NCBI GenBank assembly: GCA_027459645.1
Contig: DAIDHQ010000002.1
Span: 1-64,000, forward strand
Direction of reading: 5' to 3'
Source: Vulcanimicrobiota bacterium
Lineage (GTDB): Bacteria > Vulcanimicrobiota > Vulcanimicrobiia > Vulcanimicrobiales > Vulcanimicrobiaceae
DNA length: 64,000 nucleotides
The notes under the pieces were generated by a model, which was not told where the DNA came from, made no database searches, and was given only the letters and a program-made list of their open reading frames with translations. Each line of letters begins with the position of its first letter. Positions within the stretch are counted from its first letter, which is position 1. The translations under genes were made by a program, and so were the position numbers. Below are positions 1 through 64,000 of this stretch, in pieces.

Positions 1-112
1 ATTGCAACGCCGATATATGCAACTCGAAGGACTCAACGCGATCAGCGACAATCAGGCCACGAGGCTGTCAGCGGTGATCACCGACTGATCGCCCACTTCG
101 CCGAGCCGCGGC

Positions 113-910
113 TCATACACCACGCGCTGGGACACGATCCACTAAGGCGCGTGCGTTCGAACGGTACAACACCAGGACGTACAAAGCGTGTGCGCCACCG
201 ACGAGCAGGGTGAGAGGGTCGGCATAGAGCGCTAGCGCCATTGTCGCGGCGTACCATAGCCACGTCGAGCTTCGTTCCGAGCGTAGGGCTCGTAGAAGAA
301 ATGCCGATGCGGCAATTAGCAGAAACGTCCAAAGAGCGTATTCGCGCGCCTGCGCACCGTAGTTAATAAAGAACGGCGAGACCGCCATTAACGCAGCAGC
401 CGCCCCCGATATATAATGGCTCCTCGTCAGTTCGAAGCAGAACCAGTAGAGCGCAGCAATCGCGGCGAGACTCGCCAAAAGCGACGGCAGGCGCAGTGCA
501 ACAATTGAACTTCCTGCCATCCCGGCCCACCAGCGGTCGATGACGAAGAACAGCGGCGCGCTCTGCGGTTCTTCGGCGGCTAAGCCGGCCACCGTTGCAG
601 TCGCACCCAAGCCAGGATTAACCCTCTGGAAAGCCCGAACCTGATTGACTGAGTATATTCCGCCATCGAATAATCGATTGAAACTTGCAAACGTGCGGCC
701 CGAAACGCGCAACGCGGTCATGCTCTCGTCGGCCCGAAATTGGCGACGCTCGATGTGTTCGATACGATAGAGAAGACCAAATATCAGAGCCACCACTACG
801 GCAATCGCAAAGCAGGCGGGAATCACCCTGTCAAGGGACACCTCCGGCTTATGATCCATCTTTAAATCATGCGCCAAGCGTCCTAGGCCAAAGAGAGCCC
901 CTTGGCGCAT
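113..910 (-). CDS. GT39-like membrane glycosyltransferase, C-terminally truncated
   Basis: The product resembles the N-terminal half of the dolichyl-phosphate-mannose (GT39/PMT_2, ArnT-like) integral membrane glycosyltransferases, which move sugars from polyprenyl-phosphate donors on the periplasmic side. Visible features are a first membrane helix near residues 30-48, an early loop acid in the FRADESMTAL stretch (typical of the catalytic Asp/Glu loop), a PLFFVIDRWW loop, and several further helices. The family usually has 450-600 residues; this frame stops after 265, before the last helices and the periplasmic domain. The start may be the ATG at 910 or the internal ATG at 859. It is probably a remnant or a frameshifted gene; the first 112 bases show no convincing continuation. 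Confidence 0.6.
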   Translation of the reverse strand: MRQGALFGLGRLAHDLKMDHKPEVSLDRVIPACFAIAVVVALIFGLLYRIEHIERRQFRADESMTALRVSGRTFASFNRLFDGGIYSVNQVRAFQRVNPGLGATATVAGLAAEEPQSAPLFFVIDRWWAGMAGSSIVALRLPSLLASLAAIAALYWFCFELTRSHYISGAAAALMAVSPFFINYGAQAREYALWTFLLIAASAFLLRALRSERSSTWLWYAATMALALYADPLTLLVGGAHALYVLVLYRSNARALVDRVPARGV

Positions 911-1033
911 TGAGCAGGGGCAAATGTCCTACCTCACCGGGACACTCGGGGTTTAGGACGCGGGACGCGCTGCAGCTGAAGCTTCCGCCGACTCGTTCGT
1001 TCGACGCTCGGCCATGCGTTCGGCGTCATGTTT

Positions 1034-1618
1034 TCAATGTAGCGTTCTTTCCTCGCGAAGCATCGTCAGAATCATCTGCATGCGGCGCGCTCGCGTTTCC
1101 GGTTTCTTGGCGGTCTGCAGTCGCCACGCAATCGCATATATGTTGGCTCGATTGAGCGTCTTGAAGAACGCATACGCGCGCCTATCGGCTTTGAGCTATC
1201 TCAGGAAATCTTCCGGCACTTCCATCGTGCTCGGGCCGTCATAGGCATTCTCCCAGCGGCCGTCCTTTTGCGCGGCCTCAACCTCGGCTAAGCCAGCAGC
1301 GGTCATGCGCTTTTCTTCGATGAGCCGCGCGACATGGTCGCGATTCCGTTTCGACCACACGCTCTTGGGCCGGCGCGGCGTGAACTTTTGCAGCCAAGAC
1401 GTTGCGTCGTACGCTTCTTTCTGTCCGTCGATCCAGCCGAAGCACAACGCTTCATCTAACGCCTCGGCGTAGCTGACCGTTTTGATGCCGTAGCCCTTCT
1501 TGAAGATGCGGATCCAAACGCCGCTTGAGGCGGCGTGATGCTTCGTAAGCCACGTTCGCCACTCTTGCGCAGTCTCGAATGTCTTTGTCGGCAGCTTGCT
1601 AGTCGTGCGGTCGCTCAT
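1034..1618 (-). pseudogene. YdeI/OmdA-family protein interrupted by an in-frame TAG
   Basis: The first 140 codons encode a YdeI/OmpD-associated (OmdA, bacteriocin-protection-like) protein with the typical WRTWLTKHHAASSGVW and LCFGWIDGQ segments. Codon 141 (1196-1198) is TAG. The same frame then continues for 53 sense codons with the family's normal C-terminal segment, including RAYAFFKTLNRANIY and WRLQTAKKPETRARR, and ends at a TGA at 1034. Full length across the TAG would be 194 codons, the usual family size. A point nonsense mutation, a sequencing error or stop readthrough could each explain this. It is divergent from the gene at 1750. Confidence 0.8.
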
Positions 1619-1749
1619 GCGGGGAATTTCGCGGCGGCGCGTGAGAAACCCAACGACGGCTCAGGCGGGAGTCGCGGCTGCGTGAGCGGTGCTACACGTG
1701 GGAAGGAATCTCGATAGCACACAACCCCATCACGAGCGAGGGCGAGAGC

Positions 1750-2184
1750 ATGCGAGCCACCTGGAAGCCACACGAAAAACACGGTCGCCTGACGATGAAA
1801 AGCGACCTCCCCGATAGCGTCTTTGCGTTTCCGAAAAAGCGGAAAGAGCCGCTGACCGATGCGAAGCACGTCCGCAACGCGATCGCGCGCCTCGACCAAG
1901 TTACCGATGCGACCGATGACGAGCGCGAGCTGGCGTTCGCGAACATCAAAAAGGCGGCAAAGCACTACGACGTCGATCTCAGCGAGACGTCGTGGAAGGA
2001 CGTAGGCGCTCACCCGCAAGCGCACCGTAAGGCGAACGCCGCCAAGGGTGCGAGTACGCGAAAGCGTACCGGCGTGGCTAAAACCGCGGCACGCAAGGCG
2101 GCGGCTACGAAGAAGCGAACGGGTGTTGCCAAGAAGGCCGCTAAAAAGGCGGCAGCCACTCGAAAGCGCCGAAAGAAAGCGTAG
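1750..2184 (+). CDS. Small protein with a histone H1-like Lys/Ala-rich tail
   Basis: Residues 16-75 resemble small DUF6582-like proteins (segment DAKHVRNAIARLDQV followed by a DDERELAFANIKKAAKHY helix). From about residue 95 the chain becomes a Lys/Ala/Arg-rich tail with two near-copies of KRTGVAK-x-AA-x-KAAAT, similar to the C-terminal tails of histone H1 and bacterial AlgP/Hc-type DNA-binding proteins. Such tails usually bind nucleic acid, so a nucleoid role is possible but inferred. The ATG at 1795 (MKSDLPDSV) is an alternative start that fits the conserved domain better. It lies just upstream of an OmdA-domain gene on the same strand (gap of 5 bases), so the two are probably co-transcribed. 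Confidence 0.7.
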   Translation: MRATWKPHEKHGRLTMKSDLPDSVFAFPKKRKEPLTDAKHVRNAIARLDQVTDATDDERELAFANIKKAAKHYDVDLSETSWKDVGAHPQAHRKANAAKGASTRKRTGVAKTAARKAAATKKRTGVAKKAAKKAAATRKRRKKA

Positions 2185-2189
2185 GTGCG

Positions 2190-2438
2190 ATGCCCGTAAA
2201 GGAACGCGCAGGCCCCGTTCACACATTGCCGGCCGACTTGCGAAAAGCGATCGCCGCGGATGCGACCGTATCCGAGATTTGGCCGACGCTCACGCCTCTT
2301 GCGCGCAACGAATGGATCTGCTGGGTTACGTCGGCTAAGAAAGATGACACGCGCGCGAAGCGCATCGTCGTCGGCCTCGATAAAATGCGCAAGGGCATGC
2401 GCCGTCCGTGCTGCTGGCCGGGGTGTCCACACCGATAA
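2190..2438 (+). CDS. Short OmdA-domain (YdeI C-terminal type) protein
   Basis: This 82-residue protein corresponds to the OmdA/bacteriocin-protection domain alone. It has the family pattern LPADLRKAI, then LTPLARNEWICWV and a basic helix with AKKDDTRAKR. The C-terminus RRPCCWPGCPHR carries three cysteines and a histidine that could bind metal. The function of this domain is not established; in larger YdeI proteins it is linked to resistance phenotypes. It starts 5 bases after the H1-like gene and is probably translated with it. It is not the missing tail of the broken YdeI gene at 1034-1618, which lies on the other strand and keeps its own tail. Confidence 0.75.
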   Translation: MPVKERAGPVHTLPADLRKAIAADATVSEIWPTLTPLARNEWICWVTSAKKDDTRAKRIVVGLDKMRKGMRRPCCWPGCPHR

Positions 2439-2498
2439 GCGCTTGCCCGCTTGATCGGCCTATGAGGCAATTGCAGCTCGTCCGCCGAAGCGCTTTGG

Positions 2499-3776
2499 AT
2501 GAGTATTTCGGCCGACCGTACCGCGACGGCCGCCCCGGACAACGTCTGGGAGATGGCTCAGCGGCAGCTCGATGAAATCGCGCGCCTCATCGGATTGAAC
2601 GACGCGATCCACGCCTATATTCGCGTTCCCAAGCGGGTTCTCGAAGTCTCGATTCCCGTGAAGATGGATGATGGGCGTTTACGCATGTACACCGGCTATC
2701 GTGTACAGCACAATATGTCACGCGGCCCCAGCAAAGGCGGGATTCGTTTCCATCCCGACGTGACGCTCGACGAAGTCAAGGCGCTCGCGATGTGGATGAC
2801 CTGGAAGTGCGCGCTCGTCAATATCCCGTTCGGCGGCGCGAAAGGCGGCGTCATCTGCGATCCGAAAGTGATGTCGCTGCAAGAACTCGAACATCTCACC
2901 CGCCGTTTTACGAGCGAGATTTCGATCATCATCGGCCCCGAAAAAGATATTCCCGCCCCCGACGTCTATACGACGCCGCAGATCATGGCGTGGATCATGG
3001 ACACGTTTTCGATGCAACACGGCTATTCGATTCCGGGAGTCGTCACCGGCAAACCCATCGCCATCGGCGGCTCGCTCGGGCGGGATAAGGCGACCGCGCG
3101 CGGCTGCCTCTTCGTCGTCGACGAAGCGTTAAAAGTACTCGATCGTAAAATCGAAGGAACGCGCGTGGCGATTCAAGGTTTCGGCAACGCCGGCATGCAC
3201 GCAGCCGAACTGATGAGCAAACGCGGCTATCGCATCGTTGCGGTTTCGGACTCGCGCGGCGGCGTTGCGAATCCGAAGGGTCTCGACATCACCGGACTCA
3301 TCGCGCACAAGGAAGAAACCGGGTCCGTCGCCGGCTTTTCCGGGGCAGATCGCATCACCAATGCGGAGCTTCTCACCTGCGATTGCGACGTGCTCGTGCC
3401 GGCCGCGCTCGAAAAGGTCATTACGCGCGACAATGCGCCATCGATTCAAGCGACGATCGTTGCCGAGGCTGCAAACGGTCCGACGGTGCCGGAGGCCGAC
3501 GAGATTCTCTTCGACCGCGGCATCATGGTTCTGCCGGACATTCTCGCCAATGCCGGCGGCGTTGCGGTTTCGTATTTCGAATGGGTCCAAGACCTGCAAG
3601 AATCGTTCTGGGATGAAGACGAAATCAACGAACGCCTCAGGCGAAAGATGGTAAAAGCGTTCGCCGAAACGCACGAACAGGCGCGCCGCAGGAAGGTCGA
3701 CATGCGCAAAGGCGCCTACGCGGTCGCCGTGGACCGCGTGGCCGAGGCAACCAAACTTCGCGGGCTCTACCCGTAA
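2499..3776 (+). CDS. gdhA: Glutamate dehydrogenase (Glu/Leu/Phe/Val family)
   Basis: The enzyme reversibly deaminates L-glutamate to 2-oxoglutarate and ammonia with NAD(P), linking nitrogen and carbon metabolism in the cytoplasm. The 425-residue length is normal. The N-terminal substrate domain shows RGPSKGGIRFHP (Lys79), TWKCALVNIPFGGAKGGV (Lys103 and the catalytic-type Lys115), and the C-terminal Rossmann domain shows VAIQGFGNAGMHAA. The late signature LPDILANAGGVAVSYFEWVQ is clear. Leu/Phe dehydrogenase is an alternative within the family, but the length and motifs fit GDH best. The ATG at 2499 lacks a strong Shine-Dalgarno; an internal ATG near 2553 is possible. Confidence 0.93.
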   Translation: MSISADRTATAAPDNVWEMAQRQLDEIARLIGLNDAIHAYIRVPKRVLEVSIPVKMDDGRLRMYTGYRVQHNMSRGPSKGGIRFHPDVTLDEVKALAMWMTWKCALVNIPFGGAKGGVICDPKVMSLQELEHLTRRFTSEISIIIGPEKDIPAPDVYTTPQIMAWIMDTFSMQHGYSIPGVVTGKPIAIGGSLGRDKATARGCLFVVDEALKVLDRKIEGTRVAIQGFGNAGMHAAELMSKRGYRIVAVSDSRGGVANPKGLDITGLIAHKEETGSVAGFSGADRITNAELLTCDCDVLVPAALEKVITRDNAPSIQATIVAEAANGPTVPEADEILFDRGIMVLPDILANAGGVAVSYFEWVQDLQESFWDEDEINERLRRKMVKAFAETHEQARRRKVDMRKGAYAVAVDRVAEATKLRGLYP

Positions 3777-3810
3777 AGGCGCGCGCGGCGGCTTGTCAAA
3801 GTCCGTTGCT

Positions 3811-4779
3811 ATGATTCGTCGCTTTTGCACCCTTGCGACCGTGAGTTCCATGCTTGCGGTCGCCGCTTTTGCCTGTGGTCCCGTGGGCGCAGCACCCACG
3901 ACGTTTGCTCCGGCACTGCGCGCCGTGCTCGCCGGATTCGGTGCCGACACTGCAAAGGATCGCGCGGCGATCGACGCCTACATTGCAGCACACCCGAAGG
4001 ACGGGGACGGCTATGCGGTGCGCTGCGGCTTGATTTTCGAGTTTCAATCGAACGATCCGGACGCCCGGAAAGCCGGTGCCGCAGACTGCGGAAAAGCGCT
4101 GCAACTGGCTCCCGACAGCAGCTTCGTCCACGTCACGATCGCCAACGTGCTTTACGACGCCGGGAACGTCAAGGGCTCGCTGCAAGAGTATTCGAGGGCG
4201 ATTGCGCTCGGGGAAACGCGCTTCGGCGTCTTTTGGAAGCGTTGCGATGCAGAACGGCGCACCGGCGATTTCGTAGCCGCGAAGGCCGATTGCGATCGCC
4301 AGATCGAATTGACGCCCGGCAGCTATCCGGCGCTTTATTCACGCGGCGTGCTCGAGGACGCACAGAAAAACTACGAGTCCGCGCTCGTGGATTTCGACAC
4401 AGCCCTTGCGATGGAGCCAAAGAACATCGACGCTCTTTATTGGCGTGGAATTGCTTTTGAGGGACTGCAGCGCTACCAAGAGGCGGAAGCGGATTATTCC
4501 CAGGCGCTCAAGCTGGGCGATCAATCCGCCGACACGCGTTACCACCGTGGCAACGTCTATATGGCGCTCAAGCGTTACCAAGACGCCGCGAACGATTATG
4601 CTACGGCCATGCTCCAATACACGGTCATGCATCTTACCGACCGAGCCAAGGCGATGCGCGACCTCGTTATAAAAGCGGCAAGCCTCGAAAAAAGCGCCTC
4701 GCCTAGTCCGACGCCCTCACCGGCGCCGCACCCGTCGGTTAGCCGGCTCCCCTACCGCGTCCTGGAGTACGCGAGGTAG
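3811..4779 (+). CDS. Exported tetratricopeptide-repeat protein
   Basis: After a basic N-terminus (MIRRF) comes a hydrophobic Sec signal ending near an AxA-type site, so the protein is probably periplasmic. At least five TPR units follow; clear ones read YPALYSRGVLEDAQKNYE, IDALYWRGIAFEGLQRY and TRYHRGNVYMALKRY. TPR solenoids bind protein partners; no enzyme domain is seen. The tail is rich in Ser/Pro/Thr (repeated SPTPSPAP). The ATG at 3811 is preferred; a TTG at 3793 would add six residues. It overlaps the convergent oxidoreductase gene by 28 bases at the 3' end. Confidence 0.8.
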   Translation: MIRRFCTLATVSSMLAVAAFACGPVGAAPTTFAPALRAVLAGFGADTAKDRAAIDAYIAAHPKDGDGYAVRCGLIFEFQSNDPDARKAGAADCGKALQLAPDSSFVHVTIANVLYDAGNVKGSLQEYSRAIALGETRFGVFWKRCDAERRTGDFVAAKADCDRQIELTPGSYPALYSRGVLEDAQKNYESALVDFDTALAMEPKNIDALYWRGIAFEGLQRYQEAEADYSQALKLGDQSADTRYHRGNVYMALKRYQDAANDYATAMLQYTVMHLTDRAKAMRDLVIKAASLEKSASPSPTPSPAPHPSVSRLPYRVLEYAR

Positions 4780-5435
4780 GCGGCTCCCGCGCCGAGTCCC
4801 ACCGCGCCCAGGACGCCGATGGTTGCGATCCGGCGCACAATCGCGGCGTGCCGGGAACCGCGCATTCCGTCGCGTTGCGCCAAGCGCTCGATCTCGGCAA
4901 ACCATTTACCCCGCGCGCGCTCGGGCGCTGCTTCGACCGATCCGATGAGCGTTGCCTCTGTCGGCCCGATGCCGGTCATCGCGAGCATGCGCCGCAGCAA
5001 TCCGATCATATGCGCGCCGAACATCACGCGGTAGACGAACGAGGGCATGCCCATCGTAACGATGAGACGCGCGGAGCGTCCTTTCAACAGCGGCTTTCGA
5101 AAGCGCGAAGCTTCCGCGAGCACAAAATTGGGCCGCAGCGTCTGTTCGAGAAACGCTTTCAGGCGCGCCGGCACGTCCGAAAGCCACATCGGAAAAACGA
5201 TGACGATGTGATCCGCCCACAGTATGGCCTCTTGCGCGGCACGAATCGCGGGCGGCGGAGTGCTTTTCTGGAAGTCTTCGCTGTTGCGGATGAACGGAAA
5301 ATCGAGTTCGCCGACGATGATCCGTCGAACCTCGCTTCCGGCGGCTACGGCTGCATCCGCATACGTGCTGGCCAGAGCCCAGCACAATCGCTCGCTCGAC
5401 GGATCGGGATGGCCCTCGATGATCGTCATTTTCAT
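4752..5435 (-). CDS. NAD(P)H dehydrogenase (quinone)-type flavodoxin-fold protein with C-terminal membrane helix
   Basis: The first ~190 residues match the flavodoxin-like KefF/MdaB/NQO family, which reduces quinones or xenobiotics by two electrons using FMN or FAD and NAD(P)H. The N-terminal strand plus phosphate-binding loop (IIEGHPDPSSER) and the IVFPMWLSDVPARLKAF segment are characteristic. Unusually, residues ~200-222 form a hydrophobic helix (IATIGVLGAVGLGAGAAYLAY), suggesting anchoring of the enzyme to the membrane where quinones are. The start is the ATG at 5435, with a second ATG at 5429. It converges with the TPR gene. Confidence 0.85.
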   Translation of the reverse strand: MKMTIIEGHPDPSSERLCWALASTYADAAVAAGSEVRRIIVGELDFPFIRNSEDFQKSTPPPAIRAAQEAILWADHIVIVFPMWLSDVPARLKAFLEQTLRPNFVLAEASRFRKPLLKGRSARLIVTMGMPSFVYRVMFGAHMIGLLRRMLAMTGIGPTEATLIGSVEAAPERARGKWFAEIERLAQRDGMRGSRHAAIVRRIATIGVLGAVGLGAGAAYLAYSRTR

Positions 5436-5534
5436 GGTATGAGCCTACGCCACCCGCGAGAAACGCCGAAGAATGGGCCACGCAGTTCGTTGGCCTAAAA
5501 AATGCAAACCGCAGGGTGACGCGAAGAATCCGCG

Positions 5535-6047
5535 ATGCGTCCACCCACCGAATTTGCGACCGAACGTCTTCGCGCACGCCATATGGTGGAATCCGATCTC
5601 GATTACATGGTAACGATCGACGCGGACCCCGTCATGCAGGCGACCCTGACCGGCCGCATCTCGAGCCGCGCGGAATCCGACGCGCGCCTGGCGCGGTGGA
5701 TCGACGAAAGCAAGCGCACGGGTCTTGGTTTTTGGCTCTTTCACAACGTCGACGGAGTGGCCGTCGGGCACGGCGGCCTCTTCGACTCGCCGCGCGACCC
5801 GGGCTGTATCGAGCTCGGATACGCCGTGTTGCCCTCATTTTGGGGGCGTGGGTACGCAACGGAAATGGCGATCGCGTTGCGCGACCTCGCCCGCAGCTTG
5901 AAACTCACAGGCGTCGTGGCGCTCACGCGCACGACGAACGCCCCGTCGCGCCGCGTGCTCGAAAAGGCCGGCTTCATCTACGATCGTGACGTATTCGCGA
6001 ACGACATCCTCTTCGCACGATATGTCGACATCGGCGCGGCTACTTAA
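5535..6047 (+). CDS. GNAT-family N-acetyltransferase (RimJ/RimL-like)
   Basis: This 170-residue protein has the RimJ/RimL-type GNAT layout: an N-terminal LRARHMVESDL strand-helix, a central beta strand ending ELGYAVLPSFWGRGYATEM that includes the acetyl-CoA pyrophosphate loop (GRGYAT), and a late SRRVLEKAGF segment. Such enzymes transfer acetyl from acetyl-CoA to N-termini or small amines; the substrate cannot be told. It ends 8 bases into the 3' end of the convergent cyclase gene. Confidence 0.88.
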   Translation: MRPPTEFATERLRARHMVESDLDYMVTIDADPVMQATLTGRISSRAESDARLARWIDESKRTGLGFWLFHNVDGVAVGHGGLFDSPRDPGCIELGYAVLPSFWGRGYATEMAIALRDLARSLKLTGVVALTRTTNAPSRRVLEKAGFIYDRDVFANDILFARYVDIGAAT

Positions 6048-7449
6048 TCTCGATCCGCTCCGCGCCGTCCCACTCGATGCCCGGCGTCGTCAAGGACTCT
6101 TTCACGGCCAACATGCAGCGGTCGCGATAATGCGCCGCAACGCGGTCCAGCGGGTTCATTTCGGCAACGCGCAAGAAACTGCGTTGCGCACTGAGCAGGC
6201 GTCCGGCTCGATACTCGTCGACGGCCTTTGCGAAGACGCTCAAGCTTTGCTGCTTTAGCTGCCGCTGCTCGATCGAATCGTTGTCAAAGCACTCGTAAAT
6301 CTCGACGCTCCGGGTTTTACCTTTGGCCTTTACCGCGCCCAAATGGCGCAGGTGGAAGCCATGGTCGCCAGGGAGGCTGTCGACGATCGGCTTGCTGACG
6401 AGCAACGACACGCCGAAGAATTTGGTCATCCCTTCGATACGTGAGGCTACGTTCACGGCGTCGGCAATGACCGTCGTTTGCATCCGCTCTTCTTCTCCGA
6501 TCGTGCCGAGGATCAACTCGCCGTAATGCAGACCGATGCCGACATGAACGGGAACGTAGCCGGCCGCCTTACGGCCTTGATTGTAGCCGACCAACGCGCG
6601 CTGAAACTCGACCGCCGCTTTGAGCGCATCCTGCGGTTCGCGCGGGAACAACGCCATGATGGCATCGCCGATGTATTTGTCGATGAAACCGTGATTCGTG
6701 CGGATGATCGGCGTAGCGTGTTTCAGATAGGAATTCAAAAACGAAAAATTGTCTTGGGGCGTCATGCCTTCCGAAAGGCTCGTGAAATCTCGAATGTCGC
6801 TAAAGAACACCGCCATCTTGCTCGCGACGTGATCGCCAAGCCGCACGTCGGCGATCGTTTGCCGGCCCAAGTGATGCAAAAACTCTTTGGGTACGAATTT
6901 ACTTGAGGCGTTGGAGTAGAGTTCGATCACCGCCGTCTCTTTAGCGTCGGGTTTTGCCGTTCTCAGGCGAATCGTGAACTCGCGCAGCTGCTTTCGGTGC
7001 AGGCAGAGTTCGATGCGTCGCGTGACGATCAGGGCGTTGTCGGGGTCGAACGGCGTAACGATATAGTCTTCCGCCCCGCGCTGCAAGCACGCCTGAATGC
7101 GCTCCACGCCGTTTGCGGGGGCAGTGACAATGACCGGAACGCGGCTCGACTTGCCGCTCCGCGGCTGCGCCGCTTTTAGCAATGCAAACACGTCGTTGCT
7201 CGGTAGTGTAAGATCGAGCAGCAAGAGGTCGGTATCGCGCGATGCAACCAGATCGAGCGCTTCGGCCGGCGACGCCGTTCGCACATCCGCATACCCGGCG
7301 CCACGGAGTAAAGTCTCGAGCGTGCGTACATCGGCATCGCTTCCACCTACGCGAAGGATGCGCGCTGATTCCACCTCCCTTGCTTGGCCCGCTGCCGGCG
7401 TTTCCCCCGGCGCCTTTACCATTGCTTTACAGACGGGTACAGGGTGCAT
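6040..7449 (-). CDS. Receiver-like domain fused to class III adenylate/guanylate cyclase
   Basis: Residues ~30-145 form a response-regulator receiver fold with Asp79 at the phosphoacceptor place (LLLLDLTLP). The usual acidic pair is replaced by Gly-Gly (ILRVGGSD) and the conserved Lys by Thr132 (VTPFD), so phosphorylation may be weak or absent. Residues ~210-390 are a class III cyclase: metal-binding Asp218 in FFSDIRDFT and Asp262 in KYIGDAIMALF, and the catalytic Asn/Arg pair in VNVASRIEG. A helical TPR-like tail follows. It probably makes cAMP (or cGMP) in the cytoplasm. The frame is open further upstream, but it would cross the divergent gene; the ATG at 7449 or 7422 is likely. Confidence 0.87.
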   Translation of the reverse strand: MHPVPVCKAMVKAPGETPAAGQAREVESARILRVGGSDADVRTLETLLRGAGYADVRTASPAEALDLVASRDTDLLLLDLTLPSNDVFALLKAAQPRSGKSSRVPVIVTAPANGVERIQACLQRGAEDYIVTPFDPDNALIVTRRIELCLHRKQLREFTIRLRTAKPDAKETAVIELYSNASSKFVPKEFLHHLGRQTIADVRLGDHVASKMAVFFSDIRDFTSLSEGMTPQDNFSFLNSYLKHATPIIRTNHGFIDKYIGDAIMALFPREPQDALKAAVEFQRALVGYNQGRKAAGYVPVHVGIGLHYGELILGTIGEEERMQTTVIADAVNVASRIEGMTKFFGVSLLVSKPIVDSLPGDHGFHLRHLGAVKAKGKTRSVEIYECFDNDSIEQRQLKQQSLSVFAKAVDEYRAGRLLSAQRSFLRVAEMNPLDRVAAHYRDRCMLAVKESLTTPGIEWDGAERIEIK

Positions 7450-7473
7450 GTGAAAGGAGAGCCACGAGGCACT

Positions 7474-8061
7474 ATGACGACACATAAGAATTTTGGACGC
7501 GATTTCGAAGCCGGCGTCTACTACGACCGGCCGTCGGCGGAGAACGCGGTCAACCGTCTTCAGGGCATGGGCTACCGGGAGAACGATATCAGCGTGATGT
7601 CCCGCGATCCCGAACGCGCCCGCGAGTTTGCCGAGGCAACCGGTACGAAAGCCGCCGAAGGGACGGTGACCGGCGGCGTCATCGGCGGAGCGCTCGGTGC
7701 CATTATCGCCGGGCTGACCGCCACCGGAAGCATCGCAGCCATTGCCGGAACCGGCGGAGCCGCGGCACCCCTCGTCGCAGGCCCGCTCGCGGCGGCGCTT
7801 GCTGGACTCGGCGGCGGCGGGCTCGTCGGCGGAATCATCGGCGCGCTCGTCGGGGCAGGTATTCCCGAAGACCGCGCACGTGAGTACGAAGAGGGACTCA
7901 ATCGCGGGGGATTGCTCATCGGCGTAAATCCGCGCGAGGAACATCGCGAGCAAGTCCGAGGGGTCTTCGACGAAACGCGACGCGCGCGCACCGAACGGGG
8001 AGACATCGGCACGTCGGGTACCACTGCGACCGAGCGTGGAACCGGCACGCCGACGATGTAG
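7474..8061 (+). CDS. General stress protein with glycine-zipper core (YflT-like)
   Basis: The N-terminus (FEAGVYYDRPSAENAVNRL followed by MGYRENDISVMSRD) matches the heat-induced stress protein YflT/general stress protein 17M type domain. Residues ~55-130 are a long Gly/Ala-rich region with GxxxG patterns (GGVIGGALGAIIAGL, GGGLVGGIIGALVGAG), which may insert in or associate with membranes. A second GIPEDRAREYEEGL / GLLIGVN segment and a polar tail with Thr/Gly follow. The ATG at 7474 has GAGG about seven bases upstream. It is divergent from the cyclase gene, and a TATAAT element and terminator follow it. Confidence 0.8.
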   Translation: MTTHKNFGRDFEAGVYYDRPSAENAVNRLQGMGYRENDISVMSRDPERAREFAEATGTKAAEGTVTGGVIGGALGAIIAGLTATGSIAAIAGTGGAAAPLVAGPLAAALAGLGGGGLVGGIIGALVGAGIPEDRAREYEEGLNRGGLLIGVNPREEHREQVRGVFDETRRARTERGDIGTSGTTATERGTGTPTM

Positions 8062-8075
8062 CGCAGAAGCACAGG

Positions 8076-8103
8076 TTTAAAACGCGGCCTGCGCCGGTAT
8101 AAT
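8076..8103 (+). promoter_or_regulatory. Candidate sigma70-type promoter
   Basis: TTTAAA at 8076-8081 and a perfect TATAAT at 8098-8103 are separated by 16 bases. The pair begins 15 bases after the stop of the stress protein. The only thing downstream on this strand before a strong terminator is about 75 bases without a normal gene, so the promoter would drive a small RNA. The -35 match is weak. Confidence 0.45.
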
Positions 8104-8109
8104 CAAAGC

Positions 8110-8187
8110 GTAAGAGAAATCTAGGATAAGTCCAATGGCGTAGCAAGATGAAACGGAGCCGGAATCACCGGCTCCGTTTCTTTTCTC
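8110..8187 (+). ncRNA. Candidate small RNA between a TATAAT box and a terminator
   Basis: If the TATAAT at 8098 is used, transcription would start near 8110 and end in the T-rich run after the hairpin at 8151-8179, giving about 78 bases. It contains AGGATAAG followed by ATG-GCG-TAG, which looks like a ribosome-binding site with a two-codon reading frame. No known RNA family is recognised. The assignment is purely positional. Confidence 0.3.
8151..8179. terminator. Strong bidirectional hairpin terminator
   Basis: A perfect 12-base inverted repeat (AAACGGAGCCGG / CCGGCTCCGTTT) with a 5-base loop is followed on the + strand by CTTTTCT. The leading AAA gives a TTT run for the other strand. It separates the stress-protein side from the gene ending at 8230 on the - strand. 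Confidence 0.85.
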
Positions 8188-8229
8188 CCTTACCGTGAAA
8201 GGCGCCGGACGACGTGCGCGACTCGAACG

Positions 8230-9108
8230 TTATTCGGGCGCGTCGTCCACATGCTGCGCGTAGTCGCGCGGATTGAAGTACCACGACGGCAGCGATTTCG
8301 GAAAGATGAGATGCGTGTAGGTGTAATCGACGGTTTGGCCGTCACCGTCGTAGCCGCCGTAGACGACGCCGTGGATCGTCTTAATCACCGGAATGCCTTC
8401 CAGCATCCCGAAGTTCACCGTAAAAAGCACCGGATACACGGGGCCGCCCTGAATGAACAACTTGTCCGTTGTGACGAGTTTCTTTAGATCCAGCGTCTTC
8501 GCATCGACCCACAATTGCCGCAAGCGATTGCGATCCGGTTGGCGCCGTGGTTCCAGCGTCAGATGAATCTCGTTACCTTCGCGCTCGACCGACGTCACGC
8601 GATAATCAAACTCGCCCTGAACGCGCACGGTGACGAGCGTCGGCGGCTGGCTCACTTCGGGTGTCGGCACGAAGGTGGGAGAGAGCGAATGCGTGGGTGC
8701 CGGTTCAAAGACGTCGGCGGTCGGTGGTCCAGGGTCTGTCGCCTGGTTGAAGACCGGCCGCTCGAAACGTAGCGGTCCGATGTCGCCGAGTTCGGTTTCG
8801 CGACGCTCCAGCGCGGCATGATCCGACGAACGGTACCACACGTGATCGGTGTAGGTGTCGTTGTAGTCCGGGTAGCCGTAGTTCGTGAACTGTTTGCGCG
8901 AGATGACGTACTGTTCGAATGGCGGCGGCGGCCGATGCGAACGAAAGCGATTGCGAATCATCGCCAGCAGCACGTACGGCGACGGCAGCGGGGTCGGACT
9001 TGCAACGGCGGCGGGCGCGGCAACGCCGCTGCGTCCAAAGGCGCCGACGAGCGCCACGACGGCAACGAGCGCGGCAAACACGGCCGTGAGGCGTTTCCCA
9101 CGAATCAT
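8230..9108 (-). CDS. Exported protein of unknown function, paralogue of the gene at 58359-59288
   Basis: The ATG at 9108 gives a basic start (MIRGKRL) and a Sec signal or membrane anchor (TAVFAALVAVVALVGAF). A Pro-rich central stretch (residues ~125-165, PTPEVSQPP) follows a domain with YTDHVWYRSSDHAALERRE. The C-terminal half reads HLTLEPRRQPDRNRLRQ-LWVDAKTLDLKKL, then VLFTVNFG. The same pattern, including the R-x-R-x-x-W-[IV]-D strand, occurs in the exported protein at 58359-59288. The strand order is reminiscent of LolA/LolB-fold outer-membrane carriers, but that is only a guess. It is divergent from msrA. Confidence 0.75.
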   Translation of the reverse strand: MIRGKRLTAVFAALVAVVALVGAFGRSGVAAPAAVASPTPLPSPYVLLAMIRNRFRSHRPPPPFEQYVISRKQFTNYGYPDYNDTYTDHVWYRSSDHAALERRETELGDIGPLRFERPVFNQATDPGPPTADVFEPAPTHSLSPTFVPTPEVSQPPTLVTVRVQGEFDYRVTSVEREGNEIHLTLEPRRQPDRNRLRQLWVDAKTLDLKKLVTTDKLFIQGGPVYPVLFTVNFGMLEGIPVIKTIHGVVYGGYDGDGQTVDYTYTHLIFPKSLPSWYFNPRDYAQHVDDAPE

Positions 9109-9183
9109 ACGATGGTCATACTCCGCTACCCGTAACGCTTCCTGAGGGGCATCCGTTACGCTTGCACCGGCGTTCTTACAAAC

Positions 9184-9822
9184 ATGAAACGAACGATTCT
9201 CGCTCTCGCCCTCGCGGTGCTCGCCTCCACTGGGGTGGCGCCCGCCCGGGCGCCACAAGAGCATGTGGTCCTTGCCGGCGGCTGCTTCTGGGGGATGCAG
9301 GCGGTTTTTGAGTCCCTCAAAGGCGTAACCAGTGTCGTCGCCGGCTTTAGCGGCGGCAGTGCTTCAACCGCGCACTACGAGATCGTGAGTACCGGCACGA
9401 CGGGCCACGCCGAATCGGTCGACGTGACTTTCGATCCGTCGAAGATTTCTTTCGCGCAGATTCTCGACGTCTATTTCCTGGTCGCCCACGATCCGACCGA
9501 ACTCAACCGCCAAGGACCCGACGTCGGCACGCAGTACCGCTCCGAGATCTTTTATACGACTTCAGCACAGCGCGCGCAGGCGCAGGCGACGATCGCTTCA
9601 CTGACTCGCAAGCACGCGTTCGCGGCGCCGATCGTCACGAAGCTGGCGCCGCTCCAGGGCTTCTACCGCGCCGAAGCCTACCATCAGAACTTCCTCGTCC
9701 ACAACCCCGACGCACCCTACATCGTTTACAACGATCTTCCGAAGCTGCGCGCGCTCAAAGCTAAATACCCGCAGCTGGTACGCGCGGATTCGGCTCCGAT
9801 GCGGGTGCTTGCGAAGAGCTAA
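9184..9822 (+). CDS. msrA: Peptide-methionine (S)-S-oxide reductase, exported form
   Basis: MsrA repairs oxidised methionine in proteins, reducing the S-sulfoxide with the help of thioredoxin-like donors. The catalytic motif GGCFWGMQ is present with the nucleophile Cys34, and PTELNRQGPDVGTQYRS and AYHQNF, typical of the family, follow. The first ~22 residues are a Sec signal (LALALAVLASTGVAPARA), so this copy probably works in the periplasm; no MsrB domain is fused. The 212-residue length fits a secreted MsrA. It converges with the SDR gene (gap of 3 bases). Confidence 0.95.
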   Translation: MKRTILALALAVLASTGVAPARAPQEHVVLAGGCFWGMQAVFESLKGVTSVVAGFSGGSASTAHYEIVSTGTTGHAESVDVTFDPSKISFAQILDVYFLVAHDPTELNRQGPDVGTQYRSEIFYTTSAQRAQAQATIASLTRKHAFAAPIVTKLAPLQGFYRAEAYHQNFLVHNPDAPYIVYNDLPKLRALKAKYPQLVRADSAPMRVLAKS

Positions 9823-9825
9823 CGC

Positions 9826-10593
9826 CTAGCGCGGCGCCAGACGAATCGCGCCGTCGAGACGAATCGTCTCACCGTTGAGCATGCGGTTTTCGATGATGTG
9901 ACGCGCGAGCGCGGCATATTCCGCCGGGCGCCCGAGACGCGCCGGATACGGAGTTTGCTTGCCGAGCGACTCGCGCGCCGCTTCGGGAAGACCTGCGAGC
10001 ATCGGCGTGTCAAAGATACCCGGCGCAATGCTGCAGACGCGAATCTGCTGCGACGCGAATTCACGCGCAAGCGGCAGGGTCAAACCGACGACGCCACCCT
10101 TCGACGCCGCATACGCCGCTTGACCGATCTGTCCGTCGAACGCTGCGACCGACGCGGTACACACGATGACCCCGCGATCCTCATCGGGACCGGACACGGA
10201 TTGTTTCATCATCTGCGCGGCCGCAAGACGGGCCACGTTGAAGGTGCCGATCAAATTGATCGTCACAACCTTCGTGAAATGCGCGAGCGGCTGTGGGCCT
10301 TCTTTACCGACGGCGCGTTCCGCCGTCGCAACGCCCGCGCAATTGATCGCGCCGTTGAGCGCCCCAAACTCTTTGACCGCCACATCGACCGCAGCTTGCA
10401 CCTGTTCGTCGCTCGTTACGTCGGTGCGCGTGAAGCGCGCGTTCTTCCCCAATTCGCTCGCCAGCGCCGAACCGTGCTCGCCGATGTCCAGGATTACGAC
10501 GTTCCCGCCGGCTCCCGCAAGCTCGCGCACGCAAGCGGCGCCAAGGCCCGAGCTCCCACCCGTTACGAGAAAAGTCTTACCGGCAATCTCCAC
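9826..10593 (-). CDS. Short-chain dehydrogenase, 3-hydroxyacyl-CoA dehydrogenase type
   Basis: A classical SDR with the nucleotide-binding motif TGGSSGLG (residues 11-18), the [10 protein letters not shown] region, catalytic Ser148 and the YAASK motif (Tyr161, Lys165). The sequence is closest in style to type-2 3-hydroxyacyl-CoA dehydrogenases (HSD17B10-like), which oxidise 3-hydroxyacyl-CoA with NAD+. The GTG at 10593 is preferred because GGAGACGAC lies directly upstream; the frame open to 10644 would run into the thiolase gene. It is the last gene of a CoA module with the thiolase (gap of 10 bases), so the two would perform the last two steps of a beta-oxidation-like cycle. Confidence 0.9.
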
Positions 10594-10603
10594 GTCGTCT
10601 CCT

Positions 10604-11677
10604 CTAGTCCAAGCGTTCGATGATGGTCGCGTTTGCCATACCACCGCCTTCGCACATTACCTGCAAGCCGTAGCGCCCATGGCGCGCCTCGAGTTCGTTG
10701 AGCAAGATCGTCATAAGGCGTGCGCCCGTCGCACCGAGCGGATGTCCGAGCGCGATCGCGCCGCCGTTGACGTTCGTTCGACGCAGATCGGCCCCGGTTT
10801 CGCGCTGCCACGCAAGCACCACGCTCGCGAAGGCTTCGTTGATCTCGATGAGGTCGATGTCGTCGAGCCGCAGACCGGCTTTTTGGAGGATCTTCCGCGT
10901 CGCCGGAATCGGCGCCGTCAGCATCAGCACCGGATCGTCGCCGAGGACGACCGAATCGACGATTCGCGCGCGCGCTTTGAGGGCGTGCCGTGTGGCGAAC
11001 TCGTTCGAACACACGAGCACCGCGGCTGCGCCGTCGCTCATCTGCGACGCATTTCCCGCGGTGATCACGCCGGTTTCAACAAATGCCGGCTTGAGCGAGG
11101 CGAGTTTTTCCAGCGACGTGTCGCCGCGTATGCCCTCGTCGCGGGTGCGGCCGTCGATGGCAACGATCTGCGACGCGAACGCGCCCCGTTGCGTTGCGGC
11201 GTCGGCGCGCCGATGCGACTCCAAGCTATAGGCGTCGAGCTCGGCGCGCGAGAGATTCCACCGCTGCGCGACCATCTCCGCGCTCCGCCCTTGCGCCGTT
11301 TCGAGCAACGGAACGCGCGTCATCGATTCCACGCCGCAGGCGATCGCGCAATCGTATGCGCTCGCCATAACGCCTTGCGCGGCAAAGGCAACGGCCTGCT
11401 GGCTGGAACCGCACTGCCGGTCGATGGTCGTACCGGGGACGGTCTGCGCAAAGCCGGCTTCCAACAGGGCCTTTCGCGCGACGTTGAACGACTGCTCGCC
11501 CGATTGGCTCACGCATCCCGCGATCACATCGTCGACGAGCGCGGGATCGATCTGCGCGCGATCGACCAAAGCGCGCAACGTTCGCGCCAACAAGTCGACG
11601 GGCGTAATCTCGGCAAACATGCCGTTGCGCCGGCCGGACGGCGTACGAACCGCATCGACGATGACCGCCTCGCGCAT
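10604..11677 (-). CDS. Thiolase (acetyl-CoA acyltransferase), compact form
   Basis: Thiolase cleaves 3-ketoacyl-CoA or condenses two acyl-CoAs. The nucleophile Cys89 ([11 protein letters not shown]), His312 ([16 protein letters not shown]) and Cys342 ([10 protein letters not shown]) are all present. At 357 residues it is about 30 shorter than usual; the missing part is in the covering loop, where [19 protein letters not shown] runs straight into AEMVAQRW. That loop shapes the substrate pocket, so specificity may differ. The ATG at 11677 has GGAGG upstream and overlaps the stop of the CoA-transferase (TGATG), suggesting translational coupling. Confidence 0.92.
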
Positions 11678-12519
11678 CACCGCACCTCCGCAAGGGGAAT
11701 GTCGTGTTCTTCGGCGAGCCGCTCCCAGGCCGACGCATCGCGTTGCCTGAAGGTACGCTGCAGCGTGCCGCGGTCGAGATCGTCGACGCCGAGCAGCGTT
11801 TGCAAGCGATCGATGAAGTGCGGCTCGAGCGCGGCGAGGGCGATAAAGCCTCGCGCGCATTCGTAGATGTCATACGTCGGCAGTCCGCCGCCGAGCGCCC
11901 CGCCGGCGCTCGTCAAACCGTGCCGATACGGCTCCGCAAACGTATTCGCGCAATCGGTAATATTCACGCGCGCGTGCGTCGGCATGCCCGTGCGTTCGCG
12001 CTTATAGAGCGCGGCGAGCGTCACCGCAACGAGCCGCTCCGCAGCGGCCATATCGCCGACGAGCGTACGCGGCATCGCCGGCGGCGCGATCGTTCCGGCC
12101 CGCGCTTGATAGGTCAGATCGTGACCGGCACGATCGTCGTGCGGCGGAGCCTCGCCGCTGAGTGTGATCAACACTGCGCGCGGATTGCGCGGGTGCAGCC
12201 GCTCCCAAGTGAGTCCCAGCTTTTCGACCGAACGTGCGCGCATTGCGGTCATGACGACGTCGGCGTTTGCGACGTGCGCAAAGAGCGCTCGCCGCGAGAC
12301 CTCGTCGCGCAGATCCAAGCGCAAGACTTCTACGCCCGCGGCATTCTGGGCGTACCAAGCCGGCGACGCGAGTTCGAGCGGGTCGCCGCTAGGCACTTCG
12401 ATCTTCACGACGCGCGCACCGAGCATCCGCAAACGCGCGGCGGCCAGCGGTCCCGGAATATTGCCGACGACCGCGAGCACGTTGATGCCGGTGAGCGCAT
12501 CGTGAAGATCTTCGAACAT
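11677..12519 (-). CDS. CoA-transferase family III (CaiB/BaiF), short
   Basis: Family III enzymes move CoA between carboxylic acids, or racemise 2-methylacyl-CoA. The protein shows PGPLAAARLRMLGARVVKIE near the N-terminus and the catalytic-type Asp in GHDLTYQARAG. Family members usually have 360-420 residues, whereas this one has 280, so part of the C-terminal region is missing and partner subunits or reduced function are possible. It sits between a small membrane protein (gap of 9 bases) and the thiolase (1-base overlap), so it probably activates the acid degraded or made by the module. Confidence 0.85.
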   Translation of the reverse strand: MFEDLHDALTGINVLAVVGNIPGPLAAARLRMLGARVVKIEVPSGDPLELASPAWYAQNAAGVEVLRLDLRDEVSRRALFAHVANADVVMTAMRARSVEKLGLTWERLHPRNPRAVLITLSGEAPPHDDRAGHDLTYQARAGTIAPPAMPRTLVGDMAAAERLVAVTLAALYKRERTGMPTHARVNITDCANTFAEPYRHGLTSAGGALGGGLPTYDIYECARGFIALAALEPHFIDRLQTLLGVDDLDRGTLQRTFRQRDASAWERLAEEHDIPLAEVR

Positions 12520-12528
12520 GTCGCGCGT

Positions 12529-12960
12529 TTACTTCAGCGCGGCTGCAGGCCGTTTCTGATACGCGAGATAGAGCGCGACGGGTAACGCGTAAAACACGAC
12601 GTGCGCGAGCAGTCCGCCGCGAAACGTCGGCCACCAAGGCGATCCCATCTTGAGCGTTAGCAAAAGGCTCATCGCCGCGTCAACGACGATGCCCCAAACG
12701 ATCGCGCCGAGTATCCAATTGCGCAGTTGGCCGATCGCCCGAAAAACATACGCGTAGATAATTGCCCAGACGATCGAGACGATGAAGTGCACGCAAAATC
12801 CGAGCACCGCATACGACGGAGAAGAGTACGCGGCTTGCCCGACGACCGTCGAAGCAACGAATTGCCAGATGTTTACGGGCGAGGTGTGCCCCATGATGGC
12901 GAGAAACGCGTCGATGATAATGCCGCCGATAATGCCGGCGACAATTGCGGGACCAATCAT
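12529..12960 (-). CDS. Four-helix integral membrane protein of unknown function
   Basis: The 143-residue protein is almost entirely hydrophobic, with about four membrane helices (for example PAIVAGIIGGIIIDAFLAIM, and FCVHFIVSIVWAIIYAYVF). No family is recognised. The ATG at 12960 is preceded by AAAGGAGGT at ideal spacing, which settles the start although the frame stays open for 1.4 kb upstream. It is the first gene of the run leading to the CoA-transferase, thiolase and SDR. Transport or membrane recruitment for that pathway is possible but unproven. It is divergent from the YibQ-like gene. Confidence 0.8.
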   Translation of the reverse strand: MIGPAIVAGIIGGIIIDAFLAIMGHTSPVNIWQFVASTVVGQAAYSSPSYAVLGFCVHFIVSIVWAIIYAYVFRAIGQLRNWILGAIVWGIVVDAAMSLLLTLKMGSPWWPTFRGGLLAHVVFYALPVALYLAYQKRPAAALK

Positions 12961-13011
12961 GATGACCTCCTTTAAGACAAGGACGGGGACGAGCCGCGCA
13001 ACGAACCACCG

Positions 13012-13938
13012 GTGGTCGTGCGCAAAATCGTTCCACTGGTACTCCTGCTCTTGCTCGCCGTTCTCGTCGGCTGGTTCCTCCTCCGGCCCGTGCGCCATCG
13101 GCAAACGCACCCCGTGGCGATCGCGACCGAAGCGCCTCTCTCGACGGCGACGCCGCTGCCGCAGGCCACCGCAACCGCGCCGCCTACCCTCGTGCCGACG
13201 CCCGAGCATTCCGCTACCCCGCGCCCAACCGCGACGCCCACTTTTGCGCCGCTCCCGCCACGCGCCGGCAACGTCAAAACGCCCAAACTCGCGCTGATCA
13301 TCGACGACTGCGGCCAATGGGTATCGGTCGAGCGCGGCTTTATCGCGTTGCCGATTCCTCTTACGCTCTCGGTGCTTCCCGACGTGCATGCCACGCGCGA
13401 AATCGCAAGCGAAGCCGCGAACGCCGGCAAGGGCGTGATGCTGCATCTTCCGATGGACACGATTTCCGGACTCAATCCCGGGCCGGGCAAAGTCACGACC
13501 AAGATGACCGACGCCGAAATCAAAGCACAGGTCGTGGCCGACCTCGCGCAAGTTCCGCAAGCAAAGGGCGTCAACAATCATGAAGGCAGCAAAGGTACCG
13601 CAAGCCGCCGCGTCATGACGGACGTTGCGGACGTGCTGGTGCAGCACGGCGGCCTCTTCTTCATCGATTCCAAGACGACGGCGGCATCGGTGGCCGAAGA
13701 CGTCGCGCATCAGGCGGGCCTGCCGACCGCATCTCGCGACGTGTTTCTCGACAACAAAGACGAGGTTGCCTATACCGAAGGGCAGTTGCGGCAGGCGGCG
13801 GAGATCGCCCTCAAGACCGGCAGCGCGATCGCCATCGGACACCCGCGCGCCACGACGCTCGCCGCCGTTAAGGCGATGATCCCGCAGTTTGAAGCGCAAG
13901 GAATTACGTTCGTCCTCGCGCAGCAGTTGACGCGCTAG
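13012..13938 (+). CDS. Divergent polysaccharide deacetylase-fold protein (YibQ/DUF610)
   Basis: An N-terminal membrane anchor (IVPLVLLLLLAVLVGWFLL) is followed by a Pro/Thr-rich spacer (residues ~40-85) and then a YibQ-type domain with LALIIDDCGQ, MLHLPMD, GVNNHEGSKGT and FFIDSKTTAAS. The family adopts the NodB-like (polysaccharide deacetylase) fold and often lies near the peptidoglycan amidase activator EnvC; its activity is not settled. The acidic IIDD and the NNHEGS His match the metal-site positions. The likely start is GTG at 13012 or 13018. It overlaps the convergent HxlR gene by four bases. Confidence 0.87.
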   Translation: MVVRKIVPLVLLLLLAVLVGWFLLRPVRHRQTHPVAIATEAPLSTATPLPQATATAPPTLVPTPEHSATPRPTATPTFAPLPPRAGNVKTPKLALIIDDCGQWVSVERGFIALPIPLTLSVLPDVHATREIASEAANAGKGVMLHLPMDTISGLNPGPGKVTTKMTDAEIKAQVVADLAQVPQAKGVNNHEGSKGTASRRVMTDVADVLVQHGGLFFIDSKTTAASVAEDVAHQAGLPTASRDVFLDNKDEVAYTEGQLRQAAEIALKTGSAIAIGHPRATTLAAVKAMIPQFEAQGITFVLAQQLTR

Positions 13939-14276
13939 GCGCTCTTGGTCTCTTCTGCCCCGGGCGTAATCCAGCGTTCGGCCCAGCGGCCGAGCGCATC
14001 GAGCGACTCTTGCAACTCGGCGCCAGCACACGTGAGGGCGTAGATCACCTTCACGGGCGAACCCGATTCGACGGTTCGCGTGATGAGATTTTCGCTTTCG
14101 AGCTCGCGCAGCCGTTCGGTGAGCAGACGGTCGGAGATTCCCGGAATGGACCCCAGGAGCTCGTTGAACCGGCGCGGACCCGAGAGCAGCACGCGGATGA
14201 TGGCGCCCGTCCACCTGCGGCCGATCAGTTCGACGGCGCGGTGGAAGCGTGGACAGAGTGAAACGTCGTTGGACAT
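13935..14276 (-). CDS. HxlR-family transcriptional regulator
   Basis: A winged-helix regulator of the HxlR/MarR-like type, with CPRFHRAVELIGRRWTGAI, the recognition-helix region GISDRLLTERLRELESENLI and the wing SPVKVIYALT. HxlR proteins act as dimers, often sensing redox or electrophiles through an N-terminal Cys; Cys8 of this form (SLCPRF) fits that role. The ATG at 14276 is chosen because GAGGTG precedes it; an upstream GTG would add 13 residues. It has no divergent partner gene: the secretin ends 107 bases upstream. Confidence 0.88.
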   Translation of the reverse strand: MSNDVSLCPRFHRAVELIGRRWTGAIIRVLLSGPRRFNELLGSIPGISDRLLTERLRELESENLITRTVESGSPVKVIYALTCAGAELQESLDALGRWAERWITPGAEETKSA

Positions 14277-14382
14277 GGCAGGCACCTCGGTTGTTTTCAC
14301 CTTCCAGCCTACCAAAAGTATGTGCTAAGGGCAAGCGAAGCAAGGGAGCCCGTCCCCGCTCCGGCGGTGGCGTCTTCCCGAT

Positions 14383-15756
14383 CTACGGCTTCGTGGAAGC
14401 CGCGGGATAGATCACGTGGGGCGTGATGAGGAACACGATCTCGTCACGCTCGTGGTGTTTCTGCCTGTTTTGGAAGAACTTGCCGAGGATCGGGATCTGC
14501 GCGAGGCCGGGTACCTTGGTGATCGTTTCGTTGTCCACGTCCCGCATCAAACCGCCCAAGACAATGGTCTGTGAATCCGCGACCCGCAAGGTACTGTCGA
14601 TCTTACGGTTGGCGATGATCGGGTAGCCGTTGTCGGCAATCCCCAGCAACTCGCTGTATTCCGGGTGGAGGTCGGCGGTGACGACTCCGTCCGGGCCGAT
14701 CGTCGGCGTGAGCCGTAGTTTCACGCCGATGTCCACGAATTGAACGTTCTGCCCGCCGAGCACCGACGTGTTATAGACCACCGGATACGTTTGACCAATC
14801 AGCAGATCGGCTTCCTTATTATTGAGCGTGACGAGCTTGGGCGTCGCGAGAATCTGCGCTCGGCCGGTCTGCATCAGGCTGTTGAGTCGCACGTTGACGG
14901 GTATTGAACCGCGCGTGAACGCGTAGGTCGTCGAACCGTTCGTCGGATGCCCTTGTAGATCGCTTCCGCCCCATTCGAAGCCAACGTTACTATCGCTCGT
15001 GTCGGGCGTGACATCGGCCACCTTCACTTCGAACATCACCTGCGGACTCGCGCGATCGATCGTTTCAAAAAGCCGTTCGGCCGTCCGTTGAACCGCATCG
15101 CCTCCGTCCACGATTACCGCGTTGTGAGCCTCGTCGGGCACGAACGTTCCCCCTGAAGCGAGGATCTTCAACGCTTTGATCGCGTCGTCCACGCGCACGT
15201 AGCGCAACCGGTAGGCGCGCGCGGCGGAGGTTGCGGCGCTCCGCGCGCCGTCGAGCGCCTGCACGAGGAATCGCGCCCGAAGCACGGTGTCGCGCGTTCC
15301 GGTGATCACGATTGCCCGCGTGCGCTTATCCGCAACAATGACGGTGCCTTCGGGAAGAGCGGGCGTCAGTTCTTTTGCGACATCGTCGGGAACGGCATGA
15401 ACTAACGACAGTACCGCGGTCTGGGCGCCAAGTTGCGAGTTGGGCAGGTCGTACCGGCGGTTCATCGACTGCGCGTCACCGACGATCAGCACGCTTCCCT
15501 CGCGACGCACCTGCAGACCGTGCGCGCTTACCAAGACCGTAAGGGCGTTTTCGAACGTCACGTTGCGCAGATGCAGGCTGATCCGTTCGGGCTTGAGGCT
15601 GGAATCGGGCACGATGTTCGCGCCCGCCTCCGCACCCAGGAGTGCGAGAACGTCGGCAAGATTGGCATCCTGCACGTCGATCGTAATTAATCCCGCTCCA
15701 TGCACCGCCGTCGTTAAAGCAAATGCGAGCAACGCGGCAAGCGCAAACGCTTTCAC
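14383..15756 (-). CDS. pilQ: Secretin (PilQ/GspD-like) of the type IV pilus system
   Basis: Secretins form the outer-membrane ring through which pili or type II substrates pass. The 457-residue protein has a Sec signal (FALAALLAFALTTAVHGA), an N0/STN-like domain (residues ~25-75), an N1-type domain with LRYVRVDDAIKALK, and the secretin core (residues ~240-450) with QILATPKLVTLNNKEA, the VYNTSVLGGQNVQFVDIGV lip region and VVLGGLMRD. The end LITPHVIYP is typical. It is short compared with proteobacterial PilQ because AMIN domains are missing. Its start overlaps the PilP-like gene by four bases; it is the last gene of the operon. Confidence 0.93.
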   Translation of the reverse strand: MKAFALAALLAFALTTAVHGAGLITIDVQDANLADVLALLGAEAGANIVPDSSLKPERISLHLRNVTFENALTVLVSAHGLQVRREGSVLIVGDAQSMNRRYDLPNSQLGAQTAVLSLVHAVPDDVAKELTPALPEGTVIVADKRTRAIVITGTRDTVLRARFLVQALDGARSAATSAARAYRLRYVRVDDAIKALKILASGGTFVPDEAHNAVIVDGGDAVQRTAERLFETIDRASPQVMFEVKVADVTPDTSDSNVGFEWGGSDLQGHPTNGSTTYAFTRGSIPVNVRLNSLMQTGRAQILATPKLVTLNNKEADLLIGQTYPVVYNTSVLGGQNVQFVDIGVKLRLTPTIGPDGVVTADLHPEYSELLGIADNGYPIIANRKIDSTLRVADSQTIVLGGLMRDVDNETITKVPGLAQIPILGKFFQNRQKHHERDEIVFLITPHVIYPAASTKP

Positions 15757-16193
15757 GGCCGGAGTTCCTTTTCGACCGTCAACCGCGTGCCGTCGCCAAG
15801 GATGATGCCGAGCGCGTCGATCGCCACGATGCGTTGCGTGCCGACCGCATCGCCGATCGCAAGTACGCGCACCTCACCTTTTCTCTCGACGAGCGCGCGT
15901 GGATCGTCGCCGACCACGACGGCACGAATCACTACCGCGCCGCCCGCCGCACGACCGAAAGCGGCGTCGGACACCAGGGGCACGAACGGATCGCGCTCGA
16001 CGTTGATCTGCGGAAATGGAATTCCGTCGGAAGGCGCAGAAACCGTTACCTGACCAGCGTCGGGCAGCGGATGCGCGTGCGCTACGACCCACCGCGGCGG
16101 AAACGTCAAAGGCAAGACCGCAAGCGCGCCGGCGATCAACATACCGGCGGTCGTCAAGAGCATCTTTCGCTCGTCATCGAAGAGTGCGTACAC
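15753..16193 (-). CDS. PilP-like inner-membrane pilus protein
   Basis: The 146-residue product has one N-terminal membrane helix (LLTTAGMLIAGALAVLPL) and a small C-terminal beta domain reading RDPFVPLVS, VIRAVVVGDDPRALVE and VRVLAIGDAVG. This resembles the HR domain of PilP/GspC, which contacts the secretin periplasmic domains. The match is weak at sequence level, but the position between PilO and the secretin is where PilP sits. It overlaps PilO by 20 bases and the secretin by four. Confidence 0.7.
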   Translation of the reverse strand: MYALFDDERKMLLTTAGMLIAGALAVLPLTFPPRWVVAHAHPLPDAGQVTVSAPSDGIPFPQINVERDPFVPLVSDAAFGRAAGGAVVIRAVVVGDDPRALVERKGEVRVLAIGDAVGTQRIVAIDALGIILGDGTRLTVEKELRP

Positions 16194-16761
16194 GATCGGA
16201 AACCTCAGCTAACGGCAAAGCATACAGCGTGGCATGGACGGTGGCGCTAAGCACCGGCGCACGAGGTCGCGGGAGCGCCGTTTGCAGCGACGCATCGTCG
16301 ATGCCCACGAGGACGTCGTGCTTCGGAAGATCCGCGAGCAACGCGACGATGCTCCGGAACGGGCCTCGCACCGCAAGCGTGACGCTCCTCCCGACGAGGG
16401 GTCCCGCCTGCTTCGCTTGCGGCGCATTCCCCGGCGTGAATGCTTCGATGCTCACGTGCAAACCGCGTGACTCTGCGTCGAGCAACTGCAGCAATGCGCC
16501 ATCCGCCGTTCCCTCGGCGCCTCCGCCGGCGAGGCGGTGCAGATCGGCGCGAACGCGCGCTTTGGCCGCGCGCAATTCGCGTGCGCGATGGAGTTTCACC
16601 GCTATGGCGGCAGTTTGGTCGAGCGATTCCTCGGTGTGCGCGCGGAGTTCAGCGATGCGGCGCGACGCGGGCCACCACGTCATGATCCCGCCGCCGACGA
16701 AGAACACGAGCGCAGCAAAGAGCCATGCCATGCGCGTTTGCGCAGCTTTGTCGAGGCTCAC
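16174..16761 (-). CDS. pilO: PilO-like pilus alignment protein
   Basis: One N-terminal membrane helix (AWLFAALVFFVGGGIMTWW) is followed by a coiled-coil segment (RIAELRAHTEESLDQTA) and a ferredoxin-like periplasmic domain with FRSIVALLADLPKHDVLVGI, as in PilO. PilO pairs with PilN below the secretin. The GTG at 16761 overlaps the PilN stop (GTGA), which gives a 195-residue protein; the frame is open further upstream but would duplicate PilN coding sequence. Confidence 0.8.
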   Translation of the reverse strand: MSLDKAAQTRMAWLFAALVFFVGGGIMTWWPASRRIAELRAHTEESLDQTAAIAVKLHRARELRAAKARVRADLHRLAGGGAEGTADGALLQLLDAESRGLHVSIEAFTPGNAPQAKQAGPLVGRSVTLAVRGPFRSIVALLADLPKHDVLVGIDDASLQTALPRPRAPVLSATVHATLYALPLAEVSDRVRTLR

Positions 16762-17312
16762 GGCGCGCGCTCCGGTACCTGCAGTGCGAAATCCACGATA
16801 TTCGCGCGAGCGTGCGGATCGCGAACGACGCGCAGAAGCAGCGGCGGCCGCGACGGTCGCTGTGCGCGCAGCTCCGCAATTGCCGCGGCGACCGGCACGA
16901 TCGTGCGCGCACGCCCGTCGATCTGCACGCCATTTGCATCCCGTGAGAGTGACGTGAGCCACGCACCCTCCGGCAAACGATTGGCAATTGCGGCGAACCG
17001 CGCCGCGAGTTTGGAGCCGGACAAACGAACCTCGCGCAAGCGGCGATCGAGTGCGAGCAAACGATCGACGTCGGTGCGCGCAAGCGCGGTGGCTTTCCAT
17101 GCGGCGCGCGCATCGTTCAAGCGTTCCGTCGCAATCGCGTCTTGACGCATCGCGACGCCAACCCAATGACGTTCGAGTGTCGCCCACGCACCGACCACGA
17201 GAATCGCCGTTAGGACTGCGCTCAACGGCACGTGTAGATGGGCGGGCACGCGCGCGCCGCGCAGGCGTTCCAGAGCGTGCGGTGGCGCATCGTTGAGAAA
17301 ATCGAATCGCAT
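16758..17312 (-). CDS. pilN: PilN-like pilus assembly protein
   Basis: The start MRFDFLND matches the short cytoplasmic PilN leader (I/F-N-L-L-P type) that docks in PilM. A membrane helix (VPLSAVLTAILVVGAWATL) follows, then a coiled coil and a periplasmic domain with LPEGAWLTSLSRDANGVQI, typical of the fimbrial assembly PilN family. The ATG at 17312 overlaps the PilM stop (TGATG). The C-terminal VDFALQVPERAP ends directly at the PilO start. Confidence 0.85.
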   Translation of the reverse strand: MRFDFLNDAPPHALERLRGARVPAHLHVPLSAVLTAILVVGAWATLERHWVGVAMRQDAIATERLNDARAAWKATALARTDVDRLLALDRRLREVRLSGSKLAARFAAIANRLPEGAWLTSLSRDANGVQIDGRARTIVPVAAAIAELRAQRPSRPPLLLRVVRDPHARANIVDFALQVPERAP

Positions 17313-18256
17313 CACCGGGCGATGCTCCACGTCGCAAGTGCCGCTGCAAGCGTCCAATCCGGGGCCGCCCGGCGCACCACGTCGTCGGGGTAGCTGCCCG
17401 ATTCCAAGAGCGGCGGGACGCCGACGAGCGCATGCGCGCCGCTCGCGTTTTCGATATCCTCTGCGATGCCCGGCAGCCGCGCACCGTTTCCAACCAGGGC
17501 GATGCGCGCGATCGCTTCACGCTCGCGGGCGATTTCGATCGCGGTCACCAACGCTTGCACGAGGATCGCGCGGGGCGCCGTGCCGGTACCCGCCGTCCCG
17601 AGGATGCGCTTACGCCGTTCCGCCGTTGCCTCGTCGATACCTAAGGCGCCCGCGATGGCTTGCGTTACGCACGCACCGCCTCGCTCGATCTCGAAGGACG
17701 CATGGCTGCGACCGCACAGGTGCAACGTCGAGCGGTCGGATCCGATGTCGAGGATGGCGTCGGCGAAATCGATCACCCGCCGTAACGCCCATCCGTCCCA
17801 GTCGATTGCAATGACGCGCAGACGCGCCGAACGCAAGTGCCTCAGCGCACGCGTGAGCGCAGGCCCCAGCGCGATGCCGACGGCGTACGTTCCGGCCTCG
17901 CGGTCGCACGGGTGCACGCGAACGGTTCGCGCTTCCTCGCCTTCCGATGGCGTTGTCGCTCGATTCGCCTCGAAACGTGAAGCGCGAATGCGTTCGCCCC
18001 AGGTCATCTTCGGGAACGCGACGACACGCAGCGACGCATCCCGCGCCCCGAGCGATGCGATGCAGCGGCGTTCTCGCACCGCGAGTTCGTCTCGCATTTC
18101 ATCCACGAGCGCGCCGAAGATCGCCGGATCGTCCGAACACGCGGAGGGGAGATCGCGCGCGGCGACGGCCTTCAGGCGCACCTCGCCCGAGGCGTCGGCC
18201 TCGCACGCGGCGATGCGTATGCGCGTTGCGCCCATGTCGATGCCGAGCGGAAGCAT
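17312..18256 (-). CDS. pilM: PilM-like actin-fold pilus assembly ATPase
   Basis: PilM is a cytoplasmic actin-like protein that binds nucleotide and the PilN N-terminus. The phosphate-1 loop LGIDMGATRIRIAA, the later ILDIGSDRSTLHL and the adenosine motif IALVGNGARLPGI are present. The ATG at 18256 is chosen; the longer open frame crosses into the peptidase gene. The peptidase ends 11 bases upstream. Confidence 0.85.
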   Translation of the reverse strand: MLPLGIDMGATRIRIAACEADASGEVRLKAVAARDLPSACSDDPAIFGALVDEMRDELAVRERRCIASLGARDASLRVVAFPKMTWGERIRASRFEANRATTPSEGEEARTVRVHPCDREAGTYAVGIALGPALTRALRHLRSARLRVIAIDWDGWALRRVIDFADAILDIGSDRSTLHLCGRSHASFEIERGGACVTQAIAGALGIDEATAERRKRILGTAGTGTAPRAILVQALVTAIEIAREREAIARIALVGNGARLPGIAEDIENASGAHALVGVPPLLESGSYPDDVVRRAAPDWTLAAALATWSIAR

Positions 18257-18267
18257 GCGATACCGCC

Positions 18268-18855
18268 TCACGGCCGGCCCAATCCGACGCCGAGCGCCGC
18301 GAGGGCAATAAACGGCGCGAAGGGAACCGCCCGCGATCGCTCCAGGTATTTGAGCGCGAGCAACGGCACATACACGAGAGCACCCGCAACAAACGCCGCA
18401 CCCAGAACGGCAAGGGCGGCGCTCCCGCCTGCCGACGCACCCGCCAGCGCGAAGAGTTTCACGTCGCCAAACGCGAGGCCGCGACGCCTCGAAATACCAT
18501 GAATTGCGAAGGAAACACTCGCCCCGATGAGCGCGCCTTCGGCCGTGAAAACCGCGGTGCCCCCGGCAAGTGCTTGGATAGCCACGAAGGCACCCGCCAC
18601 GAACGCGACGACGTCGTAGACATATCCGCTCGCGATGTCGGTCGCGGCGGAAACCGTCAATGCGGCAATCGCGACGACCGCCGATGCATTCAACGCCGAT
18701 CCAAAAAGCACGATCGCGGTTAGCGCCGTTGTGCAAAAGACGCACGTGAGTTTCCAATCGAAGCGATCGCCGCACCGCGCGGCGCGACGCGCCGCGAGCA
18801 AGGTAAACGTCAGGGCGGCCCCGGCAAAGGTTGCGGGACTTGTCAGAGCGTGCAT
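18268..18855 (-). CDS. pilD: Type IV prepilin peptidase (A24), lacking the methylase domain
   Basis: This multi-helix membrane aspartate protease cleaves the short leader of prepilins. The two catalytic aspartates are visible in SAATDIASGY and in the FGDVKLFALAG motif. The N-terminal zinc/methyltransferase domain of PilD (CxxC pairs) is absent, leaving 195 residues, so N-methylation of pilins may be done elsewhere or not at all. The ATG at 18855 overlaps the stop of the TPR gene (TAATG). Confidence 0.87.
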   Translation of the reverse strand: MHALTSPATFAGAALTFTLLAARRAARCGDRFDWKLTCVFCTTALTAIVLFGSALNASAVVAIAALTVSAATDIASGYVYDVVAFVAGAFVAIQALAGGTAVFTAEGALIGASVSFAIHGISRRRGLAFGDVKLFALAGASAGGSAALAVLGAAFVAGALVYVPLLALKYLERSRAVPFAPFIALAALGVGLGRP

Positions 18856-19373
18856 TATCGGCGTAGCGCCACTCGAGCCGGCGCGAAGGAGGGATCGAAA
18901 GCGAGCGCCGCCTTCAGCAGCAGCCGCGAGCGCCCGATGCGTGAGAGCCGCCGCTCGTCGAGTGCTGCGAACATCATCGCCGACGGGTCGCGGCGCGCAC
19001 GTGCCGCACCTTCGAAGTCGCGCGCGGCTGCCGCTAAGCGCCCGAGGCGCTGTTCGCACAGCGCACGGTCCATGCGCAATGCCGAATCGTTCGGATGGCG
19101 CGAGAGGTAGTCGGTGGCGACATCAACGCCCTCGCGCAGGAGCGTCGCTTCGTGCGACATCATGGCCGCGAACACCAATCGGTCTGCCGCCGTACCGTTG
19201 TCGCGATCGAACCACAGCGCGCGCTCGTACATCAGGCGCGCGCGCGGCGTCGATCCCCAATAGGCGAGCGCATCGCCGCGCGTGACGAGCGCCGAAGAGA
19301 GCTGCGCGTGCAGGACGACTGCCGACGCACTTAATGCCGCCGCTATTAGCACCGCTCGCCGGTACCCGTTCAT
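18855..19373 (-). CDS. Exported TPR-like protein in the pilus operon
   Basis: An N-terminal hydrophobic helix (AVLIAAALSASAVVLHAQL) is followed by tetratricopeptide-like helical pairs (ALAYWGSTPRARLMYERAL, SALRMDRALCEQRLGRLA, and a last one ending LAFDPSFAPARVALRR). It may play the role of the pilotin/TPR factor (PilF/TgpA-like) for the secretin; this is inferred from the operon only. It overlaps both neighbours (four bases with the CcdA-like gene, one with the peptidase). Confidence 0.7.
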   Translation of the reverse strand: MNGYRRAVLIAAALSASAVVLHAQLSSALVTRGDALAYWGSTPRARLMYERALWFDRDNGTAADRLVFAAMMSHEATLLREGVDVATDYLSRHPNDSALRMDRALCEQRLGRLAAAARDFEGAARARRDPSAMMFAALDERRLSRIGRSRLLLKAALAFDPSFAPARVALRR

Positions 19374-19957
19374 GCCAACAGCCCGTAGTAGGCACCGAGC
19401 GCGAGGGTCACGCCCGCGCTCACCGTCCCGGCCGCCCGCGAATCGGGGAGCGAAACGCGCACCGGAAGCAGCAACAGTCCGAGCGGAGCGAGATGTCCGG
19501 CCGCAAAAGCTGCGGCCAGCAGCGCGGCGGATACGTGCGAACCCGAAACAAAGAGTGCCCCGAACGCAAGTACCGCGGGCGTGCAGCAGGGCGACACCAC
19601 GAGGGCGGAACTCATGCCGAGTAACGCGATGCCTCCGAGCGAACGCGGGACCGTTGCATGCGTGCAGCAGATATCGTCGCGCATCAGCGTCGCTATCGCC
19701 GAAACGGCCAGCACCACCGCCATCACGGCGTAGAGCATCGGCGAATGGCGCACGATCGCGGATACCGCGCCGCCGGTTGCAGCAAGCGCGGCATAGCCGG
19801 CCACCGTGCCGGCCGTGAAGGATGCGAGCACCGGCATGCGCGTTCGAATGTTTCCGCGTGCAAAGGCGGCAAGCGCGAGATACCGCGGCGCAACGCAGGG
19901 TCCGATGCTACTTGCCGCGCCGGCGGCGCACGCGAGCGCGAGCGCAACAAACGTCAT
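19370..19957 (-). CDS. CcdA/DsbD-like thiol-redox membrane protein
   Basis: The 195-residue protein has about six membrane helices and two CcdA-type motifs with Pro after Cys: SSIGPCVAPRY early and SPCCTPAVLAFGALF in the second half, with an extra DDICCTHA loop. CcdA/DsbD proteins pass electrons from cytoplasmic thioredoxin to periplasmic thiol partners. Its position between prepilin and TPR gene, with 1- and 4-base overlaps, suggests it controls disulfide state of pilus parts; the pilin next door has exactly two cysteines in its mature chain. The true start is the ATG at 19957. Confidence 0.75.
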   Translation of the reverse strand: MTFVALALACAAGAASSIGPCVAPRYLALAAFARGNIRTRMPVLASFTAGTVAGYAALAATGGAVSAIVRHSPMLYAVMAVVLAVSAIATLMRDDICCTHATVPRSLGGIALLGMSSALVVSPCCTPAVLAFGALFVSGSHVSAALLAAAFAAGHLAPLGLLLLPVRVSLPDSRAAGTVSAGVTLALGAYYGLLA

Positions 19958-20424
19958 TAGAACGCCGTAAATCCCGACGTGGAATCGTATTGAATGCTGC
20001 TCTTCGCGCTCGTTCCGCCGATCGCCGTCATCGTATTGGGATCGTGCTGACCGGGGCACTGAATCGTGTACGTGGCGTTCCCGGATGACGGATTGGCAAT
20101 CGAATACTTGTAGGTACCCGACGGCGCGACGGGATCGACCGGCGTCTGCCGCAGATACGAGCCGATGTTGGCCTCTTGATTCGTCACGTCGGTCGGAGAG
20201 GTGACATTCGGATATTGCTGGTGATCCGTCTGATACAGCTCGAGCGCGGTCGCGATTTCCTTTAAATTCGCCTCGCACGCTGCCGTCTGTGCTTGCGCGC
20301 GTGCGCGCATGAAATTCGGAACGAGAATTGCGACGAGAATAGCAATGATCGCGACGACGATCATCATCTCGATCAAGGTAAAGCCGCGTTCACCCTCACG
20401 CCTACGCTCGTGCACCTGTCGCAT
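19957..20424 (-). CDS. pilA: Type IV prepilin (major or minor pilin)
   Basis: The leader ends GERG and the mature chain begins FTLIEMMIVVAIIAILVAIL, with Glu5 conserved, which is diagnostic for class III signal peptides cleaved by the prepilin peptidase. The helix continues through FMRARAQAQTAACEANLKE, as in PulG-like and GspG-like proteins. The mature protein has two Cys (near residues 55 and 125 of the precursor), probably forming a disulfide. It is the first gene of the pilus operon; RBS-like AGGACGGGGGCG precedes the ATG. T2SS pseudopilin is an alternative reading. Confidence 0.92.
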   Translation of the reverse strand: MRQVHERRREGERGFTLIEMMIVVAIIAILVAILVPNFMRARAQAQTAACEANLKEIATALELYQTDHQQYPNVTSPTDVTNQEANIGSYLRQTPVDPVAPSGTYKYSIANPSSGNATYTIQCPGQHDPNTMTAIGGTSAKSSIQYDSTSGFTAF

Positions 20425-20490
20425 CGCCCCCGTCCTCGAGAAAGAGTTCGTGCGGTGCCTGGTGCCCGGAGAAAACCTATGTGGGACAGC

Positions 20491-20886
20491 TCACTCGTGC
20501 CCGTGTCGCTGCCTGCGCCTCTTATCGACCTCTCGCAGGCCGCGCACGATTTCGCGCCGATCCGCCGTTTTTTCCAGCACGACGTCCGCACCGGCGCTGT
20601 GAAAGGCGCGGGCGATCGGATCGGTCGCGGAGCTCGAGTAGACGTAGATCTGCGCTTTCGGAACGAGCACGTGAGAGAGGCGTATCCCCTCCAGCGGCTC
20701 GTTCAGAAAGTCGGTATCGATGAAGACCAGGTCGGGCTGATCGTCGAGTAGCCGGCGCGGATCGAGCTCCGCGCCGACGTAATCGACGAACAGGCCTGCC
20801 TCCGAGAATACTTCGATGAGCGCGGGGACGAACAGGTGCTGTGGCTCGATGAGATGCACCACCGTCCGCCCCCCACCGTCGAACAT
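20491..20886 (-). CDS. Single-domain response regulator receiver protein
   Basis: About 130 residues with the receiver pattern: HLIEPQHLFVPALIEVF (acid pair reduced to Glu), phosphoacceptor Asp in DLVFIDTDF, a YVYSSSAT loop and Lys in ADVVLEKTADR. No output domain is present, so it may act by protein contact. GAGGGG precedes the ATG at 20886; an ATG at 20907 is also possible. It lies between the BY-kinase and the pilin gene, same strand, and may link polysaccharide and pilus control. Confidence 0.75.
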   Translation of the reverse strand: MFDGGGRTVVHLIEPQHLFVPALIEVFSEAGLFVDYVGAELDPRRLLDDQPDLVFIDTDFLNEPLEGIRLSHVLVPKAQIYVYSSSATDPIARAFHSAGADVVLEKTADRREIVRGLREVDKRRRQRHGHE

Positions 20887-20910
20887 GATCCCCTCGTATC
20901 CGTGCAAGCT

Positions 20911-23106
20911 TTATCGCGATGCTGCAACGATCGGAGCGTCATCAGAATATAACCGCGGAACGTCTTCACCATAGGGCATATAGTCGGCGCGCCGCGGCTC
21001 CACACGATTCATCACGAAACCGAGCACGTTTTTCACACCCATCCGCTGCAGGCGCTTCATGGCGCCGCTCGCCTCGCGCAGATCGGTCGATCCTTGGGAG
21101 AGCACGAGAACCGTACCGTTCACGCGACGCGCGAGCACGGCCGAGTCCACATTTCCTACGAGCGCCGCACCGTCGAAGACGATCGTGTGATAGCGCGCAT
21201 AGAGATCTTCCATCAAGCGGTCGAATCGCGGCGATTCCAAGAGCTTGATGGGGTTCGGCGTTGCGGTGCCGCTCGTCATGACGGCCAAGCCGCTTTTCTC
21301 GTCGATCTGGATCGCTTCGTCGATCGTTGCCTGCCCGACGAGAACGTCCGAGAGACCGCGGTCGTTGGGCATGCGCAACTTTGCGTGCAACGATGGACGC
21401 CGAAGGTCGCCGTCGACGAGCAGCACCGGCCCTTCTATTTCATTGAGGGCAAGCGCAACATTGAGCGCAATGGTGGATTTACCGTCGCCCTGCATCGGGC
21501 TGATCACGGCGAGGGAACGCAGCGGCTGATCCGTCGCGTACTTCATGTTCGTAACCAGTTGCAAGAACGACTCGAGCGCGAGCGACTTCACCCACGGTAC
21601 GATCGCTTCGCCGTTGCGTAGGGCGACGAGCGGAATCGTGCCGAGCTGCGGCAGATTCAACTCGCCTTCGACCTCGCGTTCGTCCTTGATCGAGTTGTCG
21701 AAGTAGTCCAGAATCAACGCACCCGAGATCCCTAGCACGATGCCCAGCACTAGGCCGATGAGCGTGTTGAGCAGCAGGCTCGGCTTGACCGAAGCCTCGT
21801 GCGGCGATGCGGCTTGAGTAATCGTCACGTCCGAGAGCGCGGTTTCAGAAGCAACCTGCGCGTTGACGTATTTCTGCTGGAGCGCCGAATAGACGTCTTC
21901 CGCCGCCTTGGCGTTACGCTGCAGATCGGCCAGAGCCGCCGTTTGCGCGGGCAGCGAAGCCAGTTGCGGCGCGAGCGCTTTGCGCTGACGCTCGAGTTCC
22001 GTGATTTGCGCGCCGTCGGCAGCAACTTGCGAGCGGAAGTTCGCCGCGTTCTGCGAGAGCTGCTGGTAGACGGGATTGGGCACGCTGCTCGTTCCGGATA
22101 CGACCGTCTGCTGCTCGTGCGCGATCTGAGATTGCAATTGGGCGACCTGCTGCTTGAGCGCGATTACGCCCGGATACTGCGGCGTGTATTGCTGTTCGGC
22201 TTGCTGCAACTGGGTCTGCGCTTGCGTCAACTGAGCCTGGAGCTGTCCGACGACCGGATTTTGCGCCACGGTCGTGCTGCCCGTGATCGTCGGCGACATG
22301 CCGGCGAGTTGGCCCTGCGTCGACGAGAGTTGCGCTTGCGCTTCCTGCTGGTCCGCTTGGACGGTACGAATCTTCGCATCCAGATCGGCCATCGAGGAAA
22401 TCGTCGTTTGCGTCTGTTGATCGATATTGGCGATGCGATGCTGCGCCTCGAACGAGGCGAGCTTGTTTTGCGCATCGTTCATGCGCCCTTGCGCGGAGGG
22501 CAATTGCTGCTTCAGCGATGTAAGGGCGTCGTTCGCTTGGCTCGCAACGAGCTCGCGCTGCCGGTCGACGATCGCCTGGCCGAAGGCGTTGGCGATCTTA
22601 GCCGAGGTCACCGGATCGGACCACGTCACGTTTACCGCCAAGATATTGGTATTCGTGATCGGCTCGACCGTGACGTGCTGCGTAAGCAGCGCCTGCGGGC
22701 TGATCTTCAAGTGCAGGTCGTTAATGACGTTCTGCACCACCGGCCACTCTTTAAAGAGTTCGACGTAGGTTTCCGCCGACTGCGTGCCGTTGGCAATCAT
22801 CAAGGCGTTGAGCACCGGAAGCGCGGTTCCCGGCGATCCCTGGGAGGCGCTCGGTCCGCTGGAGTCCCCGGTCATGACCTTGATCGTCGTGGTATAGGAT
22901 TTCGGCCAGATGAGCGTTCCGACGATCATCAAGGCAACGAATCCGAGAAAGATCTTAAGCACCGTCGTGCGACGGCGCAGGATCGTCCGCCACAGCGAGG
23001 CGAGTTCTGCGTTGCCACCCGAGGGCGCACCCGTACCGGCGTAGGCCGGATCGATGGTTCCGGTGATCGCCGTGACGTGCTGATTGTTCGAAAGTGCGTT
23101 CTGCAT
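20911..23106 (-). CDS. wzc: Wzc-like polysaccharide co-polymerase with BY-kinase domain
   Basis: An inner-membrane protein that controls chain length and export of capsule/EPS. The Wzz region lies between membrane helices at ~50-67 and ~445-466, with a long periplasmic coiled coil (residues ~180-410, Gln/Ala-rich). The cytoplasmic kinase has Walker A (SPMQGDGKST, 536-545), Walker A' (VLLVDGDLRRP, from 561) and a Walker B-like IVFDGAAL where the usual Pro-Pro is missing. Only Tyr709, Tyr712 and Tyr720 are in the tail, fewer than in typical tyrosine clusters. The ATG at 23106 follows GGAG; wza is 7 bases upstream. Confidence 0.92.
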   Translation of the reverse strand: MQNALSNNQHVTAITGTIDPAYAGTGAPSGGNAELASLWRTILRRRTTVLKIFLGFVALMIVGTLIWPKSYTTTIKVMTGDSSGPSASQGSPGTALPVLNALMIANGTQSAETYVELFKEWPVVQNVINDLHLKISPQALLTQHVTVEPITNTNILAVNVTWSDPVTSAKIANAFGQAIVDRQRELVASQANDALTSLKQQLPSAQGRMNDAQNKLASFEAQHRIANIDQQTQTTISSMADLDAKIRTVQADQQEAQAQLSSTQGQLAGMSPTITGSTTVAQNPVVGQLQAQLTQAQTQLQQAEQQYTPQYPGVIALKQQVAQLQSQIAHEQQTVVSGTSSVPNPVYQQLSQNAANFRSQVAADGAQITELERQRKALAPQLASLPAQTAALADLQRNAKAAEDVYSALQQKYVNAQVASETALSDVTITQAASPHEASVKPSLLLNTLIGLVLGIVLGISGALILDYFDNSIKDEREVEGELNLPQLGTIPLVALRNGEAIVPWVKSLALESFLQLVTNMKYATDQPLRSLAVISPMQGDGKSTIALNVALALNEIEGPVLLVDGDLRRPSLHAKLRMPNDRGLSDVLVGQATIDEAIQIDEKSGLAVMTSGTATPNPIKLLESPRFDRLMEDLYARYHTIVFDGAALVGNVDSAVLARRVNGTVLVLSQGSTDLREASGAMKRLQRMGVKNVLGFVMNRVEPRRADYMPYGEDVPRLYSDDAPIVAASR

Positions 23107-23113
23107 GGTACTC

Positions 23114-23989
23114 CTACGGGATCAACAGGCGACCGAGAATGTAGAGCAAGCCGGCGTTTCCGAAGATGTTGGTCTTCTTCTTTGCGGCCGGCACGTAGAT
23201 GGTATCGCCCTTGTGCAATGCGATGTCGGCGCTGCCGTCGCCGTGTTCGAGCGCGTCATAGAGATTGATCGTCTGCTCTTGCTGTTTTCCATCGACGACG
23301 CGCATGACGCGAATGTGATTGAGATCGGCATTGGACTGCGCGCTGTTGCCCGCTTTGGCGATTGCCATCGAGAGCTTGTCGCCTTTCGCAACCTGGATGT
23401 CGCCCGGATGATCGACCGCTCCCGTAACGACGACGTCGATCAACGTCGGCCCCGGCACGTATACGACGTCCCCTTCGCTCAGCGGTCGATCGAGCGATAC
23501 GTCACCGTCGTGCAGCAGCTTTTGCAGCGACACGTTCGAGATATCGCCTTTCGGGTCGGAGATTCGCGCGACCGGCAAGGCGCCGTTGACGTCCGCAATT
23601 CCGCCCGCCGCCGCGATTGCATCGGTGACGCGCGCATCGGATCGTAATTGATACTTGCCGGGTGTCTTGACGTTCCCCAGGACGAGTACCGACGGCTGGC
23701 CGAGCTGGGCGATAGAAACCGAAACGAACGGGTGACGAACGTATCTCGCGAGACGCGACGCTAGGGTCTTTTGTGCCGCGTCGACCGTTTCACCGGCAAG
23801 CTGCACGCGTCCGATCAACGGGTAGTTAACGCTGCCGTCGGGCAGCACCGTCACGTTTTGGGAGAGGGACTGCTGACCGAATACTTGCACGCTCAACTGG
23901 TCCCCGGGGTGGATCTGCTCTTGCGGTGCCGTCGCCGCAAGCGTCGCAAAGAGCAGCGCGCACGGCAGCACCAGGCTGGAAAACCGCAT
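23114..23989 (-). CDS. wza: Wza-like polysaccharide export protein (SLBB)
   Basis: After a Sec signal (LVLPCALLFATLAATAPQ) comes the Poly_export domain with IHPGDQLSVQVFGQ and DGSVNYPLIGRVQLAGETV, then two SLBB domains (VLVLGNVKTPGKYQL and VVVTGAVDHPGDIQV). This family forms the periplasmic/outer-membrane channel partner of Wzc. A lipobox is not clear, and a C-terminal hydrophobic stretch (FGNAGLLYILGRLLIP) may cross the outer membrane. The second of two ATGs (23989) is best placed behind AGGAG. Confidence 0.92.
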   Translation of the reverse strand: MRFSSLVLPCALLFATLAATAPQEQIHPGDQLSVQVFGQQSLSQNVTVLPDGSVNYPLIGRVQLAGETVDAAQKTLASRLARYVRHPFVSVSIAQLGQPSVLVLGNVKTPGKYQLRSDARVTDAIAAAGGIADVNGALPVARISDPKGDISNVSLQKLLHDGDVSLDRPLSEGDVVYVPGPTLIDVVVTGAVDHPGDIQVAKGDKLSMAIAKAGNSAQSNADLNHIRVMRVVDGKQQEQTINLYDALEHGDGSADIALHKGDTIYVPAAKKKTNIFGNAGLLYILGRLLIP

Positions 23990-24082
23990 CATATCTCCTA
24001 TCCTAACGATGAGCCGCCGCGGCTCCGTGGCCCAGGCGGCTCAATCGTCTGTGGTCTCATGGTCCAATCCCGTGCGGTTAGG

Positions 24083-24922
24083 CTACGGAGTCGGGGCTCC
24101 GGGGCACGCGTTCGGTGCCGAGCAAGGTAGCGGAAGCGTGCTGTCGCCGGCGGTTCCGTCCGCGACGATCTGCTTGACATCCGCGGTGATCTTCGCGTTG
24201 ACGCCGTCACTCGGATCGCCGTTCCATTGCGGCGTGAATCCCGGGTAAAGCGAGATGCCGGCCGTTTGCGCCGCGGTGATATCGTTGAGCAGGGTCTGCT
24301 CGTGCGCGTCGGGCGACGAACGCAGATGCTGCGCAAACGCGATGATGTTGTTGAAATTAAACCAGTCGAAGGTGTGGTCCCCGCCCGACGTTTCGGTTCC
24401 GGCGGCGTAGTAAATATAGAGCGCCGCAGCCGTCGAGGCCGTATCGGACACGTTGGCCGAAGCGTTCGTCGGCGCATTTGACAGGTTCAGGTTCGTCGCG
24501 GGTGAGTCACCCAGGAACATCATCGTCCAGACTTGCGTGCCGCCGGAATAGCCGACGATCATCAGGTTATGACCGTTCGGCGTGTACGTTTGATTTGGAT
24601 TGAGCACGCTCGGTGCGGTTCCGCTAATCGTGTAGTTGCCGTTAGCGTCCGTGGTAATCATGCCGCCGTCACCCGAACATCCGCAGGTGAAAACGACCTT
24701 GTCATTTGCAAGAGGTGTACTGCCGATGACCAGTTGCCCGGTTCCGCCGGGAGTCGGCGTCGGCGAAGGTGTGGGCGTAGCAGCAGGAGGCGCCGGCGTG
24801 CCGCCGCCGACCGGCGGCGTCGAACCGCCCCCGCCGCCACCGCCGCCACCGCACGCGGTAAGCAATGCGGCGAGGGTGATGATCGATGCGCCAAAGAGCG
24901 GCGCCATGCGCAGGTTTTTCAT
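24083..24922 (-). CDS. Lipoprotein with poly-Gly tether and carboxypeptidase-regulatory-like domain
   Basis: The lipobox LLTAC is followed by nine glycines, then a Pro/Thr-rich linker, then a beta domain GQLVIGSTPLANDKVVF...DANGNYTISG resembling carboxypeptidase regulatory-like (CarboxypepD_reg) modules. The remaining ~150 residues are unknown, with a Trp/Phe-rich FDWFNFNNIIAFAQHL segment. The chosen ATG (24922) gives a proper signal peptide (MKNLRMAPLFGASII). It is downstream-oriented towards wza and divergent from the TlpA-like gene. Confidence 0.75.
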   Translation of the reverse strand: MKNLRMAPLFGASIITLAALLTACGGGGGGGGGSTPPVGGGTPAPPAATPTPSPTPTPGGTGQLVIGSTPLANDKVVFTCGCSGDGGMITTDANGNYTISGTAPSVLNPNQTYTPNGHNLMIVGYSGGTQVWTMMFLGDSPATNLNLSNAPTNASANVSDTASTAAALYIYYAAGTETSGGDHTFDWFNFNNIIAFAQHLRSSPDAHEQTLLNDITAAQTAGISLYPGFTPQWNGDPSDGVNAKITADVKQIVADGTAGDSTLPLPCSAPNACPGAPTP

Positions 24923-25031
24923 GTACGTAAGTACACACCGTATCCACGCCCAGGAAAACGGCGAAAAGACCACCTGCTCGCGGGAAATAGAGGGCAGTCA
25001 AGCGAGCCCGTTCGTCTGGTACCACTAGAGC

Positions 25032-25547
25032 ATGCTCTCATCGAAGCTCCGACGAGTCGCGCTCTCCGTTGCGGGCGGCGCCTTCGTCCTCCTCGTCGCG
25101 TTTGCGGTCCTCCATCATTTTCGCCACGTCACAGCCGTCGTCGCCGGTGACCGCGTACCGCCGCTCTCCATGACGAGCCTTTCCGGGCGCAGCGTTGTGC
25201 TCGAACCGCTCAAACGCGGCATCACCGTGTATAACGTCTTTACGACGTGGTGCCCGAGCTGCCGCGAAGAGACGCCTGCGTTTGCAAAGCTCGCGGACAA
25301 ACTTCGCCGCCGCGGCGTTCAATTCGTCGGCATCGACCAAGGCGAGCCGGCCGCACCGATCGCGGCCTTCGCGCTGCAATTCGGCATCAGCTATCCGATC
25401 GTCGTCGACAACGGGCACCTCTCGAATGCCGTACTCGGAGCACGTGTTATACCGAGGACGATCGTGGTAAAGGACGGGATTGTGAAAGCAATTGCCGTTG
25501 GCCCCCTAACACCGCACGCGCTCGAAGCGATGATCGGAACGGTATGA
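25032..25547 (+). CDS. TlpA-like membrane-anchored thioredoxin
   Basis: An N-terminal membrane helix (VALSVAGGAFVLLVAFAVL) anchors a periplasmic thioredoxin-fold domain with the redox motif TTWCPSCREE. The later cis-Pro loop ARVIPRTIVV is present. TlpA/ResA-type proteins reduce disulfides in exported proteins. The pair is unusual at the head of a glycosyltransferase operon: its stop overlaps the next start by four bases (ATGA). It may be reduced by the CcdA-like protein at 19370. Confidence 0.9.
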   Translation: MLSSKLRRVALSVAGGAFVLLVAFAVLHHFRHVTAVVAGDRVPPLSMTSLSGRSVVLEPLKRGITVYNVFTTWCPSCREETPAFAKLADKLRRRGVQFVGIDQGEPAAPIAAFALQFGISYPIVVDNGHLSNAVLGARVIPRTIVVKDGIVKAIAVGPLTPHALEAMIGTV

Positions 25548-27424
25548 TGCGCTCGTCCCGCAGACATCGCGCGGTAGTGGTCGGATTTGAATATTACGGC
25601 CGTTTTCTCGCAAAGCTGGTTAACGAACGCAGCGAGAAGTGGCGCCTCTCGTTCTTCGGCTCTTCCCGGATCGAGACGGTCAAAGCACTGATCGCCGCTT
25701 CGAACGCGGATGCCATCGTATCGTTCGGCGGCCCGTCCCCAAACGTCGCTCTCGTGGAACTCGCACGCTCGCGCAACATCCCGGTCATCGTGATCTGGGC
25801 CGGTTCTGACGTTATCGCCGCCCGCAGCGAACCGCATCTCCTCGAAGTCATTAAAGCCTATGGATTCACGCACATCAGCGACGGCCCGTGGCTCGTGGAC
25901 GAGTTACGGGACTTGGATATCGATGCGCGCTACGTTCCCGTCACCGCGGTACAACCCGTCGACGCCATCGCCCCGCTACCGGAGCAGTTCAGCGTACTCA
26001 CCTATCTCCCGGAACCGCGCCGCGCCTTTTACGGGGAGAAGTTCGTGTACTCCATCGCGCGGCGCTTTCCCGACGTGCCGTTTCGCGTGGTAGGTGCCGG
26101 CGAGCCGAACATGGCCGCTCCTCCGAACGTGCAGTTCTTGGGGTACGTTCACGACATGAAGCACCGTCTCGACGACACCACGGTGCTTCTCCGCCTTCCC
26201 GAGCACGACGGCAAATCGATGCTCGTTTTGGAAGCGCTCGCGCGAGGCCGCCACGTTGTATGGAACTACGATTTTCCCGGAGTTCATTACGTGCAGCGCG
26301 AGGCCGATGCCGTCGCGGTTTTGCAGCACTTACGCGAACTTCACGACCGCGGGGAGCTGCGGCCCAACGCCGGCGGGGTCGCATATACCCGCGAGAATTT
26401 CACGCGCGAGAAGCTCGCCGAGGGGTTCGAACGCATCCTCGATGCCGTGCAGGCGGAACGCAACGTGCATAAACGAGCACGCACCGTTGCGATCTCCGGA
26501 CTGAGCCTCTTCGTCGCGCAAGTTGCGCGCGGCGTTCAAGAGTACGAGCCCGCCTGGAACGCGCGCGTGATGCGCACGAGCGGCCGGCTCGAAGTGGTGA
26601 CCTCGATGCTCACGCTGATGAAGGCCGACGTATGGTATTCGATCGGCGCACCGATCTCCGACCGTTGGCTGCACCTCTTCTCCCGGATCCTTCGCAAACC
26701 GCGCGTGATCCACTGGGTTGGGAGCGAAATCACCACGCTCGGCAAAAGTCCGCGCCTCCGGTGGTTCTCGACCCGTCCGAACGTACACAACCTCGCCGAA
26801 GTCGATTGGACGATCGAAGAGCTGCGCCGTTTTGGGATCGACGCAAAACTTGCACCGCTTCCGCCGCGGTTGCCGGCGGTCGACGATCTCGCCCCGATGC
26901 CGGACGTGTTCACGGTACTGCTCTATCTTCCAAAGACGCGCGGTGAATTCTACGGACGGCGCGAATACGAGCGCCTCATTCGCGCCTTCGCGAAACGCGG
27001 CGTGCGCTTTATCATCGTCGGCGGCGGCGAGTGTTACGCGCCGCCGGATGCCGACGTCGTTCAGCTTGGCTGGCGCGTCAAGCTGGATGACGTGTACCGG
27101 AAGTCCTCGGTCCTCGTGCGTTTCACGCGTCACGACGGTTTGTCGATCATGGCGCTGGAAGCGCTCACGCATGGACGCCACGTGCTTTGGTCGCAAGATT
27201 TTCCCTTTGCAACGCAAGTCTCGAGCTACGACGAGATGGTCGCCAAGATCGACCGGCTGCTCGGCCTTCACCAGAACGGCGAGCTGCACGTCCGTCAAGA
27301 CGCGGCACGCTACGTCATGGAGACATACGGCACGAAACGCTGCATCGCACGCATCGCCGAAAGCTGGAACGCCGCCACGCCGGCCGTGCCCACGCACCGT
27401 AATCTCGCGATGGAGTCCACGTGA
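25544..27424 (+). CDS. Tandem-duplicated GT4-like glycosyltransferase
   Basis: The 626-residue chain contains two related halves. The C-terminal GT-B donor domains can be aligned: FSVLTYLPEPRRAFYGEKF with VGAGEPN in half one (residues ~145-185), FTVLLYLPKTRGEFYGRRE with IVGGGECY in half two (residues ~455-495). Each ends with an LEALARGRHVVW or LEALTHGRHVLW segment. The N-terminal halves also match loosely. This is one polypeptide with two glycosyltransferase modules, possibly adding two sugars or with one inactive copy. The start is an ATG overlapping the TlpA stop; the end overlaps the next gene by four bases. Confidence 0.8.
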   Translation: MMRSSRRHRAVVVGFEYYGRFLAKLVNERSEKWRLSFFGSSRIETVKALIAASNADAIVSFGGPSPNVALVELARSRNIPVIVIWAGSDVIAARSEPHLLEVIKAYGFTHISDGPWLVDELRDLDIDARYVPVTAVQPVDAIAPLPEQFSVLTYLPEPRRAFYGEKFVYSIARRFPDVPFRVVGAGEPNMAAPPNVQFLGYVHDMKHRLDDTTVLLRLPEHDGKSMLVLEALARGRHVVWNYDFPGVHYVQREADAVAVLQHLRELHDRGELRPNAGGVAYTRENFTREKLAEGFERILDAVQAERNVHKRARTVAISGLSLFVAQVARGVQEYEPAWNARVMRTSGRLEVVTSMLTLMKADVWYSIGAPISDRWLHLFSRILRKPRVIHWVGSEITTLGKSPRLRWFSTRPNVHNLAEVDWTIEELRRFGIDAKLAPLPPRLPAVDDLAPMPDVFTVLLYLPKTRGEFYGRREYERLIRAFAKRGVRFIIVGGGECYAPPDADVVQLGWRVKLDDVYRKSSVLVRFTRHDGLSIMALEALTHGRHVLWSQDFPFATQVSSYDEMVAKIDRLLGLHQNGELHVRQDAARYVMETYGTKRCIARIAESWNAATPAVPTHRNLAMEST

Positions 27425-28377
27425 TGCGCGCGTTGCGAATCGACGAGTGGTTGGAACGAGACCGCGCGCATCCTGCGCCGACGTTTTTCGCACGTCCGGC
27501 ATGGGCGCAAGCGATGGCGGCGGAGTACCCGTCTCTCATACCTTCGGCGTTATGCGCCACCAACGGCGTCGTCGTCCCAACCATGCGCACGCAGTCGCGC
27601 ATGCACTTCCGCGATCACGTCGCCTTTCCGCTCGGAGGCTACACGGCATTTCTGGACGAGCACAATCGCCCCGTCGACGATGACGCGGCGACCGATGCAC
27701 TCGACGAACTCGTCCAGAATCTCCACCACTTGCGCGTAACGCCGTGGCCGCTGGCCCCGCAGCCGCGCGCGCCGAAAGACGCGCGGGTTCGCATCTTCGA
27801 AACCGCCACGATCGACTGCAGTCACGGCCTCGATCCGGCACTCGCGAACGTGCGCGGCGTTACCCGGCGCATGGCCGGACAGGCGGAGCGACGCGGCGTA
27901 ACGGTGGAGCGCGCCGGCAGCGTGCACCTCGACACGTATTACGAGATGCTCGTGCAGGCAAGCGTGGGCTGGGGCCTCGCGCGCCCGCCGATTTCGCGGC
28001 GCTTACTCGATGCCGTCTTTAGCTTCGGCGGTGACGATGCGCAACTGTGGCTCGCGTACCTCGAAGGCGAACCGATCGCCGGAGGAGTGATCCTCTTCGG
28101 ATCGGACGAGCTGTTTTTCTGGTCGGCCGCAATGCGCCGCGAGTGCGGCCGGTACCGTCCAAGCAATGCGCTCAACCTTCGTTTGATCCGTGCGGCGTGC
28201 GAGCGGGGCGTCCGCTGGTACAATCTCGGCGCGAGCGAAGGTCTCGAAGGTGTAGCGCGCTTCAAATCAGATCTGGGCGCAGCCAGCGTTCCTTATCCCG
28301 AATACTCGACGCGTCACGCGGCCTTCGCGCTTTACGAACACGTGCGCGCACGCGTCTCTGCACGGAGGTCCGCATAG
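27424..28377 (+). CDS. FemAB/GNAT-like transferase (BioF2-type Acetyltransf_6)
   Basis: The 317-residue protein has a FemAB-like double-GNAT layout: an N-terminal half with HVAFPLGGYTAFL, and a C-terminal acetyltransferase-6 module with AYLEGEPIAGGVILF, FWSAAM and SNALNLRLIRAACERGVRWYNLG. Proteins of this type in EPS clusters may transfer acyl or aminoacyl groups to sugars. It is co-translated with its neighbours: GGAG sits before the GTG-ATG start and the stop overlaps the next GTG (TAGTG). Confidence 0.8.
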   Translation: MRALRIDEWLERDRAHPAPTFFARPAWAQAMAAEYPSLIPSALCATNGVVVPTMRTQSRMHFRDHVAFPLGGYTAFLDEHNRPVDDDAATDALDELVQNLHHLRVTPWPLAPQPRAPKDARVRIFETATIDCSHGLDPALANVRGVTRRMAGQAERRGVTVERAGSVHLDTYYEMLVQASVGWGLARPPISRRLLDAVFSFGGDDAQLWLAYLEGEPIAGGVILFGSDELFFWSAAMRRECGRYRPSNALNLRLIRAACERGVRWYNLGASEGLEGVARFKSDLGAASVPYPEYSTRHAAFALYEHVRARVSARRSA

Positions 28378-29408
28378 TGGACGTTAGTTTTGAACCGGTC
28401 GCAACCTCATCGGTCGATCGCCTTCCCGAACGGCTCGCGAGCGCCGGGACGGCACTCTTTATCAGCGATGCAATGTGCGCGCTAGTCGTCGTCGCGGCCT
28501 TTGCCGTAGCCGGCTTCGGGGCCCCAGCGTTCTTGACGCTCGCGGCGACGCTCTTGATCGCACTCGGCACCGGACGTTATCGGTGGGACTTTGCAGCGAG
28601 CCCGGTTGAGGAATGGTATTCCGCGGGCGGGATGGCGCTGCTCGGCGCGATGTGCGGAATGCTCCTCTGCATCCCGCTGCATTTTGAATGGTTCGTCTCG
28701 GTCGCAAGTGCCCTCATCTGGACCGGCTTAGCCGGCGCGGCGGCGATGGTCATGGTGAAAGCGCGCCGCGGGGAACGACAGTATGAGCTCTCGCTGGATC
28801 GCGTTCGGGAGTGCCCCCTCTCGACCGGCGCACAGGTAGAACGAGCGTTCATTCGTTTCGCGGATCTGATGCTCGCCCTCAGTGCGCTGCTCGTGCTCTC
28901 GCCGCTCTTTATCATCGTCGCGGTTATAATCGCCGTCGACGACGGGTTTCCGCTGCTCTTCGCGCAAAAACGCATGGCTCGCGACGACGGTACGTTCACC
29001 ATGTACAAATTCCGCACGATGCGCACGGATGCAGGCCCTGCCTGGGCATCAGCCGGCGACGACCGCATTACCAGATCGGGTTCCTTTCTGCGCCGCACGA
29101 GTTTAGACGAACTCCCGCAGCTCTGGAACGTCGTGCGCGGCGAGATGTCGCTCGTCGGGCCGCGCCCCGAAATGCCCGAATACGCCGAACGCTTCGCGCG
29201 CGACATATCGCAGTACTCGCAGCGGCACATCATCGCACCGGGCCTCACGGGCTGGGCGCAGCTTCGCCTGCCGCGCAATCTGCAGCCGTCCGACTCAGCC
29301 GACGTCCTTCGGTACGACCTCTTTTACGTGCAGCACGTCGGTCTGAACCTCTACGCGTTCTGCCTGGTCAAGACGGCGTGTGAAGTGTTTACTCACCGCG
29401 CGGTATAG
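28377..29408 (+). CDS. Sugar transferase initiating polymer synthesis (polyprenyl-phosphate phosphoglycosyltransferase)
   Basis: The C-terminal ~200 residues are a bacterial sugar transferase (WbaP/WcaJ/PglC superfamily), which puts a sugar-1-phosphate on undecaprenyl phosphate: LLFAQKRMARDDGTFTMYKF, RTSLDELPQLWNVV, EMSLVGPRPE and ITAPGLTGWAQ-like (IIAPGLTGWAQ). The N-terminal part has about four membrane helices; it is shorter than the CoA-binding-domain forms (no NAD-like domain). The GTG at 28377 is preceded by GGAGG and overlaps the FemAB stop. Confidence 0.93.
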   Translation: MDVSFEPVATSSVDRLPERLASAGTALFISDAMCALVVVAAFAVAGFGAPAFLTLAATLLIALGTGRYRWDFAASPVEEWYSAGGMALLGAMCGMLLCIPLHFEWFVSVASALIWTGLAGAAAMVMVKARRGERQYELSLDRVRECPLSTGAQVERAFIRFADLMLALSALLVLSPLFIIVAVIIAVDDGFPLLFAQKRMARDDGTFTMYKFRTMRTDAGPAWASAGDDRITRSGSFLRRTSLDELPQLWNVVRGEMSLVGPRPEMPEYAERFARDISQYSQRHIIAPGLTGWAQLRLPRNLQPSDSADVLRYDLFYVQHVGLNLYAFCLVKTACEVFTHRAV

Positions 29409-29414
29409 GGCTCG

Positions 29415-30734
29415 ATGCCGAGGAGCTTTCGCAGCAAGGTCGTGGGCGATGGTATTTACACTCTCGCCCTTCGACTCGTGAATATGGTCGTCGCGGCAGC
29501 GGTCGGCATCGTCACCGCGCGCGCGCTGGGACCCGAGGGACGCGGCATCTACGCGATGCCGATGGTCGATGCAGCCCTCGTTACCGCCGCGTTTTCGGGT
29601 CTCTCGACCGCGACGTCGTATTTCTTGCTGAGAAAAAACGCCGGGCGCGGCGTATTTCGCGCCGCCTTTTTGACGGCCGGCTCTTTCGTCGCCGTCGGAG
29701 CCCTCGTAACCGTCGGCTTGGCGGCATTAACCCATCACATATGGGCGTGCATTCCGGCAATGATCTCGCTGCCGGGCGCCGCATCTTTGGTCTTGGTGTA
29801 TGGTTACGCGATCGGGACGCATCGGGTACGCATCAACACGTCGCTAGCGTTACTCAATACGATCGTGCTTTTCGGCTTCATGCTGACCTTCATCACGATC
29901 TTCGGCGCGCGTCCTACCGCCGCAATCATCGCCTGGGTCTCGGGCACGAATCTATTGGGCGCCGGCATTATCACCTGGATGGTGCTGGATGCACGCAAGC
30001 GGTTTCCGGAAGCGACCGAGCGCATCGGCCTTCGGCAATACGGCTCGTACGCAATTCGCGTGGGCTCCGTGAGCCTCGTTACGCTTTTGAATTACCGCGC
30101 CGACGTCTATCTGGTCGCCTATCTCACGACGCCGGCGATGCTCGGCATGTATACGCTTGCCGTCACCGCGGCGGAAACGCTTTTAGCCGCAACGCAAGTC
30201 ACCTCTCAGGTGATGCTCCCACACGTGGGGAGCATGGAATTAAAAGCCGCCGAACAACTCACCGCTCGCTGCGTTCGTCACAACGTCATCGTCGCGGCAA
30301 CCTGTTGCGGGGTGCTCGCGATTATCGCCCCGATGGTCGTGCACGCACTTTACGGTCCGCAGTTCTTGCCGATGGTCGGCGCGCTGCGCGTTTTGCTCGT
30401 GGGCGTCTTCGCACTCTCACTGGGTAGCCCGATGTCCAACTTCTTCACCGTACGTTTGGGCAAACCAGAGGTACCGCTCTTGCTCGCGGGGATCTCGGCC
30501 GCAATCTGCATCGGGTCGAGCATCGTGCTGATTCCGCGCATCGGCTTGGTCGGCGCGGCTCTGGCGTCCACGCTTGCTTACATCCTCGGACAATCCGCTG
30601 CGATTGGATACTTCTCGTCATTTTCAGGCATCAGTGCATTCCGCGTGCTGGTTCCGCGCTTGAGCGACCTTGCGACCTACATAGAGATCCTGTCCGGATT
30701 TGCGCGCCGGCTCCGCCCGAATCCGGGACCGTAG
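29415..30734 (+). CDS. Wzx-type polysaccharide flippase (MOP superfamily)
   Basis: About 12 membrane helices over 439 residues, with the MOP/RfbX N-terminal pattern LALRLVNMVVAAAVGIVTARALGPEGRG-like broken here as ALGPEGRGIYAMPM. Wzx flippases move lipid-linked repeat units to the periplasmic face. It lies 6 bases after the initiating transferase and just before the Wzy-like polymerase, the usual gene order for Wzx/Wzy-dependent systems. Confidence 0.87.
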   Translation: MPRSFRSKVVGDGIYTLALRLVNMVVAAAVGIVTARALGPEGRGIYAMPMVDAALVTAAFSGLSTATSYFLLRKNAGRGVFRAAFLTAGSFVAVGALVTVGLAALTHHIWACIPAMISLPGAASLVLVYGYAIGTHRVRINTSLALLNTIVLFGFMLTFITIFGARPTAAIIAWVSGTNLLGAGIITWMVLDARKRFPEATERIGLRQYGSYAIRVGSVSLVTLLNYRADVYLVAYLTTPAMLGMYTLAVTAAETLLAATQVTSQVMLPHVGSMELKAAEQLTARCVRHNVIVAATCCGVLAIIAPMVVHALYGPQFLPMVGALRVLLVGVFALSLGSPMSNFFTVRLGKPEVPLLLAGISAAICIGSSIVLIPRIGLVGAALASTLAYILGQSAAIGYFSSFSGISAFRVLVPRLSDLATYIEILSGFARRLRPNPGP

Positions 30735-30799
30735 AGCCCAAGCGACCGGGGACGAATCGAACTACACCCTTGGGCGCGGCCCCGCTAGGATAAATCACG

Positions 30800-32206
30800 A
30801 TGGCGTTTTCATATACCGGCGTTTCCGCGCCACGCGTACGGGTTTCGCAACAGACCATTCCGCTGATCGTGATCGCGATTCTCGCCGTAGCGGCGGCAAC
30901 GGGCGCAATCATGCTTGCGGGCACCAAGACCGGAATCGCGCTTGCACTCCTGGCCGTGCTCGGCCCGATCTGCGGCTACCTTGCTCTCACGCAGCCGCTC
31001 GTCATGCCGTTCGGCCTCTTCCTGCTGCTCGTCCCTTTCGACAACTTGCTCGCCCTTTCTACCTTTGGAACGCTCACGAAGCTGATCGCGATCGCTTCCG
31101 GCGCGATGCTCCTGTTGTGGATGCTCCGTACCCGCCGCGTCGTGATTCCCGATCGTTCGATAAAATGGTGGGGCGCGTTTGCACTATGGGTCGTTTGCTC
31201 CATGCTCTGGGCCGTCGATCCGAAGGTTGGGCTCGCGCGGCTCGAAACGCTCTTCGAGCTGATGGCGCTCTTCGGAGCCGTTTCACTGATGCCGGTCGAT
31301 CGGCGGCAGCTCGGGTGGATCGTCACGACGATCATCGCCGGCGGCGTGCTTGCATCGTTGTACGGGGCGTACGTCTTTCGCAGCGGTACCGACGTCTCTA
31401 AAGACGGACGGCTGTTCCTTGCAAACCAAAGCACCATCATCGATCCTAACCACTTTGCCGCAGCGCTCATTCTGCCGCTCTGCCTGGCCCTCATGAGCGC
31501 GGTCTCCGTGCGCGGTTGGATTCCACGCGGGGCGTTGCTCCTAGCACTACTCGCCCTCGGCGGCGGCATCGCCGTCGCGAGTTCGCGCGGCAGTTTTCTC
31601 GCCATCGTTGTGGCCTTCGTCTATCTGTTAATCCGCTCGCGCAAACGGCTTGCCATCGGCGCCGTCGCCGTCTGCGGTTTCGGCGTGGCAATTGCGCTTT
31701 ACAGCAACGTGCTCATGCGATTTTCTAATGCGATTTCGACGGGCGGAGCCGGACGGGAAGATATTTGGCGCGTCGGCGTCGCCGCGTTCAAGCTCAGCCC
31801 GATCGTGGGCTTCGGCTTCGGGAATTTCCAGTACGCGTTCGACCGCGCCTATACGCTCGTGTCGCAACACTATTACACGCATTGGCATCGCGACGCGCAC
31901 GACATCTTTCTCTCGACGGCCGTCGAGCTCGGCGTCATCGGCCTCGCATTGCTAGTTACCGTCATCTGGAAGCAGATACGCTCGTTGCGTCTGATCCAAC
32001 CCGAGAATTCACTCTACTCCTTGCGTCTTGCGATCGAAGCCGGCGCGATCGGCGTTCTCACAGCAAGCATTTTTCTCGACACGACGACGATGAAGTATTT
32101 CTGGCTCGTGTTCATTTTGACCGCGCTCACGCGTAATGCCGCGATCTCTGAAGGAGTCCCCGTTGAGGCAAACGTTTCTCCCGTATTGCAAACCCGTCCT
32201 GACTGA
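30800..32206 (+). CDS. O-antigen polymerase/ligase family membrane protein (Wzy-like)
   Basis: This 468-residue protein has ~12 helices and the Wzy_C/O-antigen ligase pattern: a short conserved ASSRGSFLAIVVAFV and a periplasmic loop with GRED-x-WRVGVAAFKLSPIVG and THWHRDAHDIFLSTAVELG, which carries the His and Arg important in WaaL/Wzy enzymes. It polymerises or ligates lipid-linked glycan in the periplasm. The start ATG follows AGGATAAATCACG. Its end overlaps the aminotransferase gene. Confidence 0.87.
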   Translation: MAFSYTGVSAPRVRVSQQTIPLIVIAILAVAAATGAIMLAGTKTGIALALLAVLGPICGYLALTQPLVMPFGLFLLLVPFDNLLALSTFGTLTKLIAIASGAMLLLWMLRTRRVVIPDRSIKWWGAFALWVVCSMLWAVDPKVGLARLETLFELMALFGAVSLMPVDRRQLGWIVTTIIAGGVLASLYGAYVFRSGTDVSKDGRLFLANQSTIIDPNHFAAALILPLCLALMSAVSVRGWIPRGALLLALLALGGGIAVASSRGSFLAIVVAFVYLLIRSRKRLAIGAVAVCGFGVAIALYSNVLMRFSNAISTGGAGREDIWRVGVAAFKLSPIVGFGFGNFQYAFDRAYTLVSQHYYTHWHRDAHDIFLSTAVELGVIGLALLVTVIWKQIRSLRLIQPENSLYSLRLAIEAGAIGVLTASIFLDTTTMKYFWLVFILTALTRNAAISEGVPVEANVSPVLQTRPD

Positions 32207-33341
32207 CGAAGAAATAGCGGCTGTCGTCCGCTCGTTGCAAAATTCTTGGCTGACGACCGGGCCGGTAGTAAAAGAACTCGAACAGGCCTTCGCCGAGACC
32301 TCCGGCGTCAAACACGCGATCGCGCTCAACAGTTGTACCGCCGCCCTCCATGTGGGGCTTCACGCGATGGGCGTCGGGCCGGGCGACGAAGTCGTCATGC
32401 CGTCACTCACCTTCGTAGCCGGCGCCCAATGCACGCTGGAGCTCGGGGCAACACCCGTCTTCGCCGACGTGGATCCCCAGACGCTGTCGCTCACCGTCGA
32501 AACCATCGACGCGGTTGTAACGTCGCGCACGAAGGTCATCGTGCCGATGCCCTACGGCGGCCGCCCTCTGGACATACAAGCAATCGTTCGATACGCGCGC
32601 GAACGCGGCATCAAAGTCCTCGAGGACGCAGCGCACGCAGCCGGCATGCTCGATCGCGGCGAGTGGGCGGGTCTGCACGGCGATGCGGCCGCCTATAGCT
32701 TTTACGCCACGAAGAACCTTACGAGCGCCGAGGGCGGTATGTTATTGACGAACGACGACATGCTTGCCGAGCGTGCAAGGGTCGTCGGCTTGCACGGCAT
32801 GGACCGAGACGCTTGGAAGCGCTACACCGCGAGCGGCTCCTGGCGGTATGACGTGCGAGAACCCGGTTTTAAATACAATCTTGCGGACCCGCTCGCCGCG
32901 CTTGCTCTTGCACAATTGAAACGTCTCGATAATATGCAACTCCGGCGAGATGCGATAGCTTCACGCTATGCAACGCGACTGCGCGAGTTGCCCGGGATCG
33001 ACCTTCAACGAGAGGTTAGCAATCCCGGCGATAAGCACAGCTGGTGCATGTTCGTTCTCTTAGTAGACGAGCAGCGCGCCGGCATCGGCCGCGACGCATT
33101 GATCGACGCACTACGCGACGCTAATATCGGCACGTCGGTGCACTACATTCCGACGCATCTATTCTCGGGCTATCGCTCGCTTGGAATGAACGCGTTACCC
33201 GCAACCGAAGCCGTGTGGCGACGATTGATCTCCCTCCCACTCTATCCCGCTATGAGTGACGATGACGTCGATGACGTTCTCGACGCTCTCGAACGAATCG
33301 TCGCTCCAAAGACGTTCGCATTCGCTCAAAGAGGAGCATAG
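32163..33341 (+). CDS. DegT/DnrJ/EryC1/StrS sugar aminotransferase
   Basis: A PLP-dependent aminotransferase acting on nucleotide keto-sugars. Conserved features are NSWLTTGPVVKELE, NSCTAALHVGL, the Asp in LEDAAHAAG, and the PLP Lys in YSFYATKNLTSAEGG. The C-terminal HYIPTHLFSGYR is typical. A TTG at 32163 with AAGGAG upstream is the best start; an upstream ATG at 32136 would overlap Wzy by 71 bases. It is a second aminotransferase in the cluster, distinct from the WbpE-like one at 47723. Confidence 0.9.
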   Translation: MRQTFLPYCKPVLTDEEIAAVVRSLQNSWLTTGPVVKELEQAFAETSGVKHAIALNSCTAALHVGLHAMGVGPGDEVVMPSLTFVAGAQCTLELGATPVFADVDPQTLSLTVETIDAVVTSRTKVIVPMPYGGRPLDIQAIVRYARERGIKVLEDAAHAAGMLDRGEWAGLHGDAAAYSFYATKNLTSAEGGMLLTNDDMLAERARVVGLHGMDRDAWKRYTASGSWRYDVREPGFKYNLADPLAALALAQLKRLDNMQLRRDAIASRYATRLRELPGIDLQREVSNPGDKHSWCMFVLLVDEQRAGIGRDALIDALRDANIGTSVHYIPTHLFSGYRSLGMNALPATEAVWRRLISLPLYPAMSDDDVDDVLDALERIVAPKTFAFAQRGA

Positions 33342-33350
33342 CTAGAAACA

Positions 33351-35195
33351 ATGCATCACTATACGAGATTTCTGGGGGCCGTCTTCATAGCCGGTCTCCT
33401 TGCCGCCTGTTCTGGCGGCGGAGGTACCGGAGGCGCGATTCCTACCACAGACGCGCAGCCTCCGATAACTCCTGGAGACGTCAGTCCCCAACAAACAGTA
33501 TCCCCAGATGCAACGATTAGCACCCAGGCAACGACGTCCACGATAACATATAAAGGCACGATCACCGGCATAGAGACCGGCGGCGTCTTCGTCTTGCTCG
33601 TCGATGGTCCGGCCGGACACATACCGGTCCACACGAGTTCGACCACGGCATTCAATACGACGAAGGCCCCTTATAAAGCGGGCTCTTTCGCCGTTGTTTC
33701 CGGAACGGGAACGGTTTCGGATTTCCAGGCGCAGTCCGTGACGCTCTACGCCTCCGCTACGGAAGCGGCATCCGTCTCTACCACGACGAGCTCTTCCGGG
33801 TATCAAGGCACGATCAGCGGCATGGTGAGCTCCTCCGAGTTCATCCTCGACACGACCTCCGGAGCCGGACACGTTCCGGTCTATAGGAGCTCGACGACGC
33901 GCATCGACACGTCCCGCGCACCCTTTACGACCGGACGTTACGCGGTCGTCACCGGCAGTGGAACGAGTTCCCATTTTGATGCGACCAGCATCACGATGTA
34001 TGCTTCGGCGCCGACCTCAACGTCGACGGCGACGCCGACGGCTACGATCGCTACGGCGGGCGTGCCAAAACACGTCTTAACGGGCGACTACTTCGGAACG
34101 CCGTGGGGCACGACGACCGTCGCCGCCTCGCGGGCCGTGCCGTACCTCAACTGGGTTCGAACGGGCATAGCAAACGCGAATGCCTACCACGCCGCGGGCC
34201 TGAAGGTGCAGATCTACAGCAACCCCAACCGCGTGCAGACGACCGACCCACTCTATCGCACGACCGCATCTTCGGGCTATGCGGCGACCTGCTCCGGATC
34301 GCGCGTGTACGACAAGTACAAGACGATCACGCAGTACGTTACCAAACCGGGGAGTACCGCGCTCAAGAGTTCGTACGGTTCCTTGATTGCCAACACCCTC
34401 GCGCAAGGGCACGTGGACGCGATTTTCGAGGACAACGCGGGACCGCTCGAGGACTTCGGCGTGACCTTCTATGCGAGCATGCCATGCTCGTATTCGGACT
34501 CCACGTGGATCTCCGGTGAAGTTGCGACGGAGGACTCGTTGCCCGTCGGAACGATCATCAACGGTCTCTCGGCATTTCACGACCATGGCGTCTCGCAATC
34601 GATCGCGATCGTTCGCGACGCGAGCAAGAGCCTGGGCGGCGAGATCGAGCACTGCTTCTCCGACGATTCCCGCGCGGAACAGGGCTCGTGGCCATGGACG
34701 GCGAGCGAGAATACGCAACTGCAAGTGACGGCGATTCACAAACTCTTCCAATGCCAAGCCGTCAACACATATGCAGCCAGCACCGAGACGGCCGCGCGCA
34801 TCTACACGCTCGCGTCCTTCGAGATGACCTACAATCCCTCGTATAGCGTGCTGTGGGAAGAATTCGGCACGCCGTCCGGCCTTCACGTAATGCCGGAATC
34901 GCAGTTCGTCGCACTCAATCCCGCGGTGAGCGTCAGCAGCATCAGTCAGCTCAAGCAAGCAGTGGGTTCGTACGTGCGCGTCTATAATGCGTGTTATTAC
35001 GCCGGGCGCCTGATCGGCAAGTGTGCGATGGCGGTCAATCCGGACTATTACGCACACGGCGTATCACTCGCCGGGTTCCACCACACGCTCAAACTGATCG
35101 GAAGCGGCATTCTCGATGGCGGGACCGTGTCGTTCGACGGCCCGGCGCCTCCTTCCACGCTTGCTGCGACGAGCGCCGTTATCGCACTGCCCTAA
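33351..35195 (+). CDS. Large lipoprotein A: two DUF5666-like repeats plus a conserved C-terminal domain
   Basis: The lipobox LLAAC (Cys20) and CSGGGG tether mark a lipoprotein. Residues ~65-135 and ~150-220 are two similar OB-like repeats with GTITGIETGG... and GTISGMVSSS..., like DUF5666. The C-terminal ~375 residues (from HVLTGDYFG at 241) are a large domain shared with lipoprotein B at 36753-38822. Shared motifs include YSNPNRVQTTDP, DAIFEDNAGPLEDFG (356-370), EHCFSDDS, SGLHVMPESQ and GFHHTLKLIG. The acidic FED motif and aromatic-rich strands suggest a carbohydrate-active enzyme, but no named family is recognised. Confidence 0.8.
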   Translation: MHHYTRFLGAVFIAGLLAACSGGGGTGGAIPTTDAQPPITPGDVSPQQTVSPDATISTQATTSTITYKGTITGIETGGVFVLLVDGPAGHIPVHTSSTTAFNTTKAPYKAGSFAVVSGTGTVSDFQAQSVTLYASATEAASVSTTTSSSGYQGTISGMVSSSEFILDTTSGAGHVPVYRSSTTRIDTSRAPFTTGRYAVVTGSGTSSHFDATSITMYASAPTSTSTATPTATIATAGVPKHVLTGDYFGTPWGTTTVAASRAVPYLNWVRTGIANANAYHAAGLKVQIYSNPNRVQTTDPLYRTTASSGYAATCSGSRVYDKYKTITQYVTKPGSTALKSSYGSLIANTLAQGHVDAIFEDNAGPLEDFGVTFYASMPCSYSDSTWISGEVATEDSLPVGTIINGLSAFHDHGVSQSIAIVRDASKSLGGEIEHCFSDDSRAEQGSWPWTASENTQLQVTAIHKLFQCQAVNTYAASTETAARIYTLASFEMTYNPSYSVLWEEFGTPSGLHVMPESQFVALNPAVSVSSISQLKQAVGSYVRVYNACYYAGRLIGKCAMAVNPDYYAHGVSLAGFHHTLKLIGSGILDGGTVSFDGPAPPSTLAATSAVIALP

Positions 35196-35232
35196 CGGAA
35201 CCGAAGCAACCGCGTTACGCGTTGCCGTTCCG

Positions 35233-35769
35233 ATGGGAAACCAACGCAATATGTCATCGGACGGTACGGAACGTGACAACCAGCGGGAGCGGCTCGTCGC
35301 ACGACGAGCGGCTCCCGTCGTTCTGTTCATTGATGGTGAAGCGGCCTTACAATCGTGTAGCCCGAACGGCCACGATCTCTGGCGGCGTTTAGAGCCGGCA
35401 CTGCGCGCCCTCGTCGCCCTTCATCGAGACGAGTTGCAACGGGGCTGCGCCGTCACGACCATGCTTCCCGACGGGTCCTACAGCCTTCAAATCGTCCCGC
35501 TCTGCGGCGACGGCAACGGATGCGCGCTTCTGCTCGATCCGTTCGCACAGCGCGATCCGCTGCACGAACTCGACGAACGCTACGCCCTTACGCCGCGGGA
35601 GCGCGAGGTGGCGCGCCTATTGATCGACGGCGCGAATACGGCGGAGATCGCGGCGGCTCTTTCGATCGCACCGTCTACGGCCGTCATCCATGTCAAGAGC
35701 ATCTTGGCGAAGACCGGCTCAAAGACGAGAGCCGCCGCAGTTGGACGCATTACAGCAAACCGAGTTTGA
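35233..35769 (+). CDS. LuxR-type regulator with N-terminal PAS-like domain
   Basis: The C-terminal ~60 residues are a LuxR/GerE helix-turn-helix (YALTPREREVARLLIDG, NTAEIAAALSIAPSTAVIHVKSI). The N-terminal part (residues ~25-120) has LFIDGEAALQSC and PLCGDGNGCALLLDPFA strand-like segments and may be a small sensing domain. No receiver Asp is present. The start is the ATG at 35233 (or 35251). It is convergent with the NarL-type regulator, overlapping by 20 bases at the 3' ends. Confidence 0.8.
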   Translation: MGNQRNMSSDGTERDNQRERLVARRAAPVVLFIDGEAALQSCSPNGHDLWRRLEPALRALVALHRDELQRGCAVTTMLPDGSYSLQIVPLCGDGNGCALLLDPFAQRDPLHELDERYALTPREREVARLLIDGANTAEIAAALSIAPSTAVIHVKSILAKTGSKTRAAAVGRITANRV

Positions 35770-36400
35770 TCGCGTGCACCGCGGCTTGCGTGCGCGCGTA
35801 AATATTCAGCTTTGAAAAGATCCGGCTGATGTGGTTTTTGATCGTTTTCTCGGACAGATTGAGGCGCGCGCTAATCTCTTTGTTCGAGAGTCCTTCGGCG
35901 ATGAGCCGGATCACTTCCGTCTCGCGCGTCGAGAGTTCGTTTAGGTCGGCACGACGCGAGCCGTTCGAACGCCGGCGCAGCCAGCCGCCCGCAACGCGTG
36001 GGTCGACGTACGTCTCGCCCGAGGCGACGAGCTTGACCGCACGAATGAGCTCCGCGGGGGTCACGTCTTTGATGATGTAACCTTCAGCTCCGGCGGCGAG
36101 ACAGCGTTGCATGATTTCAGGCGCCGGCCGCATCGTTAGAGCGCAGATGCGTGCGCTCGGCACGGCGAGACGGCAGCGCTCGAGCGCATCGACCAAGCCG
36201 GTGCTCGTTCCGTCCAGATCGAGAATAACGACGTCGGGCCGCGCTTTGGCAAGCAGGGTTTCGTTGACGTTTTGAGCGTCGCCGACGATGTCGACGTTGC
36301 GCTCGTTGGCAAAGACTCCGCAGAGAGCCTTTGCAAAAAGAACCTGACCTTCGACGACGTACACGCGTACGGTATCGAGCGCGGCGGGTGATGTTAGCAA
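35750..36400 (-). CDS. NarL/FixJ-type response regulator
   Basis: A receiver domain (residues ~10-125) with Asp in VVILDLDGTSTG, Thr in CALTMRPAP and Lys in GYIIKDVTP, and a LuxR DNA-binding domain (LSTRETEVIRLIAEGLSNKEISARL). The acid pair is unusual, Glu-Gly (YVVEGQVLF) instead of Asp-Asp. The TTG at 36400 follows AAAGGA and begins LLTSPAALDTVRVYVVEGQ; an upstream ATG would add 50 residues of doubtful sequence. No histidine kinase is nearby. It sits between the two large paralogous lipoproteins. Confidence 0.88.
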   Translation of the reverse strand: MLTSPAALDTVRVYVVEGQVLFAKALCGVFANERNVDIVGDAQNVNETLLAKARPDVVILDLDGTSTGLVDALERCRLAVPSARICALTMRPAPEIMQRCLAAGAEGYIIKDVTPAELIRAVKLVASGETYVDPRVAGGWLRRRSNGSRRADLNELSTRETEVIRLIAEGLSNKEISARLNLSEKTIKNHISRIFSKLNIYARTQAAVHAIKLGLL

Positions 36401-36752
36401 CGCGAAATCCTTTCGCAGGGGCGTAGGAGTGAACGATAAAAACGAGACGTTCCGACCATACCCGTAAACGCGAGCGGCATACTCCCCCAAATGGGGTAAT
36501 TTCGCGCGGCGTACTAGCTCCGTGCGTAGAACGGCAACCAAAACTCCCAATCGTCGCGGGGGACCGACGGTATAGGCGAGCAGCCCGAACGACGGGCCTA
36601 CGAAACGGCGTTAGGCTCTCCGGTCCGCTTCTGCATCGTTGACTGCCCATCGAGCGAGCGTGCGCCTTTCCTCCTGCATACAAGGGAGGTTTTGTAAAGC
36701 TACGGTTTGGAACGTGTTATCAACGTGAAAAGTGACCGATGTGGATGGTGCT
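36401..36752. promoter_or_regulatory. Regulatory gap with a CCCCAAATGGGG palindrome
   Basis: No gene is seen in these 352 bases between the divergent response regulator and lipoprotein B. At 36485-36496 the palindrome CCCCA-AA-TGGGG lies 85 bases upstream of the regulator's TTG. A shorter CCTCC/GGAGG pair lies near 36670-36690. The regulator or its LuxR neighbour could bind here; this is inferred from position only. Confidence 0.35.
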
Positions 36753-38822
36753 ATGAACCATCGGACTTTCACATTGCGGTGTTTCCGCATTTCTCTCATC
36801 CAGCGCGGCGCTTGTCTGATCGCCCTCGCACTCCTCGCCGCATGCGGCGGCGGCGGCGGCGGCGGTTCGAACTCTGCCACCGGCCCACTGGTACCGGGCA
36901 GCTCGCTGCCCGACACGACTTTGAGTACGAGCGGTACGATCATTACCGCCGACGGGACGATCTCCGGAATGATAACGGGCGGCTTCGTTCTCGACACGGG
37001 ATATCCGCATGGAAAGATCCACGTCCTCATCGGCAGCGGCACGACCATCAGTGGACCGGCGCCTTTCGTCGGTGAGAACGTGAGCGTCGCCGGGAGCGGA
37101 TCCTGGTCGACGTCGATCCAAGCGACGTCGGTTTCTGAACTTGCTACCGCGACCGTCGCTTCGCCCGCGCCGGTAGCAACGGCGGTGCCTCAAACGATCC
37201 CGATTCCATCGACTGCCGTCTCGACGCAAGGCAGCGACGCCGGCATTCGCACCGGCGGCTTCACCCTCGACCAGGGCTATCCAAACGGCAAAGTTCCGGT
37301 CAGCGTTACGGCTTCGACCGTGCAGATCGACGGCAGCCCCTCGAGCACCGGATCGCACGTGCAAGTAACGGGGACGGGCTCGGTGCACTCCGGCATCGCG
37401 GCGAGCATCGTCACCTATTGGAGCAGTGCGCCACCGCTGACGACGGCCACGGGCACGATCGTCGCGGCGACGGCCTACGGCTTCACGCTCGACGTCGATG
37501 CAACCCATCCGGCCGTTCCGATCGTGTTGAATCCGACGGTCGTAATCGCCGGAGGAACGCTGCAGGTCGGATCGATCGCGCAGGTCAGCGGGCCGGGCGG
37601 CATCAGCGAATCGATCACGCCGACGCAGATCGTCGTGACCAACCCGACGCCGCAACCGCTGCCGAACGTCACGCCGTCGCCGACGCCGGGGCCGATCGCG
37701 CAAACCCACGTTTTGACGGCCGATTATCTCGGCGGTTACTACGGAACGCACTCCATCGCATGGTCCGCCGCGCGTCCGTACCTAAACTGGGCCTCCACGA
37801 ACCCCACCGACGCAAATGCAATTGCATCGACCGGCATCAAGACGATGTACTACACCAATCCGAACCGGCTTCAATCGAACGATCCGATGTACATTTCGGA
37901 CGAAACGATCTTCGCCCACGACTGCAACAACAACCGAATAACGACCGTCTATAACGGCATAACGCAGTACGTCACTAACGTAACGTCTGCAAGCTTGGCG
38001 AACGACTATCACACGACGATCTCGAACGAAATCGGCACCGCGCACTTCGACGCCATGTTCGAAGACGACACCGGACCGCTCGGCGAGTACGGCATTAGCC
38101 CCCTGCCTTGCGGTTACACCGATTCGGCATGGATGACGGGCGCGGCGGCGGTGGCGCAAGCGGCGCCGGCACCGGTGATCATGAACGGGCTCTCGCTGCT
38201 CAACGGCCACGATCCCTCGCCCGTCGTCGGCATGGTGAATAATGCGAACACCATCGGCGGAAACTTCGAACACTGCTACTCCGATGATTCGACGCCGGAA
38301 CAAAGCGGCTGGTTGTGGCAAGCGGTCGAGAATACCGAGTTGGAGGTTGCCGCCAAGCATGCGCTCTTCGTCTGCATGCTGCGCAACACCGGAACCGCCA
38401 CGACGGAAACCGCGGCACGCATATACGCGACGGCATCGTTCCTTCTGACGTACGATCCGAAAACGAGCGTCATCTGGACGTACTTCGCGACGCCGTCGGG
38501 CTTGCACGTCATGCCCGAATCGCAACTCGTGGCACTCAACCCGAAAGTCGCGGCGCCCTCGTCGGTCGCCGGGTTACTGACGAGCAGCGGTGCATACGGC
38601 CGGGAATATAACGACTGCTATATCGCCGGTTCGTTCGTCGGTCCGTGCGCCGTTGCGGTCAACCCGAACAACGCGCAGAGCGTGACCTTCCCCTATCCGC
38701 AGTATCATCACACGCTGGCAATTGCGGGGTCCTCCGTACTCGACGGCGGCACCGTCGCCGCTAACGGGGGCGCCGCGCCAACGACGATGGCACCGCTTTC
38801 GGCTTACATCGTCTTCCCGTAG
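36753..38822 (+). CDS. Large lipoprotein B: three DUF5666-like repeats plus the shared C-terminal domain
   Basis: The ATG at 36753 starts a signal peptide with lipobox LLAAC (Cys31) followed by seven glycines. Three DUF5666-like repeats follow (GTISGMITGGFVLDTGYP, IRTGGFTLDQGYPNG, VAATAYGFTLDVD). After a Pro/Thr linker, the last ~380 residues are paralogous to lipoprotein A: HVLTADYLGG, YYTNPNRLQSNDPMY, DAMFEDDTGPLGEYG, EHCYSDDSTPEQ, TPSGLHVMPESQLVALNP and YHHTLAIAGS. The domain order is the same in both. It converges with the GT4 gene, overlapping by 19 bases. Confidence 0.8.
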   Translation: MNHRTFTLRCFRISLIQRGACLIALALLAACGGGGGGGSNSATGPLVPGSSLPDTTLSTSGTIITADGTISGMITGGFVLDTGYPHGKIHVLIGSGTTISGPAPFVGENVSVAGSGSWSTSIQATSVSELATATVASPAPVATAVPQTIPIPSTAVSTQGSDAGIRTGGFTLDQGYPNGKVPVSVTASTVQIDGSPSSTGSHVQVTGTGSVHSGIAASIVTYWSSAPPLTTATGTIVAATAYGFTLDVDATHPAVPIVLNPTVVIAGGTLQVGSIAQVSGPGGISESITPTQIVVTNPTPQPLPNVTPSPTPGPIAQTHVLTADYLGGYYGTHSIAWSAARPYLNWASTNPTDANAIASTGIKTMYYTNPNRLQSNDPMYISDETIFAHDCNNNRITTVYNGITQYVTNVTSASLANDYHTTISNEIGTAHFDAMFEDDTGPLGEYGISPLPCGYTDSAWMTGAAAVAQAAPAPVIMNGLSLLNGHDPSPVVGMVNNANTIGGNFEHCYSDDSTPEQSGWLWQAVENTELEVAAKHALFVCMLRNTGTATTETAARIYATASFLLTYDPKTSVIWTYFATPSGLHVMPESQLVALNPKVAAPSSVAGLLTSSGAYGREYNDCYIAGSFVGPCAVAVNPNNAQSVTFPYPQYHHTLAIAGSSVLDGGTVAANGGAAPTTMAPLSAYIVFP

Positions 38823-39982
38823 ACCACCTCACGCGTCGCGACGCGATGATAAATCGCGTCGTAACGCCGGGCATTCGCAGCCCAGGTAAGAGCGGTACGT
38901 GCGCGAGCGTGTGCCGCTCTTTCCATCTCCTCGCGGCGTTCGGGATCGCACAGAACCGCGCGTACCCGTTCGGCCAACGCTCGGGCGTCGCGTGGCGGCG
39001 CCAGGTAGCCGGTCACGCCGGACTCGACGATTTCCGGTATTCCACCCACGTCGGATGCAACGACCGCTCGCCCCGCGTTCATCGCCTCACAGATAACGGT
39101 CGGCAAGCCCTCGCGATAACTCGGAAGCGCAAAGACGTCGGCAGCGGCATACGCCTGAGCGAGATGATGGTGATCGAGCGTCCCGAGAAACCGCGCGTAC
39201 ACACCCGCCGCCTCTAATTCTCGCTCGGCCCAGCTCTGGAGCGCTCCCTTGCCCGCGAAAAGCGCCCCCGCTTCCAAATCGCGCAGCGATTTCAATGCCT
39301 CGACGAGTTCGGTCACGCCTTTCTCGCGTTCGAGATGCCCGACGAACAGGACGAGCGGACGCTGCGGATCCAGATTTAAGATCTCGCGCGCCCGCGTACG
39401 GTCTTGTGGAAAGAAAATTCGCTCGTCTGCGCCGTTTGGAATGACGTCTACGTCGGGTGCGCCGAGGCGGCGCAGATGCCGGCCCACAAAGTCGGAAACC
39501 GCACAGACCGCCGCCGCGCGGCTGATGATCCGTTGCGCCAGCGCTTGCAGCGAGTTGCGCGTCCACGGAAGTGAATAGCTTTCGCTCCCGTGTCCGGTGA
39601 GAACAAGCGGCACGTTTCCCGTTGCGAGCGCCAGCACGCCTGCCGGCAGGAGACCGTGCACGTGCACGACGTCGGGCCGAAAATCGGCGATCTCTTCGTG
39701 CAGCCGCCCACGCAGTTGCTCGCCTAATGTCCCAATGCCCCAGTTCGACGGTCCCATAAGTCCCCGTAGGGTGCGTACCGGTACGCCATCGACGGCATAC
39801 CGGTCTGGTACGGTACGATAGTGTTGCCAGCGCTTTTGTAACGGAGGCGCCCAAGGCACGCAACGTACGACGCGTGCGTCGATGCCGCGCTCACCGAGCG
39901 CAAGCAGGGCGCGCAAGTTAAACACTCCGTCGAAAGGGTGTTCCGGCCACGGAAAGTTGTTCGCGATGACGAGTACCCGCAT
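38804..39982 (-). CDS. GT4-family glycosyltransferase
   Basis: A retaining GT-B enzyme transferring a sugar to the growing lipid-linked unit. The GT4 pattern is complete: N-terminal MRVLVIANNFPWPEHPFDGV, HVHGLLPAGVLAL, LVLTGHGSESY, VIPNGADERIFFP and the EX7E motif EGLPTVICEAM. The ATG at 39982 has AGAAGAAGG upstream. The first bases of this gene overlap the first bases of the divergent gene at 39966 (head-to-head overlap), an unusual arrangement. Confidence 0.92.
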   Translation of the reverse strand: MRVLVIANNFPWPEHPFDGVFNLRALLALGERGIDARVVRCVPWAPPLQKRWQHYRTVPDRYAVDGVPVRTLRGLMGPSNWGIGTLGEQLRGRLHEEIADFRPDVVHVHGLLPAGVLALATGNVPLVLTGHGSESYSLPWTRNSLQALAQRIISRAAAVCAVSDFVGRHLRRLGAPDVDVIPNGADERIFFPQDRTRAREILNLDPQRPLVLFVGHLEREKGVTELVEALKSLRDLEAGALFAGKGALQSWAERELEAAGVYARFLGTLDHHHLAQAYAAADVFALPSYREGLPTVICEAMNAGRAVVASDVGGIPEIVESGVTGYLAPPRDARALAERVRAVLCDPERREEMERAAHARARTALTWAANARRYDAIYHRVATREVVYGKTM

Positions 39983-41159
39983 GCCTTCTTCTCTTACCAC
40001 CAAACGGCCGGTGCTTCACGTCACGACGGTCCATCAGCCGTTGGATACGCGTATCTACTATAAAGAGGTGCGCTCGCTCGCCGACTCCGGGTACGACGTT
40101 CGTCTTGCCACGACCGTTGCCGAAGCAACCGACCACGACGGCGTCTCGTTCCTTCCCCTCGGGGATCGCGGCGGATCGCGCTTACGCCGCATCTTTCGCG
40201 ATCTGCGCGCATTCTTCACGATCTTGGCGCACCGCGATGCGATCGTACACATTCACGACCCCGAGTTGCTCTTGGTCGCCGCGCTCCCGGCGTTCTCGGG
40301 GGCGTGCATCGTCTACGACGTCCACGAGTTTTACGTCGAGCGGATCGCCGCATCTGAATGGCTGCCCCCGAAGCTGCGGCGGCTCGCCTCGGGCCTCTAT
40401 GACGCAGTAGAACGCGCCGTGCTGCCGCGCTTTGCGGGTATCGTCGTCGTCAACGAGTCGATGCGCGCACGCTACGAGCGCTTCGTTCCACGCGAACGCG
40501 TCGCGCTCGTACGGAATTTTCCCAACGTCGGCGTTCCCGATCTGGAGCGCGCGCGACGAACGGCGCATCCCTTGGGCGGTGCTCCTTACGTGATCCACAC
40601 GGGAGGCGCGATGCGTCTGCGCGCATTCCACGATCTCGTCGCGGCCGCCGAAAGCCTGCGCGCGCTCGGTTCGCCGCTTCGCATCGTGAACATCGGCGAA
40701 ACGAGCCTTGCCGATTATGACGCGAAGGAACGCGACCGGCTGCTCGAACGCGCCGAACGCGCGGGCGTCGTTATGGTTGGTCCCGTCGGTTATGCCGAAG
40801 CGCTCGCGTGGCTCGCGCACGCGCGCATCGCCTATCTTCCGCTGATCGATACCGAGAACAACCGGTTCGGGATGCCCAACAAACTCTTCGAATACCAGCT
40901 CTTTGAACTCCCCATCGTGGCAAGCGACATCGGGCGCGTGGCCGAAATCGTCCGCGGGACGGGCGCCGGCGAAGTCGTACCGGTCGGCGACGGCGCGGCG
41001 CACGCACGGGCCATGCACGCGATCGACGCCGACGGCGAACGCTACGAACGTTACGCAAGTGCCGCACGCGAGGCGGCCCGCACCTACTCGTTTGCCGGCG
41101 AATTCGATCGCCTGCACGTGCTCTACCAGCGCATCGGTGAGGTCAAGGTTTCGTCGTGA
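39966..41159 (+). CDS. GT4-family glycosyltransferase (second, divergent)
   Basis: The sequence shows VLHVTTVHQPLDTRIYYKE, HIHDPELLL, YDVHEFYVE, VNESMRARY and a donor-site LPLIDTENNRFGMPNKLFEYQLF. It resembles GT4 enzymes of EPS clusters. The ATG at 39966 has GGAAAG upstream; the ATG at 39981 overlaps the other gene's start codon (CATG). Its stop overlaps the epimerase start (GTGA), so the two are translated together, which suggests the transferase and the epimerase act on the same glycan. Confidence 0.9.
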   Translation: MTSTRMPSSLTTKRPVLHVTTVHQPLDTRIYYKEVRSLADSGYDVRLATTVAEATDHDGVSFLPLGDRGGSRLRRIFRDLRAFFTILAHRDAIVHIHDPELLLVAALPAFSGACIVYDVHEFYVERIAASEWLPPKLRRLASGLYDAVERAVLPRFAGIVVVNESMRARYERFVPRERVALVRNFPNVGVPDLERARRTAHPLGGAPYVIHTGGAMRLRAFHDLVAAAESLRALGSPLRIVNIGETSLADYDAKERDRLLERAERAGVVMVGPVGYAEALAWLAHARIAYLPLIDTENNRFGMPNKLFEYQLFELPIVASDIGRVAEIVRGTGAGEVVPVGDGAAHARAMHAIDADGERYERYASAAREAARTYSFAGEFDRLHVLYQRIGEVKVSS

Positions 41160-42166
41160 ACGCCAGAACCATCGCAAACGAGCTTCGACGCATGTTCCCG
41201 CTTTCGTGGCGCATGTCGCGCAGCTACCGGCTTCCATCGGATTATGTCGGGCAGCCGTACTACATCGCGTGGAGCGGCGCGCCGCGCCCGAAAGGTGAAG
41301 GCTGGAACGAAGCCACCTTTCACGACGACGGCGTACTCAAGCTCGGAAGCTACCGCAATCCGGTTCAAATCGCGCAGTTCGCGCTCACCCAATACGCCCT
41401 CGCCTATGACGGCCATCACATGGCGCGCGCCCGTTTTCTCGCGCAAGCGGATTGGCTGATCGAGGCGCAGCGCCTCGACGGCGGCTATCCCTATCCGATC
41501 GCGCTTCCGGCCTATAACGCCGCTCCCGGGTGGCTCTCGGGGATGGCACAAGGCGAGGCCGCTTCGGTCCTGCTACGGGCCTATTCGCTCACGCAAGACC
41601 CTCGTTATCGGGACGCGGGTTTACGCGCGCTCGCCCCGTTGCGACGCGACGTGCGTGATGGAGGGGCGTCGTTCTTGCGCGACGGCGCCGTGTTCTTCGA
41701 AGAGGTTGCCGCGCAGCCGGAATGCCACATTCTCAACGGGCACCTCTACGCCGCATTCGCGGTCTGGGAATACGTGCGTTTTGGCTTGGGCGACGAAGAT
41801 CTCGCGCACCTGCACGCCAATGCCGTCGAGACCCTCAAGCGCTGGCTTCCGGCCTATGACGCGGGCGGATGGTCGTGTTACGACCTCGCCATCGATGATG
41901 CTGGCAGACGTCATTACGCGCCGCTCTGGTACCATCACTTCCACATCGCGCAGTTGCGCATCTATGCCTTAATGACCGCGACCCCGGCGTTCGCCGCGAT
42001 GGCCGAGCGCTGGAACGAGGCGCTGGAACGTAACGACGTTCGCGCGCGCGTCTGGCGCTACAACGCGAAGTCGTTACTGCGATCGCTGCGACGCCGCGTT
42101 ACCCACGGCAGCGTGGTCGCATTCGCGCCATTGCCCGGTGCTACGGCGCCGCCCGTTCGAACGTAA
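41156..42166 (+). CDS. D-glucuronyl C5-epimerase-like protein (C5-epim_C)
   Basis: The C-terminal ~200 residues match the glucuronyl C5-epimerase domain known from heparan-sulfate and bacterial heparosan-like systems, which converts D-glucuronate to L-iduronate in the polymer. Features are GWLSGMAQGEAASVLLRAY, FFEEVAAQPECHILNGHLYAAF, GGWSCYDLAI and WYHHFHIAQLRIYA. There is no signal peptide or membrane helix in the first 30 residues, so it may act in the cytoplasm on lipid-linked intermediates. At 336 residues it is shorter than the animal enzyme. It starts at a GTG overlapping the GT4 stop and converges with the gene at 42141. Confidence 0.85.
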   Translation: MNARTIANELRRMFPLSWRMSRSYRLPSDYVGQPYYIAWSGAPRPKGEGWNEATFHDDGVLKLGSYRNPVQIAQFALTQYALAYDGHHMARARFLAQADWLIEAQRLDGGYPYPIALPAYNAAPGWLSGMAQGEAASVLLRAYSLTQDPRYRDAGLRALAPLRRDVRDGGASFLRDGAVFFEEVAAQPECHILNGHLYAAFAVWEYVRFGLGDEDLAHLHANAVETLKRWLPAYDAGGWSCYDLAIDDAGRRHYAPLWYHHFHIAQLRIYALMTATPAFAAMAERWNEALERNDVRARVWRYNAKSLLRSLRRRVTHGSVVAFAPLPGATAPPVRT

Positions 42167-44141
42167 CGATCTGCGCCCGCGTCCCTTCGAGCTGCTTGTA
42201 CGAGAAGAGAAAGCCGTGAGCCGACGCGGCCACTGTTCCGGGAAAGCCCGCATCGTTTGACCCGCCGAGAGACTGCGCGGAGTATCGCGACCAGCGGCCG
42301 TTAGCGGCGTCGAAGCGATAGACGAGCGCGCAACCCCCGATTCCCGCGCAGCCCCACTTGCTGCCGATGCCGGCGAGCGCGCCGAGCGCAAGGTTTCCGC
42401 GGCCGTCGCTGCGCAGCGCGATTGACGCAAGCGATCCGCCGCCCGACGGCTGGTCGACGAAGCCCGTCCGCAGCGTACGGCCCGTTCGCGGATCGTATTC
42501 CAAATAGCAAATTGCGTCGGTACGCCCTTGCGTCTGGCAGCCGTGCGCGACGATCAAGATGCCGTTTCGCAACTGCGCGATCGACTCGGCGGAGATAACC
42601 GGATAGGGCACGTTCGATGCCGGCGGCTGCGCGCGCATCGTGAAATCATAGATGTAATGCGCGTAGTTTGACGGATATACCGGCGGAGGCCCGAGGAGAT
42701 ACGGGCTTCCGCGCCCGAGACGCGCTACCGGCGCGGCTCCAGGACGCAGCGTGAAGGGATGACGCCCCGAGCAATCGGTCCAACGCCACGCAGCGCCTTG
42801 CGGACCGCTCGTGCGAAAACAGGCGAGCGCAAGCGCGAGACTATTGTGCTCGCTGCCGTACCAGCTTCCCGTGACCTGCTGCACGTCGACGAGATCGTAG
42901 ATATATCGGCCCAAACGCGTCACGCCTCCGAAGAGATAGTGACGATGCAATCCCGAGACGCGCACATCGTAGACGCGATCGGGGCCGGCCGGTGACGCAC
43001 ATGCGACGCCGCCCGAGCAGTCGAGACGCACCGCCGACGACGGCGGCAGCCCATTGGTGTCGCCATTGCGCGCGGCGATTCCGATCGCCGCCCCTCCGCT
43101 CGCGCGCTCCAACGGATCGAACCGCGGAACGATCGCCTCAAAGCGCCCGCGAAATGCGGGGCACGCGCTGTTGGCGTACTGAGCAAATTCCTGCGCGGCT
43201 CCGGTGGGACTTCCGGCGGCAATGCCGTTCATCGTGCAGCTCACGCCGGCGATATCGAGCGAAATTCGTCCGGATCCGGCGGCATTGGTGACCGCAAATT
43301 CAACATAGGCTCCGTCGCCGGGCGTCTGGGAGATCGTGTAGAGACCGTCGGACGGCGGGGCGTGGCTGCTGTGGAAATTCCACGAACCGGCGGCCGTATC
43401 GAATCGGCCGCCGCTGCGGTAACTCACGAATCCTTGCGCGCCTGCTTCGCCGCTGCCTGCGGAAACTTGTTGTTGACCCGCGATGAGCGTTGCATCGCCG
43501 AGCGTAGCCGACGAGAGTTCGGAGAGACCGCTCGAGGGAAGCAGATACTCCGGCGAAGCGGCGAGCGTCGAGGCAAGCGCGTCGCTCCGCGCGTCGCTCG
43601 GCGCGAATTTAAACGGCTCGCAGAACTGCGCGCGCAAGCAGCTCCACGCGGCCGGCGGATGATACGAACGGTACGTGCTCGCCGCACCATACGGAACCAA
43701 GACCGCATCGTCGCTTGTCAGGACGATTGCAGGCGTATCGTGGCCCGCGTTACTCGTCGCCGTCGTGAAATTTCCGTCAGGTGGAAGATTGATCTGGCGG
43801 TCGGTTAGCACGCGTTCCGACCGTTCGTCCCAAAGCCCCACCGCGGGCTGCAGCGTTCCCGGCGCGCCGTTGGTACCGTCACCGGGAATGGCGAACGCAC
43901 TCAAAATGGCCCGGCCCGACGGACGATCCAGATCTGCCGCCGTGCGGGTCATATTCGCCGGTTCTATCGCGGAGGCGCGAGTTGACATCACGTGACGCGA
44001 GGCCGGTTTCCCTGCGGGCGCCGCCGCGACGTCGACCTGGTGCGCCGGCGCTGCGGTCAAAGTGGAGCGCGCTTCGACGTGCGCCGCGCAGGCTGCGGAC
44101 GCAATCGATGCAAGACAGAGGATCGAACGAAGCGCGTTCAC
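42141..44141 (-). CDS. Large exported protein of unknown function at the end of the glycan operon
   Basis: A Sec signal (VNALRSILCLASIASAACA) leads a 666-residue secreted chain with no family recognised. Aromatic/Gly-rich segments such as FNFHSSHAPP-like (WNFHSSHAPPSDGLYTI), YDLVDVQQVTGSWYGSEHN, CRTSG-like Cys positions and several GxxWG/RGNLALGALA repeats suggest a beta-propeller or beta-sandwich. At least 12 cysteines imply disulfides. The GTG at 44141 overlaps the stop of the GT4 gene (GTGA); the longer frame upstream is antisense to nothing but crosses that gene. It may act on the exported polymer. Confidence 0.7.
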   Translation of the reverse strand: MNALRSILCLASIASAACAAHVEARSTLTAAPAHQVDVAAAPAGKPASRHVMSTRASAIEPANMTRTAADLDRPSGRAILSAFAIPGDGTNGAPGTLQPAVGLWDERSERVLTDRQINLPPDGNFTTATSNAGHDTPAIVLTSDDAVLVPYGAASTYRSYHPPAAWSCLRAQFCEPFKFAPSDARSDALASTLAASPEYLLPSSGLSELSSATLGDATLIAGQQQVSAGSGEAGAQGFVSYRSGGRFDTAAGSWNFHSSHAPPSDGLYTISQTPGDGAYVEFAVTNAAGSGRISLDIAGVSCTMNGIAAGSPTGAAQEFAQYANSACPAFRGRFEAIVPRFDPLERASGGAAIGIAARNGDTNGLPPSSAVRLDCSGGVACASPAGPDRVYDVRVSGLHRHYLFGGVTRLGRYIYDLVDVQQVTGSWYGSEHNSLALALACFRTSGPQGAAWRWTDCSGRHPFTLRPGAAPVARLGRGSPYLLGPPPVYPSNYAHYIYDFTMRAQPPASNVPYPVISAESIAQLRNGILIVAHGCQTQGRTDAICYLEYDPRTGRTLRTGFVDQPSGGGSLASIALRSDGRGNLALGALAGIGSKWGCAGIGGCALVYRFDAANGRWSRYSAQSLGGSNDAGFPGTVAASAHGFLFSYKQLEGTRAQIVTFERAAP

Positions 44142-45427
44142 CGTACCGAACCGGCCCTTGCCGACGTCACGTCGTTTAAGATGGCAGCAAAACGCTCGCC
44201 CAGCCTGGTGCTTTCGAAGGGTTCTACCGCGTGCGGTTCCACGATCGGCGTCGCACCGGTGCGCCATTCTTGCACGGCCTGCACGATCGCATCGCGCAAG
44301 CCTTTGACGGAGCGCAAACGTTCGCCCGCGCCGCTGGTGTGTAACACTTCGTCGACGACGCTTTCCGACGGGCCGCCCACCGCAAGGATCCGCCGACGGG
44401 CGCCCAAGTATTCGAACAATTTTCCCGTGTACGTCCCGCGTTCGTTGGGGTCGTTCCACAAGAACAGCAGCAGACGCGATGCCTCGCGTTCCAAACGCAA
44501 GATCTCCGACCGCGGACGAGCGCCGTGGACTCGAACAACGGACCCGATTCCGTGACGACGTATTTCGCTCGTGAGCCATTCGCTGTTGTCGCCATAGAAC
44601 TCTACGACCATTTCATCGGGCGACACGAGCCGTTCGCGCAGCGCTTCCGATATCGCCGCGAAGAACGGGCGCGGATCGCGCAATCCGCCGTAGAGCTGTC
44701 CGGCATAGAGGAACGTCGCGCGCAACGGCTCGGCGAATGGGATGCCGTCCCAATCCGCATTTGAAAAGGCATTCGGAATGCTATAGACCGGCGTCAGGGG
44801 ATAGCGTTTGCGCAGCTCGTCCGCCAGTGGTTCGGAAACGGTCGTAATGGCTGCCGCGCTGCGCAGCGCACGGGGCTCCAACAAGCGGTCGATGGAATTG
44901 AGCGGCGCGAGCCGGCCGGGCACGTTCTCGCGAATCCAGGGGTCGCGCAGGTCCGCAATCCACGGAATATCGCCGTGCACGCGCGATGCCACCTGATGCG
45001 TCGTCTCGGGGGGCGACGTCGAAATAATCGCGTTGAAGCGCTGCTCGCGCAGCAGCTTCCCGACGCTCTGCGTTCCCGGCCCAATCCAGCCGAACTGCCG
45101 GTTAGCGTACTCCGTTACGTCGTGTCCGATCCGGATGATCTGTTGTTTTAGCGAAGGCGTACCGCCGACGAAGCCGCGTTCCACGCCCAGGTGTCCGCTG
45201 GTCGTCTGATCTTTTTTCACCCCGATGAGTTTTCGGGCAGCCGATTTAAAATCGACGACGCCCGTCGTGACGACGCTCCGCGGATAGATGACGTCGCCGA
45301 GATCCGGGGTAACCGGGACGACTTCCCATCCAAAGCGCGCAAGCATCGAGATCAGCTGCCCGACGCGAACCGTCGCGATGCTCTGACGAGGCGGCACGTG
45401 ATAGGTGAGCAGTAACGCGCGTTTCAT
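44138..45427 (-). CDS. GT4-like glycosyltransferase
   Basis: Motifs ALLLTYHVPPRQSIATVRVGQL, PWIADLRDPWI, VSEPLADEL and TFLYAGQLYGGLRD, and a donor site with NERGTYTGKLFEYLGARRRI, place this in GT4. The family usually acts on GDP- or UDP-sugars in the cytoplasm. The ATG at 45427 overlaps the upstream gene by four bases (ATGA); the frame is open further upstream but the start motif MKRALLLTYHVPP is clear. It is followed by the 666-residue exported protein. Confidence 0.9.
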   Translation of the reverse strand: MKRALLLTYHVPPRQSIATVRVGQLISMLARFGWEVVPVTPDLGDVIYPRSVVTTGVVDFKSAARKLIGVKKDQTTSGHLGVERGFVGGTPSLKQQIIRIGHDVTEYANRQFGWIGPGTQSVGKLLREQRFNAIISTSPPETTHQVASRVHGDIPWIADLRDPWIRENVPGRLAPLNSIDRLLEPRALRSAAAITTVSEPLADELRKRYPLTPVYSIPNAFSNADWDGIPFAEPLRATFLYAGQLYGGLRDPRPFFAAISEALRERLVSPDEMVVEFYGDNSEWLTSEIRRHGIGSVVRVHGARPRSEILRLEREASRLLLFLWNDPNERGTYTGKLFEYLGARRRILAVGGPSESVVDEVLHTSGAGERLRSVKGLRDAIVQAVQEWRTGATPIVEPHAVEPFESTRLGERFAAILNDVTSARAGSVR

Positions 45428-46644
45428 ACGGCTGCGCCGCCTTCCGGAAGAGACGCAAGCCACGCGTCGACGATATTCGACCATGCAAACCGGTCGAGCG
45501 CGAGCTTGCGCGCCGCCTGCGACATGCGCTCGCGCGCCACGGGGTCTCGTGCGACGGCGAGCATTCCCTCGGCGAGTGCCGCTGAATCTTCCGGGGGCAC
45601 GACGATCCCGGCGCCGGCGTCGGCGACCAGTTGCGCGCCCTCACCCTCTCCGCTGTAAATAACGGGAATGCCGCAACTAAAGGCCGGGAAGAGCTTCGAT
45701 GGGCGCGCGCCGCGCGTCACGCTGCTGCGAACGAGCGGAACGATCGATGCAGCGGCCAACGCGAAATAATCGGGCATACTATCGAGTGGAACGGGATCGA
45801 TGAAACGTACGTTCGTCGCACGGGCGCGTAGCGCGCGTTCGACGAGCGCGGGCTTTGTCGGCCCAGACCCGACGAACAGAACGACGGCTTCTTCACGCAA
45901 GCGTGCCGCCGCGTCGACGACGTGATGCAGCCCTTGGGCGATTCCATGCGTTCCGGCATAAATGAATACCGGACGGCCGTCGAGGCAGAGCATCTCGCGC
46001 AACCGTTCGGAGGGTGCCTGCGGGGCAAAGCGTTCGACGTCGATCCCGTTGGGAAGAAAGCGCAATTTTGCCGCCGGCACGTGTTTTTTTCCGCGAAGCG
46101 TCGCATCAATGCCGTCGGTGACGGCATTGACGATGTCCGCCCGGCGATAGCTCCATGCTTCCAGCCGTTCGGCAAAGCGCATCAGTGGGCCGTCGCCCAT
46201 CACGCCCAGCTCCCGCACCGAATCCGGCCAAAGGTCGGCAACGTTGAAGACCAGCTTTGCACCGGTCGCCACTGCCGCGATCCAGCCCGGAACGCTTAGA
46301 AAGAGCGGCGGCGATTCGACGAAGATCACGTCGGCACGGCGCGCCCGCGCGAGACCGATAAACGAGCTCATCGCAAACGAGAGGTAATTCGCTATCCGTT
46401 TGAGGCCCGTACCGGTTGCGGCGTACACCCAGGTGCGGTGTACCGGCACGCCGTCGACGTTATCGCGCATGTAGAGCTTTCCGCGATACCCGTCGTACGT
46501 GCGGCCCACCAGGTGATGCGGCATCGCAGTTACCACCTCGACCTCGTGACCCCGCTGCACGAGATGGCGCGCGAACGCCGCCAAACGCGTCTGCGGCGCG
46601 CCGATCTCCGGCGGATAGTATTGCGTGAGGATTAAGAGACGCAC
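45424..46644 (-). CDS. WbuB/WcaI-like GT4 glycosyltransferase
   Basis: The protein begins RLLILTQYYPPEIGAPQTRL, typical for WbuB/WcaI-type transferases, and continues with NVADLWPDSVRELG, LRFLPNGID and VFIYAGTHGIAQGL. The donor-site segment is SKLFPAFSCGIPVIY, where a Glu is usual at the FPA position, so the first Glu of EX7E is absent. The GTG at 46644 overlaps the epimerase gene by 13 bases; the frame is open far upstream but those codons belong to wbpI in another frame. WbuB-like enzymes often add fucosamine derivatives. Confidence 0.9.
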   Translation of the reverse strand: MRLLILTQYYPPEIGAPQTRLAAFARHLVQRGHEVEVVTAMPHHLVGRTYDGYRGKLYMRDNVDGVPVHRTWVYAATGTGLKRIANYLSFAMSSFIGLARARRADVIFVESPPLFLSVPGWIAAVATGAKLVFNVADLWPDSVRELGVMGDGPLMRFAERLEAWSYRRADIVNAVTDGIDATLRGKKHVPAAKLRFLPNGIDVERFAPQAPSERLREMLCLDGRPVFIYAGTHGIAQGLHHVVDAAARLREEAVVLFVGSGPTKPALVERALRARATNVRFIDPVPLDSMPDYFALAAASIVPLVRSSVTRGARPSKLFPAFSCGIPVIYSGEGEGAQLVADAGAGIVVPPEDSAALAEGMLAVARDPVARERMSQAARKLALDRFAWSNIVDAWLASLPEGGAAV

Positions 46645-47723
46645 GACTCTATGCGCGTAGCGTCGGGAATCGTTGCGGTAATGGCGTCGACGATGCGCTT
46701 GGCCGAATTGCCCGCACCAAAGGGGAAAATCCGCTCCGCCGGAGCCGGGCGCGAAGCGGCGGCTGCAATCGTTCGCGGATCGCTTCCCGCAAGAACGTTC
46801 CAACCGTCTTGCAGCGTCTCCGTCCATTCGGTACGATCGCGCAAGGTCACACACGGGGTTCCAAGCGTAATGGATTCTTTTTGAATTCCGCCGGAGTCGG
46901 TTACGACCGCGCGCGCATGCACCTGAAGCGCGAGCATGTCGAGATACGAGAGCGGCTCGCACGTCACGATGCCGTCTCCCGCCCCGACCTTGAAGGCCTC
47001 GACGAGCGGTCGCGTGCGCGGGTGCACGGGAAACACGACGGGCATGCCGCACCGGCGTAAGCCGGCTATCAAGCGTGCGAACACCGCCGCATTGTCCGTG
47101 TTTGACGCACGATGAATCGTCGCAACCGCGAACTGTTTTTCATGCAAGTCGAAGCGATCGAGGATTGCGGGTCGCGCCGGGAGGCGCTCGGCTGCAAGCA
47201 GCGCGAGGTCTACCATCAGATCTCCGACGATAAAGATCGGCGCTTCGACGCCCTCGCGCCGAAGTTGTTCCGCCGAGCCCTCCGACGGCGCGAGGAGCAG
47301 ATCGCCCAAGCGATCCGCCACGAGGCGATTCACCTCTTCCGGCATCGTGCGATCGAAGGAGCGCAGCCCGGCTTCAACGTGCACGAGCGGCACGTTGAGT
47401 TTCGCGGCTACGAGCGCTCCCGCGATCGTACTGTTGGTGTCCCCATAGACGAGGACGCAGTCGGGCTCGTTCTCGAGCACGACCGACTCTAAGCGCATCA
47501 TCATCTGTGCGGTCTGATGTGCGTGCGAACCGGAGCCGACGCCGAGATGCGAATGCGGCGCCGGCAGTTCGAGTTCGCTGAAGAACACGTCGCTCATGCG
47601 TTCGTCGTAGTGTTGGCCGGTATGCACGAGTCGTTCGTCGACCCCGCGCGCGCGAAATTCGCGCGAGAGCAGGGCCGCCTTCACGAACTGAGGCCTCGCC
47701 CCGACGATGCTGAGCACGCGCAT
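46632..47723 (-). CDS. wbpI: UDP-GlcNAc 2-epimerase family enzyme (WbpI/WecB type)
   Basis: A non-hydrolysing 2-epimerase with LSIVGARPQFVKAALL, HTGQHYDERMSDVFF, YGDTNSTIAGALVA, HVEAGLRSFDR and DSGGIQKES, all canonical. WecB acts on UDP-GlcNAc, while WbpI acts on UDP-GlcNAc(3NAc)A to give UDP-ManNAc(3NAc)A. Because WbpA, WbpB, WbpD and WbpE homologues lie directly upstream in the same operon, the WbpI role is preferred. The ATG overlaps the aminotransferase stop (TAATG). Confidence 0.93.
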   Translation of the reverse strand: MRVLSIVGARPQFVKAALLSREFRARGVDERLVHTGQHYDERMSDVFFSELELPAPHSHLGVGSGSHAHQTAQMMMRLESVVLENEPDCVLVYGDTNSTIAGALVAAKLNVPLVHVEAGLRSFDRTMPEEVNRLVADRLGDLLLAPSEGSAEQLRREGVEAPIFIVGDLMVDLALLAAERLPARPAILDRFDLHEKQFAVATIHRASNTDNAAVFARLIAGLRRCGMPVVFPVHPRTRPLVEAFKVGAGDGIVTCEPLSYLDMLALQVHARAVVTDSGGIQKESITLGTPCVTLRDRTEWTETLQDGWNVLAGSDPRTIAAAASRPAPAERIFPFGAGNSAKRIVDAITATIPDATRIESCVS

Positions 47724-48829
47724 TAGGCGACCGCCGGTTCCAGCGCGCCGCGCAACGCGTCGCGTACCGCCTCGCGCTGCTCCGCCGCGAGCTCTGGGAA
47801 CATCGGAAGCGAGAGTACTTCACGCGCCGCCCGTTCCGAGTGCGGGAAGCTTCCTTCGCCCTGGCCCATCTTCGCGTGCACTTCTTGCAGATGCAGCGGC
47901 ACGGGATAATACACCATCGTCTGCACGCCGGCGCTCTTGAGGCCTTCTTGGATCCGGTCGCGATCGGCAACGCGGATCGTGTATTGATGATAGACGTGCA
48001 GCGTGCCGTGCGTCTCCGCCGGAACTGCTACAAAGCTGCCGAGATGCTCTCCGTACCATGCCGCATTCGCGCGGCGCTGCTCGATCCAACGATCGAGGTG
48101 CGGAAGTTTGACGCGCAGGATGGCCGCTTGGACTTCATCGAGGCGGCTATTGACGCCAAGCTCCTCGTGATGGTACTTGATGCGGCCGCCGTGGGCACGC
48201 AAGCTGCGCATACGATCGGCAAGATCCTTGCGATCGGTCGTCACCATGCCGCCGTCGCCGTAGGCGCCGAGGTTTTTCGACGGGAAGAAACTGAAGGCGC
48301 CGACGTCACCGAACGATCCGACGCGCTTGCCCTCGATCGATGCGCCGATGGCCTGCGCGCAATCTTCAACGACTGCGAGACCATGCTTGCGTGCGATCTC
48401 CATGATCGCGTGCATCGGCGCGGGATGCCCGTACAGGTGCACCGGCAGAATCGCCTTGGTCCGCGGCGTTATCGCGGCCTCGACGGCGTTCGGATCCATG
48501 TTGAACGTCGCCGGATCGATATCGACGAACACGGGCGTCGCCCCCACGATGCCGATGGCTTCCGTCGTAGCGACGAACGTGAACGGCGTCGTGATCACTT
48601 CGTCGCCGGGGCCCACATCCAGGGCGCGCAGCGCCAGATGGAGCGCATCCGTCCCGGAATTGAGGCCGACCGCATGGGCCGTGCCAACATACGCGGCGAT
48701 CTCGCGCTCCAGCGCTTGGACGTTCGGGCCGTTGATGAAGTGACCGCCCTCGAAGACTTCTTCGACGGCGCGCGTGATCTCGGCTTTGAGTTCGTGATAC
48801 TGCTCGCGCAGATCGAGAATCGGAATCAT
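47723..48829 (-). CDS. wbpE: Sugar aminotransferase, WbpE-like (DegT/DnrJ)
   Basis: A PLP enzyme that aminates the C3 keto group of UDP-GlcNAc-uronate intermediates. Features are [48 protein letters not shown] and the Lys in [16 protein letters not shown]. The ATG at 48829 follows GGAGAACGAA and overlaps the WbpD-like stop. The WbpB product is its expected substrate, with L-glutamate as amine donor. Confidence 0.93.
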
Positions 48830-49422
48830 TTCGTTCTCCGTACGGTTTCGCCCGACTTCTCGTACGCGCGCCCACACTCGGCACACGACGCCGCATCGTC
48901 GGTAAAGCTTAGCTTCACGCCGCACTCGCAGGCGTATCCGCGAATGCGTGCCGGGTTGCCGTACACCATCGCGTATGCCGGAATGTCGCGCGTGACGACC
49001 GATCCCGCGCCGACGAACGCGAACTCGCCGAGCGTGTGCCCGCAAACGATCGTCGCATTGGCGCCGATTGAAGCGCCGCGCTTTACCACGGTAGGCGCGT
49101 AATCGGCGGCCGTATTGCGCGGCGTGCCCGAACGCGGGGTCGTGACGTTCGTAAAGACCATGCTCGGTCCGCAAAACACGTCGTCTTCGAGTACGACGCC
49201 TTCGTACACGGATACGTTGTTCTGAATCTTCACGTTGTTGCCGATCGTGACGTTCGGCGAAATGACGACGTTCTGTCCGATCGAGCACTTCTTGCCGATG
49301 CGCGCGTTTGCCATGACGTGCGAGAAGTGCCAGATTTTGGTGCCTTCGCCGATCTCGCACGGTTCGTCGACATACGACGACTCGTGCACGAAGTAACGAA
49401 CGGTGCTATCGATGACGGTCAA
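48826..49422 (-). CDS. wbpD: Left-handed beta-helix N-acetyltransferase, WbpD-like, with a Cys-rich tail
   Basis: The hexapeptide repeats [20 protein letters not shown]... and [22 protein letters not shown] form a LbH acyltransferase, here matching WbpD, which acetylates the C3 amine. The C-terminal ~30 residues hold C-x-C and C-x-x-C ([19 protein letters not shown]), a zinc ribbon-like addition. The TTG at 49422 overlaps the WbpB-like stop (TTGA). The gene order WbpB-WbpD-WbpE here is the pathway order except for one swap. Confidence 0.9.
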
Positions 49423-50402
49423 ACCAGGGCCTCCATGGATGGATGTGCGTAGTCGTGACGAGCGGAGAGCATCGAGAGCACGCGCACGACGCGCAGACCC
49501 TCCTCTCCGTCCGTGAGCGGCGTGGTGCCGTGGGTGACGGCGTCCACGAATGCTTGCATTTCCGCGGCGAGCGGTTCGGCTGGCGTGAAAGCGACCCGCT
49601 GGGGATCTTCGCGCCAGAGCTCGACGCTATCGCGTTCGCCGTGTGCGTCGCCGCATGGGGTGAGGGTCAGTTCCGCGCCTTGGCGCGAATCCGTGAGGCG
49701 CAGCACGCCTTTGGACCCGAAGACGTCCAGACGCGCGCTCTTGTCGGGGTCGAGCCAACTGACCTCGATGTGCGCGCTGCGGCCGCCGGTCCAGAGCAGA
49801 TCCGCGTACGCGAAGTCGGCGATGTTCGGACGCACGAACGCCGACGTGCTGCCCCTCACCGATTCGGGGGAGCCTCCGAAAATTTCGAGCACCAGCGCGA
49901 TATCGTGCGGCGCAAAGCTCCACCACACGTTTTCTTGCACGCGCACCTTACCCCACGACAAGCGCCGGGAACGCACGTGGCGCACGTCGCCGATTGCTCC
50001 TTCGGCGATCAAGCCCAGCATGCGTTGCACCGCCGGATGATAGAGCAGCACGTGGCCGACGAAGAGCGTGCGGCCGCCCGCCCGCGCGGCCCGCGCGACG
50101 GTTGCCGCATCGTCGACGCTCATCGAGAGCGGCTTTTCGACAAAGACGTGCTTGCCGGCCGCGATCGCTTCGAGCGCAAGTTCCGCGTGGAGTGCGGCCG
50201 GAGCGGCAATGACCACCGCGTCGATGTCGCGCTCGAGCAGCGACGTGATCTCGAGTTCGAGACCAACTTCCGGATAGCGCTGGGCGACCGTTGCGATCGC
50301 CGCTTCGTTGGCGTCGCACACGCTATCCAGAATACCGAGCTCGTGGCAGACGCGAACGAGGTTCGCTCCCCAGTAGCCCGCGCCGATGACGCCGACTTTC
50401 AC
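49419..50402 (-). CDS. wbpB: Gfo/Idh/MocA oxidoreductase, WbpB-like
   Basis: A Rossmann dehydrogenase with VGVIGAGYWGANLVRVCHE, VVIAAPAALHAELALEAIA and KHVFVEKPLSM, where the Lys of EKP is catalytic. WbpB oxidises C3 of UDP-GlcNAc-uronate, giving the substrate for WbpE. The GTG start overlaps the WbpA stop (GTGA). The C-terminal domain is the normal Gfo/Idh/MocA type. Confidence 0.9.
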   Translation of the reverse strand: MKVGVIGAGYWGANLVRVCHELGILDSVCDANEAAIATVAQRYPEVGLELEITSLLERDIDAVVIAAPAALHAELALEAIAAGKHVFVEKPLSMSVDDAATVARAARAGGRTLFVGHVLLYHPAVQRMLGLIAEGAIGDVRHVRSRRLSWGKVRVQENVWWSFAPHDIALVLEIFGGSPESVRGSTSAFVRPNIADFAYADLLWTGGRSAHIEVSWLDPDKSARLDVFGSKGVLRLTDSRQGAELTLTPCGDAHGERDSVELWREDPQRVAFTPAEPLAAEMQAFVDAVTHGTTPLTDGEEGLRVVRVLSMLSARHDYAHPSMEALV

Positions 50403-51736
50403 AGCATCACCACGTTGTTGCGGCCTTCGCGAACGTCTTTGGTGGCGTTGCGCGTGTCGATCACGAGGCGCGCACTATCGCACACGCGCCCGTAGTCGAT
50501 CGTCGAATGATCCGTCAAGATCACGACGGCGTCGGCGCGCTCGAGCATCTCCTTCGAAAGCGGGATCGAGTGCCACATGCCGTCGTGCTCGTCGGTGAAG
50601 CTCGGCACGTGGGGATCGTGATAATCGATGCGCGCGCCGTCTTTACGCAGCACCTCCATGACCTTCAGTGCCGGCGACTCGCGCCAGTCCTCGATGTCCT
50701 TCTTATAGGCGACGCCGAGGACGAAGATCTCGGACCCCTTGATCGACTTGCCTTGCTCGTTGAGCGCGCGCATGACTTTCTCGCGCACGAAGTACGGCAT
50801 CGTCCAGTTGATCTCGCCGGCGAGTTCGATAAAGCGCACGTTCATGTCGTACTCGCGCGCCTTCCATGCCAGATAGAACGGATCGAGCGGAATGCAGTGC
50901 CCTCCGACGCCGGGGCCCGGATCGAAGCGCATGATACCAAACGGCTTGGTTGCGGCCGCATCCAGCACGTCCCAGACGCTGATGCCCAGGCGGTCGCAGA
51001 GCAGCGTCATCTCGTTGACAAGCGCGATATTGACCGCACGGAAAGTGTTCTCGAAGATCTTGGTCATCTCGGCGACTTTGGGCGAGGAGACCGGGACGAC
51101 GTTGAGGATCGTCTGCTGGTAGAAGCATGTCGCCACGTCGAGACATGCGTTCGTCACGCCGCCCACGACTTTGTTCGTGTTCTTCGTCGTGTAGCGCGCG
51201 TTGCCGGGATCGACTCGCTCGGGCGAAAACGCGAGGAAGAAATCCTCACCGACCTTCAGGCCCGACTGCGCCAGAATCTTCAGCAGCACTTCTTCCGTCG
51301 TCCCGGGGTAGGTCGTGCTCTCGAGGCTCACGAGCTGTCCCGGCCGAAGGTGTTTGACGATCTCCGCGGCGACGTTCTTGATGTAGGAAATGTCAGGTTC
51401 TTTATTTGCCGTGAGGGGCGTGGGCACGCAAATGACGATGCAATCGCAGCGCCCGAGCGTACTGAAATCCGTCGTCGCTTCCAGCTTGCCGTTTTCGACC
51501 ATCTCGGCGAGCTCGCGATCGTCGACGTCGCGGATATAGTTCAAGCCTTGCTTGAGTTGATCGACGCGGATGGGATTGCGGTCGTAGCCGACGACGTCGA
51601 AACCGACCTTCGCCTTCTCCACCGCAAGGGGCAGCCCGACATAGCCGATGCCGACGACGCCGACCACCGCCGTTCGGTCGGCGATCTTCTTCTTGAGTGC
51701 GCTTGCACGTATCGAGGACGCTTCCAGGAGTTTCAC
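50399..51736 (-). CDS. wbpA: UDP-N-acetylglucosamine 6-dehydrogenase (WbpA-like)
   Basis: A nucleotide-sugar dehydrogenase oxidising C6 to a carboxylate with two NAD+. The NAD motif GVVGIGYVGLPLAVEKAKVG, the catalytic-region KIFENTFRAVNIALVNE and GPGVGGHCIPLDPFYLAWK (catalytic Cys in GGHC) are present. It makes the first uronic acid step from UDP-GlcNAc. The GTG start overlaps the WbpM-like stop (GTGA), so the whole five-enzyme set is translationally coupled. Confidence 0.95.
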   Translation of the reverse strand: MKLLEASSIRASALKKKIADRTAVVGVVGIGYVGLPLAVEKAKVGFDVVGYDRNPIRVDQLKQGLNYIRDVDDRELAEMVENGKLEATTDFSTLGRCDCIVICVPTPLTANKEPDISYIKNVAAEIVKHLRPGQLVSLESTTYPGTTEEVLLKILAQSGLKVGEDFFLAFSPERVDPGNARYTTKNTNKVVGGVTNACLDVATCFYQQTILNVVPVSSPKVAEMTKIFENTFRAVNIALVNEMTLLCDRLGISVWDVLDAAATKPFGIMRFDPGPGVGGHCIPLDPFYLAWKAREYDMNVRFIELAGEINWTMPYFVREKVMRALNEQGKSIKGSEIFVLGVAYKKDIEDWRESPALKVMEVLRKDGARIDYHDPHVPSFTDEHDGMWHSIPLSKEMLERADAVVILTDHSTIDYGRVCDSARLVIDTRNATKDVREGRNNVVML

Positions 51737-53664
51737 GTTCTACTTGCCTCTGCTTGTGGTGTCAGGATGAAGTCAGGAATCTCCGCGCGTTCCACGTGCA
51801 CGGACGTGGGCGGCGGCGGTTCTTGGAGGTGCGCGCCCGGAGTAAATTCCGGAACGAACTCTTTGAGGATGCCGACGGCGCCTTTTGCATCGCTGCGACG
51901 CACGACCGCGCGCAAACGATCGATGCCGTCGTTGAGCCGCGCGTAGTCCAGGCGCTGTTGTTTTGCGATAAAGAGCCGCTCGTGGCTCGTTTGCGTGAAG
52001 CCTTCGCTGTGGGTGAGAATCTCTTCGAAAAGCTTCTCGCCCGGACGAATGCCCTTTTCTACGATGTCGATATCTCGATACGGCTCGAATCCGGAGAGCC
52101 GGATCACTTGCTCGGCGAGCTCGAGAATCTTTACGGGTCCGCCCATGTCGAGCACGAAGACCTCACCGTCGAGCCCCATCGACATCGCTTGCAGCACGAG
52201 GGAGACCGCTTCGGGGATCGTCATGAAGTAGCGCACCATCTCGCGGTGCGTGATCGTCACGGGGCCGCCCGCCTGCACTTGTTGCTTGAAGATCGGAATC
52301 ACGCTGCCGCGGCTTCCGAGGACGTTTCCGAACCGTACCGAGACGAACTCGGTCGCCGAGCCGCCGGCGAAGGATTGACAGATCAACTCCGCCATGCGCT
52401 TCGTGGAGCCCATGACGCTCGTGGGGTTGACGGCTTTATCGGTTGAGAGCAGCACGAACTTCGCACAGCCAGCGGCCGCCGCGGCGAGCGCGACGACCTT
52501 CGTACCGATGACGTTGTTGCGGACCGCCTCGCAGATGTTCTCTTCTACGATCGGCACGTGTTTGTGGGCGGCCGCGTGTAAGACGACGCGCGGCCGGTAG
52601 GTCGTAAAGACGTTGCGAATCGCGCTGTGATCGGCGACGTCGGCCAAGATCATCTTCGTGCGATCGAAATTGTATTGTTCGCGCAACTCGCGATCGATCA
52701 GAAAGAGACTGTTCTCGCCGTGTCCGAGCAGCAAGATCTGCTGGGGATCGAACGTCGCGATCTGGCGGCAGATCTCGCTTCCGATCGAGCCGCCGGCGCC
52801 CGTGACGAGCACGACCTGACCTTCGAGATGCGGCCGGATGCCCGCGGTATCAATAACGACGGGTTCGCGCTTGAGCACGTCTTCCAAGCGAATGTCGCGG
52901 ATGCGTGAGACGGTGACGCGCTCGGTCAGCAGCTCCGAAGCATCGGGCACGACCGTGACGCTCGGCCGCAGCTCTTCGGAAACCTGAGCCGCGAGTTCGC
53001 GCACGTGATTGATCAGCGGCAGCGGCGCCCCGGTGATCGCCACGAGGATGTTGTCGATCTGGTGGCGGCGCACGATTTCGGGAATGTCGCCGATCTTGCC
53101 GAGCATCCGCACGCCGTCGATGCGCTTGTCGGAAACGCCGTCGTCGACAAAGCCGACGACGACGAGCGGCATGTTACGGTCTTCGAGAATCGCTTTCGCG
53201 GTCTGGTGCGCCGGCACACCTTTGCCGACGATCAGCACGCGCTTGGCGTCGGGACGGCGAGCGATCCACCACGTCCGCCCCGTTACGAGTGCGATGCGCG
53301 CGAACATGCGCAGCACGAACGCCAACATCGCCGCGATAACGACGAACCGCCCCGATGCGTGCGAGAGCGGCGTCGGGAGCTGCACGAACACCAGCGCCAA
53401 TACCGCGCCGCCAAACGCACCGACCAGCAGGCGCAGCACATCGTGAAAGTCGAACGTGCGCGCGCTCTCGTAGCGAAACTGCACGTACGCGCCGACCAAG
53501 AGCAGGATCACGCCGACGATGGCGAGATCCGCGTGCGTTGCAGTGTTTATGTCCCCCACCAGGGGCGCCATCGTAACGGCAACCGCTACGGCGGCCATAT
53601 CCGCTACAAAGAGCCCGGCGCGGAGAAGAGGACGAATCCTCCTGCTGCCGCTTGCGATTATCAT
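51733..53664 (-). CDS. CapD/WbpM-like UDP-GlcNAc 4,6-dehydratase
   Basis: Four membrane helices (residues ~15-130) precede a first Rossmann-like domain (KRVLIVGKGVPAHQT) and the catalytic SDR domain with VVLVTGAGGSIGSEICRQ, VLHAAAHKHVPIVE and STDKAVNPTSVMGSTKRMAE. The Tyr is replaced by Met in the catalytic site, as in WbpM-type inverting dehydratases. It converts UDP-GlcNAc to a 4-keto-6-deoxy sugar, a branch distinct from the WbpA branch. The ATG at 53664 or a TTG at 53673 is the start. It heads the glycan operon. Confidence 0.92.
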   Translation of the reverse strand: MIIASGSRRIRPLLRAGLFVADMAAVAVAVTMAPLVGDINTATHADLAIVGVILLLVGAYVQFRYESARTFDFHDVLRLLVGAFGGAVLALVFVQLPTPLSHASGRFVVIAAMLAFVLRMFARIALVTGRTWWIARRPDAKRVLIVGKGVPAHQTAKAILEDRNMPLVVVGFVDDGVSDKRIDGVRMLGKIGDIPEIVRRHQIDNILVAITGAPLPLINHVRELAAQVSEELRPSVTVVPDASELLTERVTVSRIRDIRLEDVLKREPVVIDTAGIRPHLEGQVVLVTGAGGSIGSEICRQIATFDPQQILLLGHGENSLFLIDRELREQYNFDRTKMILADVADHSAIRNVFTTYRPRVVLHAAAHKHVPIVEENICEAVRNNVIGTKVVALAAAAAGCAKFVLLSTDKAVNPTSVMGSTKRMAELICQSFAGGSATEFVSVRFGNVLGSRGSVIPIFKQQVQAGGPVTITHREMVRYFMTIPEAVSLVLQAMSMGLDGEVFVLDMGGPVKILELAEQVIRLSGFEPYRDIDIVEKGIRPGEKLFEEILTHSEGFTQTSHERLFIAKQQRLDYARLNDGIDRLRAVVRRSDAKGAVGILKEFVPEFTPGAHLQEPPPPTSVHVERAEIPDFILTPQAEASRT

Positions 53665-53789
53665 CTTTCGCAAGAGCCCGCGCTAGTAACGCCCTTGAAG
53701 CGAGCAGGCCAAAGCCGCGAACTTCTTCATGCGTCAATCGTAGGGTAGCGGCTCGGCTGCAACGAGATTCAGGCCGCTCAATTGGCGTT

Positions 53790-53804
53790 GGGCCCCTTGG
53801 GCCC
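53790..53804 (-). terminator. GGGCCC hairpin after the winged-helix gene
   Basis: GGGCCC-CTT-GGGCCC forms a perfect 6-base stem with a 3-base loop about 10 bases beyond the stop at 53815. No T-run follows on the - strand, so it may only pause transcription. Confidence 0.3.
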
Positions 53805-53814
53805 CGGTGCAGGC

Positions 53815-54384
53815 CTATTGCACCCGTTTCAATTCCTGGTTCAGGATTTCAACGAGTACGTCGCGCTTCGCATCTTTCTGAACGCGCGAATACCGTTCGT
53901 ATCCGGCCTCACCGAGCATGCCTTTCAACCCTTCGATGACCAGGGCTTGCGACTCGGCCGAAGCGGGCGATCCGCTGCCCTTTGGTTTCAACTCGCCGTC
54001 GATCCGCTCGCGTTCGATCAGCCGCAAAACGGTCGCTTCGCAGGAGGGTACCCGATAGAGGTTGCGCTTTGCGCGTACCCCGGGAAACGATTGCCGCTCC
54101 CGCACGATAAAGCCCAAGTCCTCGAGTACGGCAAGCGCTTCGAAAACCATCGAGGGGGAATAGAGTCCCAAATCCTCGCGGATCTGCTCGATGGTGGGGC
54201 TGCACGCGCCTTTTTCGGCGAGCATGGTTAGGTAGAGATACATGCAGACTTGGCGCGGGTTGAGTACGTGAAACATAAACGCACTCCACCACGCCGGGAT
54301 CTTCGCGCTCGGATCGCAATCCGACGTTTTAAGGCCCGTACTGGTTTCCACTATCACGCTCGTTACGAACGCCCCCCCTCGCAT
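53815..54384 (-). CDS. Winged-helix-like DNA-binding protein of unknown role
   Basis: The protein has a helical N-terminal region with FHVLNPRQVCMYLYLTMLAE, then a helix-turn-helix-like TIEQIREDLGLYSPSMVFEALAVLEDLGFIVRER with wing, and a Lys/Glu-rich C-terminal helix. This layout resembles DnaD/replication-initiator or MarR-like winged helices. The start is uncertain (ATG at 54384 or a downstream GTG), because no strong RBS is seen. Between the glycan operon and clpX, it could regulate either side. Confidence 0.6.
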   Translation of the reverse strand: MRGGAFVTSVIVETSTGLKTSDCDPSAKIPAWWSAFMFHVLNPRQVCMYLYLTMLAEKGACSPTIEQIREDLGLYSPSMVFEALAVLEDLGFIVRERQSFPGVRAKRNLYRVPSCEATVLRLIERERIDGELKPKGSGSPASAESQALVIEGLKGMLGEAGYERYSRVQKDAKRDVLVEILNQELKRVQ

Positions 54385-54498
54385 GCCTGTCTGCTTAACA
54401 GTCCAGATTTTTGGTGGTGTTGTTCTCCCCCGGTTTCCGGCCGTTATCGTGCCCGTGATGCAAGCTGACAAATCTCAGGGAATTCTTGGTGAAGAGAT

Positions 54499-54530
54499 AG
54501 CAAGGGACGGCATCGCTGCCGTCCCTTGCT
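54499..54530 (-). terminator. Long hairpin downstream of clpX
   Basis: A perfect 14-base inverted repeat (AGCAAGGGACGGCA / TGCCGTCCCTTGCT) with a TCGC loop lies 22 bases beyond the clpX stop. A T-run is weak, but the stem is strong, so it is probably the terminator of the tig-clpP-clpX group. Confidence 0.7.
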
Positions 54531-54551
54531 GCTGTCTCCCGGGCCCCGAGG

Positions 54552-55811
54552 TTACGCGGGCATGTCTTTCTTTTGCTCTTGGTAGATGAGCGTCGGCGGA
54601 TCTTTCTTTTCGATCACGTCCTTGTTAATGATGCACTTCTTCACGCCTTGCAGCGACGGCAGGTCGTACATAACGTCGAGCATCGTCTCTTCGAGGATCG
54701 ATCGTAAGCCGCGTGCGCCCGTCTTACGGCTCTGGGCCTTGGTCGCAATCGCGACCAGCGCGTCCTTCGTAAACTGCAGGTCGACGCCGTCCATATTCAT
54801 GATCTTCTGGAACTGGCGCACGAGCGCGTTGCGCGGTTCGGTGAGTATGCGACGCAACGCGAGCTCGTCGAGCGCATCGAGGGTCACCACGATCGGCAGG
54901 CGCCCGATGAATTCCGGAATCAACCCAAACTTCAGCAGATCTTCCGGCATCAGTTGCTGCAGCAGCTTGCCGGTATGCGCGTCCTTCTTGCCTTCCGGAG
55001 TCGCACGGAAGCCCATGTTGTTGGCGCTTACACGCGATTCGATGATGCGTTCCAACCCGTCGAACGCGCCGCCGCAGATGAAGAGCACGTTCGTCGTGTC
55101 GATCTGAATGAATTCCTGATGCGGGTGCTTGCGCCCACCCTGCGGAGGTACGTTTGCCGTCGTGCCTTCGAGGATCTTGAGCAGCGCTTGCTGCACGCCT
55201 TCGCCCGAAACGTCGCGCGTGATCGACGGATTTTCGCTCTTGCGCGCGATTTTGTCGATCTCGTCGATATAAACGATGCCCTTTTCCGCACGCTTCACAT
55301 CGTAGTCGGCGGCTTGAATCAGCTTCAACAGAATGTTCTCGACGTCTTCGCCGACATAGCCGGCTTCGGTCAGCGACGTGGCGTCGGCCATAGCCAGCGG
55401 AACGTCGAGAATCTTCGCGAGCGTTTGCGCGAGATAGGTCTTGCCGGAACCCGTAGGTCCGACGAGCAAGATGTTCGACTTCTGCAGTTCGACGTCGTCG
55501 GCGGTGCCGCCGGCGTTGATGCGCTTGTAGTGATTGTAGACCGCAACCGCAAGCGACTTCTTGGCGCGCTCTTGCCCGATCACATACTGATTGAGGATGT
55601 GATTGATCTCTTTGGGCTTGGGGATGTTGCGAAGGCGGAGATTTTCGTCGACGTTTTTATAGAGCTCTTCTTCGATGATCTCGTTGCAGAGCTCGATGCA
55701 TTCGTCGCAAATGTAGACGCCCGGACCAGCGATCAGCTTGCGCACTTGTTCCTGCGACTTCCCGCAGAAACTGCACTTGAGCTGACCCTTCTCGTCTCCG
55801 AAACGGAACAT
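54552..55811 (-). CDS. clpX: ClpX, ATPase and substrate-recognition subunit of ClpXP
   Basis: The hexameric AAA+ unfoldase feeds proteins into ClpP. The N-terminal zinc-binding domain has Cys13, Cys16, Cys35 and Cys38. Walker A GPTGSGKT (118-125), the pore loop GYVG in [10 protein letters not shown], and Walker B YIDEIDK are all present, as is the sensor-2 region near the C-terminus ([11 protein letters not shown]). The ClpP-binding loop reads NNMGF in place of the E. coli IGF. At 419 residues the length is standard. The ATG at 55811 is clear; clpP lies 23 bases upstream. Confidence 0.97.
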
Positions 55812-55834
55812 GAGTTACGGGCGTCCTCCTCGGC

Positions 55835-56443
55835 TTAAGCCGGCGTCGACAAGGCCTGACGATCTTCGATAACGTGATCGATAATCCCGTAGTCCTTGGC
55901 TTCTTGCGAGGTCATGTAGTAGTCGCGATCGATGTCCTTAAGGATCTGCTCGAGCGGCTTGTGGGTGGTCTTTTCGTAGATGTGTGCGATGGTCTGGCGG
56001 GTCGCGATCAGGTCTCGCGCCGCGATCTCGACGTCGGTCGCCTGCCCGCCGATCTGAGATACCCACGGTTGGTGGATCAAAATCTTGGCATGGGGCAGGG
56101 CGAAGCGCTTGGTGGCGGCCCCGCCGGTGAGTAGGACCGAGCCCATCGAGGCGGCCATTCCCATACAGATGGTAGCCACATCGGGTTTGATGAAGCGCAT
56201 GGCGTCGTAGATCGCCAAGCCCGCGGTCACGCTGCCGCCCGGCGAGTTGACGTACATGTCGATGTCTTTATCCGGGTCTTCCTTTTCGAGGAAGAGCAGC
56301 TGGGCGATGACGAGGTTTGCCAGATGATCGTCGATCGGGCCTCCGACGAAAACGATGCGATCCTTGAGCAGGCGCGAGTAGATGTCATACGCGCGTTCGC
56401 CGCGCGCGCTCTGCTCGACCACCATCGGAACTAAGTGACCCAC
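55835..56443 (-). CDS. clpP: ClpP, serine protease subunit
   Basis: ClpP forms the tetradecameric proteolytic barrel. The catalytic triad is Ser99 (MGMAASMGS), His124 (LIHQPWV) and Asp174 (DRD). The GTG at 56443 follows GGGAGAAACGC and starts [20 protein letters not shown], the usual N-terminus; a TTG at 56458 would add five residues. The gene order tig-clpP-clpX is the typical bacterial one. Confidence 0.97.
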
Positions 56444-56526
56444 GTGCGTTTCTCCCAACTTCCTTTTGACGTTACTGCTCTACTCTAACTACGGCCGTCG
56501 CTGCGGAGTTGCTTCGGGCCTTTCCT

Positions 56527-57819
56527 TTATTTTTTCTCGACGACCTTGGCGTTGTCGATCAGGAAGTCGAGGGTTTTGTTCCGCACGATTCCATCCATGA
56601 GCGACAAGACGTTGTTGCCGAGCGCCTTGCGGATCCGGTCGACGGGCTGCCCGTATTGGCGTGCAAGCGCGGCGAGCTCCTCACCGATATCCGCGGGCGT
56701 GGCTTGGATATTTTCGGCCTTGGCAATCGCTTCGATCAGCAGGGTGCCCTTGACGCGCGTCTGCGCGTCGGCGCGAAATTCGTCGCGCAGCTGATCCTCG
56801 GTTTTGCCCGATTCTTTCAGGTAATCCTCAAAGGTCACGCCGGCGCGCGCCGCCTGCGATGCCGCATCGTTAACCATATGATCGACCTCGCGGTCGACCA
56901 TCACCTCGGGAAGCGGAAACTCGCGCGTACGCAGTAATTCGTCCATGACGGCATTGCCGATCGAGCGGCGCGAACGCGATTCGGCGATCGCTTCCAGGCG
57001 CTTGCGGACGTCGGCGCGCAATGCGTCGAGCGTCTCGTTTTCTGAGATGGCCTTCGCGAACTCATCGTCGATCGCGGGAAGTTCGAGCGCCTTGACGTCG
57101 TGCATCACCACGGTAAACACGGCGGTTTTCCCGGCCAGGCTCTCCTCGCCGTACTCGCTCGGAAAGACGGCCTCGACGTCCTTCGTCTCGCCCGCCTTCA
57201 TGCCGGCGATGCCGCTGGCGAACCCGGGAATAAAACGGCTCTCGTCGAGCTCCGTCATCTGCTCCTTGGCGGTACCGCCGTCGAAAGCAACGCCGTCGAT
57301 TTTGCCTTCATAGTCGATGTTGACGACGTCGCCCAAGCGGGCCTCGCGGTCCACCGGAACGAGGGTCGCGCGTTCCCGCGCCAGTGCCTCGATGCTGCGT
57401 TCAACGTCCTCGTCGGTGATTTCGACGGGCTCGCGGCTGACCTCGATGCCCTTGTAGGCGCCCAGGTCGATATCCGGACGCACGTCGACCTTCGCTTTGA
57501 GCAGGCGCGGCTTGCCGTCTTCTTCCGGAAGCAGCTCCATCTGGGGCCGATCGATCGGATCGAGGTCGTGTTCCCGAACGGCCTTGGCATAGACCTCGGG
57601 GACGATATCTTCCATCGCTTGGCTGGTGATGGACTCCGGTCCGTAGGTCTGCTCGAAGACGCGACGCGGCACTTTGCCGACCCGGAAACCCGGCAGCTTC
57701 ACGTTCTTGGCGAGCTTGCGGAAGGTGCGTTCTTCGGCCTCGGCCAGCTCCTCCGCCGAGATCGGGATTTCGAGCTCCACCTGGGTGGGTGCGAGGCGCT
57801 TAAGGGTCGAGGTACTCAA
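56527..57819 (-). CDS. tig: Trigger factor
   Basis: This ribosome-bound chaperone with prolyl isomerase activity has the signature GFRVGKVP at residues 44-51, the FKBP-like PPIase domain (residues ~145-245, INYEGKIDGVAF-like: VNIDYEGKIDGVAF) and a helical C-terminal chaperone domain. The 430-residue length is normal. The start is a TTG at 57819 with no strong Shine-Dalgarno. A tRNA-Gly gene lies 78 bases upstream on the same strand. Confidence 0.96.
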   Translation of the reverse strand: MSTSTLKRLAPTQVELEIPISAEELAEAEERTFRKLAKNVKLPGFRVGKVPRRVFEQTYGPESITSQAMEDIVPEVYAKAVREHDLDPIDRPQMELLPEEDGKPRLLKAKVDVRPDIDLGAYKGIEVSREPVEITDEDVERSIEALARERATLVPVDREARLGDVVNIDYEGKIDGVAFDGGTAKEQMTELDESRFIPGFASGIAGMKAGETKDVEAVFPSEYGEESLAGKTAVFTVVMHDVKALELPAIDDEFAKAISENETLDALRADVRKRLEAIAESRSRRSIGNAVMDELLRTREFPLPEVMVDREVDHMVNDAASQAARAGVTFEDYLKESGKTEDQLRDEFRADAQTRVKGTLLIEAIAKAENIQATPADIGEELAALARQYGQPVDRIRKALGNNVLSLMDGIVRNKTLDFLIDNAKVVEKK

Positions 57820-57896
57820 CGGACGACTGCTTTCTACAGGCTAAAAAACGGAAAGGAGCGCTTCGGCGCCCGAGCGCCTGCGCCCCTATCGGAAAC

Positions 57897-57971
57897 TGGA
57901 GCGGAAGACGAGATTCGAACTCGCGACCCTCGCCTTGGCAAGGCGATGCTCTACCACTGAGCTACTTCCGC
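57897..57971 (-). tRNA. tRNA-Gly (GCC)
   Basis: The 7-base acceptor stem GCGGAAG/CTTCCGC, T-loop GTTCGAATC and anticodon loop with GCC between GCCTT and AAGGC are visible; CCA is encoded. Confidence 0.95.
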
Positions 57972-58115
57972 ACGTTGTTGCTCGGTTTGATGCCATGCCC
58001 GTTCAGAGACGTTCGTCGCCGACCCTCGTGGCCGGCTCCTACTCGCTTGCCTCGCCGCTTTCGCCATCCCGGCTTCGCGGCTCGGTCAAGACGCTCTTCA
58101 CGTGCACGTCCTCAA

Positions 58116-58185
58116 CCCTCGCTGAGGATTAAAACTGAATCACCAGCCCTCGCTGATGGAACCACATAATTCTAGCGTTTGCTGA
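58116..58185. repeat. Three imperfect 10-base repeats about 30 bases apart
   Basis: CCCTCGCTGA occurs at 58116-58125 and 58147-58156, and a decayed CGTTTGCTGA at 58176-58185. The spacing is 31 and 29 bases. They lie between the two tRNA genes; function is unknown. The rest of the 58,000-58,200 gap shows nothing else. Confidence 0.5.
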
Positions 58186-58206
58186 AAACTACAATTGTCG
58201 GCCTAC

Positions 58207-58288
58207 TGGGCAAGCAGAGACTCGAACTCTGACGGGTTGCCCCACTGGAACCTAAATCCAGCGCGTCTGCCAGTTCCGCCACTTGCCC
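58207..58288 (-). tRNA. tRNA-Leu (UAG)
   Basis: The acceptor stem GGGCAAG/CTTGCCC, D-arm TGGCGGAACTGGCAGACGC, anticodon loop TTTAGGT in a CTGGA/TCCAG stem, a variable arm and GTTCGAGTC T-loop are visible. CCA is not encoded. Confidence 0.93.
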
Positions 58289-58358
58289 CAAGGGGCCGTG
58301 CCCCCGCGGCCGCGGCGACCCCCATAAATAGAACGCTGGGGTTGTGTTTCCTTCTGCC

Positions 58359-59288
58359 TCACGGTTCGACGAGCATGTTGCGCGGCTCGATGCCGATGTC
58401 GAGCCCCTTACCGGGTGTCGCCGCGGCTATATCTTCGAATCGAATCGCGGCCTTCGTGTAGACTTCGCCGCTGACGGACATCGGTGCGTCGGCGTCTTCT
58501 TCGGCGATATAGTGCGCGCCGTCCACGTCTACAAACCGAATCGTCCACGGAACTCTCGTGCCGGCGCCATTCGTAAAATTCAACGCATCTCTAAGCTTCC
58601 ACGTAGCGTACGTGCTCTCGTCGATCCATGCTTCCCGGATGCGAAACCTTCCGGGCTCGCGCGTCGGCGTAAGAGCGAGATGATAGCACGGATGGCCGTC
58701 GACGTTTTCGGTCCCCAGCAAACGGATAGAATAATCGTGCATGCGCGCGACGACGACCGCAATCTCGGGCAGCGGCGTCGGCGTCGGCGGAGGAACCGGC
58801 GTCTTGTGCGGATCGGGATCGTGAAATTCTTTGCGAATTTCCGCAACGAGCGCCATGGAATTGAACGGCGTCGGCGTAGGCGCCGGTACGAACGGCGCCA
58901 TACCGAAACTATACGTCGGGGTCAACTTCGGAACGCCCAGAAAATCGGCGACCGGTAGCGGCTTGCTCTGCCAAAAAATAAGGTTGATGTTGGCGCCCTT
59001 GGGCACAACGGGATGCTTACGCTCGTAATCGCTCCATGCATCGACGCCTACCACGTCGTTGACCGCATCGAATTGCGCATCGTAATGCTCGACGCGTGGC
59101 TTCCCGCCCTCGACGATGGCGACGGCGACGCGGTATCGAATCACCTCCGGATAGCGCTGGGTCAACCAAAACGCGCGCGCCTTCCCGAAGATCGCGTAGG
59201 GGTCGGGCGCAACCGGGGTAAGGCCGGCACCTCCCAACACCAACGCCGCACCTGTCGCTAGAAGAAACAAGGCCTGGCGTGTTCTCAC
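58359..59288 (-). CDS. Exported protein of unknown function, paralogue of the gene at 8230-9108
   Basis: A Sec signal (ALFLLATGAALVLGGAGL) leads a 309-residue protein with two Pro-rich stretches (PAPTPTPF, PVPPPTPTPLP). The C-terminal half shows HLALTPTREPGRFRIRE-AWIDESTYATWKL and PWTIRFVDVDG, matching the order in the protein at 8230-9108. A shared R-x-R-x-x-W-[IV]-D strand suggests a common fold, perhaps LolA-like. Its role is unknown. It lies 45 bases from the formyltransferase-family gene. Confidence 0.75.
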   Translation of the reverse strand: MRTRQALFLLATGAALVLGGAGLTPVAPDPYAIFGKARAFWLTQRYPEVIRYRVAVAIVEGGKPRVEHYDAQFDAVNDVVGVDAWSDYERKHPVVPKGANINLIFWQSKPLPVADFLGVPKLTPTYSFGMAPFVPAPTPTPFNSMALVAEIRKEFHDPDPHKTPVPPPTPTPLPEIAVVVARMHDYSIRLLGTENVDGHPCYHLALTPTREPGRFRIREAWIDESTYATWKLRDALNFTNGAGTRVPWTIRFVDVDGAHYIAEEDADAPMSVSGEVYTKAAIRFEDIAAATPGKGLDIGIEPRNMLVEP

Positions 59289-59333
59289 GACTCCACTACG
59301 CCACGCGAACTATGGATGTTTCTGAGAAAACGC

Positions 59334-59969
59334 TCAGGTATGAGACCGATAGCCTATCGGATTCCAATACACGTCGTCGGCGCGCAATGCTCGCACCGGG
59401 AACATTTCGCCAGAGGCCACGCTTTCGAGATACCGTTCGAACGCCGGAACCGCCGCTTCGGCGATGCGCCTTGCGAGAGACGCAGCCGTGTCGCCCGAGG
59501 CGATTTCTACGAGTTCTTGATAAAGCACGGGTCCATCGTCGATGCGCGGCGTGAGTTCGTGCAGCGTGAAGCCCGTGCGCGTCTCGCCTCGCTCCAAACA
59601 CCAACGCGTCGGAACGGGGCCCCGATAGTACGGGAGCACGGACGGATGCAGGTTCACGAGCGAAGCGAAGCGCTCGATCGTTTCGCGCTTGAAAATCTGG
59701 CCGAATCCCGTAACGATGCCGCGATCGTCGGGCGCTATGGCGTCGCGGAACTCGCGAGCGTTCACATCCCGAACGTACCAACGTCGTAGGTACGGATTGC
59801 GCATTCGTTCTACGGCATCGCGTAGCGGCGCGGAGAGATTTAATCGAGAGCCCTTCTTCCGCACCGAATACACCAGCACCACCGGCATGCGATGCGCGCC
59901 CGCGAACGCTTGCGAACGTTCGGCAAACGCCGCCCCGAAGGTGTCGTTGCAGAAGTGAAAGATTCTCAC
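59334..59969 (-). CDS. Formyltransferase-family protein (Fmt/ArnA-like fold)
   Basis: The C-terminal half shows GFGQIFKRETIERF, VNLHPSVLPYYRGPVPTRW and HELTPRIDDGPVLYQ, the Asn/His/Asp catalytic set of 10-formyl-THF-dependent transferases. It lacks the long C-terminal domain of Fmt, so it is more like the short sugar- or amino-sugar formyltransferases. The GTG at 59969 begins RIFHFCNDTFG. Formylation of a glycan sugar is possible, but it lies outside the main cluster. Confidence 0.85.
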   Translation of the reverse strand: MRIFHFCNDTFGAAFAERSQAFAGAHRMPVVLVYSVRKKGSRLNLSAPLRDAVERMRNPYLRRWYVRDVNAREFRDAIAPDDRGIVTGFGQIFKRETIERFASLVNLHPSVLPYYRGPVPTRWCLERGETRTGFTLHELTPRIDDGPVLYQELVEIASGDTAASLARRIAEAAVPAFERYLESVASGEMFPVRALRADDVYWNPIGYRSHT

Positions 59970-60002
59970 GTTGCAAGCGTACCCACGATTGGCGAAAAGC
60001 AA

Positions 60003-60029
60003 CGAGGCCCGGATCGAATCCGGGCCTCG
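60003..60029 (-). terminator. Hairpin terminator
   Basis: A perfect 12-base inverted repeat (CGAGGCCCGGAT / ATCCGGGCCTCG) with loop CGA is followed on the - strand by TTGCTTTTC. It ends the gene at 60055. Confidence 0.8.
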
Positions 60030-60054
60030 CGCGCGTGGGTAATGATGGAAACGA

Positions 60055-60402
60055 CTAGTAGGCGTCGATGATCCACTGGCGATCGCTGCGATTGTAATAG
60101 AACTCGTAGCGATGTCCGGCGGTCGCGTCGGTGTACGTGTACATACGGCCGTTTGCCGTTTTGATCTTGATGGTGTAGAACCGGCAACCGTTCTTGGCCC
60201 AGTACCAGTAGCCGCGGCGCGACGCCAGGCGACGCAGCCACGGGGTTCCGGCGTCCTTACAGCCGTACCTGAAGGTCACGGGGATCCGACCGCTGTTGTA
60301 GAGGAAGATCGCATTGACCGGGTGGCTCGCTGCAGAAGCCGGCGCTGCGAGCGCAACGCCGAAAACCGCGAGCAAAAGCGCGCGTGAAATGAGTTTCAGC
60401 AT
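60055..60402 (-). CDS. Small exported protein of unknown function
   Basis: A Sec signal ending SAASHP leaves a 90-residue basic domain with many aromatics (RRGYWYWAKNGCRFYTI, YEFYYNRSDRQW) and two Cys that could form a disulfide. No family is recognised. It is monocistronic, with a strong terminator after it. Confidence 0.65.
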   Translation of the reverse strand: MLKLISRALLLAVFGVALAAPASAASHPVNAIFLYNSGRIPVTFRYGCKDAGTPWLRRLASRRGYWYWAKNGCRFYTIKIKTANGRMYTYTDATAGHRYEFYYNRSDRQWIIDAY

Positions 60403-60487
60403 ACCAAAGTCATCGGCCGCCCGGGCAAGCGCCTTTATGGTCCTATCGGCTCAGGCGCCGGGAGTGCTCATTCTGGCCGCGCGTAGA

Positions 60488-60973
60488 TTATTTGCCGAGA
60501 AACGTCTCCATATAGCCGACCTTCCAGGCGCCGTTTTCGCGAAAGCACTTCCATTGCTTTGGGTACCCGTTGAACTGAACTATCGCCAACGTCCCATCAT
60601 TCGAGCTCACGGTCGCGGGGACGTCCGTCAGTTGTCGAAGCGCCTTCGCCGCGTGACGAAACGACGTCCAAAACCCCGAGACGATTCTGGGATCGTTCTT
60701 TTCGAAAAGGGCGCGTACGTCGTTCGCGTCCATCTTTTCATCCGACGCTATTGAGGTGACGATGGCGTCTTGCGAGTGCGCGCTAAGGAGCGCCCATGCA
60801 GTCGCGTAGTCTTTTCCAACGACCGCGCGTACCCACTGCTGCGTCACCAGGTTGGGAGCGGCGTTGACCACATCGGGGGATGACGCCGCGGGAGCCGCCT
60901 GCGCTTGTACCCGGACCGGCGTGAAGGATCCGATACACAAGAACGCGGCCATGAGCACGAAAAATCTCGCCAT
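60488..60973 (-). CDS. Small exported protein, DUF4878/NTF2-like
   Basis: The ~161-residue protein has a Sec signal (FFVLMAAFLCIGSFTPVRVQA) followed by an alpha/beta domain: a helix with VVGKDYATAWALLSAHSQD and strands ending PKQWKCFRENGAWKVGYMETFLG. This pattern fits the lumazine/NTF2-like DUF4878 folds that bind small ligands. Function is unknown. Confidence 0.65.
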   Translation of the reverse strand: MARFFVLMAAFLCIGSFTPVRVQAQAAPAASSPDVVNAAPNLVTQQWVRAVVGKDYATAWALLSAHSQDAIVTSIASDEKMDANDVRALFEKNDPRIVSGFWTSFRHAAKALRQLTDVPATVSSNDGTLAIVQFNGYPKQWKCFRENGAWKVGYMETFLGK

Positions 60974-61002
60974 GATCGCGTGCTTCGCTCCCAGCTGACA
61001 AA

Positions 61003-61029
61003 AAGCCCGGAGGCATCGCCTCCGGGCTT
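61003..61029 (-). terminator. Terminator of the tRNA-Lys pair
   Basis: A perfect 12-base inverted repeat (AAGCCCGGAGGC / GCCTCCGGGCTT) with loop ATC lies directly after tRNA-Lys(CTT) and is followed by TTTTGTC on the - strand. It should end the two-tRNA transcript. Confidence 0.85.
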
Positions 61030-61036
61030 GAATCGT

Positions 61037-61111
<75 letters not shown>

Positions 61112-61114
61112 ACG

Positions 61115-61187
61115 TGCGCCCTCCGGGACTCGAACCCGGGACCAACGGATTAAAAGTCCGCTGCTCTACCGACTGAGCTAAAGGCGC
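61115..61187 (-). tRNA. tRNA-Lys (UUU)
   Basis: Acceptor GCGCCTT/AGGGCGC, anticodon loop CTTTTAA and CGGGTTCGAGTCCCG T-arm are visible; CCA is not encoded. It is upstream of the CUU tRNA in the same transcript. Confidence 0.93.
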
Positions 61188-61285
61188 TCGATGACAACCG
61201 ACTCAGTTTAGCTACCCACGCGCCTTTTGGCAAGCCGGAATTCAGGCACGTGTGGATACGCAAGCGGGAACGCCGGGTCCTGCAG

Positions 61286-64000
61286 CTACGCAGATGCGCT
61301 CCGAGGCGCGCGCCCCAGCGCTTCCGGATACATACTGACCATCTCCGACGCGGACAACGGACGAGCATAGAGAAAGCCTTGCGCGAAACGGCAGCCCGCC
61401 TGCCGAAGAATCTCGCTCTGACGCGCCGTCTCGACGCCCTCGGCGACCACGCGAACGTCGAACGCTTCCGCGAGCGTCATCAACGTGCGAACGATGGGTT
61501 CGCTCGCCAGATCCCCATCGGGTCCGGCCACGAACGAGCGGTCGATCTTTATCGCATCGACCTTGAATTGCTGCAAATACCGCATCGACGAGTATCCCGT
61601 GCCAAAGTCGTCGATGCAGATCTTGAAGCCGCGATCGCGTACGCGCTCCAAGGTAGCATTCGCGCGCGTTCCCGCATCGAGCACGACGCTTTCCGTAATC
61701 TCCAGCGTCAGATCTTCGGGGGCGAGCCCGTGGTGTTCTACCACCTGCACCAGCATGCGTTCGAAATCCGGCTCGCTCAATTCACTGGCCGAAATATTCA
61801 CATGCATCGTGAAATCCAACGTGCCGCCGCGATTGCGCCGCCACGACGCGAGCTGCGAGGCCGCAGTTTCCAGCACGTACCGTCCGATCGCGGATGCGAG
61901 CCCCGTTTGTTCGGCAAGCGGAATGAATTCGATGGGATTGATGACGCCTTCGGTCGGGTGGTCCCATCGAATGAGTGCCTCGCATCCGGTCGGACGGCCG
62001 TCACCAATATTGACGATGGGTTGATAGAGCAGCCGGAATTCGCTGCGTTCGATCGCAACGCGCAGATCGGTGATGAGTTCCAAGCGCTTTTGCGCCCGCG
62101 CATGCATCTTTGAATCGAAGAGCGCGTAGCGCGTGCCGCCGCTGCTCTTGGCGTGTTGCATCGCGATCTCCGCATCGCGCATGACGTCTTCCGCGTGTTC
62201 GTAACTTGCGGATCCGATGGCGATACCGACGCTTGCGCCCAGGTAAATGCTGCGCGATCCCAGCGTCACGGCCTTCGAGAGGTTGTTCAATATACGGCGC
62301 GCGATCGACTCGACGTGCAGGATGTCGCCGAGCGAGCGCACGAGGACCGCGAATTCGTCGCTGCCCAAACGCGCCACGACGTCGCGCGCATCGACCGAAG
62401 ATCGCAAGCGGCCTGCAATCTGCGTGAGCACGACGTCACCGGCCGAATGCCCCATCGATTCGTTGACGTCGCGGAAGTGTTCGAGATCGACGAAGAGGAC
62501 GGCGAAGAACGATTCCAGCAGCGCCGTCGCCTCGTCAAACCGATCGCGCAAGGCCTGTTCGAAAAGCTGACGGTTCGGCAGCCCCGTGAGGCTGTCGTGC
62601 AGTTTGTCGTGCATCATCCGGCGCTCGCTGTGTTTGAGTGCCGTCTTGTCGCGGAACATGCAGATGCCGAAGAGGGGCATGTCGCCGTCGTCGTTCACGA
62701 TCGAGATCGTGGCGTCGGTGAAGATTTCTTGGCCGCTCGGCGATCGGGCCGACTGCTCGAACTCGAAGGTGTCCCGTTTCCCGGCCAGTAGTTCTGCAAG
62801 CTCGACTTCGTGTCCGGAGATCGCGCGTTCGATGTTGTCGCCGAACATCGTCCTATAGACGTTGTTCGCTTCGACGATCGTTCCGCCGCGATTGACGACC
62901 GCGATGCCGACCGCCGCACCGTCAAAGACCGCCCTGAATTGCGCCTCGGAGAGGCGCAGCGCTTCTTCGGCTTCTTGCCGCGCGAGTTCGGCCTGCAGCG
63001 CTGCCGATTCTTGCTGGGCGCGGCGCAACGCGAGACGATCGCGCCGGGCGACGGCCTGTGCGATCATGACCATGACGCCGACCAGCAGCATTGCGCCGAC
63101 GACGAACGCCAGATAGAAATACCGGTTACGCTGCTGCTGAACCTTTCCGCGTGCGGCGAGGCTCGCCCGAAGCGCTTGCCCTTCCGCGGCGTGCATCGCG
63201 CGCGCTGCCGAAACGCTGGCCGTGGTTAACGCGCGCAGTTGCGCCAGATCGACGTTAGGCTGAGGCTTTAAAAGGACGTTTTTCGATACGTAATCGGCCA
63301 GACGTATGTCGGCGGCATTGGTCGCATTTGAAAGAGGTAACAGCTTCTCCCACTGCGCGCGCTGTGCGGGAAGCATTTGTTCGAGCCGCTTCGTCACCTG
63401 CGGCCAGTTATCGCCGGAAAAATCGCCGGCGGCGCGCACGCCGCTGGTTTGATTCGAAAGATCCAGGCGGCGCTTAAGGGTCACGTCGCCGTACTTCATC
63501 AGCGACTCGACCATCAATCGCAGACGTTCCGGCGTCGAGATCGCAAACGGCGTTTCACCGACAAAACTCGCGGCGATGTTCTGCCCCGTGATGCTCGTGT
63601 CGTACGAAAGATTCGATGCGTCTTGAAGAGAGCTGTAGAAATTTCCGATGGCGCTCATGACCGGCGACATCGCATGAATGCCTCCGCGCCCCGGCTTGGC
63701 TACGCGCGCTTTCTGCCAGAGCTCCCGAATCTTCTTAACCTTCCCCGAGAGGTCGAGCCGCGATGCGGGGCCGTAGTCGACCGATTTTGAGAGCGCCTGC
63801 ATGGCGCCGTCGGCCGCAGCACGTTTGGCGCCGAGATCCGGCGCCTCCATCACGAGCGCGTAGCGATAGCGCACGAATGCATCTTGAACGGCCAGCGTTT
63901 GGTCCGTTACGTCCATGCCGATCTGTTCGCGTCGCAGCGTCGCGCGGTCGAGTCCGGCTTCGCCGCCGAGGGCGGTCAACTGCCAAAGAACGATAGCAAG
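61286..64000 (-). CDS. PAS-GGDEF-EAL cyclic-di-GMP signalling protein (5' end outside the window)
   Basis: The frame runs off the right edge, where the last bases encode the end of a membrane helix (LAIVLWQLTALG). A sensory region (residues ~1-270), a second membrane helix (YFYLAFVVGAMLLVGVMVMI), a coiled coil and a PAS domain (FRAVFDGAAVGIAVVNRGG) follow. The GGDEF motif is degenerate, RLGSDEFAVL, so cyclase activity is doubtful. The EAL domain is complete: EALIRW, NISA, EITES, DDFGTGYSS, KIDRSF, AEGVET and GFLYARPL, suggesting it degrades c-di-GMP. Input at the membrane could tune pili and EPS, but this is inferred. Confidence 0.92.
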   Translation of the reverse strand, partial: LAIVLWQLTALGGEAGLDRATLRREQIGMDVTDQTLAVQDAFVRYRYALVMEAPDLGAKRAAADGAMQALSKSVDYGPASRLDLSGKVKKIRELWQKARVAKPGRGGIHAMSPVMSAIGNFYSSLQDASNLSYDTSITGQNIAASFVGETPFAISTPERLRLMVESLMKYGDVTLKRRLDLSNQTSGVRAAGDFSGDNWPQVTKRLEQMLPAQRAQWEKLLPLSNATNAADIRLADYVSKNVLLKPQPNVDLAQLRALTTASVSAARAMHAAEGQALRASLAARGKVQQQRNRYFYLAFVVGAMLLVGVMVMIAQAVARRDRLALRRAQQESAALQAELARQEAEEALRLSEAQFRAVFDGAAVGIAVVNRGGTIVEANNVYRTMFGDNIERAISGHEVELAELLAGKRDTFEFEQSARSPSGQEIFTDATISIVNDDGDMPLFGICMFRDKTALKHSERRMMHDKLHDSLTGLPNRQLFEQALRDRFDEATALLESFFAVLFVDLEHFRDVNESMGHSAGDVVLTQIAGRLRSSVDARDVVARLGSDEFAVLVRSLGDILHVESIARRILNNLSKAVTLGSRSIYLGASVGIAIGSASYEHAEDVMRDAEIAMQHAKSSGGTRYALFDSKMHARAQKRLELITDLRVAIERSEFRLLYQPIVNIGDGRPTGCEALIRWDHPTEGVINPIEFIPLAEQTGLASAIGRYVLETAASQLASWRRNRGGTLDFTMHVNISASELSEPDFERMLVQVVEHHGLAPEDLTLEITESVVLDAGTRANATLERVRDRGFKICIDDFGTGYSSMRYLQQFKVDAIKIDRSFVAGPDGDLASEPIVRTLMTLAEAFDVRVVAEGVETARQSEILRQAGCRFAQGFLYARPLSASEMVSMYPEALGRAPRSASA

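Follow-up and report, generated by a model that had tools for sequence, protein, structure and literature searches.

The DNA analysed here, which we call the window, is a stretch of 64,000 nucleotides from a Vulcanimicrobiota bacterium (contig DAIDHQ010000002.1; genome G000 in our set). A type IV pilus operon lies on its minus strand (Table 1). As a sequence-only reading of the window had noted, a CcdA-like gene and a TPR gene sit between those for the prepilin and the prepilin peptidase with overlaps of 1-4 bases; we find 1 base between prepilin and CcdA-like genes, 4 between CcdA-like and TPR genes, and 1 between TPR and peptidase genes. A prepilin leader, the GFTLxE sequence, a hydrophobic alpha-1 and the pilus-operon setting identify the first product as a type IV major pilin. 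Pfam scores are 3.1e-8 for N_methyl in the prepilin and 6.6e-7 for Peptidase_A24 in the peptidase, and the TPR protein matches TPR_9 at 3.5e-6, under the cut-off of that model. The PilM-like name is presumed from gene position and similarity; the small protein in the PilP position has zero Pfam matches. Between positions 13900 and 21100, a promoter scan returned no promoter-like sites and a terminator scan only candidates at the level of shuffled sequences.

Table 1. Genes of the pilus operon and a redoxin-like gene in the window
Feature	Positions	Strand	Evidence
Major type IV prepilin	19957..20424	minus	N_methyl and T2SSG matches
Pil-CcdA, CcdA-family membrane protein	19370..19957	minus	GPCVAPR and SPCCTP motifs; monophyletic pilus subfamily
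TPR protein with hydrophobic N-terminal segment, encoded by the second of the two inserted genes	18855..19373	minus	TPR_9
Prepilin peptidase, A24 domain only	18268..18855	minus	Peptidase_A24
PilM-like protein (314 aa), taken to start at MLPLGID	17312..18256	minus	Homologues at the equivalent position in relatives
PilN-like protein, taken to start at MRFDFLND	16758..17312	minus	PF05137, 4.9e-8
PilO-position protein	16174..16761	minus	Position conserved in relatives
Small protein in PilP position	15753..16193	minus	Position conserved
Secretin, PilQ type	14383..15756	minus	PF00263, 7.3e-45
TlpA/redoxin-like protein	25032..25547	plus	Redoxin, 1.4e-14

Directly upstream of the pilin gene lies a degenerate response-regulator-like gene (20491-20907) with no homologue in the flanks searched around relatives' loci. 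The window's peptidase is without the A24_N_bact domain, as is that of G078, a genome with no CcdA pair; one peptidase of family f3, from the same class, does have it. The methylase part may be elsewhere in the genome or absent. Neither the CcdA-like nor the TPR protein has a PADLOC match at E <= 0.01, and we rejected an anti-phage role for them on that ground.

Is the membrane protein a CcdA? Alone, this protein of 195 aa, with its motifs GPCVAP and SPCCTP, scores E 0.031 against DsbD_TM (PF02683), under the cut-off. Among the 45 members of the family alignment, 34 match DsbD_TM at E <= 0.1, the best at 2.8e-16. The profile of these 45 sequences matches the solved CcdA 5vkv at E 4.6e-16, the match running from profile position 7 to 202 and aligning both redox Cys, and CcdA 2n4x at 7e-4. 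The predicted structure (pLDDT 73) was too weak a model to serve as proof of the CcdA fold, six helices forming two inverted repeats: Foldseek placed 5vkv at rank 15 with E 2.9, and the comparison with VIA (Z 7.2, 180 aligned, rmsd 4.4) does not reach the level at which such values are trusted for helical proteins. Membership in the CcdA family is assigned from sequence homology, which spans the whole domain.

In the 45-row alignment, at a mean identity of 41%, P20, C21, R25, C124, C125 and P127 are invariant and H155, located in TM5, is nearly so. Redox Cys in TM1 and TM4, each within a PCxxP motif, are present in 53 of the 54 pilus-operon proteins (pil-CcdA), the exception being that of genome G057. 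The extra invariant Cys125 adjoins Cys124. The loop between TM3 and TM4, which its charge suggests is cytoplasmic, holds at least 2 Cys or His in 52/53 pil-CcdA (G057, having no CC motif, is left out) versus 3/11 ordinary CcdA and 2/16 f3 proteins; in nine of the 53 it has His and zero Cys. Pil-CcdA shares sequence family, length and one PCxxP motif per half with the CcdA/DsbD_TM proteins (PF02683; 5vkv, 2n4x). It differs from them in its pilus operon, TPR partner and low single-sequence score, and in what the alignments mark as its own traits: a vicinal second Cys, an Arg that follows the first motif, a TM5 His and the Cys/His loop. An ordinary, separate CcdA is also encoded in G000 and in 12/12 other genomes sampled. 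In a tree with ordinary CcdA from 11 of these 13 genomes, the pilus CcdA proteins form one clade (support 99), apart from the ordinary ones. The G057 protein (locus L098) has lost all redox Cys and has the longest branch, 4.42, with TPR protein and pilin kept; this copy reads as a natural catalytic mutant.

Searching 103 genomes of the order with the single CcdA protein gave 48 places in 47 genomes, the window among them. The pilin-CcdA-TPR order is present at 46 of the 47 other loci, and the 47th (L078, in G026) is a weak match without a pilin. After a profile search covering 149 genomes from the phylum, a pilin search and the addition of further loci, the order is found at 54 loci in 53 of the 103 genomes, window included. 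The TPR gene follows pil-CcdA at 54/54 loci and the peptidase gene comes next at 53/54, the remaining one being a contig end. At the 53 pilin-to-CcdA junctions measured, the two genes are never more than 9 bases apart, and at 31 they overlap by 1 or 4 bases; CcdA and TPR genes overlap by 1 or 4 bases at 38/51 loci. Each start was picked as the one nearest to the stop upstream, a choice that biases towards short gaps. Relatives with the operon are Eremiobacterota (Vulcanimicrobiota): among 16 loci, 15 are from Eremiobacterota and all 16 keep all four genes. Since the same order recurs at 54 loci, the arrangement is far beyond chance. Searches of open-access papers turned up no account of a pilus operon that contains a CcdA-TPR pair.

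The mature window pilin starts at F15, after G14, and does have the two Cys that had been proposed for it and no others: Cys36 in helix alpha-1 and Cys109 in a CPGxH motif (mature numbering). Both are present at 54/54 loci with the pair (the second at 107-116 in relatives), as is the motif [YF]x[IV]xC[PA]GxH. In a 47-row alignment both are invariant, the Cys109 column being Cys in 47/47 pilins with the pair. The sequence-only reading had named unconserved pilin Cys and an unconserved operon order as findings that would count against it; run across these loci, both comparisons returned conservation. The operon of G090 (contig C1) includes the pair, with CcdA at 1625243-1625836 on the minus strand and the pilin at 1625899-1626396; this pilin carries Cys at 36, 113, 136 and 140. 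The pilin model reached pLDDT 83.6, with 1ay2 as its best Foldseek match (E 0.072).

What does the pilin look like where the pair is missing? A search of the 103 genomes with a cut-off of E <= 1e-22 found pilins of this type in 65. The pair is present in 53 of these and missing from 11; in the last one, G098, the contig stops beyond the pilin. At each of the 11 pair-less loci the peptidase gene comes directly after the pilin gene. CcdA and TPR genes come and go together, both at 54/54 loci and neither at 11/11. In those 11 pilins the Cys109 column holds Asp ten times, Ala once and Cys never. Eight of them, all of family f1, have also lost Cys36 and carry a different Cys pair close to the C-terminus; the three pilins of family f2 keep Cys36 alone. 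In family f3, 56 open frames gave 40 distinct pilins (three dropped as short or lacking the motif, the rest repeats), with Cys36 in 40/40, Asp at the Cys109 column in 40/40, and the peptidase directly after. Because the f3 pilins uniformly have Cys36 and Asp and 10/11 loci without the pair have Asp, the ancestral state was most simply Cys36 with Asp109, and the change from Asp to Cys would have come with the pair. In 34/40 f3 pilins there are 3 or 5 Cys without the pair in their operon; since f1 and f3 pilins carry other Cys pairs without it, a Cys pair as such needs no CcdA-TPR. We also considered the CPGxH motif as a metal or haem site gained with the pair and rejected this, His127 being equally conserved in the f3 pilins without Cys109 (40/40). 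At loci L157-L183, f3 genomes carry tandem arrays of similar major pilins.

To count the events, we built a tree of 64 operons, 53 carrying the pair and 11 lacking it, from secretin, PilM, PilN and peptidase; pilin and CcdA were excluded. On this tree a single change in pair presence suffices. Support is low (42) for the branch dividing the two states and 100 each for the pair-less f1 clade and the f2 clade; the median end branch is 0.39. Because the pair changes once, insertion and Asp-to-Cys replacement fall on one branch. The phylogeny is suggestive of a single coincident change followed by long joint retention, with no repeated gains. If the f1 group lost the pair rather than never having gained it, the co-variation stays and the polarity for f1 changes.

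Relatives of pil-CcdA also lie outside the pilus operon. The pilus CcdA proteins group with CcdA proteins of the f3 genomes (support 86, three long rows left out), whose two redox sites both lack Cys (SPSSVPR, APDA) at 16/16 loci of 14 genomes. These proteins keep Arg25 and His155, the redox sites now being Ser and Asp. A TPR protein is next at 16/16 of these loci (L117-L132). The pair adjoins divergent glutaredoxin-like (14/16) and BolA-like (12/16) genes, putatively GrxD and BolA, and a SpoIIE-like gene in most. The pilus and f3 TPR families align over 168/174 columns, N-terminal segment included (hhalign 98.8%, E 4.9e-17, scores that TPR repeats inflate). The CcdA-TPR pair thus seems to predate its position in the pilus operon, and its redox site is dispensable in the f3 branch.

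Why would a pilus operon carry a CcdA and a TPR protein? We see about an even chance that the two form a pilus-dedicated thiol-redox unit serving a Cys36-Cys109 staple in the pilin. We regard this as the best reading because Cys36 is the position of the disulfide reported for ComGC. From gene order, family membership, invariant Cys, their co-occurrence with the pair and the coincidence on one branch, we infer the following scheme. Using Cys21 and Cys124/125, pil-CcdA would move electrons across the inner membrane; the TPR protein, anchored in the membrane, would hold the client. That client would be the major pilin, in which Cys36 of alpha-1 would be bonded to Cys109 of the beta-sheet, a disulfide that would staple the pilin head to its stem as in ComGC. 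Like other CcdA proteins, pil-CcdA would most likely be reductive, undoing wrong or premature disulfides, intermolecular ones included.

The thiol control of the pilin suggested by the sequence-only reading is thereby upheld in part. Conservation of Cys and order speaks for it, as does the absence of Cys109 at 11/11 loci without the pair; the G057 pilin, which keeps Cys36 and Cys108 despite its Cys-less, fast-evolving CcdA, speaks against it. Also against the staple-serving unit, the f3 CcdA-TPR homologues lost their redox Cys at 16/16 loci, and no thioredoxin-fold partner is found among the operon genes searched. The same reading had offered the TlpA-like protein as periplasmic partner. Its gene is on the opposite strand at a distance of 4.6 kb and is unlinked in relatives: their loci have no TlpA match in the flanks, which reach about 4.4-5 kb upstream and do not fully match that distance, and in G060, of the same genus, the best homologue is on contig C46 and the pilus operon on C103. 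We rejected this partner as unlinked; with 12 matches to the redoxin family in G000, nothing marks this one as special either.

How does this arrangement compare with known systems? Oxidative Dsb systems are known to act on type IV pilins, and the BdbDC proteins are oxidative and belong to other families than CcdA. In B. subtilis, BdbD and BdbC are described as putting disulfides into ComGC (PMC8262900), in which modelling is reported to bring Cys36 and Cys76 close enough for a stabilising disulfide (PMC7212644). Both there and here, thiol-disulfide proteins would act on a type IV pilin with Cys36 at the same mature position; the systems differ in that BdbDC is not encoded between pilin and peptidase genes and the second Cys of ComGC is at 76, not about 109. 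A DsbA-type thioredoxin-fold protein with a membrane partner, as in BdbDC, was not among the operon genes searched. In cytochrome c maturation, a CcdA or DsbD reductant carrier is reported to work with a TPR protein, CcmI or NrfG, for the client apocytochrome c (PMC3601427, PMC12285233). That system likewise combines a CcdA-type carrier and a TPR protein for a Cys-bearing client, and differs in that the client here would be the pilin and the pilus operon has no haem genes. None of nine pilus TPR proteins matched the CcmH/CycH TPR model at E <= 0.01; one f3 TPR homologue reached 2.5e-8, below the curated cut-off. The closest published idea we found is that for Leptospirillum TFP12, a cytoplasmic thioredoxin-fold protein encoded beside pulO and proposed to aid appendage assembly (PMC7084401). 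A thiol-redox gene adjoins the prepilin peptidase gene in both cases; TFP12 is neither a CcdA nor a TPR protein and is from one organism.

The pair could instead be a general extracytoplasmic reductant line, for example for cytochrome c, MsrA or TlpA proteins, placed in the operon for co-expression, with the change in pilin Cys a coincidence. CcdA is reported to serve cytochrome c (PMC3601427) and MsrAB (PMC9239216) elsewhere, and the related f3 pair sits outside the pilus operon beside glutaredoxin-like and BolA-like genes. The window itself encodes, at 9184-9822, an MsrA (PMSR 4.8e-56) whose N-terminus resembles a signal sequence and which might be an extracytoplasmic client of such a line. 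We nevertheless consider a general line unlikely: G000 and the 12 other sampled genomes already have an ordinary CcdA, and the pilus subfamily is monophyletic, lies beside the pilin gene at all 54 loci and is absent from operons whose pilin is without Cys109.

Has pil-CcdA perhaps ceased to be mainly a thiol exchanger? It might handle a soft metal or act as a membrane scaffold for pilin and TPR protein. Its Cys/His-rich TM3-TM4 loop would suit this, and the nine His-only loops fit metal binding better than thiol exchange; the persistence of Arg25 and His155 in the f3 proteins, the gene retained in G057 without redox Cys and the extra Cys125 beside Cys124 point the same way. The invariance of Cys21, Cys124 and Cys125 at 41% mean identity and the co-occurrence of the pilin Cys with pil-CcdA make a metal or scaffold role distinctly improbable.

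Two readings turn the chemistry round. DsbB was not found in 8/8 genomes, a DsbA-like Thioredoxin_4 protein is present in 2/8 and not in G000, and VKOR, in 18/21 genomes including G000, is not in G090 or G053; the pilin Cys pair is still invariant. It is a long shot that a CcdA-fold protein, captured by the pilus operon along with a TPR chaperone, evolved into a pilin-specific disulfide machine working in the oxidising direction in bacteria where DsbB was not found, the pilin's second Cys arising from Asp to use it and the module turning Cys-less for a new job in the sister family. Least probable of all is that pil-CcdA itself installs the Cys36-Cys109 disulfide, a role to which these gaps lend some support and against which stand the VKOR that makes an oxidase available in most genomes and the fact that, to our knowledge, no CcdA is known to work in the oxidising direction.

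Within this phylum, Vulcanimicrobium alpinus WC8-2 is reported to be cultured, with type IV pili and phototactic gliding (PMC9758169). For the staple-serving unit, the comparison of loci with and without the pair is clean and unusual but reflects a single event, and is suggestive. If that reading is true, the CcdA-TPR pair fixed between the pilin and peptidase genes would be a pilus-dedicated reductase or isomerase.
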